This document shows positions 1-64,000 of a DNA stretch of 64,000 bases, piece by piece (the first letter of the stretch is position 1; every line of letters starts with the position of its first letter). The DNA comes from Acidilobus saccharovorans 345-15 (lineage in GTDB: Archaea; Thermoproteota; Thermoprotei_A; Sulfolobales; Acidilobaceae). The stretch spans positions 558,001 through 622,000 of the forward strand of contig NC_014374.1 in the NCBI RefSeq assembly GCF_000144915.1. Reading direction: 5' to 3'. A program made the position numbers and the translations under genes. A model generated the notes under the pieces. That model saw nothing but the letters and a program-made list of their open reading frames with translations, had not been told where the DNA came from and searched no databases.

Positions 1-630
1 GGGGTTTTTCCTCGGCGACAGCCTGGATGTTATAACTATGGCCGGGTCCCCGTCAAGGTGGGACCAGGTGGCCATCTCCCTCCACGAGTCGACGTCTATG
101 CAGTTATGTATTACGTCCGCCGGCCTCCCGCTGATCCTTGAGACGTCCTCGGCCGCGGCCCTTGACACGCCCACCAGGAGGGTGGGCCACTTGAGCGCGT
201 ACTTGAGGGACAGCCTGCCCAGGCCCTTCAGGGAGCCGCTGAGGAGCGAGTGGTTAGTGAGCACTGACGGCACGCCGGTTCCCCCGCTGGCTATCATTGA
301 GGTCATGAGGCCCAGCACTGAGGTCACGCCGTGGGCGTGAACTACGTCGACCGCGTTCCTCTTGACGAAGAGCGACGCCTTCGCTATTACAAGCGGGTCA
401 TAGGTGACGTCGTCCTTGGCCAGGAGGCGGGTCCCGATCCAGTAGACCAGGTAGCCGTCGCCCTTGACGAGGCCCGGCGGGCCCCTGTAGGAGCTGTTCT
501 CATGAGTTACAACCATCACCTCGTGGCCCAGCCTGCCCAGGGCCTTGGACAGCTCGCTTATGCTGGTCTCGACCCCTCCAACTCTTGGAGGGAACCAGTC
601 GCTGACCATTGCAATTCTCAGCGTCTCCAA
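1..630 (-). CDS. GT4-family glycosyltransferase (PIG-A/WcaA-like), C-terminus cut by window edge
   Basis: The minus strand stays open from TTG at 630 to base 1 (210 codons, no stop), so only the N-terminal part is present. Translation begins METLRIAMVSDWFPPRVGGV, the N-terminal Rossmann motif of GT4 transferases with its GG loop that contacts the nucleotide-sugar donor. Later there are HAHG-like (VVHAHG) and HNCIDVDSW segments, then ITSRLSPRKNP at the edge, which normally opens the donor-binding C-terminal domain. The start codon overlaps the last codons of the upstream gene (ends 618), so the two are probably co-transcribed. Likely role: sugar transfer to a lipid or protein glycan. Family assignment is firm; substrate is unknown. 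Confidence 0.85.
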   Translation of the reverse strand, partial: METLRIAMVSDWFPPRVGGVETSISELSKALGRLGHEVMVVTHENSSYRGPPGLVKGDGYLVYWIGTRLLAKDDVTYDPLVIAKASLFVKRNAVDVVHAHGVTSVLGLMTSMIASGGTGVPSVLTNHSLLSGSLKGLGRLSLKYALKWPTLLVGVSRAAAEDVSRISGRPADVIHNCIDVDSWREMATWSHLDGDPAIVITSRLSPRKNP

Positions 631-1460
631 CTCCCTGCGCCCCTGGCCTGCCTGAGCACGCGGTAGCTCCCGGTCACGACAAGCACAATAATGCCCGCTA
701 TGCTTGGCATCACCGTGTCCACAAGCCTGATGGACACCAGGAACAGGACAGCTAGCCCCACGGGATACCCCATGAACTTCAGCGCACCTATGACCCCTAA
801 GTCAAGGAAGCCCAGGGCCGCCGGGGTCGGCGCCGCGGACGTGACCCTGAGGATGACGTAAAGCAATATAAGGTCAAAGAGCGCAAGGTAGAGGCCGCTC
901 ATGAGGGCCACGAGCCACACCTTAATGACGTCTATGGCTATTATGGCAGAGCTCACGGCCAGGTAAGTTGCCATAAGCCTTCGGTCCCTGGACAGGAGCC
1001 TGAAGGCCTTGACCAGGTCCCTGACGGCTGACTTAACCGTCATGCCCTGGGGCTGGCCCGCCGCCACTGCTACAAGGGTGAGGGCCGCGGCGCCGAGCGC
1101 GTAGTGCCTTATTATCACAGCCAACAGCAGAAACGAAATTATTAGGCCCTCGGCGACCCACTCGACGGCAGCCGCCGCCATAACTGACGTCCTCTTGCCC
1201 TCCTTGACGTCAAGGTATGCTATTCTGAACGCCTCCTGGGCCGCCTTGCCCGCCGGGAGCAGGTTGCCCAGGGGAAAGCTGGCCACTATTGCGCCGAGCG
1301 ACTGAAGGTAGCTGACCCTGACGCCCAGGTACTTTAGCCCGGCCCTCCACCTCAGGGCCCAGAGCAGCGTAAGAACAACGTTTATCAGCGATCCCACTAG
1401 GACGGCGTAGCCCACCTCCTTAAGGTCGCTGAGTAGCGCCGTCAGCGAGAGGTCTAGCAA
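618..1460 (-). CDS. UPF0104 / AglD2-like integral membrane protein (flippase-like domain)
   Basis: A 280-residue, strongly hydrophobic protein with about seven to eight predicted membrane helices. The segment ASFPLGNLLPAGKAAQEAFR resembles the conserved region of the lysylphosphatidylglycerol synthetase/UPF0104 membrane family, which in archaea is often linked to glycolipid or dolichol-sugar biosynthesis. Start is TTG at 1460. It overlaps the start of the GT4 glycosyltransferase downstream, so a shared role in envelope glycan or glycolipid assembly is a reasonable inference. No catalytic residues can be named from sequence alone. Confidence 0.8.
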   Translation of the reverse strand: MLDLSLTALLSDLKEVGYAVLVGSLINVVLTLLWALRWRAGLKYLGVRVSYLQSLGAIVASFPLGNLLPAGKAAQEAFRIAYLDVKEGKRTSVMAAAAVEWVAEGLIISFLLLAVIIRHYALGAAALTLVAVAAGQPQGMTVKSAVRDLVKAFRLLSRDRRLMATYLAVSSAIIAIDVIKVWLVALMSGLYLALFDLILLYVILRVTSAAPTPAALGFLDLGVIGALKFMGYPVGLAVLFLVSIRLVDTVMPSIAGIIVLVVTGSYRVLRQARGAGSWRR

Positions 1461-1543
1461 GGCGCTGTCCTCAAGTACATTGAGCAGGGGGTCCTAGGAT
1501 TAAAGCCTAAGCTGGCCTCAGGGGACCTGACGCCTTTTAGTCC

Positions 1544-2305
1544 TCAAGTGTACCTGCCGCCGTTGATTCCAATTACCTGGCCGGTTATGTTGAGCGAGAG
1601 GGCTGGGTCGGCCAGGAAGTAGATGACCTCGGCCACCTCCTCGGGCTTTATTATCCTTCCCAGCGGGTGCATCTGCTCCACCTCCCGCCTTCTCCTTGGG
1701 TCGTTGAGTATGTCAGCCACCATGTCGGTCTCCACGAAGCTGGGCGCAACCGCGTTGACCCTTATGCCGTACTTCGCCAGCTCCACCGCGAGCCTCTTGG
1801 TGAGCTCAATTACGCCGCCCTTGGCAGTGCAGTAGGCCACGCTGGCCAGCACGTTCCCGGTCTGGCCAGCTATGCTTGCCAGGTTAACCACGGAGGCCCA
1901 GCTGGCCCTTCTCAGCAGGTCAAGGAGAGCCTTTGTGACCAGGAAGGGCCCCGTGAGGTCCACGTCCAGCACCTCCTTCCACCTCTCCGGGGTCAGACCC
2001 TCGAAGTCGTTGTAGTCAATTATGCCAGCGTTGTTTACGAGGACGTTAACGTAGGGCACCCTGCCGGAGAGCTCCTGGGCGAACTTGGACACGGACTCCC
2101 AGCTGGAGACGTCAACGCTGTAGTAGAGGACGCTGCGGGCCCCCTGCGCCCTGGCGTCTGAGGCAGTGCGCTCCGCCGCGTCCTGCCTGCTCCTGTAGGT
2201 GAACACGACGTTGAAGCCCGCCCTGGCGAACCTGAGCACGGTGGCCCTGCCTATGCCCCTGTCGCCGCCGGTGACGACAACATACCTCTCCTCCAAGGCG
2301 ACCAC
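1544..2305 (-). CDS. Short-chain dehydrogenase/reductase (FabG-like)
   Basis: A 253-residue classical SDR. It has the Rossmann dinucleotide motif TGGDRGIG at residues 12-19, the NNAG motif at 91-94, the catalytic Ser in NLAS (about 144), and the Tyr158-xxx-Lys162 pair in YCTAK. Length is normal for FabG-type 3-ketoacyl or sugar-alcohol dehydrogenases. Start is GTG at 2305 (TTG nine bases further in is an alternative). An arginine after the third glycine position (GGDRG) suggests NADP(H) preference, but this is weak. The physiological substrate cannot be inferred: the neighbours are a membrane protein and a TauE/SafE exporter, not a lipid pathway. Confidence 0.9.
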   Translation of the reverse strand: MVALEERYVVVTGGDRGIGRATVLRFARAGFNVVFTYRSRQDAAERTASDARAQGARSVLYYSVDVSSWESVSKFAQELSGRVPYVNVLVNNAGIIDYNDFEGLTPERWKEVLDVDLTGPFLVTKALLDLLRRASWASVVNLASIAGQTGNVLASVAYCTAKGGVIELTKRLAVELAKYGIRVNAVAPSFVETDMVADILNDPRRRREVEQMHPLGRIIKPEEVAEVIYFLADPALSLNITGQVIGINGGRYT

Positions 2306-2344
2306 CTCGCCGGCTCAGCGCGATGCCTGGAAAATAAAGCGCGG

Positions 2345-3196
2345 TCAGAGCGACAGGTGCAGGACCTTGAATATCATGTAGATGCCCACCAGCACTATTA
2401 TTATTCCATATGCCCTCTGGAGCGTCTTCTTAGGCGCCTTAACGGCCAGCGACGTGCCCAGGAAGCCCCCTCCTACGCCGCCAAGCACGTAGAGCAGCGA
2501 GATTATGAACAGGGTGTCGCCGTAAACAGCGTACTCAAGGCCGCCGGCCATGCCGAAGGTTCCGACGCTGAGCAGCGAGGTGCCTATGGCCCTGGTGATG
2601 CAGAGGCCTGAGGAGAACATGAGGGCGGGCACTATCAGGAACCCCCCTCCTATGCCGAAGTAGCCGCTTATCAGGCCAACCACGAACCCGAATATGGCCA
2701 CGAGGCTGGCCACCTTAGCGGTCAGCTTGGGGCACCTGGAGTAGGCCTCAACAACCCTGCTTACCTCCTCGTGGGTCCCGGCCTTGGCGGCGTTCCTGAA
2801 GAACCCTATGTAGACGCCGAGGACTATCATTGCTATGGCGAAGTACAGCAGCAGCCTTCCGCCCGGCGTTATGTGCCCCAGGTAGGTGCCCAGGAGGGCG
2901 CCGACCACTCCGACGCCCGCGAATATGCCTCCAACCTTAGGGGAGACGTTCCTCTTCTTGAGGTGCATGTAGGAGTTTATGTAGGCGTTCATGCCCACTG
3001 CAAGGTCTGTCGTTCCAAGGGCTATGTGTGCCGCGTTAGGTATGCTGCTGAGTCCGACGAAGTAGAGCAGCAATGGGACTGCGAGTATGGAGCCTCCCCC
3101 ACCTATGAGGCCCAGCGAGAACCCCACCACTACGCCTGAGATCACCGAGAGTATGTATTGCAGCATCGTTACGTGTATCATACTCTCACGCCCCAC
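2345..3196 (-). CDS. TauE/SafE (DUF81) family anion exporter
   Basis: A 283-residue membrane protein with eight or so helices in two similar halves. Each half begins with a glycine-rich segment: GLIGGGGSILAVPLLL near the N-terminus and GYFGIGGGFLIVPALM in the second half, the duplicated signature of the TauE/SafE family. Members move sulfite, sulfoacetate or other small anions across the cytoplasmic membrane. Starts at GTG 3196 or ATG 3181 are both possible; a TATA-like CTTATAAAG (minus strand, about 3240-3248) lies upstream and favours the inner start. Substrate is unknown, though sulfur compounds fit an organism that also carries a YeeE/YedE transporter (46169-47419). Confidence 0.85.
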   Translation of the reverse strand: MGRESMIHVTMLQYILSVISGVVVGFSLGLIGGGGSILAVPLLLYFVGLSSIPNAAHIALGTTDLAVGMNAYINSYMHLKKRNVSPKVGGIFAGVGVVGALLGTYLGHITPGGRLLLYFAIAMIVLGVYIGFFRNAAKAGTHEEVSRVVEAYSRCPKLTAKVASLVAIFGFVVGLISGYFGIGGGFLIVPALMFSSGLCITRAIGTSLLSVGTFGMAGGLEYAVYGDTLFIISLLYVLGGVGGGFLGTSLAVKAPKKTLQRAYGIIIVLVGIYMIFKVLHLSL

Positions 3197-3285
3197 AGCT
3201 ATTTACTTGTTTTCAGTATAGTTAACCTGTAAGACAGAAGCTTTATAAGTGTTTATCTTTTAATTAAATATATCCGGGCTGTCGT

Positions 3286-4464
3286 TCAGATGATGTCAAG
3301 CTTCTTGAGCTCCTTGAGCAGGTCCTGGTAGGCGACTATCTTGCTTATGTTCTTGGTGCCCCGGGGCCCTGGCATCTTCATGTAGAACCTGTTAACAGTG
3401 GCGTAGCTCCCGTGGACCCCCCTCTCCAGCAGCGACTTGGCTACCGGTACGATCGACGCCATGAGGCCGGCCAGGTTCGACTTGTCGTTTATCCTGGCGT
3501 TGACTATCACCTCGTCCCTGAACCCTCCGAAGGACTCGTACTCTATGTGCATGGCGACGAACTTCCTGTCGCCCAGGGGCTCGAGGTAGCCCGTGGGCCT
3601 TATGTAGTGGGGTGCGTCGTAGCCGAGTATGTCGGCAACCATGCTGCTCTTGGTGACCTCCTTGGAGTGGTTCCTCTCTGGCTCTGTGAGGCTGAGGAAG
3701 TCCGTGTTGCCGCCTATGTTGAACTGCGCCACCGACAGCACCCTGCGGCCCCTCTCAGCCATGTGCTCGAGCAGGTCGGCGGTCAGCGGCGTCGCGCCTG
3801 TGGCGGCATCATCACCTAAGACCAGGGCCCCAGCCCTCTCGAAGCGGCTCACGACGCCTGGGCTGTTGGCGGCGGCGGGGGGCGTCAGGTTGATGAAGGC
3901 CACGGGGTTCCCTGTCCTCAGCGAGTACTCGCTCGCGGCGTAGGCGTACGCCAGCGTGGCCCCCGCTGAGCACGTGGAGGCCAACTTGACGAACTCGCCC
4001 TCGCTCTCGACAAACCTCATGGGCTCCGTGGTTATCACGTTAACGATGACGTCAGGCTTAAGCTTCACGAGCTCAGAGATGAACTCCTCCAGGGCCTGCT
4101 GGGGGCTGCCCAGCGCGTCCTCAAGGCCTGAGGCATCTACATCAAGCCCCCTGAGGCTGCCGCAGTGGAGGCCCCTGCTCACAACTATGTCCTTCAGGGT
4201 CCTGGGCACCGAGCTGAACGGCGAGAGCTTAGAAGCTATTGAGTACATGTCCCTGCCAACCTTTGAGTTGTCAACGTCATACACTGCGACGACGTCTATG
4301 TCCTCCGGCCTGTGGGCCTTCATGTAGTTCACGAGGGGTATGCCCACGGGCTGTATCTCCCTTGCCTTCAGCTTCTCAAGGCCAGCGAGGAAGTATGAGG
4401 CGCCGCTGCCGGCGCCTATTAGCACAGTCCTTATCACATGTCCGCGCCCTTCCAAGCTGTTCAC
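3286..4464 (-). CDS. ino1: Inositol-1-phosphate synthase (INO1-like)
   Basis: A 392-residue protein with the N-terminal NAD-binding motif GAGSGASYF (about residues 17-25) and conserved segments typical of archaeal/bacterial myo-inositol-1-phosphate synthase: VYDVDNSKVGRD, FINLTPPAAANSPGV, GDDAATGATPLTADLLEHM, and NIGGNTDFLSL followed by NHSKEVTKSSMV. The enzyme converts glucose 6-phosphate to inositol 1-phosphate with transient NAD+ reduction, feeding archaetidylinositol-type membrane lipids and possibly inositol-based solutes. Start is GTG at 4464; TTG and GTG codons within the first 11 residues are alternatives because the NAD fold begins only at residue 11. It is followed on the same strand by the TauE gene after a promoter-like gap. 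Confidence 0.93.
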   Translation of the reverse strand: MNSLEGRGHVIRTVLIGAGSGASYFLAGLEKLKAREIQPVGIPLVNYMKAHRPEDIDVVAVYDVDNSKVGRDMYSIASKLSPFSSVPRTLKDIVVSRGLHCGSLRGLDVDASGLEDALGSPQQALEEFISELVKLKPDVIVNVITTEPMRFVESEGEFVKLASTCSAGATLAYAYAASEYSLRTGNPVAFINLTPPAAANSPGVVSRFERAGALVLGDDAATGATPLTADLLEHMAERGRRVLSVAQFNIGGNTDFLSLTEPERNHSKEVTKSSMVADILGYDAPHYIRPTGYLEPLGDRKFVAMHIEYESFGGFRDEVIVNARINDKSNLAGLMASIVPVAKSLLERGVHGSYATVNRFYMKMPGPRGTKNISKIVAYQDLLKELKKLDII

Positions 4465-4499
4465 CTAGGGATATTTACGCCTTTCACTTTCTGAAAGTC

Positions 4500-4778
4500 T
4501 CACTTGGAGACCACGTCGGGGGCCGCCAGCTCCGGGTTGAAGCTGACGTACTGTACCATGCTCCCCCTTATCAGTATCTTGCCCAGCCTGGCGACTATCT
4601 GCTTCCCGTCCTTGACCTCCACGGAGTTGTCAAGCACTAGGTTCATAGTTGAGTCAGTGACTAAGAGCTGGCCCACGTACTCGGTGCCGTCCTTCAGCTT
4701 AACGTATATCTGGCTGTCAACCGCATCCCTCAGGTACCTCAGCGGGTTGACGACCCTCTTCTCTTGGCTCGCGGCCAC
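4500..4778 (-). CDS. Sm-like (LSm) RNA-binding protein
   Basis: A 92-residue protein with the bipartite Sm fold: Sm1 IYVKLKDGTEYVGQLLVTDSTMNLVL, shown here as residues from about 24 to 49, and Sm2 KILIRGSMVQYV (about 67-78), whose I-RG-V pattern forms the uridine-binding pocket with the Sm1 MN pair. Archaeal Sm proteins form hexa- or heptameric rings that bind U-rich RNA. Start GTG at 4778; a TATA-like TTATAAAATTAACC (read on the minus strand as GGTTAATTTTATAAG) sits at 4822-4836. It shares a divergent 138-bp promoter region with the FAH-family gene at 4917. Confidence 0.95.
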   Translation of the reverse strand: MAASQEKRVVNPLRYLRDAVDSQIYVKLKDGTEYVGQLLVTDSTMNLVLDNSVEVKDGKQIVARLGKILIRGSMVQYVSFNPELAAPDVVSK

Positions 4779-4916
4779 GACTCAAGCACCCTGGTTTTCC
4801 GCGTAGAGCCTGTCACCTCATCTTATAAAATTAACCCTCCTAAGCCTCGAGCGGCGTCCTGCGTGGCCTGCAACCGCTTTTAAACTTCCCGAGGTCTTGG
4901 TGTCCCGTGACTTGCC

Positions 4917-5759
4917 TTGAGGCTTGCCTCCGTGCTTGTAGGGGGAGCCCCTCGGCTGGCGCTGGTCGAGGGGGGCCAGGTCTACCTGGCTCTGCTCAAC
5001 GGCTCACAGGTGGACCCGGCGGAGTTCTTCAGGGACCCGGTTAAGCTCGTGGGGAAGCTGGAGAGGGGGGAGCCCGTCCAGGGGCTCGACAGGCCGCTTG
5101 AGCCCCCGGTGCCCCAGCCCTCAAAGATAATTGGCATAGGCAAGAACTACGCGGCCCACGCCAGGGAGATGGGGTCCGTGGAGAGGCCGGTGTTCTTCAT
5201 GAAGGCCCCAAGCGCCCTGACGGGGCACCTCCACAGCATTGAGGTGCCTGAGTTCATACAGAAGCCGGACTACGAGGGCGAGGTAGTGATAGTCATTGGC
5301 AGGGCAGTGAAGCACGCTGGCAGGAGGGAGGCCCAGGAGGCCATACTCGGCTACATGGCTGGGAACGACGTGACCGCCAGGGAGCTCCAGTACGACGAGA
5401 GGCTCCCCTGGTGCCTCTCAAAGAGCCTGGACACTTTCTCGCCGACGGGGCCCTACGTCAAGGTCCTCGAGGACTACTCCGAGCTGCAGGGCTCGTGCGT
5501 GGAGACCTATATAAATGGCGAGAGGGTCCAGCACGGCTGCGCCGATGAGATGACATACGACTTTGCCGATATAGTGGTTGAGCTCTCGAAGTACATGAAG
5601 CTCTACCCCGGGGACCTGATATTCACTGGGACCCCGCCGGGCGTTGGACACCCGAGGGGGAGGTACCTTAAGGACGGCGACAGGGTTGAAATAGTGGTCA
5701 GGGGCCTCGACCCCCTGGTTAACGTCGTGGCCAGGCCCCCGGGGCCAAGGAGCTCATAG
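4917..5759 (+). CDS. Fumarylacetoacetate hydrolase (FAH) family protein
   Basis: A 280-residue protein with the FAH C-terminal fold. The divalent-metal ligands are visible as E120 and E122 (KPDYEGEVV) and D151 (GNDVTAREL), and the KNYAAHARE segment carries the usual active-site His. FAH relatives hydrolyse acylpyruvates, isomerise or decarboxylate homoprotocatechuate ring-fission products, or dehydrate sugar acids (2-keto-3-deoxy acids in archaea). Start TTG at 4917, with a TATA-like TTTTAAACTT about 35 bp upstream (4876-4887), so the mRNA is probably leaderless. The aldo/keto reductase that follows has its own promoter-like sequence. Exact reaction is not determinable. Confidence 0.9.
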   Translation: MRLASVLVGGAPRLALVEGGQVYLALLNGSQVDPAEFFRDPVKLVGKLERGEPVQGLDRPLEPPVPQPSKIIGIGKNYAAHAREMGSVERPVFFMKAPSALTGHLHSIEVPEFIQKPDYEGEVVIVIGRAVKHAGRREAQEAILGYMAGNDVTARELQYDERLPWCLSKSLDTFSPTGPYVKVLEDYSELQGSCVETYINGERVQHGCADEMTYDFADIVVELSKYMKLYPGDLIFTGTPPGVGHPRGRYLKDGDRVEIVVRGLDPLVNVVARPPGPRSS

Positions 5760-5822
5760 CTTCCTTCAAGTAAAAGCTTCAATTTAAAACTCCTAGTTCT
5801 TCGTTCAGGAGGGGTGCCCTGT

Positions 5823-6776
5823 TTGGAGTACACGGAGTTCGGGTCAACCAAGGAGAAGGTGCCCAGGATAGGGCTTGGAGCCTGGCAGTTCAGCGACGCC
5901 TGGGGGGTCACGGACTACCAGAAGGCAAAGGCTGCAATAGCCAAGGCCCTGGAGCTTGGCATGAACTTGATAGACACGGCCATGGTGTACGGCAACGGCA
6001 TGAGCGAGAAGTTCATAGGGGACGCCATAAGGGAGCTTGGGGTCCCGAGGAGCGAGGTCTTCATAGTAACTAAGATACCTGGCCACTTCCTAAGCTATGA
6101 CGACGTATTCAGGGCGGTCGACGGGAGCCTGAGGAGGCTCCAGACCAGCTTCATAGACGCCCTTGAGGCCCACTGGCCGCCGGCGTGGCACAACATACCC
6201 ACGTGCGAGTACGCCAGGGCCTTTGAGAGGCTAGTAGAGATGGGCAAGGTCAGGTACATAGGGCTGAGCAACTACCCTGTGGCGCTGATAGAGGAGTTCA
6301 GGTACTGCCTGAGCAGGCACGACGTGGAGGTGCTGGAGCTGAGGTACAACATAGTTGAGAGGCAGGCGGAGCAGCAGCACATACCGTATGCCGAGGCTAA
6401 CAGCATGACCGTGCTCGCCTGGAGCCCGCTGGCCCAGGCCGCCATACTGGGTAAGTACACGCTTGAGGACGTAACTAAGTTCAATGACGTCAGGAGGAAC
6501 AACCCGCTGTTCAGGCCCGAGAACTACTCGCAGATACTCCAGCTCGTTGAGGAGCTAAAGGAGGTTGCAAAGAAGTACGACAAGACTCTGTCACAGGTGG
6601 CCCTCAACTTCCTGCTCAGGGCCAGCAGCGCCGTGCTCCCGATACCCGGGGCCAAGTCGCCTGAGCAGGTCGAGGAGAACGCTGGGGCCACGGGCTGGGC
6701 CCTCTCGTATGAGGACTGGAGGCGCCTGGACGAGGCGAGCAAGAGGCTCAGGATATCATACGTTGACATACTATGA
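5823..6776 (+). CDS. Aldo/keto reductase
   Basis: A roughly 317-residue (beta/alpha)8 oxidoreductase. The AKR catalytic tetrad is readable: Asp and Tyr in NLIDTAMVYGNG, Lys in FIVTKIPG, His in LEAHWPP; the C-terminal PIPGAKSPEQVEENAGA segment is the NADPH-phosphate site. I choose TTG 5823 as start because GGAGG at 5808-5812 gives Shine-Dalgarno spacing of about ten, whereas GTG 5814 directly abuts it; both are in frame. A TATA-like AATTTAAAACT lies at 5780-5790. Function is generic carbonyl reduction, substrate unknown. The stop lies just before the promoter of the GcvT gene. Confidence 0.9.
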   Translation: MEYTEFGSTKEKVPRIGLGAWQFSDAWGVTDYQKAKAAIAKALELGMNLIDTAMVYGNGMSEKFIGDAIRELGVPRSEVFIVTKIPGHFLSYDDVFRAVDGSLRRLQTSFIDALEAHWPPAWHNIPTCEYARAFERLVEMGKVRYIGLSNYPVALIEEFRYCLSRHDVEVLELRYNIVERQAEQQHIPYAEANSMTVLAWSPLAQAAILGKYTLEDVTKFNDVRRNNPLFRPENYSQILQLVEELKEVAKKYDKTLSQVALNFLLRASSAVLPIPGAKSPEQVEENAGATGWALSYEDWRRLDEASKRLRISYVDIL

Positions 6777-6827
6777 GTGGGAAGCCCTCGCCACTTTTTA
6801 TTCTTCCCAGGCCCTTGGCCCGCAGGT

Positions 6828-7952
6828 GTGAGCTTGGCCCTCAGGACGGTTCAGCTCTCCTCCCTTCATGAAGGCCTAGGGGCGTCCTTCGGCGAGTTCG
6901 CCGGCTGGAGCGTCCCCATGGTTTACACCTCAACCATGGAGGAGCACATGGCCGTCAGGACCGACGTGGGCATATTTGACATAAGCCACATGGGGAGGCT
7001 GAGGCTCACGGGCCCCGACGCAGCGGAGCTCCTTGAGATCGTGTTTACCAAGAAGGTCTCTGCAACTAAGGAGGGCTTCATGAGCGGCCCCACACTCGCC
7101 CTCACGGAGCTGGCCAGGGTGATCGACGACGAGATGTGGTACAGGGTCTCTGACAACGAGTGGCTTGCCGTGCCAAACGCCGCCGTCACCGAGAGGATGA
7201 AGTCGCACCTGCAGCAGGCGGCGTCCTCCAGGGGGCTTAAGGTGAGCCTCGAGGACCTGACCTCGACGTATGCCATGCTGGCCATACAGGGCCCGAGGAG
7301 CCCCGAGGTAATGGAGAGGATGGGCCTCAAGGAGGCGGGCTCCCTGAAGCCCCTTCAGTTCCTCCTCAACGTTGGCCTGGGCGACGCCAGGGCCTTCCTC
7401 GTGAGCAGGAGCGGCTGGACCGGCGAGGACGGCTTCGAGGTGTGGGCCGCCCCAGGCGACGCCGAGAGGATATACAGGAAGGCCCTTGAGCTGGGGGCTA
7501 AGCCGGTGGGCATAGCGGCGAGGGACACCCTCAGGATAGAGATGGGCTTCGTGCTCGGAGGCAACGAGTACGGCGAGGACCCCCTCAAGTTCCCCTGCGC
7601 CCTGAGCCTAAGGTATGGCCTGGGGGCCATAGACTGGGGCAAGAGGGGCTTCATAGGTGAGGAGGCGCTCAGGGCGTGCAGGAGGGAGGGGCTGAGGTGG
7701 GTCAGGGTCGGGTTTGAGATGAAGAAGTCCTCCGCCAGGTTCATACCGAGGAACGGCTACAAGGTGATGGTTGACGACGTCGAGGTCGGCTGGGTGACGA
7801 GCGGCACCTTCAGCCCCGTGCTGCAGAGGGGCGTCGGGCAGGGCTACCTTGACGTGAGGTACGCCGTCTTCGGGGAGACGGTAACTATAGTGGACGAGAG
7901 GGGCAGGTCAGGGGAGGCCAAGATAGTTGACTTCCCGCTGATAAGGAGGTAG
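6828..7952 (+). CDS. gcvT: Aminomethyltransferase (glycine cleavage T-protein family)
   Basis: A folate/tetrahydropterin-binding GcvT-fold protein of about 374 residues. Typical segments: GASFGEFAGWSVPMVY, VGIFDISHMGRLRLTGPDA, LAIQGPRSPEVM, VSRSGWTGEDGFEVW, ARDTLRIEMGF and a C-terminal SGTFSPVLQRGVGQGYL. T-protein moves the methylene group from the aminomethyl-lipoyl H-protein to a tetrahydropterin. I place the start at GTG 6828: a TATA-like CTTTTTATT at 6793-6801 lies about 30 bp upstream, fitting a leaderless mRNA; an in-frame GTG at 6777 would add 17 unlikely residues containing that box. No gcvH or gcvP lies in the window. It precedes a YtcJ-like amidohydrolase by 4 bp, so the two form an operon. 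Confidence 0.9.
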   Translation: MSLALRTVQLSSLHEGLGASFGEFAGWSVPMVYTSTMEEHMAVRTDVGIFDISHMGRLRLTGPDAAELLEIVFTKKVSATKEGFMSGPTLALTELARVIDDEMWYRVSDNEWLAVPNAAVTERMKSHLQQAASSRGLKVSLEDLTSTYAMLAIQGPRSPEVMERMGLKEAGSLKPLQFLLNVGLGDARAFLVSRSGWTGEDGFEVWAAPGDAERIYRKALELGAKPVGIAARDTLRIEMGFVLGGNEYGEDPLKFPCALSLRYGLGAIDWGKRGFIGEEALRACRREGLRWVRVGFEMKKSSARFIPRNGYKVMVDDVEVGWVTSGTFSPVLQRGVGQGYLDVRYAVFGETVTIVDERGRSGEAKIVDFPLIRR

Positions 7953-7956
7953 CCCC

Positions 7957-9450
7957 TTGAGGGCCACGGCCTTCTACGGCAGGATATACGTCTCCTTCAG
8001 GCCGCCCAGGGCAGTCGACTCCCTGCTGGCCGTGAACGGCAGGGTGGTGCTGGAGGGCGACCGGGGCAGGGTTGAGAGGGCCTGCAGGGAGCTTGAGTGC
8101 GAGGAGGTGGACATAGACAGGGGCGTGGGGCTGCCGGGCTTCATAGACGCCCACATGCACCTCAGCGGCCTGGCAATACAGGACAGCGGCGTCGACCTCA
8201 GGGGAGTTGACAGCCTGGACGAGCTGAGGCGCAGGGTCAAGGAGTTCCTCGAGAGGCACCCCAACGTCACAGCTGTGCTGGGCAGGGGCTGGGACGAGTC
8301 AAGGCTCAGGGAGAGGAGGCCTCCCACCTCGGCCGACATAGACGACGTAGCGGGCGACAGGCCCGTGATGTTGATAAGGGTCTGCGGCCACGCCGCCGTG
8401 CTGAGCTCCTCGGCCATGAGAAGGGTTGACCTGAGGGGGCTCGAGGACTACATAGACATAGGCCCGGACGGCAGGCCAAGCGGCCTGGTCAGGGAGGGGG
8501 CCGTGATAAGGGCGCTCAGGCAGCTCGAGCCGCCGCCCGAGGAGTACATGACCTACGTCGCCGAGGAGGCCAGGAGGCTGGCCCTGCAGGGGGTGACCAC
8601 CGTAGGCTTCATGAACGTGCCGCTTAAGCTCATGGCCGGCCTGACCTCGCAGCCCCTGCCCCTCAGGCTCAGGCTCTACCTTGACGCCGACAGCGTTGGC
8701 CTCCTTGAGTCCCTTGGCGTGGCTGGCGGCTTCGGAAACGACCTGGTCAGGGTGATGGGGCTCAAGGCGTTCGCCGACGGCTCCCTCGGCGCCAGGACGG
8801 CTTACCTGAGCGAGCCCTACTCGGACGACCCTGGGAACAGGGGGAGGCCGCTGCTCGGCCCCGAGGAGCTCAGGTCCCTGCTGGCCAGGGCCTCAAGGCT
8901 TAGGCTGCAGGTGGCTGTGCACGCCATAGGTGACGCGGCCCTCGACGTGGTCCTAAGGGGCTCCGAGGGCCTGCGCGGGTGGCTGAGGGTGGAGCACGCC
9001 TCACTCGTGAGGGACGACCAGCTCCCGGCTCTCTCGGGCCTCCGGGTGGCGGTGCAGCCCATGTTTGAGGTTGACGACTTGCCGTGGATACACAAGAGGC
9101 TGGGCCAGAGGGTCAGGTGGGCCTACAGGTTCAAGTCCATGATTTCAGCGGGCGCCGTGGTGGGGCTCTCCACTGACGCCCCAGTGGAGCCCGCCGACCC
9201 GTGGACGACGCTCTCGGCCGCCGTGAACGGCGTTGAGGGCGTGGGGGAGAGGCTGAGCGTGGCTGAGGCCCTAGACGCCTACACCAGGGGCTCCGCCGAG
9301 GTCCTCATGGACAGGGACGTGGGCAGCCTTGAGGTAGGCAAGATGGCAGATCTCATTATAGCCTCAGGGGACCCCCTGGAGGTCGAGCCCGGGGAGCTGG
9401 GCAAGCTGAGGACGCTGGCCACTTACCTTGGGGGCTCAGGGGTTCAGTAA
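7957..9450 (+). CDS. Amidohydrolase family metal-dependent hydrolase (YtcJ-like)
   Basis: A 497-residue amidohydrolase. The first metal motif GFIDAHMHL gives H66 and H68; later metal or catalytic positions are in VAVHAIGDAALD, RVEHASLV and LSTDAPVEP (Asp). The C-terminal AEVLMDRDVGSLEVGKMADL is the usual return of the composite beta-sandwich. YtcJ relatives hydrolyse amide or imide bonds of diverse small molecules; the substrate here is unknown. Start TTG at 7957, 4 bp after gcvT. Its end overlaps the 3' end of the convergent hutI gene by 15 bp. Being coupled to gcvT and next to the hut locus hints at one-carbon or imidazole chemistry, but this is inference only. Confidence 0.85.
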   Translation: MRATAFYGRIYVSFRPPRAVDSLLAVNGRVVLEGDRGRVERACRELECEEVDIDRGVGLPGFIDAHMHLSGLAIQDSGVDLRGVDSLDELRRRVKEFLERHPNVTAVLGRGWDESRLRERRPPTSADIDDVAGDRPVMLIRVCGHAAVLSSSAMRRVDLRGLEDYIDIGPDGRPSGLVREGAVIRALRQLEPPPEEYMTYVAEEARRLALQGVTTVGFMNVPLKLMAGLTSQPLPLRLRLYLDADSVGLLESLGVAGGFGNDLVRVMGLKAFADGSLGARTAYLSEPYSDDPGNRGRPLLGPEELRSLLARASRLRLQVAVHAIGDAALDVVLRGSEGLRGWLRVEHASLVRDDQLPALSGLRVAVQPMFEVDDLPWIHKRLGQRVRWAYRFKSMISAGAVVGLSTDAPVEPADPWTTLSAAVNGVEGVGERLSVAEALDAYTRGSAEVLMDRDVGSLEVGKMADLIIASGDPLEVEPGELGKLRTLATYLGGSGVQ

Positions 9451-10683
9451 GTCCTTGACCGCGGAGCCGCGCCTGATAACAACCAGTGCCCTGTCCCTGC
9501 CCCAGTCATACCCAAGCTCGCTGACCCTCTCAAGGTCCCACACCACCAGGTCAGCCAGCTTCCCGGCCTCCACGGACCCCCTGTCGCTCAGCCCCAGCGA
9601 GAGCGCGGCGTTAACCGTGGCGGCGGCCAGGGCCTCAGCCTGCGTCAGGCCGTAGAGGTAAATTGCAAGGTCAATAGCTGTCTGCATCGACGGCATGACG
9701 CTGTTCGCGCTGAGGTCGCTGCCCAGTGCCATGGGCACGCCGTACGCCCTCAGCAGGGGCACCGGAGGCCTCGAGGAGCCCATGGTAGCCATGAGGCTTG
9801 CCGGCAGGAGGCCAGCCGTGGATCTTGAGGCGGCTATCGCCTTCACGGACCTCTCGTCAGAGACCTCCAGGTGGTCAACCGAGGCGGGGCCCGCCTGGGC
9901 CACGGCCTCGGCGCAGCCTATCCTGGCCAGCTGGTCCGCGTGAGCCCTTGCTCCTAGGCCTACAGCCCTGGCTGACGTGAGTATAAGCCTTGACTCGTCA
10001 GGCGTGAAGGCACCTTCATCGCAGAAGACGTCCACAAAGTTAGCTAACCCTGCCGCCCTCCTAACTAGGTCGTTGGCAAAGCCCTTAACGTACTCCTCCC
10101 TGGCCCTCCCCTCCCTGGCCTCCTCGGGCGGCACGTGGGCAAGCAGGGTTGGAACCACGTCGACCTTTGCAGTGCTAGACGCCTCCCTCGCAACCCTAAG
10201 CAGCCTGAGCTCGCCCTCGTGGTCGAGGCTGTAGCCGCTCTTGACCTCAGCCGTCGTGGTCCCCAGGTGAAGCATCAGCCTGAGCCTCTTGACTAGCAGG
10301 TCCCTGAGCTCCTCGTCGCTGGCCGACCTCGTGGCCCTGACGGTCCTGTATATGCCCCCTCCTCTCCTGAGGATCTCTGAGTAGCTGACGCCGCTCAGCT
10401 TAGCCTCAAGCTCGTCGTCCCTGCTGCCGGCGAAGACCGCGTGGGTGTGCATGTCAACAAGTCCTGGCGAGAGGAGCCTTCCACCTGCGTTAAGCTCAAG
10501 CCCTGCCCTGTAGGTTCCCCTAACCTCGCCTCGCTGGCCTACCTTAGCTATGTAGTTGCCCTTAACCGCCACCTCGCCCCCTGCCAGGACCTTCACTTGG
10601 GAGGCCCTAGTGACGGGCCTGAACTCAAAGAGGACAACGTTAGCATTGTATATAATTAGGTCGGCCTCGGGCAAGGGCGCCAC
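9436..10683 (-). CDS. hutI: Imidazolonepropionase
   Basis: A 415-residue amidohydrolase that opens the imidazolone ring to N-formimino-L-glutamate, step three of histidine degradation. Recognised features: H79-T-H81 (VDMHTHAVFAG), the HutI-specific AEVKSGYSLDHEGELRLL segment, Zn/His sites in ARAHADQLAR and SVDHLEVSD, and ALGSDLSANSVMPSMQ, where most homologues read a TD-NPG-type motif. Start GTG 10683 lies one base after the hutH stop (TGA 10687-10685), showing translational coupling with hutH. No HutD or HutC regulator is visible. Identity is supported both by motifs and by the adjacent hutH/hutU genes. Confidence 0.94.
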   Translation of the reverse strand: MAPLPEADLIIYNANVVLFEFRPVTRASQVKVLAGGEVAVKGNYIAKVGQRGEVRGTYRAGLELNAGGRLLSPGLVDMHTHAVFAGSRDDELEAKLSGVSYSEILRRGGGIYRTVRATRSASDEELRDLLVKRLRLMLHLGTTTAEVKSGYSLDHEGELRLLRVAREASSTAKVDVVPTLLAHVPPEEAREGRAREEYVKGFANDLVRRAAGLANFVDVFCDEGAFTPDESRLILTSARAVGLGARAHADQLARIGCAEAVAQAGPASVDHLEVSDERSVKAIAASRSTAGLLPASLMATMGSSRPPVPLLRAYGVPMALGSDLSANSVMPSMQTAIDLAIYLYGLTQAEALAAATVNAALSLGLSDRGSVEAGKLADLVVWDLERVSELGYDWGRDRALVVIRRGSAVKDLLNP

Positions 10684-10684
10684 C

Positions 10685-12127
10685 TCAGGCCAGGTTCACT
10701 ATGAAGCTGAGGCCCGAGAGGCCGGCCTCCCCCACTACCTTGGCCAGCGACCTCTCTAGGGCGTCCTTAGGGTCATCGAGGGGGAGCCCCCTGGCGACCT
10801 TGGAGGCCTGTGAGGCCAACGCGTCCTCGACGGCTATCAGCCTTGCCAGCACGGCCGTCGACCTTAGCAGCTCGTAGGAGGAGTTGGGCGCCATTGAGAC
10901 CACGTCCTCCTGCAAGCCGCTGGTAGGAATGGAGTGCACAGATCCCGGGGAGGCCAGCTGGCGGAGCTTGGCAGCAAGCGACGCGGCCGTGTACTGGTAG
11001 ATCATTGCTCCCACGACGGTGCCCTTAACTGCCAGGAAGTCCGGGAGCCCTGTGGTGGCGGAGCTCAGCAGGTGGGCCGTCCTCCTCTCTATCATGTTGC
11101 CCACGTGCGCCAGGGCGACCTTAGCCATGTCTGACGCCATGCCTGCAGCCGAGGCGTGGAAGTTGCAGGCGTGATACACGCTGTCATTATAGACGAACGG
11201 GTTATCTGACGACGAGTACGCCTCCGCCTCAAGTAGCTTGGCAGCAAACCTGAGGACCTCGAGGGCTGAGCCGTAGACCTGGGGCACGCACCTTATGCAG
11301 TAGGGGTCCTGAAGCCTCGGCGACCTCTGACAGTCAACCTTAAGCGAGGCTACCACGTCCTTAACTCCCTCAAGCCTCTTGCTGTTGGCCACCGCTGTAG
11401 AGAAGTGCTGGGGGTTACACCCCGTGACCTCAAGCGTCTCGCTCATTACATTGAGGGACTCGCCCAAAAGCCTCAGGGAGGCGCAGACCCCCAGGGAGGC
11501 CATGGCGACGCTGAAGGCGTTGCTGTTAATTATAGCCAGGGCCTCGCCCGGCCCAAGCTCCAGGGGCTTAAGCCCGGCGGCCTCAAGGGCCTCCCCGCAG
11601 CTAAGCCTTCTGCCCCTCACGGTTGCCTGCCCCTCCCCGCTGTAGATGCACCTGGAGATCCTGGCGAGCGGCGCCAGGTCGCCGCTCGCGCCCACGCTGC
11701 CCTCCAGCGATACAGCTGGAACTATGTCGTAGTTTAACGAGTCGACGAGCCTCTGCGCCACCTCGGGCCTCACGGGCGCGAAGCCCTGGGCCAGCTGGGA
11801 CGCCCTCACAAGCATGGCCGCCCTGACCACCTCCCTTGGGGCCTCAGGCCCAATGCCGAGGTCGTGCTCCCTGAGGACCTGGGCCTCCCTGCCCCTCCAC
11901 GTGCCCTCCTCGGCCGAGGCCAGGGCCCCGAGGCCGGTGGAGTAGCCGTAGACCTTTCCCAGCGAGGCCCCGGCCTCGTAGGCCTTCCTGGACCTTGAGA
12001 GCAGCTGGAGCGACTCCTGGCACATGCTAACTGGGGAGTTAACAGCGACGTTACATATGTCTTCAACGGTCAGCCTCTGGCCCGCGCAGACCTTCAAGGC
12101 ATGCACCTGTGCGCACTGGCAGTTCAA
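10685..12127 (-). CDS. hutH: Histidine ammonia-lyase
   Basis: A 480-residue lyase that deaminates histidine to urocanate. The Ala147-Ser148-Gly149 triad in GSVGASGDLAPLA autocyclises to the MIO electrophile; the catalytic-Tyr region YGYSTGLGALA is at about 60-70; the substrate region SSDNPFVYND and the C-terminal SIPTSGLQEDVVSMA also match. Slightly shorter than bacterial HutH (about 510). Its N-terminus has an unusual cluster of Cys (C4, C6-type pattern NCQCAQ). Start TTG 12127; an in-frame GTG a few codons in (QVHALKV) is an alternative. It lies 30 bp after the hutG-like gene and directly before hutI, so hutG-hutH-hutI can be one transcript. Confidence 0.95.
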   Translation of the reverse strand: MNCQCAQVHALKVCAGQRLTVEDICNVAVNSPVSMCQESLQLLSRSRKAYEAGASLGKVYGYSTGLGALASAEEGTWRGREAQVLREHDLGIGPEAPREVVRAAMLVRASQLAQGFAPVRPEVAQRLVDSLNYDIVPAVSLEGSVGASGDLAPLARISRCIYSGEGQATVRGRRLSCGEALEAAGLKPLELGPGEALAIINSNAFSVAMASLGVCASLRLLGESLNVMSETLEVTGCNPQHFSTAVANSKRLEGVKDVVASLKVDCQRSPRLQDPYCIRCVPQVYGSALEVLRFAAKLLEAEAYSSSDNPFVYNDSVYHACNFHASAAGMASDMAKVALAHVGNMIERRTAHLLSSATTGLPDFLAVKGTVVGAMIYQYTAASLAAKLRQLASPGSVHSIPTSGLQEDVVSMAPNSSYELLRSTAVLARLIAVEDALASQASKVARGLPLDDPKDALERSLAKVVGEAGLSGLSFIVNLA

Positions 12128-12157
12128 GGTATTAGAGTCGGCGGCCTTGACAAGTAA

Positions 12158-13165
12158 TTACTTCATGTTCATCGAGACCAGCGATCTCTGTACAGCCCTT
12201 AGAAGTAGGGCAGCTGCCAGCCTAGGCGTAGAACCTGTAACGTCTGCCCCTGGCACTACCTCGACTACGTCTATTCCCACGACCTTAGCTGATGACGCTA
12301 TTGTATCTATTACGCTCATGCTTTCGAAAGGAGTCATACCAAGAGGGGTAGGACTGTTGACTCCAGGCGCAAAGGCTTGGGCCAGGTGATCCATATCTAT
12401 GCTCAGATAGACTTTGGAACCAGCTACTAGCGACCTTAGCCTCTCAAGAGACGACTTGAAGTCCTTTAGCAGTTCGACCCTGCTGATAATATCAACTCCC
12501 AGCTCCTTAGCTCTAGAAGGGGCGTAAGGAGGGTTTACATACTCAGATACTCCGACGACAAGTGCCTTGACTTTAGTGGCTTCAACTAACTCCCTTAGCC
12601 ACGATCCACTGGTAACGCCTTCCGTCAGTTTTCTTATATCATAGTGTGCATCAAGAACTACCAAGGAAGCGCCTTGCTCTACGAAGGGCCTAGACGTCCA
12701 GTTAGTTATTGAGTGGTCGCCTCCAATGAAAATAGCCGGAACCCCTCTGGACATCGCTACCTCCATGACGTGCCTTGAGGCTTCAACAACCCTTCGGCCG
12801 GTCTCTATAATATCGCCTCCTACAATATCAATGTCACCCATATCATCAAAACCCCACCTTAGCTCTCCAAGGTCTTCGGAGAGTGGTGTCAGCGAGTAAA
12901 GTTCTGTCCTTATGGCTGAAGGGGCAAACCTAGCCCCGGGCCTGCCAGCAGTTGACCAATCCCATGGGACGCCAGCAAGCGGAATTAAGGGCTCTACTTC
13001 TCCAACTCTCCTGTCATAAGGGTCCTTCAAAAAGCGGGCCCTTTTGACTAGACTCAAGCTTTCACCTACCTTATAGTGTAGCTGCAACAGCCTTTTTAAT
13101 GTAGTGCCATCGAACAGCATCCACTTCTTCACTGGATATGTTCCTAGACCTCTAAGAAGTAACAC
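12158..13165 (-). CDS. hutG: Ureohydrolase (arginase/agmatinase fold), probable formimidoylglutamase
   Basis: A 335-residue Mn-dependent ureohydrolase. Metal-ligand motifs are present: GGDHS, VVLDAHYD and SIDMDHLAQAFAPG (the last reads AQ where many agmatinases have DP). By itself the sequence could be agmatinase or guanidinobutyrase; its position immediately upstream of hutH-hutI on the same strand argues for formimidoylglutamase, which yields glutamate and formamide and completes the pathway. The start is uncertain: GTG 13165 lies about 38 bp after a TATA-like ACATAAAC (minus strand, about 13199-13207), but the conserved domain starts only near residue 50. Base composition is visibly more AT-rich than hutH and hutI, pointing to a different recent history. 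Confidence 0.8.
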   Translation of the reverse strand: MLLLRGLGTYPVKKWMLFDGTTLKRLLQLHYKVGESLSLVKRARFLKDPYDRRVGEVEPLIPLAGVPWDWSTAGRPGARFAPSAIRTELYSLTPLSEDLGELRWGFDDMGDIDIVGGDIIETGRRVVEASRHVMEVAMSRGVPAIFIGGDHSITNWTSRPFVEQGASLVVLDAHYDIRKLTEGVTSGSWLRELVEATKVKALVVGVSEYVNPPYAPSRAKELGVDIISRVELLKDFKSSLERLRSLVAGSKVYLSIDMDHLAQAFAPGVNSPTPLGMTPFESMSVIDTIASSAKVVGIDVVEVVPGADVTGSTPRLAAALLLRAVQRSLVSMNMK

Positions 13166-13360
13166 TAGATGTCAGCCACAGGAATTCAGGAGCTAGTTTA
13201 TGTCAAGGAATAATGTAGTGGAGGGAACTGTATGGAGGCTTAAGAGTCTTCATGTAAATGGTTATGAAGGGTCTATTTAACTCATTTTAGATATTTTAGA
13301 AATTAATAAGTTAGGAACATTGTAAAGACATATATAGCAATGAGTGTTAGTGTCCAAATG

Positions 13361-13401
13361 GTATACATACTTAAATACGAGTCTAATCAAAACATATAAA
13401 A
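13361..13401 (+). promoter_or_regulatory. Promoter region of the APC permease
   Basis: CATATAAAA (13393-13401) is a good TATA box 20-28 bp before TTG 13421, fitting a leaderless transcript. A GTATAC hexamer at 13361-13366 precedes a second TATA-like TTAAATAC. The GTATAC core recurs near hutU, acs and two other genes, but here it lies upstream, not downstream, of the TATA box. Confidence 0.5.
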
Positions 13402-13420
13402 CAGTAATTGGTGATGTAAC

Positions 13421-14839
13421 TTGTCCCACTCACAGGACGTCAGTTCTAGTGGAAACGAAGGTCTAGCGAGAGGGATACTCTCGCCATGGCTAATAGTTGC
13501 CAATGGGTTGGCAGCTAATGGGCCTGCCGCAACGGCCGCGCTTTACTTTACAACATTAGCAGGCCTCGTAGGCGGCTCTCTGCCGCTGGTTCTGCTTCTT
13601 GCTTGGTTGATATATGTGGGCATGACATACATAGTGTACGAGTGGAGCAAAAATATAACATCGACGTATCTTTGGGCTGTAATGCAGAAGAAGGGCTTTG
13701 GCAGCTCGTACCTCTCCTTCGTAATAGGGGGATGGGGTTACTGGTATTATTATATAACGGGCGCGGCCGGGTTTGCAATTCTGGGCATAGCAGCATTCAT
13801 ATCACTGATATTTCCTTCGTTTTATCAAACTCATCCATGGATATGGATACCGATAGCAATAGCGGTTGCTGCAGAGGTCTGGGCAGTTGTTTATACGGGA
13901 GCTAAGGTCAGTACAACGTATAACTTGATAGCAGGGCTTATCGAGGTGGCCTTCCTGCTCTTAACGGGTTTAATATTGGTCCTTATGTTTATTCATAAGA
14001 ACACCTTCCTGCCATTTACACCAATCCCGCTAGGCAAGGACTGGCCAATCATACTTACAACTATGATTTTCGCAATAACTACATTCGGAGGCATGAACCA
14101 AGCAGTGCCCCTAGGTGAGGAAGCTATAGACCCTAAGAGGACTGTTCCTAAGGCGTTAGCCTGGCTGGCGTTCCTAATAGGGGTGCCAATAATATTCAAC
14201 GCCTACGCGCAGGAAATAGTCTATGGCGTTGATAACATGTTTAAGTACTCTCAGCTCCCTGACCCTGGAATAATTATTTATGGTAGTGTGTTAGGTTCCA
14301 TCGCAGCCATAATATTCGCCGTTTTAGTGATATATGCGTTTGACGCCTCTGCCGTGGGCTTCCTGAATTCTGCAGTGAGAGCTGGGTATGGCATAGCAAG
14401 AGATGGCATCCTTTTCCCTAGCTGGTTCACGAAACCTAACAAATTTAAGGTACCAGGGAAGAACGTCACAGCTTCAGCTATAATAGTTACGGGCACTGCC
14501 ATAGCCTCAGGTCTAGTATGGGGTCCTGTGATGGGAAGCGTCTTCTTGCTCACCTCAAACGGTTACTTTAACTTTATCAATCACCTTCTGGCATCAATAG
14601 GGCTAGTGAATTTCAAGAGGAAGAGAGGGGAGAGGGTAGGCGCTGGTCTGATAGCGGTTGTAATAGCCCTAGTACTGGCTTTAGGAGCGGCCATAGTGCT
14701 TTCCGCTATGGCGCCTCCACCGCTAGACTATGCCGGCCTTACATCGTTAGTATGGTTCATCATAGGAAACATAGTATACTTAGTAGAGAAGAGAAGAAAG
14801 CCAGACAACATGAAGAAATTTGGTGAATTCACACTATGA
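13421..14839 (+). CDS. APC-superfamily amino acid permease, candidate histidine transporter
   Basis: A 472-residue protein with about twelve hydrophobic helices. The first helix contains ANGLAANGPAATAALYF, the unwound substrate-binding helix style of APC transporters, and the loop between helices carries the conserved ITTFGGMNQAVPLGEEAIDP motif, residues typical of the GEE/consensus amphipathic region. It acts in the cytoplasmic membrane as a proton- or ion-coupled amino acid importer. Placement divergent to hutGHI and upstream of hutU makes histidine or urocanate the likely substrate (inference). Start TTG 13421. Codons are AT-rich (TTA, CTA, AGA frequent) compared with flanking genes, as in the hutG-like neighbour. 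Confidence 0.88.
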   Translation: MSHSQDVSSSGNEGLARGILSPWLIVANGLAANGPAATAALYFTTLAGLVGGSLPLVLLLAWLIYVGMTYIVYEWSKNITSTYLWAVMQKKGFGSSYLSFVIGGWGYWYYYITGAAGFAILGIAAFISLIFPSFYQTHPWIWIPIAIAVAAEVWAVVYTGAKVSTTYNLIAGLIEVAFLLLTGLILVLMFIHKNTFLPFTPIPLGKDWPIILTTMIFAITTFGGMNQAVPLGEEAIDPKRTVPKALAWLAFLIGVPIIFNAYAQEIVYGVDNMFKYSQLPDPGIIIYGSVLGSIAAIIFAVLVIYAFDASAVGFLNSAVRAGYGIARDGILFPSWFTKPNKFKVPGKNVTASAIIVTGTAIASGLVWGPVMGSVFLLTSNGYFNFINHLLASIGLVNFKRKRGERVGAGLIAVVIALVLALGAAIVLSAMAPPPLDYAGLTSLVWFIIGNIVYLVEKRRKPDNMKKFGEFTL

Positions 14840-15103
14840 CTTTACCTTTATCATAACGTATACATCATAGCTTTTTTGCCAATGATCATATAAAGTTTCA
14901 GATAAGCTACTACAGCTACTACTAACAAGGTCAGCTTGATGTAAAAAGCCGGCAGTAAGCGATGTAAAGAGCATCTAGAGCTATCAGGAAGTGTAATATA
15001 AGGTGTAATATAGATAGTTACACCGTATATATGCTTGTGTAATCAAAATTAAAAACACCGATATTGTATACAATTATTCAATGGTTAATGAGGTGCATGG
15101 TCA
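14840..15103. promoter_or_regulatory. AT-rich hutU control region with repeats
   Basis: No gene is visible. The region carries GTGTAATATA twice (14991-15000, 15003-15012), a further GTGTAAT at 15037-15043, and an inverted repeat GGTGTAA (15002-15008) / TTACACC (15018-15024). A TATA-like AAAATTAAAAAC is at 15045-15056, TTGTATACAA at 15064-15073, and a ribosome-binding GAGGTG at 15090-15095. This looks like a regulated promoter for urocanase. Confidence 0.6.
15064..15073. promoter_or_regulatory. Palindromic operator candidate TTGTATACAA (hutU)
   Basis: A perfect 10-bp palindrome located about nine bases after the TATA box and before the expected transcription start of hutU. A bound protein here would block polymerase, so a repressor site is the natural reading. 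Related copies precede the genes at 31549 and 38598. Confidence 0.5.
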
Positions 15104-16960
15104 GTGTCTGTTCCCTCGAAGTATAAGGGTCAACCCATTGAGGAGCTGATATCCGAGGGCTATTACGACCCTGAGACCAGGACAGTTCATGCAATCACTG
15201 GCCCTGAGCTTCACGTCAGGAGCAGGGACTGGCAGGTAGAAGGAATACTGAGGATGCTCTTTCACGTCCTCGACCCCATGGTTGCCAAGGACCCCAAGAA
15301 CCTCATAGTTTACGGCGGCACCGGCAAGGCCGCGAGGTCCTGGGACGACTTTGAGGCCATAGTCAACACCCTGCTCACCATGGACTCGGACGACACGATG
15401 GTGATACAGAGCGGCCAGCCCGTGGCGGTCTTCAAGACGGACCTGAGGGCCCCGAGGGTCGTCATGAGCAACGCCATGCTGGTGCCCAAGTGGGCGGACT
15501 GGAGCTACTTCTGGGAGCTCGAGAAGAGGGGGCTCATAAGCTTCCACCAGATGACGGCGGGCTGCTGGGCCTACATAGGCACCCAGGGGGTCCTCCAGGG
15601 GACCTATGAGACCGTGGGGGCGGCGGCCGAGAGGGCCTACGGCTCCCTCGAGGGAAGGCTCTACGTGAGCGCGGGCCTAGGGAACATGGGTGGCGCCCAG
15701 CCACTCGCGGCCAAGATGCTTGGCGGCGTGGCCCTCATAGCTGACGTTGACAAGCGCATGATAGACAGGATGATACAGACGGGCTACCTGGACACCTGGA
15801 CCGACGACATAGATAAGGCCATAGACATGGCCCTTGAGGCCAAGAGGTCAAGGACTCCCACCAGCATAGGGGTCCTCGCCAACGCAGTTGACCTGCTCGA
15901 GCGCCTGGTCAAGGAGAACGTGGTGCCTGACGTCCTCAGCGACCAGACGCCGGCCCACGACCCGCTCTCCTACGTGCCGGAGGGGATGAGCGTCGAGGAG
16001 GCGGCGAGGCTCAGGTCACAGGACCCCGAAAGGTACATACAGCTGGCAAAGCAGACTATGAAGAGGCACGTCCAGCTCATGCTTGAGCTCCAGGCCAGGG
16101 GGGCCGTGACCTTTGAGTACGGCAACAACCTCAGGAAGCAGGCCTACGACGCCGGCCTAACAGAGGCCTTCAAGATACCCGGGCAGATGGAGTTCATGCG
16201 GCCACTGTTCGAGGAGGGGAGGGGGCCGTTCAGGTGGACCAGCCTCATGGGCGACCCGAACGACATATATAAGCTGGACGACGTCCTGCTGCAGCTGTTC
16301 GGCAGGAACCAGAGGCTAGCCAGGTGGATAACGGCAGCCCACAAGTACGTCAAGTTCCAGGGCCTGCCCGCCAGGGTGGTTTACCTCGGCTACGGCGAGA
16401 GGGCCCTGTTCGGCAAGGTGGTCAGCCAGATGGTCAGGAGGGGCGAGCTCTCAGGCCCCATATGGTTCGGCAGGGACCACCTGGACGCCGGCTCCGTGGC
16501 CTCGCCCTACAGGGAGACCGAGGGCATGTTGGACGGAAGCGACGCCATAGGTGACTGGCCCATACTTAACTACGCCCTCAACACGGCGGTCGGCGCCACG
16601 TGGACCTGCTTCCACCACGGCGGAGGCACAGGCATAGGCTACGCGATACACGCTGGCTTCGGCATGGTAGTTGACGGCACTGAGCTGGCGGAGCAGAAGG
16701 CCATCAGGGTGTTCACAGTGGACCCAGGAATGGGGGTGGTGAGGCACGCCCACGCAGGCTATCCAAGGTCGCTGGCGGTGGCCAGGGAGAAGGGCGTGAG
16801 GATACCTATAATGAAGATGCTCGAGGAGAAGAGCAGGAGGGTAATAGAGGAGGCCAAGAAGGAGGGCAGGATATCAGACTACACCTACCAGAGGGTCAAG
16901 AAGGACCTGGAGGAGTACGAGTCAAAGAAGGGCAACTACTCGCCGCCGTTCAACACTTAG
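15104..16960 (+). CDS. hutU: Urocanate hydratase (urocanase)
   Basis: A 618-residue NAD+-dependent urocanase converting urocanate to imidazolonepropionate. Diagnostic segments: NLIVYGGTGKAARSWDDF, the Rossmann-like VSAGLGNMGGAQPLAAKM, FEYGNNLRKQAYDAG, SGPIWFGRDHLDAGSVASP and the C-terminal TWTCFHHGGGTGIGYAIHAG. GTG 15104 is chosen because GAGGTG sits eight bases upstream and an in-frame stop lies at 15089. The protein is about 60 residues longer than typical bacterial urocanase (about 555). Much of the surplus is a charged, probably helical C-terminal tail (about the last 45 residues, rich in Lys/Glu) after the normal end of the fold. GC-rich codons match hutH and hutI but not the neighbouring permease. 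Confidence 0.95.
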   Translation: MSVPSKYKGQPIEELISEGYYDPETRTVHAITGPELHVRSRDWQVEGILRMLFHVLDPMVAKDPKNLIVYGGTGKAARSWDDFEAIVNTLLTMDSDDTMVIQSGQPVAVFKTDLRAPRVVMSNAMLVPKWADWSYFWELEKRGLISFHQMTAGCWAYIGTQGVLQGTYETVGAAAERAYGSLEGRLYVSAGLGNMGGAQPLAAKMLGGVALIADVDKRMIDRMIQTGYLDTWTDDIDKAIDMALEAKRSRTPTSIGVLANAVDLLERLVKENVVPDVLSDQTPAHDPLSYVPEGMSVEEAARLRSQDPERYIQLAKQTMKRHVQLMLELQARGAVTFEYGNNLRKQAYDAGLTEAFKIPGQMEFMRPLFEEGRGPFRWTSLMGDPNDIYKLDDVLLQLFGRNQRLARWITAAHKYVKFQGLPARVVYLGYGERALFGKVVSQMVRRGELSGPIWFGRDHLDAGSVASPYRETEGMLDGSDAIGDWPILNYALNTAVGATWTCFHHGGGTGIGYAIHAGFGMVVDGTELAEQKAIRVFTVDPGMGVVRHAHAGYPRSLAVAREKGVRIPIMKMLEEKSRRVIEEAKKEGRISDYTYQRVKKDLEEYESKKGNYSPPFNT

Positions 16961-16993
16961 CGTAACATTCAGCTTAGGGTAGCCATAGACCCC

Positions 16994-16998
16994 TTTTT
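16994..16998 (+). terminator. T-tract downstream of hutU
   Basis: ACCCCTTTTTGCTGC follows the hutU stop by about 35 bp. A short T-run in an otherwise GC-rich spacer is consistent with archaeal intrinsic termination; support is modest. Confidence 0.35.
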
Positions 16999-17160
16999 GC
17001 TGCTCTTGAGCCGCGGCCTCCTCTTCTTGCTGAGGACGGGTGTGGGACGTGTGACGCTCGCCACCCAAAGCTAGGCGTTGCAGCTGCGGGGCCCATAGGT
17101 AACTTTTACAGTTATTTAAATATTTTATCATTTGAGGGTCCTGGCTAAAGTTTTAAAGCG

Positions 17161-17194
17161 ATTATATATAGCAGTTATCTATCGGAGATAGATA
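17161..17194 (+). promoter_or_regulatory. Promoter and inverted repeat before the MMPL gene
   Basis: TATA-like ATTATATATA at 17161-17170 (and GTTTTAAAG just upstream) precedes a perfect inverted repeat: TATCTATC (17176-17183), spacer GGA, GATAGATA (17187-17194). The repeat covers the expected transcription start and the GGAG ribosome-binding site and touches the ATG at 17194. It could be a repressor operator or an RNA hairpin that hides the ribosome site. Confidence 0.55.
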
Positions 17195-20100
17195 TGTATA
17201 GCCGGAGAACGGCCTACGTAATAGTGGTTGTGGCGATAGCTCTGGCCGTGATCTTCTACCCATTCATGACAAGGATCAACAGCGTGGTCTCAACCAACGA
17301 GTCCTCAATGCTGCCCCAGGGGGTCGAGAGCATAAAGGTCATGAACATAATTTCGAGGGAGGGCAACCTGTCAGAGCAGGGAAACTACATATATGTCGTC
17401 ACAGGGGTGCCCGTCAACCTGACCACGTTCTACAGGCTCAACGGCACACTGACGCAGGGCACCAGCTGGGTCAGCGTGGCGAGGGGGGTCTACATCAAGC
17501 TTAATAACGTCTCCCAGAGGCTCCTTAACGTCAGCCTCTCCACTGCAGAGGGCCTTGTGAGGCTCTGGGAGGCCGTTAATAACCTCTCGCTGAGGCTCGA
17601 GAGGCTCAACTCGACGCTGGTGGGCCTCACCTACATGCTGAGGAACGCCGACTACGCCTACGCTCAGTACTACTCCCTGGGCAGGAACCTCAGCCTAGCG
17701 TACTCCCAGGCGGTCCCCGAGGTTGTAGCCCTAGGCAACGAGACGGAGGGCCTCTCAGGGGCCTACGTGTCTACTCTTTTCAACACCATCAGGGCTGAGT
17801 ACGTGCTCTCCAACATGACGGACGCCTACTCCACGGGAAACCTGACGCAGGGCGACGTGGAGCTCGTGGTGAGCGAGTGCCCACCCATAGGCGGCGCCCA
17901 GTCCCCCTCCCCTCAGCTTGTGGAGGCCCTGTTCCACTACGTGCTAAGCACCGGGGGGCCTTCAAGGTTCAGCCTGGCCTCAGCGGAGAACTTCACCTAC
18001 ACGGTGCTCTACGGGGAGCTCAACGCCAGCGGCGAGCAGAGGGCCCTGCCGCTACTGCAGGCCTACGGCCTGGCGTTCAGGAACGCCTCGGCCGCATACA
18101 GCAGCTACATTGAGTCTCTTATGAACAACCTCACGCAGGACAACCAGTACAGGCTTTACTACGCGCTGAGCTCCATAGGCAGCGCCTCGGGCAGGGAGGC
18201 CTTCCTGGCTGTGGTCTCCTCCATCCCAGCGCCGGGCCAGACCAAGGAGCTGCTGACGACCTTAGCTGAGGAGTACGCCGCCTCGGGCTTCAACGAGAGC
18301 GACGTGACGTTGATAGTGAGGAACGTCACGTACTCGCTCCTCTCCAGCAGGCTCCCCAGCGACGTAGCGATGGACATGGCGTCATACGTGGCCAACGGCT
18401 CCTTCAGCAGGGAGGCAGCGGCTGAGCTGGCGGCCAAAACATTGGCTGCCCGCCTGCCGGTCAACCTCAGCGGCTACGCTCCGCTGGTCCTCAGCTACGT
18501 GCCTGAGGAGCTCCTGGAGTATGACCCCAACGCCACCTGTGCCCTCTGCTCTAACATGACCCTGGCCGAGGCCTCGGCGTCAGCCATAGCCGAGAGGGGC
18601 CTGAACGTGACCCCGTCGCTGTCAATGGCCCTCCTCCGCGGCGAGAGCGCCTACTCCCTGTCCCTGGACCTGGTCAACAGGAGCCTCACGTCGCCGACCG
18701 CCAGGCTGCTCCTGGCAGAGCTGGCCTCGGCGGGTCCCATAGAGGACTACCAGTCACTGTTGTCAAGGATGCCATCGCTCCTGAACAGCTCCCTTGCCAG
18801 GCTGGGCGTGCCCTCAAACCTGACGCCCGTGCTGTCAAGCGAGGCCGCCGTCGTGCTTGAGGACCCCTCCCTGTATGGGAGGGCCGTGACAAACGTAACT
18901 GAGTACGCGTTTAACAGAACCTTCGCCAATCTGCTGGGCGACCTCAGGGGGCTCCTTGTGCAGAGGAACCTTGACGGCTTCCTAGTAATGTACTCAGTCA
19001 ACATGTCCTATGACGAGGCGCTCAGCGTCAGGGGCCAGCTGGTCAGCGAGCTGAGGTCCGCGGGCTACGGGAACGCCAGCGTCATGCTTACCGGCACGCA
19101 GGCCATAAACCACGACCTCTCAAGCTCGTCGTTCAGGAGCATAAGCAGGGGGGACATGATAAGCGCCCTGCTGGTGCTCGTCATACTGGCCATAGTGCTC
19201 GAGTCGCTGGTGGCCGTCCTGGTGCCGTTTATAGGAATAGGCGTGGGCCTCGTGGTGGCCCTTGGCGTTGGGTACCTGCTGGCCAGCCACAACGTAATAA
19301 CGCTGAACTCCATAAGCAGGACTATAATGTACGAGGCCGGCCTAGGGCTGGGCGTCGACTACTCGAGCCTGATATCTAGGAGGTTCAGGGAGGAGCTGGG
19401 CAAGGGCCTCAGCCCAGCGGAGGCGGCCTGGTCCGCCGCGAGAAGGAGCTGGAGGGCGGTGGTCACGGGCGCGCTCACGGCCTCCATAGGCTTCGGGGCC
19501 ATGACTATAGCCTCAAACTTCCCGTTCCTCAGGAGCCTAGGCGAGGCGGCCCCCATATCGATACTGATAACAATGGCCGTGAGCCTCACGGTGGTCCCTG
19601 CGGTGCTGGCCATAGTGGGCGGGAGCAGGATAGTGTGGTGGCCCTCCAGGGTGAAGGCCAGCGCTGCCCGGGCGAGTCCAGGGCGCAGCCCCAGGGCAAG
19701 GTACATAGCGTTTGTTGTGGTCATAGCACTCATATTAATACCTGCAGGCTTCATCTACGCCACCTTCAGGGGCAGCTACGACTTCACATTAATGATGCCC
19801 CAGGGCGCCCAGTCGGTGCAGGCCCTCCACTACATAACTGACAACTACGCCGCCGGCATAATGTACCCTGTCTACGTTGTGGCCGCCAACTACTCTACGC
19901 TGCAGGCGATAAACTCGTCCATATCGAGGCTAAGCTGCGTTCAGTCAACCCAGCTTTATAACTACTCCGAGCCTGTCCTTAGCGTCACTTTATCTGTGTA
20001 CCCGCTCGGCAGGGAGGCCATAGCGTGCGCCCAGTCCATAAGGCAGCTGGCGAAGCAGGTCTCCCCAAGCGCCATGGTCGGGGGAGAGGCGGCCATAAAC

Positions 20101-20649
20101 CTCGACCTTCAGAACATAGTGTACCACGACTTCTACCACCTGGTCTACCCCATAGCCATAGTCCTCATGTTTATAGTGCTGCTGGCCTTCTTCGGCAGCG
20201 TGCCCATGGCCTTGACGGCGCTGGCCAGCGTCGTGATCGCGGCGGTGTTCGGCAGCTCCCTAGCCATAGAGGCCTACAGGCTATCAGGCGTCAACCTGCC
20301 GTGGTACCTGCCCATAGTTGTCTTCACGGCGATACTTGGCGTCGGCATGGACTATAACAGCTTCATCATAAACAGGGTCAGGGAGGAGGCTGGCAGCCAC
20401 GACGTGAGGACGGCAGTTGAGATAGCTGTGAGGAGCACCAGCGTCCTTGTGGTGGGCCTCTCAACGATAATGGCTGGGGCCTTCGCGGGCCTCCTGGCCT
20501 TCTCGGCCCCGGGCTTCAGGGGCATGGGCGTGGCCCTCATGGCGGGCGTGCTCTCAGCAGGACTACTGGCCGCGCTGCTCTTCACGCCTGCGGTGCTCTA
20601 CATGCTTGGAGAGAGGGCCCTGTGGCCGTCGAGGAGGGCAGGCAGATGA
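17194..20649 (+). CDS. MMPL/RND-superfamily membrane protein
   Basis: A 1151-residue RND-type transporter. It starts with one helix (YVIVVVAIALAVIFYPF), then a very long extracytoplasmic domain of about 620 residues carrying many N-x-S/T sequons, then a five-helix membrane bundle (about 650-830) with GLGLGVDYSSLISRRFREEL, the MMPL helix motif with Asp-Tyr for proton relay. A second, shorter extracellular loop and a second five-helix bundle contain ILGVGMDYNSFIINRVREEA, the matching motif. MMPL proteins export lipids or hydrophobic compounds powered by the proton gradient. The first loop is far larger than in bacterial MMPL (about 200-350 residues) and looks helical and repetitive. Start ATG 17194. 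Substrate unknown. Confidence 0.88.
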   Translation: MYSRRTAYVIVVVAIALAVIFYPFMTRINSVVSTNESSMLPQGVESIKVMNIISREGNLSEQGNYIYVVTGVPVNLTTFYRLNGTLTQGTSWVSVARGVYIKLNNVSQRLLNVSLSTAEGLVRLWEAVNNLSLRLERLNSTLVGLTYMLRNADYAYAQYYSLGRNLSLAYSQAVPEVVALGNETEGLSGAYVSTLFNTIRAEYVLSNMTDAYSTGNLTQGDVELVVSECPPIGGAQSPSPQLVEALFHYVLSTGGPSRFSLASAENFTYTVLYGELNASGEQRALPLLQAYGLAFRNASAAYSSYIESLMNNLTQDNQYRLYYALSSIGSASGREAFLAVVSSIPAPGQTKELLTTLAEEYAASGFNESDVTLIVRNVTYSLLSSRLPSDVAMDMASYVANGSFSREAAAELAAKTLAARLPVNLSGYAPLVLSYVPEELLEYDPNATCALCSNMTLAEASASAIAERGLNVTPSLSMALLRGESAYSLSLDLVNRSLTSPTARLLLAELASAGPIEDYQSLLSRMPSLLNSSLARLGVPSNLTPVLSSEAAVVLEDPSLYGRAVTNVTEYAFNRTFANLLGDLRGLLVQRNLDGFLVMYSVNMSYDEALSVRGQLVSELRSAGYGNASVMLTGTQAINHDLSSSSFRSISRGDMISALLVLVILAIVLESLVAVLVPFIGIGVGLVVALGVGYLLASHNVITLNSISRTIMYEAGLGLGVDYSSLISRRFREELGKGLSPAEAAWSAARRSWRAVVTGALTASIGFGAMTIASNFPFLRSLGEAAPISILITMAVSLTVVPAVLAIVGGSRIVWWPSRVKASAARASPGRSPRARYIAFVVVIALILIPAGFIYATFRGSYDFTLMMPQGAQSVQALHYITDNYAAGIMYPVYVVAANYSTLQAINSSISRLSCVQSTQLYNYSEPVLSVTLSVYPLGREAIACAQSIRQLAKQVSPSAMVGGEAAINLDLQNIVYHDFYHLVYPIAIVLMFIVLLAFFGSVPMALTALASVVIAAVFGSSLAIEAYRLSGVNLPWYLPIVVFTAILGVGMDYNSFIINRVREEAGSHDVRTAVEIAVRSTSVLVVGLSTIMAGAFAGLLAFSAPGFRGMGVALMAGVLSAGLLAALLFTPAVLYMLGERALWPSRRAGR

Positions 20650-20692
20650 CCTTAATGGCACTGACTTTCAAGCCCCCTCAGCAAGGACCCAC

Positions 20693-20702
20693 GCTTTTTA
20701 AG
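20693..20702 (+). promoter_or_regulatory. TATA box of the YHS-copA unit
   Basis: GCTTTTTAAG sits 31-40 bp before the proposed TTG start (20733) of the YHS protein and inside the spacer after the MMPL stop (20649), so copper genes have their own promoter. Confidence 0.5.
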
Positions 20703-20732
20703 TTGGGCGGGCTCAAGCCAAGGGGACAGGCT

Positions 20733-20897
20733 TTGGTCGTTGACCCGGTCTGCGGCATGGAGGTTGACGAGAGCACCCCCTACAAGACCATGTACAAGGG
20801 CAAGGTATACTACTTCTGCTCCGAGGGCTGCCTGAAGGCCTTCAGGAGGGACCCGGAGAAGTACCTCCGCGAGGGGCCCAAGGGGATGCCTGGTTGA
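20733..20897 (+). CDS. YHS/TRASH-type small metal-binding protein
   Basis: A 54-residue protein consisting almost only of a YHS domain: DPVCGMEV at the N-terminus, then YKGKVYYFCSEGCLKAF and PEKYL. The three Cys (VCG, FCSEGC) are the likely copper ligands. Such proteins accompany CopA in crenarchaea (the Sulfolobus CopM/TRASH metallochaperone is the known parallel) and hand Cu(I) to the pump. I prefer TTG 20733, with AGGGGA ribosome site and an upstream TATA box, over an in-frame GTG at 20622 that would overlap the MMPL gene and add 37 unlike residues. The stop overlaps the copA start by 4 bp. Confidence 0.85.
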   Translation: MVVDPVCGMEVDESTPYKTMYKGKVYYFCSEGCLKAFRRDPEKYLREGPKGMPG

Positions 20898-23170
20898 GCG
20901 AAAACGAGAGGAGGCCCCTCAGGATAGGCAAGGAGGAGCAGCTCAGAGTAGTTGGGATGCACTGCGCCACCTGCTCAACTACAGTGGCCAAGGCGCTGAG
21001 GGGCGTCAAGGGGGTTGAGGAGGCGGAGGTGAACCTGGCCTCCGGCACGGCCAAGGTGGTGGTCTCAGGGGCTAGGCTAAGGGACCTCGTGGAGGCTGTC
21101 AGGAGAGCAGGCTATGACGTGGTCACTGAGAGGCTGAGGCTTAGGATCTCCATGAACCCGGAGGACTCCAGGAGGGTCACGGAGCTCCTGGAGGGCCTTG
21201 ACGGCGTCGTTAAGGCCTCAGTGAACCCGGGCACCGGGGAGGCCGTCATCGAGGTCAACCCGTACTCGACATCAGCGGAGGCCATAGTTGAGGCGCTGAG
21301 GGGCCACGGCTTCAGGGCCCAGGTGATATCGAAGGCCGCACCCGCCTCAGCAGGGGAGCTGAGGGGCTACCTGAGGGCCCTGGCCGTCGCCTGGTCCTTC
21401 GGGCTGCTGACCCTCTACCTTCAGTACACCTCGAGGCCGCTCCTGGCGATGGTGGCCTCGGCCCCGGTGGTCTTCTACGCCGGCCTCAGGTACCACCTGG
21501 GGGCTTACAGGGCCTTCAGGAACAGGACGACCAACATGGACACTCTGGTTTCCACCGCCACCCTGGTGGCGTGGCTCTACAGCGCCTACTCACTGGCGGT
21601 TCACGGCCCGGTCTTCTTCGACGCCGCCTCCCTGCTGATATCGTTTCTCCTCATAGGCAAGACCATAGAGGCCTACATAAAGGAGAGGCTCTCCGGCGAG
21701 GTCGTCAGGCTGCTGCCCTCGAGGGCCAGGGTTATCAGGGACGGGAGCGAGGTGGAGGTAAGCGCTGACGAGGTCAAGGTTGGGGACCTGCTGGTGGTGA
21801 GGAGCGGCGAGTCCATAGCTGCCGACGGCGTCGTGGACGAGGGCAAGGGGGAGGTGGACGAGTCCATAGTGACCGGGGAGCCGATGCCTGTGACAAAGTC
21901 CAAGGGGGACCCGGTCGTCGGGGGCTCCAGGCTCGTCTCGGGCTTCCTGAAGGTGTACGTCACCAGGTCCGGCGAGAGGACGTACATGGCCCAGCTCATG
22001 ACTGCAGTGAGGGACGCCGAGGCCGCCAGGCTGAGGGCCCAGGACCTGGTGGACAGGGTGGCGGCGGTGTTCACGCCGACCATAATAGCCATAGCCGTCG
22101 TCACGTTCCTGGCGTGGCACTTCGCCCTGGGCTTCCCAACGCCGAAGGCCGTGCTCTTCGCGGTCGCCGTGCTGGCGTCGGCGTGCCCCTGCGCCCTCGG
22201 CCTGGCGACGCCCATGGCAGTGCTGGTCTCAGTGCACAGGCTGGCCAAGCGCGGGGTCATAGTCAAGGACGGCGAGGCCCTTGAGAGGGTCAAGGACGTT
22301 GACGTCTTCGTTTTTGACAAGACCGGCACGCTGACCGAGGGAAGGCCAAGGGTCAAGGACTACGTGGAGCTCCAGCCGGGCGTCATGGAGCTCGCGGCCT
22401 CCCTCGAGTCCCTCAGCTCCCACCCAGTGGCTAAGGCAATAGTTGACAGGTTCGGGGCCAGGCTCAGGGGCTCCGTCAAGGACTTCAACGAGTTCCCGGG
22501 GGACGGGGTCGCGGGCACCGTGGGGGACAGGCAGGTTATAGTGGGGAGGCCTGAGTTCGTGGCGCAGAACTGCGAGGGCCAGGCCAAGGGCGACGTGGCC
22601 GTCTGCGTGGACGGCAGGGTGGCCGGGTGGCTCAGCCTCGAGGACCCGGTTAGGCCTGAGGCCCTCGAGCTGGTGGCCAAGCTTAAGTCCATGGGCAGGA
22701 GGGTGATAATAGCAACGGGCGACAGCGGCCCCTCGGCCGAGGCCGTGGCAGCGGCCCTGGGCGTCGAGGTTCGGAAGGGCCTGAGCCCGGACGACAAGGC
22801 TGAGCTTGTGAGGTCCCTGAGGCAGGAGGGCCACAGGGTCGCCTTCGTGGGTGACGGCGTTAACGACGCAGTTGCCGAGAAGGAGGCGGACGTTGGAATA
22901 GCGCTGGCGGGCGGCACGGACATAGCTAAGTACGCCGGCGACGTCGTGGTGATGAACCTTAAGGGCATAGAGCTCCTCCTCAGGGAGTCCAGGATAGCAA
23001 CAAGGAAGGTGAAGGAGAACCTGGCCTGGGCGTTCGGCTACAACAGCGTGCTTGTCCCGGTCGCTGCCGGCCTCCTCTACCCCGCCGTCTACCTGAGCCC
23101 CCAGTACGCGGCCCTGGCCATGTCAATGAGCAGCGTTATAGTCTCCCTGTGGTCCACGGTCCCCCTGTAG
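20894..23170 (+). CDS. copA: Copper-translocating P1B-type ATPase
   Basis: A 758-residue heavy-metal P-type ATPase. N-terminal HMA domain with GMHCATC (residues 21-27); a second HMA-like domain (about 80-145) has no CxxC and is presumably structural. Then membrane helices, actuator loop ESIVTGEPMPV, the ion-channel motif C431-P-C433 (SACPCALGLATP), phosphorylation site D475-KTGTLTEG, SSHPVAKAI with the P1B histidine-proline pair, and hinge GDGVNDAVAEKEADVGIA. CPC plus the adjacent YHS protein support Cu(I) export. Start TTG 20894 overlaps the YHS stop (TTGA), indicating translational coupling. No CopR-type regulator is seen next to it. Confidence 0.95.
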   Translation: MSENERRPLRIGKEEQLRVVGMHCATCSTTVAKALRGVKGVEEAEVNLASGTAKVVVSGARLRDLVEAVRRAGYDVVTERLRLRISMNPEDSRRVTELLEGLDGVVKASVNPGTGEAVIEVNPYSTSAEAIVEALRGHGFRAQVISKAAPASAGELRGYLRALAVAWSFGLLTLYLQYTSRPLLAMVASAPVVFYAGLRYHLGAYRAFRNRTTNMDTLVSTATLVAWLYSAYSLAVHGPVFFDAASLLISFLLIGKTIEAYIKERLSGEVVRLLPSRARVIRDGSEVEVSADEVKVGDLLVVRSGESIAADGVVDEGKGEVDESIVTGEPMPVTKSKGDPVVGGSRLVSGFLKVYVTRSGERTYMAQLMTAVRDAEAARLRAQDLVDRVAAVFTPTIIAIAVVTFLAWHFALGFPTPKAVLFAVAVLASACPCALGLATPMAVLVSVHRLAKRGVIVKDGEALERVKDVDVFVFDKTGTLTEGRPRVKDYVELQPGVMELAASLESLSSHPVAKAIVDRFGARLRGSVKDFNEFPGDGVAGTVGDRQVIVGRPEFVAQNCEGQAKGDVAVCVDGRVAGWLSLEDPVRPEALELVAKLKSMGRRVIIATGDSGPSAEAVAAALGVEVRKGLSPDDKAELVRSLRQEGHRVAFVGDGVNDAVAEKEADVGIALAGGTDIAKYAGDVVVMNLKGIELLLRESRIATRKVKENLAWAFGYNSVLVPVAAGLLYPAVYLSPQYAALAMSMSSVIVSLWSTVPL

Positions 23171-23190
23171 GGGCAGGTTTCACCCATTTA

Positions 23191-24402
23191 ATGTCTGGGG
23201 CCACAGTGAGCTGGGGTTGCACCTTGTATGAGGCCGAGTTCCCCTCGCTCAGGTCAAGGCACTACCTGGACTGGGCGGCCGTCGGCGTCCCGCCGCTCAG
23301 GGCCATAGGGGCCATCAGGTCCCTCCTGGACGTCTACGAGTCGTCGCCCGAGGAGGCCTCTTCGATGGGCTCCCAGGCCGAGCTCAAGGCCGCCGCCAGG
23401 GGGCAGCTGGCCCCGCTCGTGGGCTGTAGCCCCGACAACCTCGTGTTCACGGGGACGAGCACCACTTCAGCGGTGCAGGAGGCCGTGGACTCCATACCTA
23501 TGTCGAAGGGCGACAACGTAGTCATCTTTGACATGGACTTCCCCCTCGTGCACGCCGAGGCCTACAGGCTGAGGCTGAGGGGGGTAGAGGTCAGGGTGGT
23601 CAGGAACAGGGACGGAGACTATGATGTTGACCAGCTTTATGAGGTGGTCGACAGGAGGACCAGGGCAGTCATAGTGAGCTCCGTCATGTGGGTGAACGGG
23701 CTGAGGGTTGACGTCGAGGAGGTCGCCAAGGTGGCCCACGAGGCCGAGGCCTACCTTGTCGTGGACGCCATACAGCAGGCGGGCGCCATCAGGCCGAGGG
23801 GGCTCGAGAGGGCAGACTTCGTGGCCTTCGGCACGCAGAAGTGGCTCCTGGCGCCCTTCGGGCTCGGGGGTATGTGCGTCAGCAGGAGGTCCGTCGAGGA
23901 GCTTCAGCCCGCGAGGCCCGGGTACTCCAACGCCCCGGTCCAGGACTGGGACGCCTACTGGCTCGACCCGAACAAGGCGCCGTTTTACGTTGAGCCCTAC
24001 AGGAGGGACTCAGCCCTCAAGTTCGAGTACGGCGGCTCCCTGTCGTCGCTCTCCCTCAGGGGGGCGGAGGCCGCCGCCTCGCTGATAAACGAGGTCGGAA
24101 TAGATAACGTGGAGGCCCAGGTCATGAGGCTTAGAAAGGCCCTCCTCGAGGAGCTGGAGGACCTGAGGGCGGACCTGCTTACCATGCCGGAGCAGTCAAA
24201 GGCGTCTGGCATAGTGCTCTTCAGGGTCGGCGACAGCGTGAGGGAGGACTACGAGCTCGCCAGGAGGCTCAGGGCCAGGGGGATAGCGGTTTCCGCCAGG
24301 GGGGCCGCCGGCCTCTGGGGGATAAGGGTCTCCGTGCACTTCCCAAACAAAGAGGATGACATCACAGCGCTGTCAGAGGCCATCAGGGAGCTCAGGGGCT
24401 GA
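23191..24402 (+). CDS. Class V aminotransferase (PLP-dependent, NifS/isopenicillin epimerase-like)
   Basis: A PLP enzyme of about 400 residues. The cofactor Lys is in FGTQKWLLAPFGLGGM (Lys codon at 23839), with the PLP-phosphate site FTGTSTTSAVQEA and the Asp/Gln pair LVVDAIQQAGAI. There is no catalytic-loop Cys pattern of a typical SufS that I can recognise, so aminotransferase, epimerase or kynureninase-like activity is as likely as cysteine desulfurase. Start is uncertain: ATG 23191, GTG 23206 or TTG 23224; a TATA-like CCATTTAATG (23182-23192) would favour TTG 23224. Converges on the secreted-protein gene, overlapping it by 11 bp. Confidence 0.85.
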   Translation: MSGATVSWGCTLYEAEFPSLRSRHYLDWAAVGVPPLRAIGAIRSLLDVYESSPEEASSMGSQAELKAAARGQLAPLVGCSPDNLVFTGTSTTSAVQEAVDSIPMSKGDNVVIFDMDFPLVHAEAYRLRLRGVEVRVVRNRDGDYDVDQLYEVVDRRTRAVIVSSVMWVNGLRVDVEEVAKVAHEAEAYLVVDAIQQAGAIRPRGLERADFVAFGTQKWLLAPFGLGGMCVSRRSVEELQPARPGYSNAPVQDWDAYWLDPNKAPFYVEPYRRDSALKFEYGGSLSSLSLRGAEAAASLINEVGIDNVEAQVMRLRKALLEELEDLRADLLTMPEQSKASGIVLFRVGDSVREDYELARRLRARGIAVSARGAAGLWGIRVSVHFPNKEDDITALSEAIRELRG

Positions 24403-25825
24403 CGGCCTCAGGGGCCAGCTCCGTGACGTTGAACGCCTTGACCACGTAGAGGTAGTGCACAGCCCCAGCGACCTGGCCCACCACGTCAACCCTGAGCGGC
24501 AGCTGCGTCAGGTTGGCGTTCACGTGGGCCCCCTCGCCTATGACAACCAGGGCGAATATCACGTGGTGGGTCTCCTGGGTGCCGTTTACTATCCTCAGCA
24601 CGGCCACGTAGGTGGTCTGGTTCACGGCGAAGAGCAGCTCGCCCCTGAACTCGTAGACCTTGCCAACTATGTTCTGTGACTCCACGTAGGCGTAGAGCTT
24701 CTCGTCAAGCCCTATTATGAGCTCGTCGGCCCTGTATATGCCCCTGCCCACGGCGGCTGCCATGCCGTGGCCGCTGGAGGTCAAGTTCTCGGCTATCCCA
24801 GCGCTCTCGTTGGCAAACGTTATGGACTGGTTGATGTACTCGAGGGACAGGTTGTCCTCCCCTGCGGCGTAGTAGTGAAGGGCCGTGAGCGTGGCGTTTA
24901 TGGCCTTGAACGTCAGGTTGAGGGCCTCCTCGCTCAGGTTGGCCTCGCTCCCTGTGAGGTAAGCCATAAGCGACTCGACCCTGCTGAGGCTCCTGTTAAT
25001 TCCCACTAACGCCTTCACCTGGGCGCCGTAAAGCATGACCCTGCCGGTGGCGTTGGGGAAGGGCTCAGCCATCGGGGCCCTGCTCTCTATCTCCTCTACC
25101 GCCCTGGCCAGGCCCACGAGCTGCGCGGGCGTCGCGTTGGCGGCTGAGGAGTTCAGCTCCTCCTCAAGCTCCTTGACCACCTCGTCGGCCACCTGCGCGG
25201 GGCTCACGTTGGCCTCCTGCATGTAGGACCAGTTGGCCTCGAGCTCGCCCCTGGCCTTGTGGAGCTCCCTCACGAGCCTCCCTATCATGGCGTGCTTGGC
25301 GTACATCGACACCCTGACGCTGAGGTTAGCCAGGTAGCCCTTCAGGTCAGCAAGTATCTCAGCGGCTCCGCTCACGTTGCCGCTGGAGATGTCCTTGAGG
25401 GCCTCGTCCACCCGTGATATCACATACGACCTGTCAGTTGAGTTTATTGCTGGGGAGCCGTTCACGAACCTCTCTATGGCGAGCAGCTGGGCCTCTATGC
25501 CGTAGGCCGGCGGCATGTACGTTGGCCTGACCCCTTTGGCCTCGGACGCTATGTACTTAAGCGCCTCCAGGCAGAGGTCCTGGGCGCCGGTGTAGTTACC
25601 GTTGTTGTAGTAGCTGAGGGCCCTGGAGTAGAGCTCCTCTGCCTGGGTGACGTTGATCCCAAGCGACTTGCCCACAGTTATGGCCCTCTGGGTCAGGTTT
25701 AGCAGAGCCTGAGCCTGCCCCTGGCCAGCCCCCTGGGCCTCCCCCACTCTCACCTGTAACAGCAGGGGGGCCCCGAGGGCCAGGGCCACAAGGGCCACAA
25801 GGCCCAGGGCAAGCGCGACCTTCAA
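24392..25825 (-). CDS. Secreted, sequon-rich hypothetical protein
   Basis: A 477-residue protein of unknown family. Residues 1-30 form a signal peptide or N-terminal anchor (ALALGLVALVALALGAPLLL). The rest is largely alpha-helical by appearance (ALLNLTQRAI, EELYSRALSYYNNGNY, VVKELEEELN), resembling archaeal repeats that follow tetratricopeptide-like spacing, and contains more than fifteen N-x-S/T sequons, expected for a surface glycoprotein in this group. The last 110 residues are beta-rich (VAVLRIVNGTQETHHVIFALVV). Start TTG 25825. No enzymatic motif seen. Possibly a surface-layer-associated or binding protein. Confidence 0.75.
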   Translation of the reverse strand: MKVALALGLVALVALALGAPLLLQVRVGEAQGAGQGQAQALLNLTQRAITVGKSLGINVTQAEELYSRALSYYNNGNYTGAQDLCLEALKYIASEAKGVRPTYMPPAYGIEAQLLAIERFVNGSPAINSTDRSYVISRVDEALKDISSGNVSGAAEILADLKGYLANLSVRVSMYAKHAMIGRLVRELHKARGELEANWSYMQEANVSPAQVADEVVKELEEELNSSAANATPAQLVGLARAVEEIESRAPMAEPFPNATGRVMLYGAQVKALVGINRSLSRVESLMAYLTGSEANLSEEALNLTFKAINATLTALHYYAAGEDNLSLEYINQSITFANESAGIAENLTSSGHGMAAAVGRGIYRADELIIGLDEKLYAYVESQNIVGKVYEFRGELLFAVNQTTYVAVLRIVNGTQETHHVIFALVVIGEGAHVNANLTQLPLRVDVVGQVAGAVHYLYVVKAFNVTELAPEAVSP

Positions 25826-25962
25826 GCTTCGCTCACCTCAGGCCTGAAGTTGTCGGGCAGGCCGTATTAGGGACCTGGCGGGATTGGCTTCCCGCCCCTT
25901 CCCGCGCTGTCCCGGGAAGAACTTATAGCTTCGCCTAAGGCCTTCACGGGCCGCCAAGGGGC

Positions 25963-26409
25963 TTAAATGGACTTGACGGCCTCAAGGGCCCTGTCGGCGT
26001 GCTCCTCGGCCCTCTTCAGGTTGCTTATCACCTGCCTCACAACGCCGTCAGGGCCTATGACGAAGGTGACCCTTGAGGCCGTCATAAGCTTCAGGACGCC
26101 GAAGGTCTTTGAGACCTCCTTGGCCTTGTCGCTCGCCAGGGGGAACTTGGCCCCGTACTTCTCGGCGAACCTCTTAAGCGTGTCGACGCTGTCGACGCTG
26201 ACTCCTATCACCTCGGCCCCGAGGGCCTTGAACTGGTCGTAGAGCTCCGTGAACCTCTTCAGCTCCCTCGTGCACCCCATGGTGAAAGCCTTGGGGAAGA
26301 AGTAGAGCACAAGCTTCTTGCCTCTGAAGTCGGAGAGCTTAACCTTGCCAGCCGTGGTCTCAAGCTCCAGGTCTGGCACCTGGTCCCCAACCTGAACCAT
26401 ATAGCTCAC
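25963..26409 (-). CDS. Peroxiredoxin, Bcp/PrxQ type, single cysteine
   Basis: A 148-residue thioredoxin-fold peroxidase. The peroxidatic Cys is C46 in FFPKAFTMGCTRELKRF; the Thr three residues before it and the later Arg (ASRVTFVIG) complete the usual active site. PrxQ proteins commonly have a resolving Cys five residues after the first (CxxxxC); here that position is Lys and the protein has no other Cys, so reduction must use an external thiol. Start GTG 26409 (ATG four codons in is an alternative). It detoxifies H2O2 or organic peroxides in the cytoplasm. Divergent from acyl-CoA dehydrogenase. Confidence 0.92.
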   Translation of the reverse strand: MSYMVQVGDQVPDLELETTAGKVKLSDFRGKKLVLYFFPKAFTMGCTRELKRFTELYDQFKALGAEVIGVSVDSVDTLKRFAEKYGAKFPLASDKAKEVSKTFGVLKLMTASRVTFVIGPDGVVRQVISNLKRAEEHADRALEAVKSI

Positions 26410-26484
26410 CGAACACCTTTTCTGAAGGGAAATATTTAAGCGGAGGTACAGCTGGCGGGGTGTTAATAGGTGGAATGAGCCACA

Positions 26485-26535
26485 ACTTATTTACCTTGCT
26501 AAGTAAACAGTAGAGAGGTGCCAAGGTGTATACAA
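26485..26535 (+). promoter_or_regulatory. Promoter/operator region of acyl-CoA dehydrogenase
   Basis: ACTTATTTA (26485-26493) is TATA-like. TTTAC-N8-GTAAA (26490-26507) is an imperfect dyad, and GTGTATACAA (26526-26535) overlaps the start codon; the same ten bases occur in front of acs at 38556-38565. GAGGTG at 26515-26520 is the ribosome-binding site. Confidence 0.45.
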
Positions 26536-27689
26536 TGTCGTCCAGCGAGAGCGTCGAGCTGCTCAGGTCTAGCGTCAGGGAGTTCGCGGAGAAGGTGATA
26601 AAGCCCGTGGCCAGGGACATAGACAGGGACAACACGGTACCGCCTGAGGTGATAAAGCAGGTAGCGGACATGGGCTACTTCGCCCTGAGGGTGCCCCAGG
26701 AGTACGGGGGGCCTGGCCTCTCCACCCTTGAGTCAGTCGTGGTCGTTGAGGAGCTGGCAAAGGCTTCAGGCGCCGTAGCTATAATGGCCACCGTCTCGGG
26801 CACCATGGTGGCCTACCCGCTCGTGCACTACGCAAGCGATGAAATAAAGAGGAGGTACCTTGAGAAGCTGGCCAGGGGCTCCATAGGCGCCTTTGCCCTC
26901 AGCGAGCCCTGCTGCGGCACCGACGCGGCGGCCATAACAACGAGGGCCGAGAAGGACGGCGACGAGTACGTGATAAACGGCAGGAAGACCTGGATTACCA
27001 ACTCGCCCTACGCGGACTTCTTCCTGGTGGCCGCCAGGACCGGCACGCCAGAGCAGAGGCACAGGGGCGTCTCGCTGTTCGTCGTGGACAAGGGCTCCTG
27101 CGTGGAGGTTTCGAAGCTTGACATGATGGGGTACAGGGGGAGCGGGACCAGCGAGGTGCTGTTCAAGGACTGCAGGGTGCCCGAGGCCAACATGGTTGGT
27201 CAGCTCAACGGCGGCTTCAAGATAGTCATGGACACCCTCAACGAGGGGAGGGTGGTCACGGCGGCCACCGCCCTTGGCCTGGCGGAGGCGGCCTTCGAGG
27301 ACTCCCTGGCCTACGCCAAGCAGAGGGAGAGCATGGGCGTGCCCATAGCCGAGCACCAGATGGTCCAGTACATGCTGGCCGAGATGAAGGTAAGGGTTGA
27401 GGCCATAAAACAGCTAATCTACGAGGCGGCCCGCAGGGTTGACGCCGGCGACCCCGAGTACCCCATGTGGAGCAGCATGGCTAAGCTGGCCGCGGCAGAG
27501 TGGGGCGTCGACGTGGCCCGGATGGCCGTCCAGGTGGAGGGCGGCTTCGGCTACAGCAAGGAGAGCCTGGTCGAGAGGATCTACAGGGACGTGAAGATGG
27601 TCGAGATAGGGGACGGCACGAACGAGGCCCAGAGGCTAGTTATAGCCAGGAGCCTGCTGGGCAGGATAAGGCCTGTCAGGCAGGGCTAG
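26526..27689 (+). CDS. Acyl-CoA dehydrogenase
   Basis: A 387-residue flavoprotein of the short/medium-chain acyl-CoA dehydrogenase family. FAD and substrate motifs: FALSEPCCGTDAAAITTRAE, KTWITNSPYADFF, MMGYRGSGTSEVLF, and VEGGFGYSKESLVERIYRDV near the end. The catalytic base in this family is normally Glu in a (Y/G)EGT motif; here the motif reads IGDGTNEAQR, so D363 occupies that position (see findings). It would oxidise an acyl-CoA to the enoyl-CoA and pass electrons to ETF or another carrier. Start GTG 26526 fits the GAGGTG site five bases upstream; ATG 26535 is the alternative. Ends one base before the convergent AbrB/PhoU gene. Confidence 0.93.
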   Translation: MYTMSSSESVELLRSSVREFAEKVIKPVARDIDRDNTVPPEVIKQVADMGYFALRVPQEYGGPGLSTLESVVVVEELAKASGAVAIMATVSGTMVAYPLVHYASDEIKRRYLEKLARGSIGAFALSEPCCGTDAAAITTRAEKDGDEYVINGRKTWITNSPYADFFLVAARTGTPEQRHRGVSLFVVDKGSCVEVSKLDMMGYRGSGTSEVLFKDCRVPEANMVGQLNGGFKIVMDTLNEGRVVTAATALGLAEAAFEDSLAYAKQRESMGVPIAEHQMVQYMLAEMKVRVEAIKQLIYEAARRVDAGDPEYPMWSSMAKLAAAEWGVDVARMAVQVEGGFGYSKESLVERIYRDVKMVEIGDGTNEAQRLVIARSLLGRIRPVRQG

Positions 27690-27690
27690 C

Positions 27691-28656
27691 TCACTGGGTC
27701 GAGGGCTTCAGGTACTCCTCCCCCATCACGGCCCCGCAGAGTATGGTCATGAACACTATGGCCATGGTCTTTATGGCGTCGTCAACCTTGGCTATTATTG
27801 CGGCCTCCGCCGCGCTCTGGGAGGACTTTATGTAGGACTCTATGGAGCTTATGGTCGCCACGACGTTGAACGCCACCTCGTGGAGCCTCTTCACGCTCGG
27901 CTGGGCCACCATGGCGCTCACCAGGGGGGCCAGGTCCCTCACCTGGGACGCCAGCTGGGAGACGACCCTTGACCTCACCTCGAGCCTTGAGGCCATCTTG
28001 GCCGCGTCAAGCAGCGTGTTCCCCACGACGCCCAGGAGGGCGGTGCCAACTATCGTGCCCTGCAGGTTTCCCTCGACGCTGCCGCTGTTCATGGAGCCGA
28101 CCACGTACCTCATGATAAGGTGCTGGTACTTCGTGAGCTCGTTTGTGGCTATTGAGAACTGGTCCTCGGTGACCTGGCCCCCCTCAGCCACCTGCCTTAG
28201 GAGCTCCGCTATGTTCGAGACTGCCGAGCCCAGGCCCTTTATGGCGTGCTTGGGGTCGGCCTTTGAGTCGTCCAGGACTATCTTCATTACGGCCCTGTCC
28301 CTCTCGACCTCAAGCAGCTCAAGCCCAAGGAGCCTCATAGAGGCCTCCTTGAGGACCTGCATGGCCTCCGGGCCCATGCCCCTCAGGTCTATGGTGGCCT
28401 CGTTGACGTTGTTAACGTAGAGGCAAGTGAGTGCCCAGGAGACCAGCTGAGGCATGACGAGCTTGTAGGCCTCAAACTCGTAGGCGTTCCTGTCGCTGCC
28501 CGTGCTGGCTGGGACTATCTTAAGCCTGTCGCCCTCGTCAACTATGTAGACCACGTCGCCCGCCTTAAGGCCGTGGGCCTCTATCCACGTGTGCGGCAGC
28601 GTCACGACAAGCGACGAGGCCCCGAGCTTCTGGAGCTTCCTTGGCGTTATGTTCAA
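27691..28656 (-). CDS. AbrB-domain/PhoU-like regulatory protein
   Basis: A 321-residue protein. Residues 1-45 form a SpoVT/AbrB swapped-hairpin DNA-binding domain (RKLQKLGASSLVVTLPHTWI, then GDVVYIVDEGDRLKIVP). The remainder is all-helical with two PhoU-like three-helix repeats (ISNIAELLRQVAEGG-type heptads around 155-175; VSQLASQVRDLAPLV around 235-250). Archaeal proteins of this architecture are linked to phosphate uptake control, but no pst genes are present here. Start TTG 28656, with TATA-like GTATATAC about 18-25 bp upstream. Its promoter shares ACCTTGCTA and GTTTACTTAG words with the acyl-CoA dehydrogenase promoter. Confidence 0.85.
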   Translation of the reverse strand: MNITPRKLQKLGASSLVVTLPHTWIEAHGLKAGDVVYIVDEGDRLKIVPASTGSDRNAYEFEAYKLVMPQLVSWALTCLYVNNVNEATIDLRGMGPEAMQVLKEASMRLLGLELLEVERDRAVMKIVLDDSKADPKHAIKGLGSAVSNIAELLRQVAEGGQVTEDQFSIATNELTKYQHLIMRYVVGSMNSGSVEGNLQGTIVGTALLGVVGNTLLDAAKMASRLEVRSRVVSQLASQVRDLAPLVSAMVAQPSVKRLHEVAFNVVATISSIESYIKSSQSAAEAAIIAKVDDAIKTMAIVFMTILCGAVMGEEYLKPSTQ

Positions 28657-28796
28657 AGTATCAACCCCGTATATACTGGACCTTGCTACCTTGTCTATGC
28701 ATGTGAGAAGTTTTAACGTTTACTTAGTATTTTCACCTAAAAATTGTTTCAGCGAGAAAGAGTTTTCAAAAAAGTTATGGTAATGTTGAGCGGCCC

Positions 28797-29504
28797 TCAG
28801 GGGGCATACTTCTTAGCCTCTTCAACGTCCTCCCTCGGCGCCTCCCTGAAGGTGAACCACCAGTCGTAGCCCTTGAACTGGGTGAGCCTCAGGGACGCCT
28901 CCTCTACGCTTGCAGGCGTGGGGTTGAGCAGGTTATCCTTTATTATCTCGTTGTTCGGCCAGTTGGCTGGGGCAACGGCGCCGGTCTTGTCTATCAGCTG
29001 GAGGGTCTTCACGACCCTCAGTATCTCCTTCACATTCCTGCCGAGCTCCAGCGGGTAGTATATTATCGCCCTTATGGTGGCCTTGCTGTCAACGAAGAAG
29101 ACGGCCCTTACGGTGTTGGTAGCGCTCTGGGCGTGGAACATGCCCAGCCTCCTGGCCACGAGGCCGAGGGGGTCTGCAATTATAGGGAACGGCACCTTTA
29201 TCTTTAGGTTGCGCTCTATCCACTGCACCCACGATATGTGGCTCGGGTTGCCGTCCACCGAGAGGCCTATGAGGCCCGTGTTGAGCTTCTCGAACTCAGG
29301 GTAGTACAGCGAGAAGCTGTAGAACTCGGTCGTGCAGACCGGCGTGAAGTCGGCCGGGTGACTGAAGAGGACGAACCACTTGCCCTTGGAGGTGAAGTAG
29401 TCGGGCAGCTTCAGCCTTCCGTGCGTCGTCGCTACCTCAACCTCTGGGAACTTCTCCCCTATGAGGGGCATCCTCTCCTGGGAGATGACCTCCGAGGCCG
29501 ACAT
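28797..29504 (-). CDS. Peroxiredoxin of the Prx6/archaeal ApTPx type, single cysteine
   Basis: A 235-residue peroxiredoxin. Peroxidatic C57 is in the canonical [13 protein letters not shown] motif. The C-terminal domain ends with [20 protein letters not shown], clearly collinear with the arm of the Aeropyrum thiol peroxidase that normally bears two more Cys flanking the DWW motif; both are replaced and no other Cys exists in the protein. It should therefore work by a 1-Cys mechanism with an external reductant. Start ATG 29504. Divergent promoter region shared with the radical SAM gene at 29671. Confidence 0.95.
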
Positions 29505-29670
29505 GGCTGGTCGCGCTTGACTGTGCAGGGCATCGCTAAAAGCCTTTCTCTATGTAGAGAATAGCTTAGTATAGCCGCAACTTTAAGGCCATCTGCCAGC
29601 GCAGCAGTAGGCGCGCAGTCATTACTAGCGCATAAAGGTCCCCGGCCCCCGGCAGGCCGGCAGGGAGCAA

Positions 29671-30690
29671 ATGCTGCTGGGCGACGCCACCAAGGGCCTC
29701 ATGACGGGGAGGCTGACGAGGGGCTGCGAGCTCTGCTACGCGGGCCTCAAGGCGGTCATCTTCATAACCGGCGTCTGCGACGAGAACTGCTTCTACTGCC
29801 CCGTCGACAGGGACAGGTTCGGCAGGAGGGTGATGTACGTGAACGACGAGAGGGCCTATGACATCAACGACATAATAAGGGAGGTGGAGAGGCAGGGAGC
29901 CACCGGGGCAAGCATAACGGGCGGGGACCCGCTCGCGGACCTGCCGCTGACGCTCTCCCTCATAAGGGCCCTGAAGGCCACCTTCGGGCCGGAGTTCCAC
30001 ATACACCTCTACACGCCCGGGAGGCACTCAACCCCAGAGGCGCTGCTGGCCCTCTGGAGGGCGGGCCTTGACGAGATAAGGTTTCACCCCGTCAGCAAGA
30101 ACTACATGAAGGGGATAGAGTACGCCGTCAGGCTCACCGGCATGAGGGTGGGGGCTGAGATGCCCATAGCCCCGGGCCTCGAGGGCTGGGTCAAGGAGGT
30201 CATAAAGTTCGTGGACTCAGTTGGGGGGCACTTCGTTAACCTTGACGAGATGGAGTTCGCCGAGCCCAACAGGGAGCCCCTCAGGCTCAGGGGCCTCAGG
30301 CCCGACGACTCGAGGGAGGCGGCGGTCAAGGGCTCCCTGAGGGCCGCCATGGAGGTGCTCTCCTGGGCTGAGAGCAACGTCAGGGTGCCGGTGCACTTCT
30401 GCCCAGTCTCCTTCAAGGACCTGGTCCAGGTGAGGAACAGGTACAGGAGGACCGCCTCAAGGGACCTGAGGTGGTACGAGGTGCCGCTGGACGACGGGAC
30501 CGTGGCCAGGGGCGAAATAGTTGGCGAGGACGGTGACGTTATAGGCTACTTCAGGCCGGGGGAGCAGGTGAGCCTGCCAAAGGGCGCCGTGGCGAGGGTC
30601 GTGGTGACCTACCCGACCCAGGCCAGGTCGCCCGTGCTCTGCGAGGCGGAGTCCGAGGACCCCGCTGAGGCCTTCAGGGAGTGCTCCTAG
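29671..30690 (+). CDS. Radical SAM protein (COG2108-like)
   Basis: A 339-residue radical SAM enzyme. The [4Fe-4S] ligands are in CDENCFYC (C-x3-C-x2-C) and the SAM-contact GGDP follows (SITGGDPLADL). Before it is a second conserved pair, RGCELCYAG, and after it VPVHFCPV, suggesting an extra metal site, as in the archaeal COG2108 group related to pyruvate-formate-lyase activating enzymes. Start ATG 29671. The C-terminal third (DDGTVARGEIVGEDGDVIGY) looks like a small beta domain. Function of the group is unknown. The next gene (DUF364) is 74 bp downstream with its own possible start signal. Confidence 0.88.
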   Translation: MLLGDATKGLMTGRLTRGCELCYAGLKAVIFITGVCDENCFYCPVDRDRFGRRVMYVNDERAYDINDIIREVERQGATGASITGGDPLADLPLTLSLIRALKATFGPEFHIHLYTPGRHSTPEALLALWRAGLDEIRFHPVSKNYMKGIEYAVRLTGMRVGAEMPIAPGLEGWVKEVIKFVDSVGGHFVNLDEMEFAEPNREPLRLRGLRPDDSREAAVKGSLRAAMEVLSWAESNVRVPVHFCPVSFKDLVQVRNRYRRTASRDLRWYEVPLDDGTVARGEIVGEDGDVIGYFRPGEQVSLPKGAVARVVVTYPTQARSPVLCEAESEDPAEAFRECS

Positions 30691-30764
30691 GCTGAGCGGG
30701 GCCTCGGCTAAGTCCTGCTGGTAGGGATTTATCCTTCACATGCCATACACTGAGGGGTGAAGCG

Positions 30765-31481
30765 TTGAACGTAGTCAAGGCCCTCGTGGAGGAGTCGCTG
30801 CCGAGGGCCAGGGGCAGGGCAATAAGGAGGGTGGCCGTGGGCAGGTACGCCTACGTGGAGCTTGACGACGGCAGGGCAGGGCTCGCCTATGTTGACTGGG
30901 ACTGGGTCAAGCCCAACAGGGACCCCTGGAGCCCCCCTAGGTCGGCCGAGGAGGCGGTTGGCCTGGCCCTCTCCTACGACCCAGTTATGGCAGCCGTGGG
31001 GGTCGCCACCATAAACGCGCTTGTAAACACCGGGGGCCAGCCGGTTGACCCCCTTGACCTGGTCAAGGTCAGCCCCGGCTCAAAGGTGGCCATAGTGGGC
31101 TACATAAGGCCCTACGTGAGGAGGCTCAGCGGGACGGCCAAGGTGTACGTCTTTGAGCTGTCCCCCTCCGAGGAGGACTTCGTGCTGCCATGGTACGCCG
31201 AGGAGGAGATGCTGCCCCAGATGGACCTTGTAATAGCCACCGGGGTGACTGTTGTCAACAAGACCATAAACAGGATAGCCGAGCTCTCCAGGGGGTCCCA
31301 GCTCATAGTTGTGGGCCCCACGACCCCTATGCTCCCCGAGGCCTTCGAGGGCCTCAGGGGCGCCCTGGGGGGCTCCACGGTGGTCGACAGGGAGCAGGCC
31401 TACTCGATGATAACCATGGGCTACGGGGCCGGGGCCCTGCTCCACTCTAAGGTCCTGAGGAAGGCAACGGTTCAGCTCTAG
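30765..31481 (+). CDS. DUF364 (putative heavy-metal chelation) protein
   Basis: A 238-residue protein with the two-part DUF364 layout: an N-terminal DUF4213-like enolase-N domain (to about residue 85, ending MAAVGVATINALVN) and a Rossmann-like C-terminal domain (KVAIVGYIRPYV, DLVIATGVTVVNKTINRI, VVGPTTPMLPEAF). The NT and GPTTP motifs are typical of the family, whose members occur with corrin, molybdopterin or siderophore genes and are thought to bind metal complexes. Start TTG 30765. It could form a unit with the preceding radical SAM gene. Activity unknown. Confidence 0.8.
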   Translation: MNVVKALVEESLPRARGRAIRRVAVGRYAYVELDDGRAGLAYVDWDWVKPNRDPWSPPRSAEEAVGLALSYDPVMAAVGVATINALVNTGGQPVDPLDLVKVSPGSKVAIVGYIRPYVRRLSGTAKVYVFELSPSEEDFVLPWYAEEEMLPQMDLVIATGVTVVNKTINRIAELSRGSQLIVVGPTTPMLPEAFEGLRGALGGSTVVDREQAYSMITMGYGAGALLHSKVLRKATVQL

Positions 31482-31500
31482 TTTCTCTATTAATAGAAAG

Positions 31501-31527
31501 GTTAAAATAATACCTCTTGTATACAAG
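31501..31527 (+). promoter_or_regulatory. Promoter with CTTGTATACAAG operator candidate
   Basis: GTTAAAATAA (31501-31510) is TATA-like; CTTGTATACAAG (31516-31527) is a perfect 12-bp palindrome placed just before the expected transcription start of the small gene at 31549. It is the longest and most symmetric copy of the element also seen at hutU and acs. Confidence 0.55.
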
Positions 31528-31548
31528 TTTAACAACTGGGGGATAGGC

Positions 31549-31821
31549 TTGAGGCTCCCCCTCGTCAACCTGAAGGAGGTCGCGGGGCCGGGGCCCTACA
31601 GGGCCAGGCTCGAGGTCACGCTATGGCCCGGCCTGGTGGAGGAGGTCAGCGTGCCGAGGCTCTCGAGGCAGCCGGACAGGGCGTACTGCAGCAGGATTGA
31701 GGGCCTCGAGGCCAGGAGCTACGTGGTGACCCTCTGCAGCTCGGGGGAGCCCTTCGCCTCCGTCTACCTCTGCCCCCCGTGGATCAGGAGCGCTTCAGGT
31801 ACCACTCGGCAAACGCCCTGA
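31549..31821 (+). CDS. Small hypothetical protein with three Cys
   Basis: A 90-residue protein not recognised. Start TTG 31549 follows a clear promoter with a palindromic element and GGGGGA ribosome-like bases. It has three spaced Cys (AYCSRIEG, TLCSSGEP, YLCPPW) and is otherwise beta-like (RARLEVTLWPGLVEEVSVPRL). The last 38 bp overlap the 3' end of the convergent rdgB. A thiol or metal-binding role is possible but nothing more can be claimed. It could be an artefact only if the promoter serves another transcript. Confidence 0.55.
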   Translation: MRLPLVNLKEVAGPGPYRARLEVTLWPGLVEEVSVPRLSRQPDRAYCSRIEGLEARSYVVTLCSSGEPFASVYLCPPWIRSASGTTRQTP

Positions 31822-32341
31822 GGGCCCTGCCCCTGTGCGACATGGAGTCCTTCTCCTCGACGCCCATCTCAGCGAAGGTCCTGCTGTGCCCCTCAGGCAC
31901 GAACAACGGGTCGTAGCCGAAGCCGCCCGAGCCCCTGGGCGACTCAGCTATGGAGCCGCAGACCTCGCCAGCGAAGGTCCTGACGCCGCCCTCATCCGCG
32001 TAAGCCAGGCCGGTCCTGAAGCAGGCCCTCCTGTTAGTGACGCCGCTGAGGAGCTTCAGGACGCCGCCGAGGCCGACCTTCTCAAGGAAGAAGCTGCTGT
32101 AGGGCCCTGGGAAGCCGTTAAGCGCGTCTATGTAAAGGCCAGAGTCGTCAACTATGAGCGGCACCCTGAACTGCTCGTAGGCGTGCCTGGCGGCCACCTC
32201 GGCTATCCTCACGACGTCCTCGTCCTGCACCTCAAGCTTCTCAGCCTTTATCTGCTGCAGCTCTATGCCGTAGGGCTTAAGTATGAGCGAGGCCTCGAGG
32301 AACTTCCTGTCGTTGTGCGTCACCATGTAGAGCCTCCTCAC
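31784..32341 (-). CDS. rdgB: XTP/dITP diphosphatase (HAM1/RdgB family)
   Basis: A 185-residue house-cleaning pyrophosphatase that removes non-canonical purine nucleoside triphosphates. Motifs: VTHNDRKF (substrate loop, usually TxNxxK; here Asn then Asp-Arg-Lys), VDDSGLYIDALNGFPGPYS, GGFGYDPLFVPEG and EKDSMSHRGRALRAF. Start GTG 32341 overlaps the bud32 stop (GTGA) and keeps the first beta strand intact; ATG 32326 would delete it. Last gene of the ribosomal-KEOPS operon, a common archaeal arrangement. Confidence 0.94.
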   Translation of the reverse strand: MRRLYMVTHNDRKFLEASLILKPYGIELQQIKAEKLEVQDEDVVRIAEVAARHAYEQFRVPLIVDDSGLYIDALNGFPGPYSSFFLEKVGLGGVLKLLSGVTNRRACFRTGLAYADEGGVRTFAGEVCGSIAESPRGSGGFGYDPLFVPEGHSRTFAEMGVEEKDSMSHRGRALRAFAEWYLKRS

Positions 32342-33018
32342 CCCTCTCCCCCCTCCTCAGCCCACACGCTCCTCCTCGAGGCGACGTACCTGCCCCTCAT
32401 CTCCACCTCCCTGGCCCTCCTGCTGACCTCCTCCGCCGCCCCCTCCCCCAGGGCCCTTGAGTAGCCCCTCATGAAGGCCTCCATGAACCTCCCCGCCGCG
32501 GAGGGGTGGGTGCTGGTGACGGCCTCCCTCAGCAGGTGCACGTCCACGGCCCTGTCCTCCAGCTCTGACGAGAAGTCGGCGAGCCCGAAGTCTATCAGGG
32601 TCACGCCGCCGTCACTCACCACCATGTTAGACGTGGTTGAGTCGCCGTGAACTATGCCGGCCGAGTGGAGAAGCCCCAGCTGGAGGCCGGCGTCCTCTGC
32701 GAGCGACTCCCAGCCAGGGGAGCCCACGAGCTCCTTGAGGGTGGGCCCCCTGACGTACTCCATCACTATGAGTCCGAGCGACGGGAAGACCGCGTAGAGC
32801 CTCGGCACCCTGACCCCCCTGGCCAGGGCCACGGAGAGCACCTTGGCCTCCTTGAGGGTCCTCTGCGCCCTGAGCCTCGAGTCCAGGGCCGGGTCCATGT
32901 AGGGCTTGCTGACCCTGAGCTTGTATATCGCCTTCATCCCCATGAAGTCCCCCAGCCTCACCTCCGACTCTGCCCCCCTCTTGAGCAGGGTCAGCGAGGA
33001 GGCCCAGGACTCTATCAT
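32338..33018 (-). CDS. bud32: Bud32/PRPK atypical kinase (KEOPS subunit)
   Basis: A 226-residue small RIO-like kinase/ATPase of the KEOPS complex, which makes N6-threonylcarbamoyladenosine (t6A) in tRNAs. Motifs: GAESEVRLGDF P-loop-like segment, Lys in AIYKLRVSKPY, IVHGDSTTSNMVV catalytic loop (HGD-x-x-x-x-N), and LIDFGLADF (DFG). The preferred start is ATG 33018, whose ATGA overlaps the kae1 stop; an in-frame upstream start at 33063 would add 15 residues inside kae1. The conserved C-terminal tail is basic. Co-encoded with Kae1, its direct partner. Confidence 0.93.
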   Translation of the reverse strand: MIESWASSLTLLKRGAESEVRLGDFMGMKAIYKLRVSKPYMDPALDSRLRAQRTLKEAKVLSVALARGVRVPRLYAVFPSLGLIVMEYVRGPTLKELVGSPGWESLAEDAGLQLGLLHSAGIVHGDSTTSNMVVSDGGVTLIDFGLADFSSELEDRAVDVHLLREAVTSTHPSAAGRFMEAFMRGYSRALGEGAAEEVSRRAREVEMRGRYVASRRSVWAEEGGEG

Positions 33019-34070
33019 AGAAGCTTCCCATACCAAGGTACCTCCACCTCGTCGAGCCTCCACCTCTGGTTTATGAACGCCCTCTCAGGCTCAACGTGCA
33101 CCCCGCTCAGGTGCGCCAGGAGGCCGGCCAGCGATATCATGGCTCCGTTGTCGCCGCTGTAGTAAGCCGGGACCCCCCTGTAGGTCCCGCCGTGGAGCCT
33201 GGCCATGGAGTCGAGCTTTGAGTTAAGCACCCTGTTGGCGGCGACTCCACCGGTGAGCACGACGTCCCTCTTGCCCGTGTGGGCCAGGCACCTCTCGGTG
33301 ACCTCGACGGCGGCTGAGAAGGCCACCTCCCTGAGTGTGTAGCACACGTCCTTCAGCTTAGCCCCCCTCCTGAGGGCCCTAAGCGCTGCAGTCAGCAGCC
33401 CCGAGTAGGAGACGTCCTGGCCCTTCACGACGTAGGGGAACCACCCTATGAACTCCCCTCCCTCGGCGCAGGCGTCAACCACGTGGTTGCCGTTGACCAC
33501 GTACGGCGGCCCCAGCTTGACCTCCCTGGCGAAGGTGTCGAGGAGGTTGCCAAGGGCCATGTCAAGGGTTTCGCCGAAGACCCTGTACCTGCCCTCAACG
33601 AACGTAGTCACTGCAGTGTTGCCGCCGGAGACGTAAAGTATCACGGGGTCCCTGAGCCCCGTGGTGTACCTCGCCACCTCCAGGTGGGCCACGGCGTGGT
33701 TCACGGGGACCAGGGGCACCTTGAGGGCCGCCGCCATTGCCCTGGCGACCGTTGCCCCGACCCTCAGCTGGGGCCCCATGCCGGGGCCCAGGGCCACCGC
33801 TATGGCGTCCAGGTCCCTCGGCGTAAGCGAGTTCACTGAGAGGGCCTCCTCAACTACCTCCGCGGCCACCTGGCTGAAGAACTGGGCCACCTCCCTGGGC
33901 AGTATGCCGCCCTGCTTAGGCACGTAGTTCCTCCTGGCGTCCTTGAGGAGCTCGGGCCCGGCCGAGGTCCACCTGGAGGCCCCGACGCCAAACGTGTGGG
34001 CGGTCGACTCTATTCCAAGTACAATTACTTCACTGTTGGACGACGAACTCCGTGTAGCCGCAGTAGCCAC
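33015..34070 (-). CDS. kae1: Kae1/TsaD, tRNA N6-threonylcarbamoyltransferase subunit
   Basis: A 351-residue ASKHA-fold protein. [12 protein letters not shown] opens the first ATP-binding lobe; metal-binding HAVAHLE (two His) and [18 protein letters not shown], and C-terminal [10 protein letters not shown] and [10 protein letters not shown] are classic Kae1 signatures. It transfers threonylcarbamoyl to A37 of ANN-decoding tRNAs. The only canonical start in frame is GTG 34070, which overlaps rps27ae by 41 bp and gives an odd Ser-rich leader of about 14 residues before the conserved core; a non-canonical start nearer residue 15 cannot be excluded. Confidence 0.95.
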
Positions 34071-34212
34071 AGTGCCACCTCTCGACAGGCTTCAGGTGGT
34101 GGGCCATAAAGTTGCCGCACTTGGGGCACTTCCTGTTCTTTGCCTTTATAGTCATGTTGTTGTAGTCGACCTCGTAGAGCAGGTGCACGTAGGCCTTTAC
34201 CTGCTTCGCCAT
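34030..34212 (-). CDS. rps27ae: Ribosomal protein S27ae
   Basis: A 60-residue zinc-ribbon small-subunit protein. Four Cys ligands form the ribbon: CPKCGNF and CGYCGYTEF, with basic residues in between. The archaeal form lacks the eukaryotic ubiquitin fusion. ATG 34212 overlaps the rps24e stop (the TGA at 34214-34212 shares its A); GTG 34215 is also possible. The order rps24e-rps27ae-kae1 is conserved in many archaea, supporting the call. Confidence 0.95.
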
Positions 34213-34568
34213 CACTTGCCACCCCCTGCCTTGGTCTTGGCCTGCTTCTTCTCCGCCTCGCCGTGCCTTGCAAGGACGTACTGGGGCTCGACCTTAACTG
34301 CGTCGTCGTGGCTGTCATATACGTGGATGTGAACCTTAGATATGCCGACGCCGTAGCTGGTCTTTATAGTCTTAACGTAGACCGCTTCAGCGTCCTTGTT
34401 GTAGGCCTTTGCAACTGCCTCCCTTATGGCGCTCCTGGCGGGGGTCGACTTGAGCTCGTGGTGCGCCAGCGCCTCTACCTCAGTGCGCTTGAGGAGGTCG
34501 TTCCTCCTCTCTGAGAGTACCTCCAGCCAAGAGCCATCTCCCAGGTCAACCCTCTTGGCCTCTGGCAT
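34212..34568 (-). CDS. rps24e: Ribosomal protein S24e
   Basis: A 118-residue small-subunit protein. The core [18 protein letters not shown], the [18 protein letters not shown] segment and [18 protein letters not shown] match S24e, followed by a lysine-rich tail. I choose ATG 34568: GAGGTG (34580-34575) lies seven bases before it and a TATA-like GTTAAAATC is at about 34600-34608; the in-frame GTG at 34595 would lie only about ten bases after that box and cannot be inside the transcript. First gene of the rps24e-rps27ae-kae1-bud32-rdgB operon. Confidence 0.94.
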
Positions 34569-34838
34569 GCCTGGCACCTCACTTAGGCCTGTCACCTGGG
34601 ATTTTAACCCTTGAGCACCTCAGGCGTCACCCGGCGGCTCAGCTTAAGTGTTGAGGTCGGCTAAAGTCGGAGGGACCTTTATGAGCGAGGGCGGCCGCCC
34701 GGCTATGAGCAAGGCTTAGTAGCAGGTAATAATAGAAGAAGAGAAGAAGTCGGATCTTTCTCAAAGGGCTGGGGAGTTAATTGGTATTACCGGCCACGCC
34801 GGCGTTAGGTTTATATAATATCAAGCCTAAGCCATAGT
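34569..34838. other. Intergenic spacer with dyads
   Basis: No convincing gene. It holds the rps24e promoter (minus strand), a 12-bp self-complementary GGGCGGCCGCCC (34689-34700) flanked on both sides by TATGAGC words, a purine-rich AGAAGAAGAGAAGAAG stretch (about 34735-34750), a short hairpin CCGGC-CAC-GCCGG near 34790, and at 34810-34819 the TATA box of the next plus-strand unit. Confidence 0.5.
34810..34819 (+). promoter_or_regulatory. TATA box of the mini-ORF/methyltransferase unit
   Basis: TTTATATAAT is a textbook archaeal TATA box centred 25 bp before ATG 34839, predicting a leaderless mRNA that begins at or next to that ATG. Confidence 0.65.
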
Positions 34839-34958
34839 ATGGCTAAGATGTTGGGTAGAAGTAAGTTGTGGGGCGAGGGCCGCGCTGCGGCATCAGTTTT
34901 GGCCGGGAGGGCCTTAGGTATAACTATAATTAAAAAGGTAGTAGCGGAAAGGGCGTGA
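34839..34958 (+). CDS. 39-residue basic mini-protein, coupled to methyltransferase
   Basis: ATG 34839 opens 39 codons to TGA 34956-34958, translating as MAKMLGRSKLWGEGRAAASV then LAGRALGITIIKKVVAERA (contiguous). It is basic and could form one amphipathic helix in its second half. Support: exact leaderless spacing from a strong TATA box, and its stop overlaps the methyltransferase start as GTGA (34955-34958), a translational-coupling arrangement also seen at other gene pairs here. No homologue is recognised. It might instead be only a translated leader for the methyltransferase. Confidence 0.55.
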   Translation: MAKMLGRSKLWGEGRAAASVLAGRALGITIIKKVVAERA

Positions 34959-36553
34959 TCATGCACATAGATGAAAGTCAATATAAAGTGCAGGACCTCG
35001 TGGACAGGAAAAGGACGTCTTCATACTACACTACATATGATGGAATCTCAGTCATAAGGTCCTTCCTAAAGGAAGTCCCAAGCAGGGAAGGGGCTGTATT
35101 AATGGACCCCTTCATGGGCTCTGGCGTCCTACTTTCCTCAGTTGACGACCTGGTTAAACCTAGCAGGGTCATTGGCATTGAGATAAATAAAGAGCCCTGC
35201 GAGCTGGGGCGTAAAATGCTCTCCTCAATTTACGATAGCGTGGAAGTTATATGCGGTGACGCGTTCAAGGTGGCGTGGAAGTACAAGGCCGATATAATAG
35301 TTTCTAACCCTCCCTTCGTCAGGTGGCACCTGATAAGTAACAGGGACGAGCTGCTCAACTCCGTAATTTCGCACGGTTACGGCAGCTTCGTTTCGAGGAG
35401 GGACCCCGGGCTTCACATACTGTCGATATTTCTAATGGACTACATATTGAAGGAGGGCGGGCACGCGCTGCTCGTGCTCCCGGCGTCAACGTTTTACACG
35501 AGGCAGGGCGACGGAGTGAAGAAGCTCCTGAAGTACAGGTACGACGTCATCGCAATGGCGGAGAACTTAAAGTCGCCCTCGTTCAGCTCTGGAAGCGGAT
35601 TCAAGGAGCTCATAGTATTCCTTAGAAAGAGAAAGCTGTTCGAGTTTAACGCCGTGCAGACGGCCATATACCAGTATGATGGCAACTTAAAGGAATCGCG
35701 CAGGGTAAACCTAAGTAAAATGCCCAAACTTTTAGACAGGAACTGGCTAAGCTTATTCGATTATGATAACGCAGAAGCGGTGGCTGAGATGATTGAGAAA
35801 GCCTTAGATATGGGGCTATTACGTTACCTGAGGAAGGGGGAAATTATAAGGGGCGTGGAAATGTACGGCCCAGACTTCTTTTTCATCCCAAACAGGGCGT
35901 GGAGCATCGTAGGGGAGGACGAAAGCTCCGTCCTGATAAGCAACAGGGAGCAGACCCTGAGGCTTCCCAAGAGGTATTTAGTCAAGTGCCTCAGGAAGCC
36001 CGAGTACTATAATGACAGCATTGTAGTGCACGACCCCAGGTTTTACGCTATTGCAATCAATGATGACCCGGAGGGCGACGTCGCGAAGTACGTTGAGTGG
36101 GGCGAGAGGCAGAACATACCCGCCTTAAAGTTTGGCAGCAAGTGGTACCAGCACGTCTGGAGACAGCTGCAGACCAAAAAGCCATATGGGCACGTTTTCA
36201 TTCATGACAAGTTAGATCCGACTAGACACGTGATCCTGGCCAATTACAGCGAGAAACCGCTGTGCGCGTCAAAGAACTTTTACATCATAAGGGAGAACAA
36301 CCCGCTGATAGCCGCTTGGCTTAACTCGAGCATTATGCAGTATATATTGCAGACCTTCAGTAAGAGGATATCGGACAACTGGACCAGGCTGTTAGAGGAT
36401 GACTACTTGGAAATTCCTGTGCCCTCGAAAGTCAAGGATGTGGATCTAAGCAGCGTTCAAAACGCGGAAAAAGCGATAGAAGAGTATTTAGACATTAGAA
36501 GCATTAATGCAACAATTATCAAGGACCCCCCTAACTCTATCCATGAACTCTAA
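34955..36553 (+). CDS. Adenine-specific DNA methyltransferase (N6-MTase, gamma-class order)
   Basis: A 532-residue S-adenosylmethionine-dependent methyltransferase. Motif I is DPFMGSG (51-57), an acidic loop follows (E76 in GIEINKE), D102 in CGDAF, and motif IV NPPF (118-121) marks target-adenine (or N4-cytosine) binding. Motif order with a long C-terminal half (about 230-532, containing VKCLRKPEYYND, and WLNSSIMQYILQTFSKRI) suggests a built-in target-recognition domain like M.TaqI or type IIG subunits, but no nuclease motif PD-(D/E)xK is evident. No restriction gene is adjacent. Composition is more AT-rich than the neighbours and the gene lies beside a tRNA gene, both consistent with horizontal acquisition. 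Start GTG 34955 or ATG 34961. Confidence 0.88.
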   Translation: MIMHIDESQYKVQDLVDRKRTSSYYTTYDGISVIRSFLKEVPSREGAVLMDPFMGSGVLLSSVDDLVKPSRVIGIEINKEPCELGRKMLSSIYDSVEVICGDAFKVAWKYKADIIVSNPPFVRWHLISNRDELLNSVISHGYGSFVSRRDPGLHILSIFLMDYILKEGGHALLVLPASTFYTRQGDGVKKLLKYRYDVIAMAENLKSPSFSSGSGFKELIVFLRKRKLFEFNAVQTAIYQYDGNLKESRRVNLSKMPKLLDRNWLSLFDYDNAEAVAEMIEKALDMGLLRYLRKGEIIRGVEMYGPDFFFIPNRAWSIVGEDESSVLISNREQTLRLPKRYLVKCLRKPEYYNDSIVVHDPRFYAIAINDDPEGDVAKYVEWGERQNIPALKFGSKWYQHVWRQLQTKKPYGHVFIHDKLDPTRHVILANYSEKPLCASKNFYIIRENNPLIAAWLNSSIMQYILQTFSKRISDNWTRLLEDDYLEIPVPSKVKDVDLSSVQNAEKAIEEYLDIRSINATIIKDPPNSIHEL

Positions 36554-36804
36554 GGGCTTAAGTTTAAGCTGCAACCGGTTACAGGACGGGGGTAGGTCTG
36601 TCTTAGGTTTTTAATATGACTCCCATCGCCTCCTTTCCTCTCTAGGCCTTCAAAGGGCTCATAAAACGCTTCACTACAGCTCTTAATCCTAGCCATGCGG
36701 CTACGTCTGGACATGCCCTTCTGCGCCGCACGTACGCGGGCAGAGAGCCGCCGCCCAGGCGCCCCGCATGCGGCGCCCTGGGCAAGGACTTCACGAGGTC
36801 CTGA
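36554..36804. other. Intergenic stretch with a strong GC hairpin near tRNA-Arg
   Basis: No supported gene. TTTTTAATATG near 36607-36617 is AT-rich and could end methyltransferase transcription. From about 36715 the sequence becomes very GC-rich: GCCCAGGCGCC and GGCGCCCTGGGC (about 36752-36783) can pair as an 11-bp stem with one bulge around CCGCAT, and GGACTT/AGGTCC (about 36786-36801) forms a second small hairpin. Both lie 3' of the tRNA on its transcribed strand; a structured RNA tail or termination region is possible. Confidence 0.4.
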
Positions 36805-36880
36805 CGGGTCCGGGGGGATTTGAACCCCCGACCTCCGGCTCCGAAGGCCGGCGCGCTGGTCCTGGCTACGCCACGGACCC
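36805..36880 (-). tRNA. tRNA-Arg (anticodon UCG)
   Basis: The minus strand folds as a complete cloverleaf: acceptor GGGTCCG/CGGACCC with G discriminator, D arm, anticodon stem CCGGC/GCCGG with loop CTTCGGA (anticodon TCG), five-base variable loop AGGTC, and T arm GGGGG-TTCAAAT-CCCCC. Length 76 nt, no intron, CCA not encoded. A TATA-like AAATAATG lies about 26-34 bp upstream (about 36906-36914). It reads CGA (and possibly other CGN) codons, which are rare in these AGG-rich genes. Confidence 0.95.
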
Positions 36881-37024
36881 CTGTTTACAAGGTGGGACAG
36901 GGGACATTATTTCTTTCCAGTACTCCACGGCAACGCAGGCCAGGGCCTATGGTCTTTATGAAGAGCCCTTGAATGTATTTATGCTCACGCATTAGCAAGC
37001 TTCAGTCTTGGTACGGGGTGCGTC

Positions 37025-37429
37025 TTGGCAAAGCAGGTCCAGTGCAACTCAATAGGGGTCTCAGTTAAGTTCGGCAACGTCACATGCTACGACGACGGCA
37101 GCATAGTCGTTGAGGGCCCCGCCGTGCTCTGGGTCTCCAAGGCGCTCATGGGCGTCGACGGCAGGTCGAGGAAGGTAGGCGCGGTGCAGAGGGCCATAAT
37201 GGACGCCATCTCCAGGGGGCTCCACACCAGGGAGGAGATAGCGGCGAGCGTGGGCATCTCCATAGGCTCCCTGGGGTACTCGCTGACCTCGCTGGTGAGG
37301 AAGGGGCTGGTCATGCTCGTCAAGGCAACCTCGGGAGGGCCCTGCAGGTCCTACTACTTCCTGCCAGGCCAGGACATACAGGCTTACCTCACGGCCAACA
37401 GGCTTGTGCCCTGTCGCAAGTCTTCATGA
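37025..37429 (+). CDS. Winged-helix DNA-binding protein, putative regulator
   Basis: A 134-residue protein. Residues about 50-115 form a winged helix-turn-helix: VQRAIMDAISRGLHTREEIAASVGISIGSL then GYSLTSLVRKGLVMLVK (shown in two parts), resembling MarR/ArsR-like archaeal regulators. The N-terminal 45 residues (VSVKFGNVTCYDDGSIVVEG) look like a small beta unit. Cys at 7, 20, and two near the C-terminus might sense redox or metals. Start TTG 37025; TATA-like GTATTTATG at 36974-36982. The following amidohydrolase follows almost immediately, so it may be its regulator. Confidence 0.75.
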   Translation: MAKQVQCNSIGVSVKFGNVTCYDDGSIVVEGPAVLWVSKALMGVDGRSRKVGAVQRAIMDAISRGLHTREEIAASVGISIGSLGYSLTSLVRKGLVMLVKATSGGPCRSYYFLPGQDIQAYLTANRLVPCRKSS

Positions 37430-37488
37430 GGGCACACTGCTGTGTACATATTAACTTCACTTGCCCACCAGCGGCACAGGCGCGGCTG

Positions 37489-38469
37489 ATGAGGGCAGAC
37501 GTGCCGGTAGAGTGCGTAGTGGACGCCCACGTCCACATGCCGCTGCTCAGGGAGAGGGGCGAGGTCAACAGCTACATAAGGGGGCTCGTGGAGAGCGGCG
37601 TCGGCGGCGCAGTGCTGCTGGGCATACCGCCGTTCAAGGAGATCCTGGCCTCCATACCGCTCGAGGAGGTTAAGAGCGAGCACGAGAGGGTGAGGGGCCT
37701 CATAGAGAAGCTGGCCGGCGACATAATGGACCAGCTGGAGCCCGAGAGCCTCTACCTCTCAGCCGTTAAGCTCTCCGAGAGCTTCTGCTCCTTTGCCAGG
37801 CACTCCGAGCTCGCCGGGGTAGTGAACTTCCCGGTTATGTACCCGGCCAACCTGAGCCTGGGCCCGGACGAGCTCGCGAGGCAGCTCGAGGAGGCAGTCT
37901 CCCTGGGCTTCAGGGGCTTCAAGGTTATCTCGACGCTCTTCCTCAAGTACCTCAGCTCGGAGCAGGTGGAGGCAGTGATAGAAGTGGCCGAGAGGAAGGG
38001 GGTTCCTGTCGTGGTCCACGGGGGCTGCGACCCCGGCATATGGGAGCTGCCGAGGTACTGCAAGTACGGCGACCCCTCAAAGCTTGAGCCGCTCCTCTCC
38101 AGGCACAGGGACGCCACTGTTATAGTGGCCCACGCCGGCGGCTACAGCGCAATAGCCCCGGGCGTCTTCTTTGAGGAGGCCCTCTCGCTTGCCAGGAGGT
38201 TCGAAAGCGTCTACGTTGACACCTCGGCCCTGCCCCCGCAGCTGGTGCCCGTGGTGCTCAGGGACTTCCCTGCTGGGAGGGTCCTCTACGGCTCCGACTA
38301 CCCGGCAGTAGCGAACTCCAGCCTGAGGGAGTACATGGAGGAGGTCTTCATGACCCTCCTCGCCTCCGGCTGGAGGGGCAAGGAGCTCGAGGGCTACGCC
38401 CACGGCGTCGCCGAGGAGGTCTTCAGGGCGTCCTGCGTCACGCCGCTCTACGACGGCGTGGGGCTCTGA
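37489..38469 (+). CDS. Amidohydrolase-2 family (TIM-barrel metal hydrolase/decarboxylase)
   Basis: A roughly 326-residue metal-dependent hydrolase. The leading motif VDAHVHM gives the two metal His; later VVVHGGCDPG (His), VIVAHAGGYSA (His), and LYGSDYPAV (Asp) complete the site. Relatives hydrolyse lactones/amide bonds or decarboxylate aromatic acids. Start is a choice between ATG 37426, which overlaps the wHTH stop as ATGA, and ATG 37489, which puts the metal motif close to the N-terminus as in relatives and follows a TATA-like ACATATTAAC (37446-37455). I prefer 37489. Substrate unknown. Confidence 0.82.
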   Translation: MRADVPVECVVDAHVHMPLLRERGEVNSYIRGLVESGVGGAVLLGIPPFKEILASIPLEEVKSEHERVRGLIEKLAGDIMDQLEPESLYLSAVKLSESFCSFARHSELAGVVNFPVMYPANLSLGPDELARQLEEAVSLGFRGFKVISTLFLKYLSSEQVEAVIEVAERKGVPVVVHGGCDPGIWELPRYCKYGDPSKLEPLLSRHRDATVIVAHAGGYSAIAPGVFFEEALSLARRFESVYVDTSALPPQLVPVVLRDFPAGRVLYGSDYPAVANSSLREYMEEVFMTLLASGWRGKELEGYAHGVAEEVFRASCVTPLYDGVGL

Positions 38470-38537
38470 CGTCATAAAAGTGCTTTTTAAATTATAAAAT
38501 AGTGGGAATATTTACATATAAGCCCACCATAGAAATC

Positions 38538-38565
38538 TTTTAAACTAATCCAATAGTGTATACAA
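38538..38565 (+). promoter_or_regulatory. acs promoter with GTGTATACAA element
   Basis: TTTTAAAC (38538-38545) is the TATA box; GTGTATACAA (38556-38565) follows it before the expected transcription start. The position relative to TATA is the same as at hutU and at the small gene 31549, suggesting a shared repressor. Confidence 0.5.
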
Positions 38566-38597
38566 GTGAACGGAGTGGACAGAGGGAGGTGGAGTCC

Positions 38598-40568
38598 TTG
38601 TCCGAGTCGCCTTCTAAACAGGAGATAGAGCTCCTGCCCTACGGCGAGAAGTACCACCCGTACCACAACAAGTACGTCGACTTCTGGAGGCAGAGCCTGG
38701 CCGACCCCATGAGGTTCTGGGACGAGAGGGCGAGGGAGCTGGTGTGGTACCGCACCTGGGACAGGGTGCTTGACGACTCCAACCCGCCCTTCTACCGCTG
38801 GTTCGTCGGCGGCGAGACCAACGTAAACCTGAACGCCCTGGACAGGTGGATGAACACGCACGTGGCCAACAAGGTCGCCTACTACTGGGAGGGGGAGGAC
38901 GGCACCACGAGGGTGCTCAGCTACAGGGACCTGTTCCGCGAGGTCAACAAGTTCGCCAGGGCGCTGCAGGACCTGGGCGTCAAGCCCAACGACACGGTCA
39001 CAATATACCTACCGATGATACCCGAGCTCCCGATATCCATGTTGGCGGTCACCAGGATAGGCGGGATACACAGCGTGGTCTTCTCGGGCTTCAGCCCGTC
39101 AGCCCTGGCGGACAGGATAGTGGACGCCAAGTCGAGGGTCCTCATAACTGCCGACGGCTACTGGAGGAAGGGAAAGGTCGTCGAGCTCAAGAAGAACGCC
39201 GACGAGGGCGTTAGGCTGGCCGAGGAGAGGGGGGCAAAGGTCGACAAGGTCATAGTTGTCAGGAGGCTGGGCAACCAGGTGGCCTGGAACGAGGGCAGGG
39301 ACGTCTGGTACCACGAGCTCGTCTCAAAGTACCCTGAGAACACCTACGTTAAGCCCGTCCCGAGGAAGGCCGATGACGTCCTCTTCATACTGTACACCAG
39401 CGGGACCACCGGCAAGCCAAAGGGGATAATGCACAGCGTGGGCGGCTACATGGTTTACGTCTACAACGTGTTCAAGTGGAACTGGGACATAAGGCCCGAG
39501 GACGTGCACTGGACCATGGCTGACGTGGGCTGGATAACGGGGCACACCTACATAGTCTACGGCCCGCTGCTCAACGGCGCGACGGAGGTGATGTATGAGG
39601 GGGCCATAGACTACCCGCAGCCCGACAGACCGTGGCAGATAGTGGAGAGGTATGGGGTCACGATATTCTACACGAGCCCGACTGCCCTTAGGATGCTGAG
39701 GCAGTACGGCGACGAGTGGGTCAAGAAGCACGACCTCTCGACTCTGAGGATACTCGGCACCGTGGGCGAGCCCATAAACCCCGACGTCTGGAAGTGGTAC
39801 TTTGAGGTAGTCGGCAGGGGGAAGTGCCCAATAGTGGACACCTGGTGGATGACGGAGACAGGGGCCGCAATGATAGCTCCGGCCCCCGGGATATCGCTTG
39901 TGCAGCTCAAGCCGGGCTCAGCCACCTTCCCGATGCCTGGCATAGAAGCCGACGTGCTTGACGAGAGCGGGAAACCCACGCCGCCGGGCGTCAAGGGGTA
40001 CCTGGTCATAAAGAGGCCGTGGCCCGGCATGCTGCTCGGCGTCTGGGGCGACCCTGAGAGGTACGTCAAGACCTACTGGTCAAGGTTCCCCGGCTACTTC
40101 TACCCTGGCGACTACGCGGTCAAGGATGAGGAGGGCTACTTCTGGCTGCTGGGCAGGGCCGACGAGGTCCTCAAGGTGGCTGGCCACAGGATAGGCACGG
40201 CGGAGCTAGAGGACACGCTGATAAAGCACCCCGCCGTCGCCGAGGCGGCCGTCATAGGCGTCCCTGACCCGATAAAGGGTGAGGTGCCCGTGGCCGCGGT
40301 GGTGCTCAAGGCGGGCTACAGGCCCAGCGAGGATCTGAAGAAGGAGCTCATAGACATGATAAGGACCAACATAGGGCCCATAGCGACCCCTCAGGCGATA
40401 CTGTTCGTGAGCAAGCTGCCAAAGACGAGGAGCGGCAAAATAATGAGGAGGCTGCTGAAGGACATAATGGAGGGCAGGCCGCTGGGCGACACGACAACCC
40501 TCGAGGACCCCACCGCGGTCGACGAGCTCAAGAGGGCTTGGGACGAGTTCAAGTCGCAGATGAGGTGA
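38598..40568 (+). CDS. acs: Acetyl-CoA synthetase (AMP-forming)
   Basis: A 656-residue ANL-superfamily ligase: acetate + ATP + CoA to acetyl-CoA + AMP + PPi. Motifs: A3 YTSGTTGKPKGI, A5 DTWWMTETG, A8 hinge region with GRADEVLKVAGHRIGTAE, A10 PKTRSGKIMRRLL with the catalytic Lys that is commonly acetylated. The Trp in the DTWWMTE loop restricts the pocket to acetate/propionate. I choose TTG 38598 because GGAGGTGG lies just before it; an in-frame GTG at 38556 would sit inside the promoter element. The acetate transporter gene follows after 4 bp. Confidence 0.96.
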   Translation: MSESPSKQEIELLPYGEKYHPYHNKYVDFWRQSLADPMRFWDERARELVWYRTWDRVLDDSNPPFYRWFVGGETNVNLNALDRWMNTHVANKVAYYWEGEDGTTRVLSYRDLFREVNKFARALQDLGVKPNDTVTIYLPMIPELPISMLAVTRIGGIHSVVFSGFSPSALADRIVDAKSRVLITADGYWRKGKVVELKKNADEGVRLAEERGAKVDKVIVVRRLGNQVAWNEGRDVWYHELVSKYPENTYVKPVPRKADDVLFILYTSGTTGKPKGIMHSVGGYMVYVYNVFKWNWDIRPEDVHWTMADVGWITGHTYIVYGPLLNGATEVMYEGAIDYPQPDRPWQIVERYGVTIFYTSPTALRMLRQYGDEWVKKHDLSTLRILGTVGEPINPDVWKWYFEVVGRGKCPIVDTWWMTETGAAMIAPAPGISLVQLKPGSATFPMPGIEADVLDESGKPTPPGVKGYLVIKRPWPGMLLGVWGDPERYVKTYWSRFPGYFYPGDYAVKDEEGYFWLLGRADEVLKVAGHRIGTAELEDTLIKHPAVAEAAVIGVPDPIKGEVPVAAVVLKAGYRPSEDLKKELIDMIRTNIGPIATPQAILFVSKLPKTRSGKIMRRLLKDIMEGRPLGDTTTLEDPTAVDELKRAWDEFKSQMR

Positions 40569-40572
40569 GACC

Positions 40573-41136
40573 TTGAGCCAGGACCAGCCCTTCGCGGACC
40601 CCAGCTCCCTGGGCCTCTGGGGCTTCGCCCTGACGACCATAGTGCTCAGCCTTCACAACGCTGGCCTAATATCAACTGCGGGGCTCACCCTGGCCTACGC
40701 CTTCTTCTGGGGAGGGGCCGCCCAGGTCTTCGCGGGCTGGATGGACTTCAAGAGGGGCAACATGCTCGGGGGCACGGCCTTCAGCACCTACGGCCTCTTC
40801 TGGATCGGGCTGGCCATGGCCTTCGTGTTGAGCAGCTGGGACCCCTCAGTGTTCAGCATGAGCGGGGCCGAGCTCGGGGCGTGGTTCGTGCTCTGGGGGG
40901 TGCTGACCTTGATCTACGCGGTGGGCGCCTACATGGCCAAGGCCAGGGTGCTCACTTCAGTGCTGGCCCTGCTGACCCTGACCTTCTGGGTCCTGGGAGC
41001 GGCGTTCTTCTCCGGCAGCGCGGCCATAACCAGGGCAGGGGGGTGGATAGGCGTCATAACTGGACTTGACGCGCTCTACCTCGGGGCCGCCCTGCTGATT
41101 AACTGGGTCGCCAGGGGGCAGGCGCTGCCAACCTGA
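40573..41136 (+). CDS. satP: GPR1/FUN34/YaaH-family acetate transporter
   Basis: A 187-residue membrane protein with six helices. It begins ADPSSLGLWGFALTT, matching the family's N-P-x-P-L-G-L motif at the start of helix 1, and contains FFWGGAAQVFAGWMDFKRGN and a conserved Phe/Tyr-rich third helix. YaaH/SatP proteins carry acetate and succinate with protons or act as channels. Start TTG 40573 lies 4 bp after acs, so uptake and activation of acetate are encoded by one transcript. Ends before a T-tract. Confidence 0.93.
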   Translation: MSQDQPFADPSSLGLWGFALTTIVLSLHNAGLISTAGLTLAYAFFWGGAAQVFAGWMDFKRGNMLGGTAFSTYGLFWIGLAMAFVLSSWDPSVFSMSGAELGAWFVLWGVLTLIYAVGAYMAKARVLTSVLALLTLTFWVLGAAFFSGSAAITRAGGWIGVITGLDALYLGAALLINWVARGQALPT

Positions 41137-41169
41137 GGCCCAGGGGACCCTTTACTTTAATAGCTTGAC

Positions 41170-41175
41170 TTTTTT
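41170..41175 (+). terminator. T-tract after acs-satP
   Basis: GACTTTTTTAATTT follows the satP stop by about 33 bp. A six-T run in GC-rich DNA is a good candidate for archaeal intrinsic termination. Confidence 0.5.
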
Positions 41176-41304
41176 AATTTACGGCCCTCCTTTAACTTAT
41201 CGCCTGAGGGGCTCTCCCACAGGAGTGCCAGTAACCATGATCTCACGGGCCATTTTTCCTCAATTTATATATTTGTTATCTCGCATTTTTAGCGCGGTGG
41301 ACCC

Positions 41305-41874
41305 TTGAGCTCCTGCAGGAGGGAGAGGCTCGCAGCCCTGGGCAGCTACTCCATTGAGCTCCTCTGCCCCGAGGACGCCAAGTACGTGGTGGAGTTCTAC
41401 TCGTCACTGGACGCCTTCTCGCTCTACTACAGGTTCCTGGGGATATTCAAGGACTTCGAGGGGCACGCCAGGAGGCTCTTCTCGGGGCAGTGCAACTACG
41501 CCATAGGCGCATTCCTTGGCAATGACATAGTTGCCCTGGGCGAGGGCTTCTCGGACTGCAGGAGCGCCGAGCTGGCCTTCGCAGTGAAGGAGGAGCACAG
41601 GAGGAGGGGGCTGGCCACAGTGATAGCCGCCCTGCTGATACTTGAGGCCTACAGGAGGGGGATCAAGACCATGGAGGCCTACATGCACGGGGACAACTAC
41701 GCTGCCATAAGGATAGGCGAGAAGGTCGGGCTTAACCTTGAGTGCGAGGGCGACGTCTATCACGGTAAGGCCGAGGTGGCCAAGGTAAGGGACAGGTGCC
41801 TAAACGCAATAAGGGAGAAGGGGGGCTCCCTGGAGCCCTGGTACCTCGAGGCCATAGCCTCGGTAAAGCCTTAG
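41305..41874 (+). CDS. GNAT acetyltransferase (Pat/AcuA-like)
   Basis: A 189-residue GCN5-related N-acetyltransferase. The acetyl-CoA pyrophosphate loop is in AVKEEHRRRGLATVIAALL (R/Q-x-x-G-x-A type), followed by the alpha4 MEAYMHGDNYAAIRIGEKVG segment. N-terminal PEDAKYVVEFYSSLDAFSLY then YRFLG resembles the Pat-type domain that recognises protein lysines. Start TTG 41305; a TATA-like TTTATATAT is at 41262-41270. Proximity to acs suggests reversible Lys acetylation of Acs, as known for bacterial Pat/AcuA, but this is inference; Alba is another known archaeal target of Pat. Confidence 0.85.
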   Translation: MSSCRRERLAALGSYSIELLCPEDAKYVVEFYSSLDAFSLYYRFLGIFKDFEGHARRLFSGQCNYAIGAFLGNDIVALGEGFSDCRSAELAFAVKEEHRRRGLATVIAALLILEAYRRGIKTMEAYMHGDNYAAIRIGEKVGLNLECEGDVYHGKAEVAKVRDRCLNAIREKGGSLEPWYLEAIASVKP

Positions 41875-41913
41875 GCATTTAATCCCTTGGACCCTGGCTG
41901 TGCTGGGATCAGG

Positions 41914-42597
41914 ATGGGAAGCAGGGTCGCCATGTTCTCCGGCGGCAAGGACGGGCTGAGGGCCGCCTCGCTGGCCTGGCCCGTTGACATCCTCCTGTTC
42001 CTTGTGTACGACTTCCCTGAGCCGAGCCCCCACATAGAGAACGTCGGCGCCACCATAGCCGAGGCCTCGCTCATAGGAAAGCCCATAGTCGTCGCGAGGC
42101 TTGACAGGGGCAAGGAGTTTGAGGAGACTGCCGACCTGCTGAGGAAGCTGAACGCTGACAAACTCATAGCTGGCGACGTCTTCGTTGAGGACCACCTCAA
42201 GTACATGGAGTCCCTGGCCTCGGAGGCCGGGGCGTCGCTCCTCGAGCCCCTGTGGGGCCAGGACACGCTGGAGATACTCATGAAGGACCTTGAGGAGGGC
42301 TACTCCATGAAGGTCCTGGGGGCCAGGACAAGGGCCCTGAGGAGGGCCGTCGGCGAGGTAGTGGACAGGCACAACTCAGAGTGGTTCCTGTCCCTTGCCA
42401 AGAGCGACGGGGCTGACCCCCTTGGCGAGAACGGGGAGTACCATACGGTCGTCGTTAACTCCCCGCTCCACAGGGCCCCGCTCAGGACGTTCAACGTCAG
42501 GAGGATATCCATGGAGTGCTGCGACATAGAGCTTGTGGCGGCCCCGTTCAACCAGGCCGCGCTGGGCTCCTACATAAGGGCCTTCGGCACGCCGTAG
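41914..42597 (+). CDS. DPH6-like ATP-binding protein (diphthine-ammonia ligase family)
   Basis: A 227-residue adenine-nucleotide alpha hydrolase. PP-loop SGGKDG near the N-terminus, AGDVFVEDHLKYMESLA, LLEPLWGQDT and DPLGENGEYHTVV are the signature of the MJ0570/Dph6 family, which amidates diphthine on elongation factor 2. Start ATG 41914 follows a TATA-like CATTTAATCC (41876-41885) by about 33 bp; upstream in-frame starts would lie next to the box. Close to, but independently promoted from, the GNAT gene. Confidence 0.88.
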   Translation: MGSRVAMFSGGKDGLRAASLAWPVDILLFLVYDFPEPSPHIENVGATIAEASLIGKPIVVARLDRGKEFEETADLLRKLNADKLIAGDVFVEDHLKYMESLASEAGASLLEPLWGQDTLEILMKDLEEGYSMKVLGARTRALRRAVGEVVDRHNSEWFLSLAKSDGADPLGENGEYHTVVVNSPLHRAPLRTFNVRRISMECCDIELVAAPFNQAALGSYIRAFGTP

Positions 42598-42619
42598 CCT
42601 CTATAGGCTTATGGACCTT

Positions 42620-42679
42620 TAGGTAAATTACCTACATTACGTTTTAATAGGTAGCCAGCGGGAGGGAGCCTTTTATAGC
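42620..42679 (+). promoter_or_regulatory. Promoter and palindromic operator of the ABC binding protein
   Basis: TAGGTAAATTACCTA (42620-42634) is a perfect 15-bp palindrome with a further TAGGTA half-site at 42648-42653. TTTTATAGC (42671-42679) is the TATA box, 33 bp before TTG 42712. The palindrome lies upstream of the TATA box where activators or BRE-overlapping repressors of sugar regulons often bind. Confidence 0.5.
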
Positions 42680-42711
42680 TGAGTAATCCCAGGGGTCAGA
42701 CGGGTTCGGTT

Positions 42712-44232
42712 TTGGGAAATAGTCGCGGCTCGATCTCCACGGCCGCCCTGGCGGCCATAGTTGTTGTAATAATTATTGTCGCGGTGGCCGGCCTCGCTAT
42801 ATATTACACGCACAGGCCCTCTAAGGTCACAACTTCAACAAAGCCGACGCCAACAACCACATCTACGACCACAACTTCAACGTCAGCGAGCTCGCAGCAG
42901 GTCACGCTAACGATAGCGACCTACACCGGCGCGCCGCAGCAGTTCCTCAGCATGGCCGCCCAGCTCTTCGAGCAGGAGCACCCCGGCGTTGTAATCAAGG
43001 TCGACGCCTACCCGTTCACGGAGTACATAACAAACGAGCTCACAGTCCTGAAGGCCGGCGAGAGCTCCTATGACATAGTGACGTTCACTCCCACCAGCGC
43101 GAGGCTGCTGGCGCCCTACCTGGTGCCGCTGAACTCGTCGGTGATAAACACCAGCGACATACTCTGGCCGGCTGAGAGCTTCGGCGGCGTGATATATAAC
43201 GCCACCACCAACACCTCAGAGATGGTTGGCGTGGCCCCCTGGGTCTCAAACGTGCTCATAATATACAACACCAAGTACTTCGACAACGCCACCCTGCAGC
43301 AGGAGTTCTACAACGAGTACCACATGCAGCTGAACCCGTGGACCTGGCACAACTGGACCGTCGTGGTTGACGTGAGCCAGTTCTTCGTGAGCCACAACAT
43401 AACCAAGTACGGCGTCCTCATAATGGACGACACGGCCGGCGGCGACCTCGACTCGAGCTTCGAGTCCATATACGGCTGGTTCTACATACACAACCAGAGC
43501 CTCAACTGCGGCACAATACATGGAATACCCGGCTTCGGCATAGAGTTCTACGGCTGCTACCCCAAGGGCTGGACCTACCCGTTCCCGCCGCCCGCCATAA
43601 ACACCTCGGCCGGGGTCCAGGCCCTTGAGATACTCAGGGAGCTGGTCAGCTACGAGCCCTCGCCGACTGTGTTCCAGGTGTCGTTTGACAACACGCCTGA
43701 GCTCTTCGCCGAGGGCTACGGCCCCGCGGCCGTGAACTACGCCTCAAGGCTGGCCGCCATACTTGCCCAGAACGTGAGCCCAAGCGAGATAGGCCTGGCC
43801 CCGCTCCCGGGCAACTACTCCATGGCAGGGGGCACCTACTTTGGCATAAGCAGGTACTCGCAGAACAAGCAGCTCGCCCTTGAGTTCCTGCAGTTCGTAG
43901 AGTCGCCGCAGGTGCAGGAGGAGATGTTCCTGAAGCTGGGCCTGTTCCCGATATCGAAGCAGGCCTACAGCGTGCTGCTGTCGAACTCCTCGGTGCCGGC
44001 CTACGAGAAGAACTGGCTGCTGGCCAACGAGATCTCGGCTGAGTACGGCAACGCGTGGGAGCCGCTGGTGCCGGTCACCTTACAGCTCGGCAACGCCCTC
44101 GGCAACGCGCTGCTGAACTACCTTGAGAACCCGACCAGCCAGAGCCCGCAGCAGGTGCTCAACTCGGTGGCAGCGCAGTACATAAGCATATTGAAGTCGT
44201 ACTACGCCTCGACCACGACCTCCTCTTCGTGA
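42712..44232 (+). CDS. ABC transporter extracellular solute-binding protein (family 1, sugar-type)
   Basis: A 506-residue lipid- or helix-anchored binding protein. A single N-terminal helix (AALAAIVVVIIIVAVAGLAI) is followed by a Thr/Ser-rich glycosylated linker (STKPTPTTTSTTTTSTSA) and a family-1 fold: TIATYTGAPQQFLSMAAQL, SYDIVTFTPTSARLL and a C-terminal KQLALEFLQFVESPQVQEEM. Many N-x-T/S sequons agree with the surface location. Class III-like N-terminal processing is common for crenarchaeal sugar-binding proteins but is not proven here. Permease genes are not adjacent; the fused permease at 49855 is a candidate partner and the ATPase must be elsewhere. Confidence 0.88.
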   Translation: MGNSRGSISTAALAAIVVVIIIVAVAGLAIYYTHRPSKVTTSTKPTPTTTSTTTTSTSASSQQVTLTIATYTGAPQQFLSMAAQLFEQEHPGVVIKVDAYPFTEYITNELTVLKAGESSYDIVTFTPTSARLLAPYLVPLNSSVINTSDILWPAESFGGVIYNATTNTSEMVGVAPWVSNVLIIYNTKYFDNATLQQEFYNEYHMQLNPWTWHNWTVVVDVSQFFVSHNITKYGVLIMDDTAGGDLDSSFESIYGWFYIHNQSLNCGTIHGIPGFGIEFYGCYPKGWTYPFPPPAINTSAGVQALEILRELVSYEPSPTVFQVSFDNTPELFAEGYGPAAVNYASRLAAILAQNVSPSEIGLAPLPGNYSMAGGTYFGISRYSQNKQLALEFLQFVESPQVQEEMFLKLGLFPISKQAYSVLLSNSSVPAYEKNWLLANEISAEYGNAWEPLVPVTLQLGNALGNALLNYLENPTSQSPQQVLNSVAAQYISILKSYYASTTTSSS

Positions 44233-44287
44233 CAGAGGCATATATAATCATTGTAATCATAGTCATTTTTTCTTTTCCTGTAGGCGA

Positions 44288-45724
44288 TCAGCTCCTGCCC
44301 CTTATGGCTGACGCCACGGCGCCGGCCACCACTAGCCATATCATAACCATGTATATTGCCCTGAGGCCGCGCACGAAGCTCACCGCGCTGGCGGCCTGGG
44401 CCGCCGGCAGCCCTGTGAATATGGTCACGAGGACCCCCCTTGGAATGTAGGAGGCCGCCAGGGCGCTCGCGAGGGCCAGGCTCAGCGACTGCCCCGCGAA
44501 CCTCATCAGGTTCAGCGTGCCCGAGGCCACTGAGAGCCTGTCCCTTGGGGCCGCGCCCATGACGGACGCGGTGTTAGGGCTTGAGAAGAGGCCCATGCCA
44601 ATGCCCAGGAGCACGGCCCTCCACGTTATGTCCTGCAGCGACGCCCTCAGGCCGAGCTGCATCAGGAGGGCCAGGCCGACCGCTATTATTGCCATCCCAG
44701 CGGTGGCGAGCGGCCTCGCCCCCACCCTGTCCGAGAGCCTCCCGCTTATGGGGGAGAGGACAACCATGGCCAGCGACAGGGAGAGGAGGGCGAGGCTCAC
44801 GTATATGGGCCCTATGCCCAGGACCTCTATCATGTAGTAGCTTAGGAAGAAGGGCACGAAGAAATATCCAGCGTAGTTCAGGAGGGCCGCCAGGTTCCCC
44901 GCGGAGAAGGGCACTGACCTGAAGAGCCTGAGGTCCAGGAGGGCGCGCGGCCCAAGCCTCGACTCCCTGACAGCGAACGCTGAGATGAGGGCGAGCCCGG
45001 CCGCCAGCAGCGAGAGGTACTCAGGGGACCAGCCCTCGAAGGCCCCGGCGGTGAGGCCCATGAGGGTGAGCCATATCCCTGCGGCCGCCAGCAGCCCCCC
45101 GAGCACGTCTACAGGCTCGTCAACGCGCTCCGACTCCTTAAGGTACGCCTGGGACAGGGCGTAGCCGAGGGCGGCAAGGGGCACAGTGACCAGGAAGACC
45201 CACCTCCAGCTCGGCACCCCAGCTATGTACCTGAAGCTTGTTATTGCGCCTCCCACCACGGGCCCTACAGTTGTTCCAGTGTAGACCGCAAGCGTCCAGT
45301 AGCCGAAGGCCTTGCCCCTCTCCCACGGCGGGTAGGCCTCGGTAATTATGGCGCCGCTGTTGGACAGTATCATGGCGGCCCCGAGGCCCTGCACGGCCCT
45401 CCAGGCGTCGAGCTCGAGGCCGTTGACCGAGAGGGCGCACATGATCGTGCCAACGGTGAATATAAGGAAGCCCACGGTGAACACTCTCTTCCTGCCACGC
45501 ACGTCGCCAAGCCTGCCGAAGAGCAGGAGGAACGCCGAGAGCGAGGCCAGGTACCCCACGGGGACCCAGATGGTCTCCAGGTAGTTGGCGTGCGAGCCCC
45601 TGGCTATGGCCGGCAGGGAGACGCTGACTATTGTGCTGTCCAGGGGGGTTAGGATGGCCGCGAATGAGGTCACTATTGACACTAGCCTGAGGTACTCCCT
45701 GGGGTACCTCCAGGGGCGGGACAA
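44288..45724 (-). CDS. MFS transporter, DHA2-type drug/proton antiporter
   Basis: A 478-residue major facilitator with about fourteen helices. N-terminal LDSTIVSVSLPAI is the DHA2 motif in helix 1, GRLGDVRGRKRVF is the conserved motif A between helices 2 and 3, and AVYTGTTVGPVVGGAI is motif C of antiporters. Probable multidrug or metabolite exporter; substrate unknown. Start TTG 45724 lies five bases after the stop of the small coiled-coil gene, so the two genes are one transcription unit. Confidence 0.9.
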   Translation of the reverse strand: MSRPWRYPREYLRLVSIVTSFAAILTPLDSTIVSVSLPAIARGSHANYLETIWVPVGYLASLSAFLLLFGRLGDVRGRKRVFTVGFLIFTVGTIMCALSVNGLELDAWRAVQGLGAAMILSNSGAIITEAYPPWERGKAFGYWTLAVYTGTTVGPVVGGAITSFRYIAGVPSWRWVFLVTVPLAALGYALSQAYLKESERVDEPVDVLGGLLAAAGIWLTLMGLTAGAFEGWSPEYLSLLAAGLALISAFAVRESRLGPRALLDLRLFRSVPFSAGNLAALLNYAGYFFVPFFLSYYMIEVLGIGPIYVSLALLSLSLAMVVLSPISGRLSDRVGARPLATAGMAIIAVGLALLMQLGLRASLQDITWRAVLLGIGMGLFSSPNTASVMGAAPRDRLSVASGTLNLMRFAGQSLSLALASALAASYIPRGVLVTIFTGLPAAQAASAVSFVRGLRAIYMVMIWLVVAGAVASAIRGRS

Positions 45725-45729
45725 GTCAG

Positions 45730-45915
45730 TTACCCCGTGAGCGACCTGACGAACTCCTTGGCCGCCTCGTCCAGCCTCCTGGAGGCCTCCCTCAGGGCCT
45801 GCTCCTTCATGTCCCTTATGGACTTGAGGTACTGCTCGTAGCCCTCCTTAAGCTTCCTGAGGGACTCGTCCTCCTTCCTTCTGAGCACGTCGTCTATGGA
45901 GCTCAAGGCGACCAC
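45730..45915 (-). CDS. Small coiled-coil protein upstream of MFS pump
   Basis: A 61-residue highly charged helix: from SIDDVLRRKEDESLRKLKEG on there is a heptad-like pattern with Leu/Val/Tyr spacing and Glu/Lys pairs, ending AAKEFVRSLTG. It resembles short stalk-type coiled coils such as A-type ATPase subunit H but lacks that operon. GTG 45915 is 28 bp after a TATA-like CTTTAAAACT (about 45938-45947, minus strand), giving a leaderless mRNA. The gene is real on promoter and composition grounds; function unknown, possibly an accessory to the efflux pump. Confidence 0.65.
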   Translation of the reverse strand: MVALSSIDDVLRRKEDESLRKLKEGYEQYLKSIRDMKEQALREASRRLDEAAKEFVRSLTG

Positions 45916-45959
45916 ACTTTGGCCCTGGGCCCCAGAGTTTTAAAGCGTTGGCGTGGAGC

Positions 45960-46168
45960 TCAAGTCATAATAGCACTTTAGGAATTAACTAGCTTTTAAA
46001 TAAAAAGAACGCTTATATATATTAGAAGCTTTAGATTACTTTTCGACATATTTTTTATTTTAATACAATTTTTTAATAAGTTATTAAACGATATTTGTAA
46101 TTATAACGTATTTGGTGTAAAACCTCCGTTTACGATTCTAGCTAATTTAGTCAAATAACCTTAGTGAG
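45960..46168. promoter_or_regulatory. Exceptionally AT-rich spacer before yeeE-like gene
   Basis: About 200 bp of nearly pure A/T tracts in a GC-rich genome. Several TATA-like boxes occur (CTTATATATATTAG near 46014-46026; TTTTTAATAAG near 46070). It contains no ORF of note. It likely holds the promoter of the YeeE/YedE gene; the length and composition are unusual (see findings). Confidence 0.5.
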
Positions 46169-47419
46169 GTGAGGCGTAGGTTGATAACATACACGGCCCC
46201 CATGTGGGTGGGCCTCATAATAGGCTTCATAATAGGGGCCGCGGCGGAGGCCTGGGGCATCGCAAACCCTGAGACGCTGATACGCCTTGCGAAGTGGGAG
46301 GACAGGCTGTTCCTTGACTGCATAGCCCTCGGGTTTGCAATAGGCACGCCAGTGCTCTTCGGCCTCTACGCCCTTGGTGTGGGCTTCCACTGGGGCCCCA
46401 AGCCCCTCTACGTGATAGGAGTTGGCCTTGGAGGCGTGCTCTTCGGCTCAGGGCTGGCACTCTCAGGCTACTTCCCAGGATCCATATGGATGGCCCTCGG
46501 CGAGGGCAGGAGGGACGCCGTCTACGCGCTGTTCGGCGCTATACTCGGGGCCGCGACGTGGACGGCGATGTACCAGGACCCGGCCATAAGGAAGGCGCTC
46601 GTGGGGACGCTCAACTTCGGCAGCCAGATAATAGGCGCAACTCACCCGAGCGGGGCGGAGTACCTGGTGCCGTGGCCTGGGCTTAACAGGTACTCACTGT
46701 TCGGCATAGCACTCGTCTACGGCATAATAATGTTCCTCATAGCGTACTACGTGCCGAGGTACAGGGGAGGCTCGAGGAGCTGCCTGAGGGCCAACATTGA
46801 GAAGAGGGTGACGCCCGTTGAGATGAAGATGCACGAGGACACCGCGAGGTACCTCACGGACGGCGCACTGCCATACAAGAAGGGGAGCCTGGCGCAGAAG
46901 CTCAACGAGTACTACGCGGTTGAGAGCAACGTGACCAGGTGGTTCATGGTCTCCGTGGCGGGCATAGTGGCCCTCACGGTGGTTGCGGAGATGTTCCTGC
47001 ACCAGATATTCGGGGAGTCTACCACGGACAGCTGGATAGCTGGCCACCTCTTCATGCCCAACTTCGCCTACAGCAAGATAGTGTTCAAGGGCATAGGGTG
47101 GGAGCCCTACAGCGACATAGGCACGCTGATGGGCAGCTTCTTCGCAGCCATATTCCTGACCAGGAGGTTCACGGCCTTCAGGAACATAATACCGCCCAGC
47201 TGGGCCGAGAGGTTCGGCACCAACAGCGCAGTGAGGTTCCTGGGCAGCTTCGGAGGGGCGTACCTGATGCTGCTCGGCGCCAGGATGGCTGACGGCTGCG
47301 CCAGCGGGCACATACTGAGCGGAGGCCTTGAGATGGCCCTCAGCGGCCTCGAGTTCGCCGGCTTCGTGTTCCTGAGCATGGTGCTGGTCGGCAGGGTTTA
47401 CTACCAGAGGAGGAGGTGA
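46169..47419 (+). CDS. YeeE/YedE family (TsuA-like) sulfur-compound transporter
   Basis: A 416-residue membrane protein with about ten helices in two repeats. [13 protein letters not shown] in the first half and [17 protein letters not shown] in the second are the paired helix motifs of thiosulfate transporters TsuA/YeeE; in characterised members conserved Cys bind thiosulfate, and here one is plainly present (GCASG) while the first repeat has SGYFPG without Cys. An extra soluble insertion of about 70 residues (about 205-255, [18 protein letters not shown]) lies between halves. Start GTG 46169. The small membrane protein downstream is coupled. Probable import of thiosulfate or a related sulfur species. 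Confidence 0.85.
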
Positions 47420-47424
47420 TGGAG

Positions 47425-47694
47425 ATGGCGAAGGTGAGCGAGGAGACCCTGGACAAGATGGACAGGACCTTCAAGGCGATATTCATAATAGCCTTCATAA
47501 TGCAGCTGGTGATAGCTGCAATAGTGACGCACGACGCCACTACGACCCCGCTGACGGGCTGGCAGGTGGCCTCAGTAGGTATAATAACTGTGATACTGCT
47601 GGTGATAGCTGCCGTCATCTACAGCCAGTACCCGTATTCAGTGCTTGGCCAGCCCGTGGAGCAGCAGGGAGGCCAGCAGGCAGAGAAGAAGTGA
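47425..47694 (+). CDS. Small two-helix membrane protein, YeeE partner
   Basis: An 89-residue protein with two transmembrane helices (AIFIIAFIMQLVIAAIVT; VGIITVILLVIAAVIY) and a Gln-rich cytoplasmic tail ending QQAEKK. Start ATG 47425 has an excellent ribosome site GGAGGTGAT (47412-47420) that overlaps the yeeE stop codon, so translation is coupled to the transporter. No homologue recognised. A subunit or stability factor for the sulfur transporter is the simplest idea. Confidence 0.75.
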   Translation: MAKVSEETLDKMDRTFKAIFIIAFIMQLVIAAIVTHDATTTPLTGWQVASVGIITVILLVIAAVIYSQYPYSVLGQPVEQQGGQQAEKK

Positions 47695-47714
47695 CGATCC
47701 CCTAGCTTACGAAG

Positions 47715-47746
47715 TTTTTTGGTAATCACTTTACTTCTCCTTTTTT
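47715..47746 (+). terminator. T-tracts ending the yeeE operon
   Basis: TTTTTT at 47715-47720 and again at 47741-47746 follow the small membrane gene within 55 bp, a strong candidate for archaeal termination; the second tract also faces the convergent gene ending at 47818. Confidence 0.55.
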
Positions 47747-47817
47747 GGTAACCGCTTCTAGGCTTCCCCTCTGGCACGCCCGTGAAAGTGAAGCTTCTAA
47801 ACTCTTGTAAAGGCGCT

Positions 47818-49557
47818 TCAGCCGGCGGACCCATTAAACGTCACGTAGATTATGTTATGGGGCATGGTGAAGTTAATGCCAGAGCAGTAATTATAGTAAA
47901 CCGGGGTCAGGTTGCTGAAGTAGACGTAGACGGGCGGGCTCTTGAGGCCGTCCTGGACGCTTATAATATCGCTGTCGACGGCAAAGGTGTGGGTTCCAAA
48001 GGTGATAGGCTCGAGGGCCCCGGCCAGCAGGGGGCCGCACGGGGCGCCGTCGCAGGCGAGGTCCCCCAGGGCTGAAACAGCTATGGATCCCACGTCAAGG
48101 CCCACCGCGTAGGTGCTCTCGGGCCCGTCGACCTCGAGGCTGGTGTAGCTAATGGAGAGGCTCCCGAAGGTGGGCACAACCTTAAGGGGCGTGAGGTTGA
48201 CGTCGTACGAGCCCCAGAAGATGGGGGCCGGCGTTGGGGGCGGCGGGTAGGCGACCTCGAGGCTTCCCAGTATTTCAGCTGCGCCCTCGTTTCCCTGGGA
48301 GGCCTCGTAGGCCAGCGCGCTCTCCTCGGCCCAGGCGCTGAGGTTCACGGGGTTCACGTAGCTATACCAGAGGTGCACTATAGGCGCTACACCCGTGCCG
48401 CTCCTGTAGACGTTTACGGCAGTCACGAGGGGGCCCAAGTACCAGGCGTGTATATAGTCAACAACCCTGTCGCAGGCGGCGCTGTACTTAACCACGGTCC
48501 AGTTTATGAAGGCTATCTGACCGACAACGTAGAGTTGCGCCACGTCAGGCCCTCCCGTAAAAACGTTGCCGTCCTCCCATGAAGATACTGAAACGTACTC
48601 AAAGGAAAGGGAAGGGTTGACCGCAAGCGGCGACAGGGCCTTGGTGGCCTCGCTGAGCGCTTCAAGGCCCGCGCTGTTAAAGTGCTGGGCCGCGGCGCCT
48701 ATTGCCCCGGAGGCTATCATGACCGCGTTGAACCCCACGTACTGGACCGTAGGGCCCAGCAGCATCACTTGGAGGTTGTTTGAAGTCGCGTCAGGGCTGG
48801 GCTGCAGGACCGCCACTGCAAGGCTTATGGGGGCCACGCCGCTGCTGTTTGGGTACCAGGAGAGCACGTGAGGCGCGGCCTCATAGTAGTAACTGTGCCA
48901 GCAGCGCCCCAGCTGCCCCCCTAGGGCTGAGGTCGTGTTTGTGATGAGCACTGTTGTCGTAGTAGTCGTTGTCTGAGCTGACATGACGGCGCCAACGGAG
49001 GCAGCCCTAGGCCTGAGCTGCCCAGGGCCCACTATGGCCTTGAAGGGGTGGGACACCTGGACCTCAAGCACGGCGCCTGAGCCGCTCAGGGGCACGCTGA
49101 GGTTCAGGGGCTCCAGCTGGGGCTCTATGGCCAGCTCAACGCTGCCGTTGGGCAGGTCTATGGGGTACATCACCCAGACGATTATGGATGGCATGAAGGA
49201 GGTCATGGCGCCGGGGCCGTAGTACCTCAGCCAGTCCTCGACCCAGGCAAGCAGCTTTGACATGTCTATGTTAATTTCCCCTCCGGTGCCGTTGAATATA
49301 GGCATGAGCTCGGTGCCCTTCTGCGTCGGCGCCCAGGCCCACACCGAGAAGGAGGCGTTTTCTATCTGAACCGGGCTGCCGTCCCTGAGGTAGAAGGCCC
49401 TTATGATGAGCCTGCCCCTCACCAAGGCGCCGGGCAGGACGTAGATGCCCGTGAGGAGCGCCGAGGCCGCGGTGACAATTATTATGAGGACGGCGGCGGC
49501 CCTGGCTGTCAGCGAGGCCCTCCCGCGGGGGTGAAGGAGGAGGGACACAGGGAGCAC
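47818..49557 (-). CDS. Large secreted/anchored surface glycoprotein, hypothetical
   Basis: A 579-residue protein with an N-terminal helix (AAAVLIIIVTAASALLTGIYV) and a long extracytoplasmic portion, mostly beta-like, with a Thr-rich stretch (AQTTTTTTTVLITNTTS, about 205-222) and numerous N-x-S/T sequons. Repeated Ser/Pro-rich hinges (YPPPPTPAPIFWGSYDV) occur. Start GTG 49557; TATA-like GATTTTTAACG about 30 bp upstream (minus strand). Three Cys pairs (LACDGAPC; YNYCSG; GRCWHS) may form disulfides. No family recognised; neighbouring transporter genes suggest a binding or cell-surface role. Confidence 0.75.
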   Translation of the reverse strand: MLPVSLLLHPRGRASLTARAAAVLIIIVTAASALLTGIYVLPGALVRGRLIIRAFYLRDGSPVQIENASFSVWAWAPTQKGTELMPIFNGTGGEINIDMSKLLAWVEDWLRYYGPGAMTSFMPSIIVWVMYPIDLPNGSVELAIEPQLEPLNLSVPLSGSGAVLEVQVSHPFKAIVGPGQLRPRAASVGAVMSAQTTTTTTTVLITNTTSALGGQLGRCWHSYYYEAAPHVLSWYPNSSGVAPISLAVAVLQPSPDATSNNLQVMLLGPTVQYVGFNAVMIASGAIGAAAQHFNSAGLEALSEATKALSPLAVNPSLSFEYVSVSSWEDGNVFTGGPDVAQLYVVGQIAFINWTVVKYSAACDRVVDYIHAWYLGPLVTAVNVYRSGTGVAPIVHLWYSYVNPVNLSAWAEESALAYEASQGNEGAAEILGSLEVAYPPPPTPAPIFWGSYDVNLTPLKVVPTFGSLSISYTSLEVDGPESTYAVGLDVGSIAVSALGDLACDGAPCGPLLAGALEPITFGTHTFAVDSDIISVQDGLKSPPVYVYFSNLTPVYYNYCSGINFTMPHNIIYVTFNGSAG

Positions 49558-49854
49558 GCCCCACTGGCGGCCCCCGTTTAGCGTTAAAAATCTTCATCGG
49601 AGAGTTGTTTTAGCCCCGCCGGCGGGCATCGCGCAGCCAAAGTGACGACTTCGAGCCGCCGCCCTTCAGCGCTGCCGTGCCCTAGGCCTTTGCCTGAGCA
49701 ACTGACCCTAGCCTCTTATATGCTGCCATTACATGTTAAAAATTCCGTATGGGGGACCAGTAGGAAAATTGCCGCCTTAAGCTCTGGGCCCGCCGCGGGC
49801 CTGGGGAGCCCTCTTGGCCATGCTACGCTTAAAATATCCCTGTCCCCCAGTTCC
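49558..49854. other. Divergent promoter region
   Basis: No gene supported. It carries the minus-strand promoter of the surface glycoprotein near 49585, GTTAAAAATTCC near 49735-49746, and CTTAAAATAT (49828-49837), the TATA box for the fused permease. An in-frame extension of the permease through this stretch is possible on paper but reads as unstructured, low-similarity sequence. Confidence 0.45.
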
Positions 49855-51522
49855 TTGGGAAGCTGCTTGCGCTTAACGGCCCCCTACGTGGCCTACATAA
49901 CGGCCTTTGGGGTAGTCCCCTTCTTCGCCACGTTCGCCCTGGTCGGCCTTGACTTCCGCTCGGCCCTGGTGGCCCTAAGGCTCGTGCCCGTGGGCCAGGT
50001 GTTCCTCAACACCTTCATACTTGCCGTGGCCACCTCAGTGCTCGGCACCCTGATAGGCCTGGTGGCCGCCGTGGCCGTTGACATGCTTGACGTGAAGTAC
50101 CAGAGGCCGCTCTCGCTGCTGACGGTGCTCCCGCACACGGTGCCCTTCGTCTCGGCGGCGCTCATATGGTCCATAAGCCTCTACGGCGGCGGCTGGGGGT
50201 GGTTCACCTACCTGCTCCACATAAGCTTTGACCCGCTCTACCTGGCTAACACGGCGCTCTACGGCGTCATACTTGTCAGCGTCTGGGGCGCAATAGCGTT
50301 CCCCTTCATAATAATATACGCGACGCTCAGGTCCATACCGCCCGAGATAAGGGAGAACGCCATGATAGACAACATAGGCCTCTCAAGGTACTACGGCGAG
50401 GTGGCCATACCGCTGGCGAGCAAGGCCATACTGATAGCCTTCATAATAGAGCTCGCCTTCAGCTTCGGCGCCTTCGACGCGCCCTACGTGCTCACCGGGG
50501 GAGGGCCGGGCTACGCTACTACAACGCTGGGCATACTCACCTATGAGGCCGTGTACAACCTCAACAGCTACTCCGCAGGGGCCCTGATAGCGGCCGCCAT
50601 AGCCGCCCTGGCGACAGTCCCGGCCATAGCCCTCTTCAGGGTCCTGAGGAGCAGGCGCGCCCTGCTGCCCGCGGTCAGCGTGAGGCTGCCGGACCCGGTG
50701 TTCAAGGGGATAATGCTGGCAGTGCTCTCAGTCATACTGTTCTTCAACGTAATGCCCATATACTGGATGTTCCTCGTGGCATTCAGGCCCAACACCCTTG
50801 ACTTCAGGTCGCCCCCGATCATGATACCCGTCAAGTTCACCAGCGCGTTCTTCGTGCAGGCTCTCAGGGGCTCGGTGCCCTACATGGTCAGCAGCGTGGT
50901 CGTCAGCGTGGCAGTTGGGGTAATAGCGGTCCTCCTGGCCTCCGGGGCCTCATATGAGATAGCCAGGGGCAGGGCCTGGGGCTGGCTGCTGCCCCTCTCC
51001 ATCTACCTCTACGTCCTGCCCCCCATGGCGTTCGTCATACCCCTCTACATAGCCTTTGCAAAGGCGCACCTGCTCAACACCTGGTGGGCGCTTATAACGG
51101 CAATGCCCCTCGGCTACGTGACCTACGCCCTGTGGATAATGAACGGCTTCTTCGTTGACCTCCCAAAGGCCTACGACGAGGTCGCTGACCTGTTCAACAT
51201 AAAGGGCAAGTTCAGGAGGCTCATACTCCCGCTCTCCAGGCCCGTGCTCCTCTCAACCTTCCTGCTGGCCGCCGTGGGGGCCTGGCACGCCCTCTTCTAC
51301 CCGCTGATATTCTCGGCGACCCCGTACAACTTCGGCTTCCCGCCCCAGGGGGCCCAGACGGTAACCATATACGCGCTGACCGCAATACAGGAGTCAACCA
51401 TAGACTGGGGCCTGCTGGCCTCCATGGCGTTGGTCGCCGCGCTGCCGCCCATGGTGCTTGACATAGTGTTCCTGTCGCTCATAGCCAGGGGGAGCAGGGC
51501 CAGCGGCCTCAAGTTCCTGTGA
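49855..51522 (+). CDS. Fused ABC sugar-transporter permease (MalF-MalG-like in one chain)
   Basis: A roughly 555-residue protein containing two complete binding-protein-dependent permease domains. Domain 1 (about residues 10-280) has the ATPase-contact EAA loop ENAMIDNIGLSRYYGEVAIP; domain 2 (about 290-555) has DEVADLFNIKGKFRRLILP, plus MalG-like PIYWMFLVAFRPN and PMAFVIPLYIAF. Two separate subunits are the normal form, so this is a fusion with a short linker (RSRRALLPAVSV). Start TTG 49855 lies 22-27 bp after TATA CTTAAAATAT; longer starts are possible. No binding protein or ATPase gene is adjacent; the binding protein at 42712 may belong to it. Overlaps the convergent CruF-like gene by 14 bp. 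Confidence 0.9.
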   Translation: MGSCLRLTAPYVAYITAFGVVPFFATFALVGLDFRSALVALRLVPVGQVFLNTFILAVATSVLGTLIGLVAAVAVDMLDVKYQRPLSLLTVLPHTVPFVSAALIWSISLYGGGWGWFTYLLHISFDPLYLANTALYGVILVSVWGAIAFPFIIIYATLRSIPPEIRENAMIDNIGLSRYYGEVAIPLASKAILIAFIIELAFSFGAFDAPYVLTGGGPGYATTTLGILTYEAVYNLNSYSAGALIAAAIAALATVPAIALFRVLRSRRALLPAVSVRLPDPVFKGIMLAVLSVILFFNVMPIYWMFLVAFRPNTLDFRSPPIMIPVKFTSAFFVQALRGSVPYMVSSVVVSVAVGVIAVLLASGASYEIARGRAWGWLLPLSIYLYVLPPMAFVIPLYIAFAKAHLLNTWWALITAMPLGYVTYALWIMNGFFVDLPKAYDEVADLFNIKGKFRRLILPLSRPVLLSTFLLAAVGAWHALFYPLIFSATPYNFGFPPQGAQTVTIYALTAIQESTIDWGLLASMALVAALPPMVLDIVFLSLIARGSRASGLKFL

Positions 51523-52261
51523 GGGCTCCAAGGGCCAGGGCCAGGGACGCCGCCAGGAGCCCCGCGGCCCCTGCAAGCCAAAGGCCTGAGACGAAGTCCA
51601 TGGCTGACCATGCCGCCACGTACTCAAGGTAGAAGGCCCTGGAGACTAGCCGCGGCCTTGGCTTGGCCTTCCCCAGCGCGTCGTAGGCGTAGTAGAACGC
51701 CATGGAGACCACGAACCAGCCGATGAAGTTAGTTATGGGCACCCCGTAGTATGGCCCCCTGGTCTGCCAGACCCAGAGGTGGCCCTCTATGGTCAGGAAG
51801 GGGTCAAAGGCTAGGTCCATGGCCACCATTGCCAGGGAGGCCGCGAGGTAGCTGCCAGTGGCGGCCAGCGAGTAGAAGCCCAGGGAGGCCCAGAGCAGCG
51901 GTATGTAGACCGGCACCCCAAGCACCTTGAGGCCGAGGCCCTTCGTGTAGTAGTACTTCCCGAAGGGGAGGCCGTAGTGCACCCCCAGGAACTCGAAGGC
52001 GTACGATATGGCCGCCGAGGCCGCGAGGAAGTAGAGGGTCCTCCTCCCTCCCAGCTCGGAGTAAGACGCCAGCAGGTAGAAGGTGACGAAGAAGATAGGG
52101 GTTGATACTACGGCCGCAACGAGGCTGAGGGGCCGCGGGACGTCAAGGACTGACAGGAACAGGAAGGGAGGGTATAAGGCCGAGAGGCTCCAGGCGACGA
52201 GCCTAAGCCTGTTCAAGCTAAGGCCCCGCTGTCGCTGCCTCACTTGAGTTAAAAGCTTCAC
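51509..52261 (-). CDS. Carotenoid biosynthesis protein (CruF/bisanhydrobacterioruberin hydratase-like, DUF422)
   Basis: A 250-residue membrane protein with about seven helices. The sequence AFEFLGVHYGLPFGKYYYT and MVAMDLAFDPFLTIEGHLWV then W with PYYGVPITNFIGWF match the DUF422 family, whose best-known members hydrate C40/C50 carotenoids. The acidic and His residues in EFLGVHYG and DLAFDP are the likely active site. GTG 52261 overlaps the GH116 stop as GTGA; a TTG at 52216 after a TATA-like CTTTTAACTC is an alternative start. No phytoene synthase or desaturase gene is nearby, so the substrate is uncertain. Confidence 0.82.
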   Translation of the reverse strand: MKLLTQVRQRQRGLSLNRLRLVAWSLSALYPPFLFLSVLDVPRPLSLVAAVVSTPIFFVTFYLLASYSELGGRRTLYFLAASAAISYAFEFLGVHYGLPFGKYYYTKGLGLKVLGVPVYIPLLWASLGFYSLAATGSYLAASLAMVAMDLAFDPFLTIEGHLWVWQTRGPYYGVPITNFIGWFVVSMAFYYAYDALGKAKPRPRLVSRAFYLEYVAAWSAMDFVSGLWLAGAAGLLAASLALALGALTGT

Positions 52262-55044
52262 TGGCCGAGGCTAACCTCAAGCAGGTCCCCCGGCCTCAGC
52301 ATTAGCTCCCTCGAGAGCCCCAGCTCGCCGTCCTTAACGTAGCTCAGCGGGACCTCTGAGCCGTTGTACTTCACTGACGCCCTGCAGCCCTTGAAGTCAA
52401 GCCTTAGCGACGAGAGCCTGAGGCCTGGACCCTCAACGGCTTTCAGCGTTATCGAGCCGCTGCAGCCCTCCCTCCTGTAGCTGACGCTGAGCAGGTTACC
52501 AGCTACCATCACTGGCCCCCTGAAGCTGGGGCCTCCGAGCCTCGGCGCTACTGCAAGCTCACCGCGGACGCCGTCATAGGTTGCGCCGGCGATGGAGTTA
52601 GGTATTGCGAGGGCCGCCAGCGGCCTGGAGTAGTGGCCGTCGCACTCAAGGTGGTTGAAGTAGAGCCCCCAGGAGCGGTACCTGTCGTGGATCGACCTGA
52701 GGACCTCCATGGCCTCCTCGACCATGCCCTCGTAGAGCATCTGGGAGGCGACGCCGAACTCCACCCCGGTCCACGGCGTGTCGGCCTGCGACGACACCCT
52801 GTTCAGTATCTTGGTTCCGTTAGGCTCCTCTACGTCACCCACCATCGATGGCCTTGGGGTGCCCGGGTAGGTGCCGTTGAGGAGCCCCTCCCACCTCCTG
52901 AAGTTGGCCCTGTAGACCTCCCTGAGCGCCGACCTCACCTTCTCGCTGTCAACGCCGTCGCCAAGGCCGAGCACCTGCAGGTACCACTCCCCCGTGAGCT
53001 GCGCCGAGAGTATAGCCCTGTCCCTCAGGCCGCTCTCGGGGTCGTACCAGTCGTCGAAGTAGCTGCCGTTCCAAAGCAGCTTCACCATGCTCTCGTAGGC
53101 CCTTAGTGAAAGCTGCCTCAGCTCCTCGGCCCTCGCCAGCCCCTCCCTTGAGGCCGCCTCGGCTGCTGCCCTTAGGGAGGCAGCCCACAGGTCCCCGGTG
53201 AAGGAGGCCACGCCGAGGAGGCTGAACGTGTCAAACGTGTTCACAGAGTTCATGACGAACTCGGGGCCTGAGAACAGCAGCTTGACCACGTTGCCGCCGT
53301 AGAAGCCAGGCACGAGGCCCTTCTCCGCCGCGTCCTGGGCCACCCTTGAGAGGCCCTCGTAGTCTGAGGGCATGTAGTGCTCTATGAGCCCCGTGCCCCT
53401 GCTGTCGTGCTGCCTCCTGGTCCCATCTATGACTGTCAGCACATCGTTCCAGAGCGACCTGAGGTACTCCCTGTCGCCCGTGGCGTAATATGGCAGGAGG
53501 GCTATGAGCAGGAACTCGGGCATGAGGTCGTTCCTGTCGTAGCTGTCTATCAGGTTAAAGGACGCCCTGAACGAGTGGGGCACCCTGCCCGTCGGGTCCT
53601 TGCCGGTCCTCCTCACGACCTCAGCTATGGCCTCAGAGAACTTAGCTGGGTCGTTCTGTATCGATGGGTCCTTCCTCAGCATCTCCCTGTAGAGGCTCAT
53701 GTTCTCATGGAAGCCGAGGGCGAAGAGCTCGTAGTAGTAGTGCTTGTCAGGCCTGAGTATGTGCCTGACAACGTCCTTAACTGCAACCTTTACCAGCTCA
53801 GGGTACATGTTGATGACCCCGGCGAAGGCCCAGAGGACCACGTCAACCGTGTTGAGCCCGCAGCACCCAGGTCCCCCCTCCCACAGGCCGAAGTGGCCGT
53901 CCCTCGTGAGCCAGGAGAGCTTCGGGATGCTCGTCAGCTGGGCGGTGACCAGGTCTATGACCCAGTCGTCGTATGACGCGTCGTACATAGCGCTCGAGAA
54001 GGCCTCCAGCCTGGCCGTCAGCTCGTGCTTGTTCTCAAAGATGTAAGAGATCACCTGCTCCACGTTGCCGAAGAAGTTCTCGTAGTAGTGCCCCACCCTC
54101 TGGCCCGAGGCGTCTATGTGGTTGGGGAAGTGCCACGCTATGGCCCAGTAGAGCTCCTCCGAGGACCCAGGCGTCAGCTCTATAGGCCTTGTGGCCACGG
54201 CTGAGAAGACGTCTAGGTCTGAAGTCATGCTTGAGGGCCCCGTCAGGGTCCCGTCGCCCCTGAAGTCAACCAGGAGCCTCCTCAGGAGGTTAACGAGCTG
54301 CGGCCTGTTGGAGGAGTCAACCGACCCCACAGCGCCTGAGGACTGCTGGCCCAGCGAGGCGACCGCCAGGGCCCCCCTTGCCATGGGGTGCCTCTCGTCG
54401 ACGCAGCAGGCGCTCATTATCATTGCTGTCCAGTCCGGCCCCTCCCTCACCTCGCTTGACGGCCTGCCCCCGGCTGACCTGGCCAGGTTCCTGGCCACGG
54501 CCATTAGTGATACCTTAACCCTGGACGTCCCCCTGTTGGTGACCCTGAACCTAAGTATGACTGCCGGCGTTGACGACGCCTTCAGGTCTCCCGGGAGCAG
54601 GGGCGAGTAGGCGTCAAGGCTGACCTCGACGCCTAGCTCGTCCAGCAGCGAGTCCCTGTAGCTCAGCGTCACCCTTGGGTACCTGACGTCCATCTCCACG
54701 CCCTCAACTCCCTTGGCCCAGGGCAGGTGGTACGGCTCAGCCACGACCCACGGGCCGCAGCCCCTGTAGGTGTAGTCCTCCGCCGAGCCGTACCAGAGCC
54801 CGGTGAACAGGCCCCTCAGGATGGGCTCCTGGCCCTCGGGCTCAATCCTCAGGAAGAACACGAGGTCGTCGGGAGTCATGAACCACTGGGGCTGGCCGTA
54901 GCCTGCCCAGGGCCTGTTGTTGAATATCAGCCACTCCCTGAACCTGCCGTCAGGCCCTATCTCAAAGGAGCCCGTGCCGAGGCCTCCCATGGGGACGCCT
55001 GCCAGGGAGGTGTCATAATATGATATGCGCAAATGTAACACCAT
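52258..55044 (-). CDS. GH116 family beta-glycosidase (GBA2-like)
   Basis: A 928-residue glycosidase of the GBA2/GH116 family, which includes the Sulfolobus beta-glucosidase/xylosidase SSO1353. N-terminal beta-sandwich opens with GVPMGGLGTGSFEIGPDGRF (17-36), diagnostic for the family. The (alpha/alpha)6 catalytic domain holds GHFGLWEGG with E389 in the nucleophile position and YDRNDLMPEF with D506 in the acid/base position (by analogy with characterised enzymes). No signal peptide: a cytoplasmic enzyme acting on imported aryl or oligo-beta-glycosides. Start ATG 55044 is about 20 bp after TATA CTTTTATATTT, leaderless. Downstream CruF-like gene overlaps by four bases. Confidence 0.92.
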   Translation of the reverse strand: MVLHLRISYYDTSLAGVPMGGLGTGSFEIGPDGRFREWLIFNNRPWAGYGQPQWFMTPDDLVFFLRIEPEGQEPILRGLFTGLWYGSAEDYTYRGCGPWVVAEPYHLPWAKGVEGVEMDVRYPRVTLSYRDSLLDELGVEVSLDAYSPLLPGDLKASSTPAVILRFRVTNRGTSRVKVSLMAVARNLARSAGGRPSSEVREGPDWTAMIMSACCVDERHPMARGALAVASLGQQSSGAVGSVDSSNRPQLVNLLRRLLVDFRGDGTLTGPSSMTSDLDVFSAVATRPIELTPGSSEELYWAIAWHFPNHIDASGQRVGHYYENFFGNVEQVISYIFENKHELTARLEAFSSAMYDASYDDWVIDLVTAQLTSIPKLSWLTRDGHFGLWEGGPGCCGLNTVDVVLWAFAGVINMYPELVKVAVKDVVRHILRPDKHYYYELFALGFHENMSLYREMLRKDPSIQNDPAKFSEAIAEVVRRTGKDPTGRVPHSFRASFNLIDSYDRNDLMPEFLLIALLPYYATGDREYLRSLWNDVLTVIDGTRRQHDSRGTGLIEHYMPSDYEGLSRVAQDAAEKGLVPGFYGGNVVKLLFSGPEFVMNSVNTFDTFSLLGVASFTGDLWAASLRAAAEAASREGLARAEELRQLSLRAYESMVKLLWNGSYFDDWYDPESGLRDRAILSAQLTGEWYLQVLGLGDGVDSEKVRSALREVYRANFRRWEGLLNGTYPGTPRPSMVGDVEEPNGTKILNRVSSQADTPWTGVEFGVASQMLYEGMVEEAMEVLRSIHDRYRSWGLYFNHLECDGHYSRPLAALAIPNSIAGATYDGVRGELAVAPRLGGPSFRGPVMVAGNLLSVSYRREGCSGSITLKAVEGPGLRLSSLRLDFKGCRASVKYNGSEVPLSYVKDGELGLSRELMLRPGDLLEVSLGQ

Positions 55045-55083
55045 AAGGAAAGGTGACGGGAAATATAAAAGCTGACAGCTTAA

Positions 55084-55689
55084 TTAAGGCCTGAGCCTCG
55101 CCTGGGAGCCCAGCCTGATGCCCTCCTCAAACGCCGCCAGGTTCTTGTCAGCCATGGGGAGCTCCTGCACCTTGGCCCTTATCCTCTCCGGCTCAACGAA
55201 GCCGTCCAGGGCCCCGGTGCCCACTAGCGCGCCAAGCATTACCATGTTCTCTGCCAGGTAGCTCCCGACCTTCTCCGCCGCCTCCCTCGCCGGTATCACC
55301 ACGTACCTCACCCCGGCCCCCTTGAGGGCGGCCTCTATCTGCTGCCTCTTCAGCGGCCTGAGGCCAGGCGTGGGCGGCATCATTAGCGTATCTGCTGTCA
55401 GCAGCACTCCGCCCTGCCTTAGGTAGGGCACCCCCCTGACGGCCTCTATCATCTCAAACGACAGCACCACGTCCGCCTCCCCCCTGGGCACGAGGGAGGA
55501 GTAGACGTCGCCAAGTCTCACGTGGACCTCCACGGCCCCTCCCCTCTGGCTCAGCCCGTGGGTCTCGGCGACCAGCGCCTTGCAGCCGCCCTCCACGGCC
55601 GCCTCGCCGAGGATCCTGGCGGCCGTTATGAGCCCCTGTCCCCCGACCCCTGTCATGACTATGTTTATCCTCCTGCGGCTCACATCCAT
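55084..55689 (-). CDS. iorB: Indolepyruvate:ferredoxin oxidoreductase beta subunit
   Basis: A 201-residue subunit of the gamma-type 2-oxoacid oxidoreductase fold. TGVGGQGLITAARILGEAA and ETHGLSQRGGAVEVHVRLG are the classic CoA/subunit-contact motifs. Start ATG 55689 has a GGGAGGAGG ribosome site; it overlaps the iorA stop at 55680. With IorA it decarboxylates aryl pyruvates from aromatic amino acids to aryl-acetyl-CoA, reducing ferredoxin. Confidence 0.95.
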   Translation of the reverse strand: MDVSRRRINIVMTGVGGQGLITAARILGEAAVEGGCKALVAETHGLSQRGGAVEVHVRLGDVYSSLVPRGEADVVLSFEMIEAVRGVPYLRQGGVLLTADTLMMPPTPGLRPLKRQQIEAALKGAGVRYVVIPAREAAEKVGSYLAENMVMLGALVGTGALDGFVEPERIRAKVQELPMADKNLAAFEEGIRLGSQARLRP

Positions 55690-57581
55690 GCCTCCTCCCA
55701 CCCCTTGCCCTCCTGGACGACCTTAACTATGGCCTTGTACGGGCATATCTCAGCGCAGACCCCGCAGCCGGTGCACAGGCTCGGGTCTATCCAGGCCTTC
55801 CTGTCGTCCTTGACGAATATGGCCGGGCACGAGAAGGCGTTGTAGCATATGCCGCAGGCCGTGCACTTGTCGTCCTCGACCTGGTAGAGGGGCACCTGAA
55901 CCTTGGCCTTCCTGGCCCTCCTCAGGGCGTCAAGGGCGCAGGCCCTCCTGGCCACTGCAACCGCGGGCCTCCTCTCCTTGACCACGTACTCCAGCGCCTC
56001 GGCCATCGCGTTCGTGGCCCCGTTTATGTCGAATGGGTCGAAGGTCACGACCTTCTCTATGCCTATGCCCCTAGCTATGCCCTCTATGCTTATGACTGGC
56101 GCCTCGTCTCCCATGGCTGTGACCCCTGACCCTGGGTCGGGCTGCTCGCCGGTCATGGCGGTGGTCCTGTTGTCGAGCACCAGCAGGAGCATGGGGGCCC
56201 TGTTGTACATGGCGTTTATCAGCCCGGGTATCCCGGCGTGGAAGAAGGTGGAGTCGCCGATTATCGCTATGGGCACCTGGTCCTGGGCGGCGTGGGCCAG
56301 GCCGTTGGCGGCGCCGACGCTCCCTCCCATCTCAATAATTATGTCCTGCTCCCTGAAGGGCTCGTAGAGGCCCAGGCTGTAGCAGCCTATGTCGCCGCTG
56401 TATATTGCCTTGAGCCTCAGCCTGTTGACGGCCCTCCTCAGGGCGTAGAAGGTCGCCCTGTGCGGGCACCCCGGGCAGAAGGCGGGAGGCCTGGGGGGTA
56501 TCTGGAGGTCTACCTTGTAGAGCCTCGGCTCCTCCACGGGCAGGCCGAGGAAGGACCTCACAGCCCTCCTGACGCGGTCAAGCGTCAGCTCCCCGGCCAG
56601 GCCCACGAGGTCCTTGCCGTGGACCTCGGGCGTCAGCCTCTCCTCCTCGAGGGCCTGCTTTAGCTGGCCCTCCACCACGGGCTCAAGCTCCTCAACTACC
56701 AGAACCCTTTTGACGTTTGATATTGCGTCAATCACGAACGACCTGGGGAAGGGCAGCGGCGTGGCTATCTTGACCACCTTAACCTTGTCGGCCTCTGGGC
56801 CGAGCTCGGACAGGGACTCCTTAACGAAGCCGTAGGCGACGCCGTCAGTTACTATGGCAACGTCGCCGTCCCCCTCGACCCTGTTGAACTGGCCGAGGCC
56901 AGCGAAGGTCTTCCTTATGTCCTCCCACTTGGATATGAGCTTCTCCCTCTGCTCCCTCGCCACAGCTGGCACCAGCGTGAGGCCCCTGGCCCTCTCGAAC
57001 TTGCCTGCGGTCCTGGGGGGCCTCAGCGGGCCCAGGACCACCGGTCCCCTCGTGTGGGACACCCTGGTGGTGCTGACCATCATGAACGGGTGCGAGAACT
57101 TCTCGCTGAGGTCGAGGCCGAGCACGGTGAGGTCCTTGGCCTCCTGCGGGTCGCTGGGCGTCAGCACGGGCACATACGATATGAGGCCGTAGTACCTGTC
57201 GTCCTGCTCATTCTGGCTGCTCCACATGCTCGGGTCCCCTGCTACGAAGACCAGCATGCCGCCCCTGACCCCGGTGTAGGCTATGCTCATGAGGGCGTCC
57301 GCGGCAACGTTGAGGCCAACGTGCTTCATTGTCGCTATGCTCCTCACTCCCGCGAGGGAGGCGCCATATGCGGCCTCAACGGCGACCTTCTCGTTGGAGC
57401 TCCACTCGACGTAGATGCCTGCCTCCTTGGCCACCTCGGCCAGCGACTCTATTACTTCAGTTGACGGCGTGCCAGGGTAGCCCGCGGCGAAGCCGCCGCC
57501 AGCCTCTAGGAAGCCCCTGGCCACCGCCTCGTTGCCCATCAGCAGGGCTGTACTCCCAGCCCTACCCAGTATGCGATACAA
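55680..57581 (-). CDS. iorA: Indolepyruvate:ferredoxin oxidoreductase alpha subunit
   Basis: A 633-residue subunit. It combines the pyrimidine domain (GYPGTPSTEVIESLA at about 34-48, with the catalytic Glu region), a transketolase-C-like middle, the TPP-PP domain (GDIGCYSLG, then GDSTFFHAGIPGLINAMYN), and a C-terminal dicluster ferredoxin: CTACGICYNAFSC and CTGCGVCAEICP. Length and order match archaeal IorA. Start TTG 57581, with TATA-like TAATTAATT near 57609-57618 on the minus strand. Heads the iorAB transcript; works in peptide and amino-acid fermentation. Confidence 0.96.
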   Translation of the reverse strand: MYRILGRAGSTALLMGNEAVARGFLEAGGGFAAGYPGTPSTEVIESLAEVAKEAGIYVEWSSNEKVAVEAAYGASLAGVRSIATMKHVGLNVAADALMSIAYTGVRGGMLVFVAGDPSMWSSQNEQDDRYYGLISYVPVLTPSDPQEAKDLTVLGLDLSEKFSHPFMMVSTTRVSHTRGPVVLGPLRPPRTAGKFERARGLTLVPAVAREQREKLISKWEDIRKTFAGLGQFNRVEGDGDVAIVTDGVAYGFVKESLSELGPEADKVKVVKIATPLPFPRSFVIDAISNVKRVLVVEELEPVVEGQLKQALEEERLTPEVHGKDLVGLAGELTLDRVRRAVRSFLGLPVEEPRLYKVDLQIPPRPPAFCPGCPHRATFYALRRAVNRLRLKAIYSGDIGCYSLGLYEPFREQDIIIEMGGSVGAANGLAHAAQDQVPIAIIGDSTFFHAGIPGLINAMYNRAPMLLLVLDNRTTAMTGEQPDPGSGVTAMGDEAPVISIEGIARGIGIEKVVTFDPFDINGATNAMAEALEYVVKERRPAVAVARRACALDALRRARKAKVQVPLYQVEDDKCTACGICYNAFSCPAIFVKDDRKAWIDPSLCTGCGVCAEICPYKAIVKVVQEGKGWEEAWM

Positions 57582-57798
57582 TAGCGGGTCCCAGGTAGCT
57601 ATGGCGGCTGGAAATTAATTAGTTGTGTATTAGCAAAAAAGTTTTTGATCCTACGCCTTTAACATCGCAGGCCAAGGAGTGTCGTTACATTGTATGCTTG
57701 TTGTTAAGGAAAGCTGGAGACATGGCCCCTGCCTTTAGCTTAAGGGAGCCCCAAGGCTCGCCTGCCACAGCGACTGAGCAAATCGCAGGGGCTTAGCA

Positions 57799-58815
57799 TC
57801 ATGAGTGATCGTGGAATGATCTGGATGAAAGTGTAGGGGCAGGCGAGGTCACAGCTATCGTCTTACAGCTGTGCAGGGGGGCCCTGGGCCACCTGCGCAC
57901 TGCCTCCTCACTTCCAACGCCCACAAGGGCGTCCCTGGTGTCCATCTTGCACACGAGCGGGCTCAGGCCAGCCGCGGCGATCCTGCCAGCTGCCCAGCCG
58001 AGGCCGAGCCTGAGGGCGGGGAGGTACTCAACGATAACTATGACGTCAGCTGGGTCTGCGCCTATGGCCTCCACTGGGTTGACCAGCCTCTCCAGGACGG
58101 CCCTGAAGTACGCTACCTTGTTGCTCACCCCCTCGGCGTTCCTGTATATGCCCATAGCCGCGGCGGCCGCGTAGACAAGGGGCGACGCAAGCCTGTAGTG
58201 AGCCCTCCTTATGGTGGACGCGAACTCAGTGAAGCTGTATGCGCCTCCCCTTATGTCGTCTATCGTCATTCTGATGAGCCTCAGGGCCCTTGAAATGGAG
58301 CCGCGCCCGTACCTCTGCGCCTCAGCGCGGCCGCTGCTCCAGTGCCTCACCACGGGCCTCGAAGTTATCAGGGGCAGGTAGTAGTCGAAGCCGACCCTCG
58401 TGAAGAACTCTATGTCCTCGGCGTAGTTGAGGTCCCTCCAGCCTCCCCTGGCAATCGCGTAGTCCCTCTTCACGAGGTAGTACAGCGGCCTCTGGCTTTC
58501 CGTTGCCATCCCCCACTCTATCGCCCTGTGGAAGTACGCGTTGTACTCGTCGTCAAGGTCGAAGTAGGCGGCGTATGAGCCCTCTGGGCACATGCGCAGC
58601 GCGTAGTCCCTGCCCCTGCCCCTGGTGGATCCAGGCAGCCTGTACACCTTCACGTTGTAGTCCTTGGACAGCTCGAGGAGCCTCTCGTAGGTTCCGTCCC
58701 TTGAGCCTCCGTCAACTACAACTATCTCGGCGTCGGGCCTGTAGACGCTCCTTATGGAGGCCTCGACCGTGTTGACCGAGTTAAGCACAGTGCCGTAGAG
58801 GCAGAGGCCTGGCAA
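57799..58815 (-). CDS. GT2-family glycosyltransferase
   Basis: A 338-residue protein. GT-A fold hallmarks: VVVDGGSRDGTYERL nucleotide-binding region, FDLDDEYN as the DxD metal motif, and NYAEDIEFFTRVG as the acceptor-side ED motif of GT2 enzymes. Beyond residue 190 the chain is helical and partly hydrophobic (LASPLVYAAAAAMGIY), perhaps membrane-associating. Start TTG 58815 with an AT-rich GGAAAAATAAAAAG upstream. Likely adds a sugar to a glycan or glycolipid. No neighbours point to a specific pathway. C-terminal 20 residues are Ser/Pro-rich and end before an AT-rich spacer. Confidence 0.85.
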   Translation of the reverse strand: MPGLCLYGTVLNSVNTVEASIRSVYRPDAEIVVVDGGSRDGTYERLLELSKDYNVKVYRLPGSTRGRGRDYALRMCPEGSYAAYFDLDDEYNAYFHRAIEWGMATESQRPLYYLVKRDYAIARGGWRDLNYAEDIEFFTRVGFDYYLPLITSRPVVRHWSSGRAEAQRYGRGSISRALRLIRMTIDDIRGGAYSFTEFASTIRRAHYRLASPLVYAAAAAMGIYRNAEGVSNKVAYFRAVLERLVNPVEAIGADPADVIVIVEYLPALRLGLGWAAGRIAAAGLSPLVCKMDTRDALVGVGSEEAVRRWPRAPLHSCKTIAVTSPAPTLSSRSFHDHS

Positions 58816-58984
58816 GGCTCATTTGCCCCTACATGACATTTGATGCTCCTTCTTTTTATTTTTCCACGTTCTTGAGGTAAAGCTGTAATACCTATTTTAT
58901 TTAATAGGGTGATCATTAAGCCCTCTTTATCATGTCTGACGAGACTAAAGTAGCAAAGTTCACTAATGCTTTACACGTTAGAGG

Positions 58985-59404
58985 TCAGTTCACCCTGTCC
59001 AGGGCTATCGACATCACCGACCTGGTCCTCTGCCCGACCCCCTTGACCTGGAGCTCGGGCCTCTGCGAGAGGTAGTCCAGGTACTCGAGGAGGCTGTTGT
59101 AGAAGCTCACCCTGTTGTGGTCAGCCACCCTGTTGTACTTGCACTCGCCCTTGGTGCCCGTGACCGCCAGGGACATGGGGTCCACGTATATGAGCACCTC
59201 GGCCCTCCTGTTGAGCTTGCCCATGTCAGGTATAACTATGATCTCGTGGGGTCTGTCCACGTATATGCTCTTGACCACGTCTATGTCTATGGCGTTCCTG
59301 AGGAAGTCGTACCTGCCCGCCTTTACGTCCTTGTACACCCTCTCGAAGAGCTCGTCGAGCTCCCTCCTGAACTCGTAACACTCGTCCTCTTCCCAGCTGC
59401 CCAA
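58985..59404 (-). CDS. Hypothetical conserved-looking protein
   Basis: A 139-residue soluble protein, not recognised. It has an acidic N-terminus (GSWEEDECYEFRRELDELF), then a mixed alpha/beta core (HEIIVIPDMGKLNRRAEVLI and VDPMSLAVTGTKGECKYNRV). Start TTG 59404 lies about 30 bp after a TATA-like GTTAAAAACC (minus strand). Two Cys (C9; C89 region GECKYN) are not a known motif. It sits between GT2 and the NuoG-like gene with separate promoters. Function unknown. Confidence 0.65.
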   Translation of the reverse strand: MGSWEEDECYEFRRELDELFERVYKDVKAGRYDFLRNAIDIDVVKSIYVDRPHEIIVIPDMGKLNRRAEVLIYVDPMSLAVTGTKGECKYNRVADHNRVSFYNSLLEYLDYLSQRPELQVKGVGQRTRSVMSIALDRVN

Positions 59405-59453
59405 CCGCAGTGCCCAGTCATGGTAGGCGTCGCAGGTTTTTAACTGAGGGCGC

Positions 59454-61619
59454 TTACGCCGCCATGCGCCTCAGGTCGACCTTGGCCGGCCCCCTGGCCA
59501 TGGAGTCGTAGTCGGGCAGCGGCGCCTTCACCAGGGACCTCAGCTCGTCCCAGGCGTCCCTGGAGGACGAGTACCTCCTCTGGTAGCCGAGGGCCTCCAG
59601 GAGCCTTGAGGCGACCTCCCAGCCCCTCATGGCGTTATTAATTACCACGTTGCCCCTGGCCAGCGTCAGCCTGCCGTCAGCTGAGACGTAGACCCCCTCC
59701 TCCTCGACGTGCGAGGCCAGGGGCAGGTGGAACTTTGAGGCGTAGCTCACGCCGACCCCGGCCGCGGGCGATATGGACACGACCAGCGGGACCCTCGACA
59801 TGGCCTCAAGTATCGACTCCCTCATGGGCGATGGCGAGGCCAGGTCGTAGCCTATGATGACCAGGGCCCTGAGCCTCCCGTCCCTGGCGGCCTCTATCAT
59901 CTCAGCGGAGCTCATGCCCGGCTCCCCTGGCACGCTGACCTTCCAGGCCCCCTCCAGCCCCCTGGCCTCGTCGAGCCTTAGGCCTCCAGGCAGCCTTGAG
60001 GGGCTCACGCCGAAGGCCACGGCCTCGTAGTTGTCGAAGTATGAGAGCAGCGGCAGGAGGCCCGAGCCCTCCCTGCTCAGGGCACCTGAAAGGGCTGCCA
60101 GGCTGAGCGACTCTGAGGCGACCCCTGGCGTGCCGTCAAGCTCTGAGACTATGACCAGCCTCCCGGCCGAGGCTATGGTTTCAGCTGCGGCCCTCACGGC
60201 CCCCTCGTCGACGCCGGCCTGCCTCGAGGCCCTCGAGCCTCCCAGCGACCTGAGGCTCAACGCCAGCGACGCGGCGCCAGGGAGGTACTTTGAGGCCCCG
60301 GCCACGTCAACCCTTCCTCCCTCGGCTAGCGAGGCCTCCACGGCCCTTACGGCGGCCTGCATGTGCTCCTGACCAGACTCTACGAAGACGTCGGCGAAGC
60401 GCGACAGCTTGTCGTCCTTAGTTGATATGACCACCAGCCTCGAGTACCCCTGGAGCGACTGCCTCCTTATCGCTGAGGCCAGGGCCGGGTGGTACTCCTC
60501 AACCTGGCCTATGGTAACTATCACGTCGGCGTCCTGGACCGCGGTGAAGGGCACCGTTGGCAGGGGGCCTCCGATTGGCGTTAACTCCCCGGTTGACGGG
60601 AGGAGGGTCGACGCCGTGTCGACGTTGTTGGTCCCGAGGCCCGCCCTTGCCAGAAGCTGGGACAGGTAGTAGGCCTCGGCAGTCAGCCTGGAGGACACTA
60701 TGACGCCCACCGAGCTTGGCCCTCCGTCCCTCACGGCCTCCCTGAGGCCCTGGGCCACGGCCTTCAGGGCGTCGTCCCAGCCAGCCTTTGACCACAGGCC
60801 GTTGGACCTGACCCTGGGCCCCTCGGGCCTCTCGGGCACGTAGACCAGGTCCTCCCAGTGGTACTTGCCCTTGAGGCACTCCGCGGAGAAGGGGAGCTGG
60901 CCCCTGTCCCCGTCGACGTAGACGGGCCTGGAGCCCGAGAGGCCGACCCTGACAGGGCACGAGAGCGAGCACATGGAGCACGCGGTCTCGCCCCACCGGT
61001 CCGGCACGGACGAGGACATCACCTTGTCCACTATGGCCCCGCTGGGGCAGACGTCGACGCACGCCCTGCAGCTTATGCACGAGCTGGTGCCAAACTTGCC
61101 CGTCTCCGGGATGACCACGGTCTGCTGTCCCCTGTACATGGCCCTCCATATGAGCCTCCCTATGTACTCGTCGCACACCCTGACGCAGCTGTAGCAGAGG
61201 ACGCACCTGCTGAAGTCGAAGCGGAGGAGCGGGTGGCTGTCGTCAACTAGTTCAGGCCTCTCCTCGCCGCCAGGCTCTACTCCGTACCTCTTGAAGAGCT
61301 CCGCCAGCCTGCCCCTGGCGTCCCTCGGGTGCCTCTCCGCGAGCATGCCAAGTATGACCTTCCTGTGCTCGACCACCTCAGGGGTCTCCGTTGAGACCTC
61401 CATGCCGTCCTGCACGTACGTCGTGCAGGCGGTCACGAGCCCCCTGCCCTTGACCTCCACGAGGCACAGCCTGCAGCTGCCGTAGGGCGAGAGCCTCTCG
61501 TCGTAGCAGAGCGAGGGTATGTCTATGCCCGCCCTCCTGGCGGCGTTGAGTATGGTGGTGGGCTTCTCCAGCACGACCTCCCTTCCGTCGATTATCACTT
61601 TAACAGGCACTTTGATCAC
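59454..61619 (-). CDS. NuoG/FdhA-like iron-sulfur molybdopterin-fold subunit
   Basis: A 721-residue redox subunit. N-terminal [2Fe-2S] ferredoxin domain with C38, C49, C52, C65. The usual His-Cys3 cluster (H-x3-C-x2-C-x5-C) keeps only H97: the following residues are PRDARGRLAEL without Cys. Two [4Fe-4S] sets follow (C139/142/145/149 and C181/184/187/191), then a fourth-domain set C214, C217, C221, C248 as in molybdopterin oxidoreductases. In the bis-MGD fold the segment TNNVDTASTLLPSTG (about 330-344) has no Cys/Sec-His pair, so formate dehydrogenase chemistry is unlikely. Start GTG 61619 overlaps the NuoF-like stop. Most likely a non-catalytic electron-transfer subunit. Confidence 0.88.
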   Translation of the reverse strand: MIKVPVKVIIDGREVVLEKPTTILNAARRAGIDIPSLCYDERLSPYGSCRLCLVEVKGRGLVTACTTYVQDGMEVSTETPEVVEHRKVILGMLAERHPRDARGRLAELFKRYGVEPGGEERPELVDDSHPLLRFDFSRCVLCYSCVRVCDEYIGRLIWRAMYRGQQTVVIPETGKFGTSSCISCRACVDVCPSGAIVDKVMSSSVPDRWGETACSMCSLSCPVRVGLSGSRPVYVDGDRGQLPFSAECLKGKYHWEDLVYVPERPEGPRVRSNGLWSKAGWDDALKAVAQGLREAVRDGGPSSVGVIVSSRLTAEAYYLSQLLARAGLGTNNVDTASTLLPSTGELTPIGGPLPTVPFTAVQDADVIVTIGQVEEYHPALASAIRRQSLQGYSRLVVISTKDDKLSRFADVFVESGQEHMQAAVRAVEASLAEGGRVDVAGASKYLPGAASLALSLRSLGGSRASRQAGVDEGAVRAAAETIASAGRLVIVSELDGTPGVASESLSLAALSGALSREGSGLLPLLSYFDNYEAVAFGVSPSRLPGGLRLDEARGLEGAWKVSVPGEPGMSSAEMIEAARDGRLRALVIIGYDLASPSPMRESILEAMSRVPLVVSISPAAGVGVSYASKFHLPLASHVEEEGVYVSADGRLTLARGNVVINNAMRGWEVASRLLEALGYQRRYSSSRDAWDELRSLVKAPLPDYDSMARGPAKVDLRRMAA

Positions 61620-63061
61620 CTCACTATCTCCTTCCAGAACTTCTTAAGCGTGACCGCCACCGCCTGCCCGGCGGCCTGCCCGTGGCCGCACAGGCTGGCC
61701 ACAGCCATGGTGTTAGCTATGCTCATCGCCTCCCTGGCCTCCTCCTCGGTCAGGTAGCCCTTGCTGAACATCCTCTCCAGCTTGGCCGTGCCGAGCCTGC
61801 ACGGGAAGCACTTGCCGCACGACTCGAAGGAGGCAAACAGCAGGACCTCATGTAGCATGTCAGCGACACTTGTGTCGTCGCTGAAAGCTATGACGTTGCC
61901 GTGGCCCAGGCTGGCCCCTATGGCCCTCAGCTCCTCCACGCCGAGCTTCACGTCAAGCTCCTCAGAGGGTATGAGGGAGGCCAGGGGGCCTCCGATCATC
62001 ACCCCCTTCAGCTTCCCGAACCTCACTCCCCCTCCCATGTCGTAGACCACCTCCCTGAGGCTGACGCCGAACTCCACCTCGTAGAGCCCAGGCCTCGAGA
62101 ACGTTGAGCTCAGGCTCAGCACCTTGGTGCCCCTGCTCCTGCTGAAGCCGAGCTCCGCGTAGGCATCGCCTCCGTTCTCAACTATCCAGGGGACGCTGGA
62201 GAGCGTCTCCACGTTGTTCACAACTGTCGGCATGCCGAATAGCCCCCTCTCGGTTGGGTAAGGAGGCCTCGGGGTTGGCTCGGGCCTCCTGCCCATTATG
62301 GCGTTTATCATAGCCGTCTCCTCGCCCACAACGTAGGAGCCCCTGCCAACGTGGACCTCAAGTTCAGACGGCAGAGGGGGCGACAGGTAGCCGGCCTCCC
62401 TGACCTCCTCTACTGCCCTCCTGACGGCTGCGACGGCGCCCGGGTACTCCCTCCTTATGTAGAAGTAGACCCTGCCTGCGCCTATGGCATAGGCAGCTAT
62501 GAGGGCCCCCTCAATAACAAGGTATGGGTCCCACTCCATGAGGAACCTGTCCACGTAGGCCCCCGCGTCCCCCTCGTCCCCGTTGACAATGACGTACTTT
62601 GCGGGCGCCGCCTGCCTCATGGCTGACTCCCACTTGAGGCCCGTTGGGAAGTATGCCCCTCCCCTGCCCCTGAGCTGGGACCTCTTTACCTCATCAATGA
62701 CCTCGGCCTGGGGCATGGAGAGGGCCCTCTCCAGGCCCCTCATGCCTCCCCTGGCCAGGTAGTCCCTGAGGGACTTGACTGGCCCGTCCACTATGTGCCT
62801 GAGCACTATGGCCTTCCTGGACCTGACCTCGACGTGAGGGGCGCCGCCGGTCAGCGTGCTTGAGGGCCCGGCGTAGCACTTGCCGAGGCAGTAGGTCGGC
62901 GGCTGCTGTGCCACAGCCTTCTTCCAGGCCTCAGGGTCAAGGGACCTGGCGGCGTAGCACGCCAGACCCCTGCAGTGCTCCTCGGGCGGCGCGAAGTCAG
63001 GGAACGAGTAGAATGTGTTCACCTCCTGCTTTGGAAGGTTAATCCTAATCGTCAGAGGCAC
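61616..63061 (-). CDS. NuoE-NuoF fused NAD(P)H-dehydrogenase-type flavoprotein
   Basis: A 481-residue protein joining a thioredoxin-like [2Fe-2S] domain to a NuoF/HydB-like diaphorase. Cys C30, C35 (CRGLAC) and C58, C62 (CLGKC) are the NuoE-type cluster. NuoF signatures: GRGGAYFPTGLKWE (NADH site), NGDEGDAGAYVDRFLME (FMN), PPYPTERGLFGMPTVVNNVE, and the [4Fe-4S] ligands ESCGKCFPCRLG plus a C-terminal CGHGQ. It would oxidise or reduce NAD(P)H, exchanging electrons through the NuoG-like subunit with a ferredoxin or other carrier. Start GTG 63061; TATA-like ATTTATC near 63085-63092 (minus strand). The genes overlap by 4 bp. Confidence 0.92.
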   Translation of the reverse strand: MPLTIRINLPKQEVNTFYSFPDFAPPEEHCRGLACYAARSLDPEAWKKAVAQQPPTYCLGKCYAGPSSTLTGGAPHVEVRSRKAIVLRHIVDGPVKSLRDYLARGGMRGLERALSMPQAEVIDEVKRSQLRGRGGAYFPTGLKWESAMRQAAPAKYVIVNGDEGDAGAYVDRFLMEWDPYLVIEGALIAAYAIGAGRVYFYIRREYPGAVAAVRRAVEEVREAGYLSPPLPSELEVHVGRGSYVVGEETAMINAIMGRRPEPTPRPPYPTERGLFGMPTVVNNVETLSSVPWIVENGGDAYAELGFSRSRGTKVLSLSSTFSRPGLYEVEFGVSLREVVYDMGGGVRFGKLKGVMIGGPLASLIPSEELDVKLGVEELRAIGASLGHGNVIAFSDDTSVADMLHEVLLFASFESCGKCFPCRLGTAKLERMFSKGYLTEEEAREAMSIANTMAVASLCGHGQAAGQAVAVTLKKFWKEIVR

Positions 63062-63096
63062 CCTATTGCCTTAAGTATCCTAAGATAGATAAATTC

Positions 63097-64000
63097 CTAC
63101 TGCCCCGCCTCCCCCAGGGCCTCCCCAATCCTCCTTATGCCTTCCTCGAGCCTCTCCGGCGGCTGGCTGACGAAGGTGACCCTTATGAAGGTCCTGTTGG
63201 CCGGCCCGAAGGCAGTCCCAGGCATCACCGTGACCCTGTACTTTGAGGCCAGCCTTGAGGCGAAGGACTCAGCATCGTTGACCAGCGGCGAGAGGTCGGC
63301 GTAGAGGTACATGGAGGCCCGGGGCTCCGTGAACCTCGCCGAGGGCACGTACCTCCTCATAGCCTTTACTGCAGCGTCCCTCCTTCTCCTGTACTCGGCG
63401 ACCACGGACTCTATGAACTTCTCCCTCCCCTCCCACCTCAGGTAACGCAGGACGTAGAGCTGTGACATGTTTGAAGCCCCGAAGAAGGCGTGCCCATTGA
63501 AGGAGGCGTATGCGTCTATGAAGTCCTTGGGGCCGTAGATGTAGCCGAGCCTCAGGCCGGGGACGCCGGGGTCCTTGGAGAAGGTGCCCAGGCCTATCAC
63601 GCTGTCAGGCGCGTACGGCTGGACGCTCCTGTAGGAGCCCTCGTAGACTATCCTCCTGTAGGCCTCGTCAACCATTAGGTAGACCCCCCTGTCCTGGGCC
63701 AGCTCAGCTATCGCCCTGCCTATGTCGGGGTCAAGGAGCCTGCCAGTTGGGTTGTCAGGGTCAACGAGGACTATCGCCTTAGTCCTGTCGTTTATGGCTG
63801 CGGCCACTGCATCCGGGTCGGGCTGGAAGCCCCTCTCGGGGCTCGCCCTGACCCACCTCACCCTGCCGCCCAGGTACTCTATGACAGGCCTGTATATCAT
63901 GAACGTCGGGTCCACCAGTATGACCTCGTCCCCGGGGTCCAGGAGCACGGACATGGCTGAGAATATGGCTGAGGTCCCGCTGGGGGTTATGGCTACCTCG
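63097..64000 (-). CDS. Class I/II aminotransferase (PLP), N-terminus cut by window edge
   Basis: The minus-strand frame runs open from the window end (codons begin at 63999) to the stop at 63097, so the N-terminal part of a PLP aminotransferase is missing. Visible: TPSGTSAIFSAM (PLP-phosphate loop), VDPDNPTGRLLD (NPTG, PLP O3' contact), VDEAYRRIVYEG (the Asp/Tyr pair), and the cofactor Lys in LGTFSKDPGVPGLRLGYI. C-terminal MPGTAFGPANRTFIRVTF has the substrate-carboxylate Arg. Aspartate/aromatic or alanine-type transamination; specificity unknown. A methionine at 63954 is internal, not the start. Confidence 0.92.
   Translation of the reverse strand, partial: EVAITPSGTSAIFSAMSVLLDPGDEVILVDPTFMIYRPVIEYLGGRVRWVRASPERGFQPDPDAVAAAINDRTKAIVLVDPDNPTGRLLDPDIGRAIAELAQDRGVYLMVDEAYRRIVYEGSYRSVQPYAPDSVIGLGTFSKDPGVPGLRLGYIYGPKDFIDAYASFNGHAFFGASNMSQLYVLRYLRWEGREKFIESVVAEYRRRRDAAVKAMRRYVPSARFTEPRASMYLYADLSPLVNDAESFASRLASKYRVTVMPGTAFGPANRTFIRVTFVSQPPERLEEGIRRIGEALGEAGQ

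Follow-up and report, generated by a model that had tools for sequence, protein, structure and literature searches.

Between the genes for Kae1, S27ae and S24e on its left and those for tRNA-Arg(TCG), an HTH protein and an amidohydrolase on its right, the genome of Acidilobus saccharovorans 345-15 (a single contig of 1,496,453 bases) carries a two-gene unit consisting of a 39-codon ORF, here called the mini-ORF, and a DNA methyltransferase (MTase) gene. Coordinates in Table 1 refer to the window, the whole 64,000-nucleotide stretch that was analyzed. The spacers at the unit measure 243 and 251 bp. With a GC content of 0.488 and a GC3 of 0.65, the MTase gene is set apart from neighbors with values of 0.61-0.65 and 0.84-0.87, respectively; no cognate nuclease gene is found among the five protein-coding neighbors named above, so the locus does not hold a complete restriction-modification (R-M) system. 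A pattern count of TTTATAWW on the + strand of the window returns two sites, one of them the box ahead of the mini-ORF, and Thermocladium UBA166 and the congener G022 have comparable TATA boxes that start 30 and 33 bp, respectively, before the homologous ATGs. In all these respects (the short ORF, its TATA box, the AT-richness, the adjacent tRNA gene and the missing nuclease), the first-pass annotation described the locus correctly.

Table 1. Coordinates of the features at and beside the two-gene unit (window numbering)
Feature	Position	Strand	Remarks
Promoter and first ~21 mini-ORF codons	34769..34902	+	DNA homologous to a relic in the Sulfolobaceae-like genome G203
TATA box TTTATATA	34810..34817	+	Starts 29 bp and ends 21 bp before ATG 34839; spacing suits a leaderless transcript
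Mini-ORF	34839..34958	+	39 codons; probably an eroded AbrB-type regulator gene, possibly retained as a leader ORF
GTGA junction	34955..34958	+	Probably not the MTase start; the conserved start of relatives aligns with ATG 34961
Solitary gamma-class N6-adenine DNA MTase	34961..36553	+	530 aa from the conserved ATG; PF02384
tRNA-Arg(TCG)	36805..36880	-	ARAGORN and Rfam; 3' end faces the MTase gene; outside the unit

The junction between the two ORFs needs a different reading. An overlap at GTGA had been proposed, and the four letters are indeed there; the overlap is not. The MTase N-termini align as MHIDESQYKV (A. saccharovorans), MFIDELQYKV (G022) and MHVDGAQYEV (UBA166), and because both homologues begin at this point, the start is probably ATG 34961, not GTG 34955. 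With this conserved start, the mini-ORF and the MTase gene abut without overlapping. The gap from mini-ORF stop to MTase ATG is 2 nt, compared with 3 nt in G022 and 1 nt in UBA166.

The methyltransferase and its relatives

The larger gene encodes an intact, solitary gamma-class N6-adenine DNA MTase under purifying selection. Its match to PF02384 (N6_Mtase) scores 35.5 bits, the curated cut-off being 20.4; a weak TaqI-like domain at the C terminus stays below its cut-off. Motif I (DPFMGSG) and motif IV (NPPF) are intact, conserved and in the order that places it in the gamma class. The AlphaFold model (pLDDT 81) finds its best PDB matches in CamA and M.BseCI, followed by M.TaqI. Substitution rates (dN 0.25 and dS 1.9 versus G022; dN 0.20 and dS 3.6 versus UBA166, the dS values being near saturation) give a dN/dS of about 0.06-0.13, and it is from the low dN relative to dS that purifying selection is clear. 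The enzyme would be expected to methylate adenine in DNA.

Homologues occur in 6 of the 229 genomes of the class, as well as in Thermocladium and in Vulcanisaeta, where the JCM drafts show frameshifts that are possibly sequencing errors. Phage and plasmid records contain no relatives, and the viral contigs only one contig with any; a 38.7-kb contig classed as viral (L076) carries a 690-aa homologue with 35% identity. In the tree, the A. saccharovorans MTase is sister to the UBA166 copy (96/95), the latter from a MAG contig for which misbinning is possible, and the copy of the congener G022 falls outside this pair. Such a topology suggests that the gene has moved horizontally among hot-spring archaea, between orders.

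Some relatives keep different company. In G017, the MTase homologue is preceded by a frameshifted AbrB-like gene and followed on its 3' side by an R.HinP1I-like nuclease gene (E 2.3e-15); a 157-codon frame without assigned function (L054:4787-5257) separates the first two genes of this cluster, AbrB-like and MTase. Divergent MTase-like proteins in G016 (L009:1132-3204) and G017 (L010:1246-3321), both encoded beside a cysteine-desulfurase-like gene, have a degraded NPPF motif, which suggests non-catalytic or repurposed copies.

Homology and probable erosion of the mini-ORF

What the mini-ORF descends from becomes visible through its counterparts elsewhere. At the same position, G022 has a 49-codon ORF (MAKALDESKPWGKGYTTAPVPVKRVLETDEDSEIEWVLNDNSKVIARKA) that a Pfam search missed; an AbrB profile made from seven AbrB-like ORFs with the G022 ORF left out detects it at 33.5 bits (E 1.3e-9), the best spurious fragment of 8110 reaching 12.9 bits. 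The G022 ORF also matches AbrB-like ORFs in nine other genomes. The first 26 residues of the mini-ORF align with it, 13 of them identical (50%), and 21 aa align with the relic in G203 (MAKVLGRSKLWGKGYTTVPVLV), which retains an intact AbrB motif, YTTVP. None of 2000 shuffles reached the mini-ORF alignment score against either partner. The resemblance to G203 holds for the DNA as well: an alignment of 148 columns spanning promoter and gene start shows 74% identity with the relic (E 7e-22). The mini-ORF is thus homologous to AbrB-like ORFs and relics and does not represent a peptide family of its own. A conserved small ORF upstream of homologous MTases, as the first-pass annotation envisaged, exists in G022 and, as a copy broken by a TGA in codon position 11 and a frameshift of 2 nt, in UBA166; it is absent ahead of the Vulcanisaeta copies.

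The assignment to AbrB rests on these relatives, because the mini-ORF by itself matches no model: Pfam (none at E<=10) and NCBIfam yield no family, PF04014 included, nor an HTH_3/Xre domain in Pfam, and its score on the AbrB profile is -1.1 bits. The significance of the mini-ORF lies in its homology, since shuffles of the same composition leave a frame this long open with a probability of about 0.09 and openness alone is not rare. Descent from the N-terminal domain of long (about 700 aa) MTase homologues was considered and set aside, as the AbrB match explains the ORF better.

The AbrB core has gone. Where relatives have YTTVP, the DNA-contact motif of the first strand, the mini-ORF reads RAAAS, and about 10 codons for the EIEWVL strand are missing, leaving neither a TTIP-type first-strand motif nor a GDxIEW strand. 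Codon-position GC is flat (0.49/0.54/0.54, versus 0.47/0.34/0.65 in the MTase gene), and the N-terminal dN of 0.38 exceeds the MTase value of 0.25; toward the C terminus, VVAERA still resembles VIARKA of G022. The non-coding-like codon GC together with the lost motif and codons leads us to regard the mini-ORF as an AbrB gene in erosion: what is left, probably, of a small DNA-binding switch of this family that would formerly have governed a DNA-modification system and has since lost that function. A controller, as had been suggested, is therefore right as to ancestry; with the AbrB core lost, an active controller at this locus is unlikely. For the other proposed roles, an anti-restriction protein or a structural partner, we found no evidence.

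AbrB-type genes upstream of R-M and methyltransferase genes

How archaea restrain R-M genes that could kill or over-methylate a new host is little known, and it is here that the relatives of the mini-ORF may be most informative. A profile search of the genomes of the class gave 17 strong AbrB hits (E <= 1e-11), among them the G022 ORF, itself a row of the query. In 11 of the 17 (G022 counted), an AbrB-like gene of ~50 aa lies directly upstream of a DNA MTase or R-M gene; the partners are type IIG or HSDR_N-type proteins (L099-L102, L105), N6 or N4 MTases (G022, L107, L124, L125) and DUF1156 MTases (L109, L123). Full-length relatives match PF04014. For none of the 11 weaker hits was a methyltransferase-like partner seen by eye; beside most of them lies a gene that, judged from sequence, resembles a PIN toxin. 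A. saccharovorans itself has a second pair outside the window (251408-252260, - strand; L031, L097), in which an intact AbrB gene overlaps an N6-adenine MTase gene, a 472-aa frame with a C-terminal specificity-like part.

Twelve members of the strong group share a promoter layout at a fixed distance from the ATG: a TTTA resembling a TATA box lies near -46, and AATTCTATAGTGGGTGCTATAG occupies -27 to -6. The shared element is a CTATAG-N6-CTATAG dyad, and information in the 12 promoters averages 1.28 bits in the final 30 bp versus 0.27 upstream. It looks like a candidate operator with a built-in Shine-Dalgarno sequence (GGTG). The Acidilobus copies lack the element. In viral contigs, the operator 18-mer has 16 matches, about chance level, and no AbrB relatives were found there.

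One may envision, tentatively, a Thermoprotei family of AbrB-type proteins dedicated to the control of R-M and MTase genes through a conserved CTATAG-N6-CTATAG operator extending into the ribosome-binding region, a family of which the Acidilobus member has decayed with its frame kept as a leader; taken as a whole, we hold this for doubtful. The literature collection searched contained no paper on AbrB-type R-M controllers, and an AbrB switch ahead of R-M genes across the class appears not to have been described before. This class-wide linkage is the more novel lead and the part worth following: an AbrB-type family before R-M genes across Thermoprotei, together with a shared promoter dyad, offers a concrete and testable controller candidate.

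History of the unit and its place among known systems

The reading we favor, and consider likely, sees in the pair the remnant of an R-M-type unit that was exchanged horizontally, with an intact MTase and a decayed AbrB regulator whose ORF was perhaps kept as a leader. The suggestion of a defense-derived, exchanged two-gene unit with a mini-ORF of controller-type descent finds support. An AbrB-type swapped-hairpin DNA-binding protein would originally have stood ahead of the MTase gene and probably regulated it. With the YTTVP motif and the EIEWVL strand gone, the mini-ORF product would no longer bind DNA as an AbrB dimer. Ribosomes could begin at ATG 34839 on a leaderless mRNA, terminate at 34958 and reinitiate at ATG 34961, and the mini-ORF may persist because such reinitiation serves an MTase start that lacks a well-spaced Shine-Dalgarno sequence; none stands at normal spacing before ATG 34961, the only complement being GTGAT, 1 nt from the ATG. 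A translation-coupling leader is possible and is the present role we prefer. Coupling is not universal, as the Thermocladium MTase has its own Shine-Dalgarno sequence; one lies a few bases before the MTase start in this copy and in most of the Vulcanisaeta copies examined. Nor is retention for coupling proven, given a chance of ~9% that the frame is open anyway. The unit would then be a snapshot of the fate of a controller once the nuclease is gone, the MTase being kept as its switch erodes.

Closest to this reading comes a plain pseudogene without a present role, with ribosomes entering the MTase frame at a site of its own on the shared mRNA. The broken Thermocladium copy, the Vulcanisaeta loci without any ORF and the ease with which a frame stays open by chance make this quite possible, if clearly less probable than the decayed unit with its intact MTase; a frame that reaches within 2 nt of an MTase start with no well-placed Shine-Dalgarno sequence speaks against it. 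If, on the other hand, the mini-ORF still worked, as a shortened AbrB-derived controller or a micro-protein that controls the MTase or acts as its partner, one could understand why its frame has stayed open, why its ATG and, at a distance suited to leaderless transcription, its TATA box are still there, and why VVAERA still resembles its counterpart; RAAAS in place of YTTVP, the missing strand, the non-coding-like codon GC and an N-terminal dN above that of the MTase render this unlikely. Hardly credible is a chance frame with kinship to no gene. It would fit the lack of a Pfam or NCBIfam match and the 0.09 probability of an open frame, and it is contradicted by significant homology at the same position in two other genomes plus a relic in a third.

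The favored history of horizontal exchange does not extend to site-specific integration of an element at tRNA-Arg, which we regard as very improbable. In both Acidilobus genomes, the copy is found 3' of a tRNA-Arg gene (the isoacceptors differ), and tree and composition alike mark the MTase as foreign; set against this, neither attachment-site repeats (in the form of a directly repeated tRNA 3' end) nor an integrase gene were found flanking the unit, leaving integration at the tRNA gene without support. Only one of the other homologous loci scanned (L062) has a tRNA gene, >3 kb away. The tRNA-Arg(TCG) gene is a conserved neighbor of the HTH and amidohydrolase genes: G022 and G024 show the same linkage with no MTase gene at this place, which in G024 is taken up by some 9 kb of ordinary genes. 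This stretch (C1 55.7-64.7 kb, L085), from tRNA-Arg(TCG) to S24e, holds unrelated genes including an apparent C-terminal fragment of TnpB; the spot is thus simply variable. The ThermoDBP-like gene flanking the G022 copy is not tRNA-adjacent in relatives and thus affords no clean empty-site comparison for that copy. The exact promoter 20-mer has two matches in viral contigs, in unrelated phages, which we judged to be due to chance.

Among known systems, the Type II R-M controller (C) proteins used by bacteria offer a positional analogy, as small DNA-binding genes directly before an MTase or R-M gene; C proteins are HTH (Xre-like) proteins, whereas the relatives described here are AbrB-type and the A. 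saccharovorans copy is decayed. The best PADLOC match of the MTase domain is the MADS mad2 methyltransferase (PDLC04134; E 3e-22), but only the MTase domain aligns (residues 13-242) and the immediate neighbors include no other mad components, leaving a two-gene unit only. CamA of Clostridioides difficile (7lt5), a solitary MTase too, and M.BseCI (7qw5) share the predicted fold and the N6-adenine catalytic motifs with the present enzyme, which is archaeal and only 14-15% identical to them. As for the SpoVT/AbrB swapped-hairpin regulators (MazE-like, PF04014), the mini-ORF has neither their diagnostic motif nor their strand and matches no model alone, yet its G022 homologue fits the AbrB profile and its full-length relatives match PF04014.
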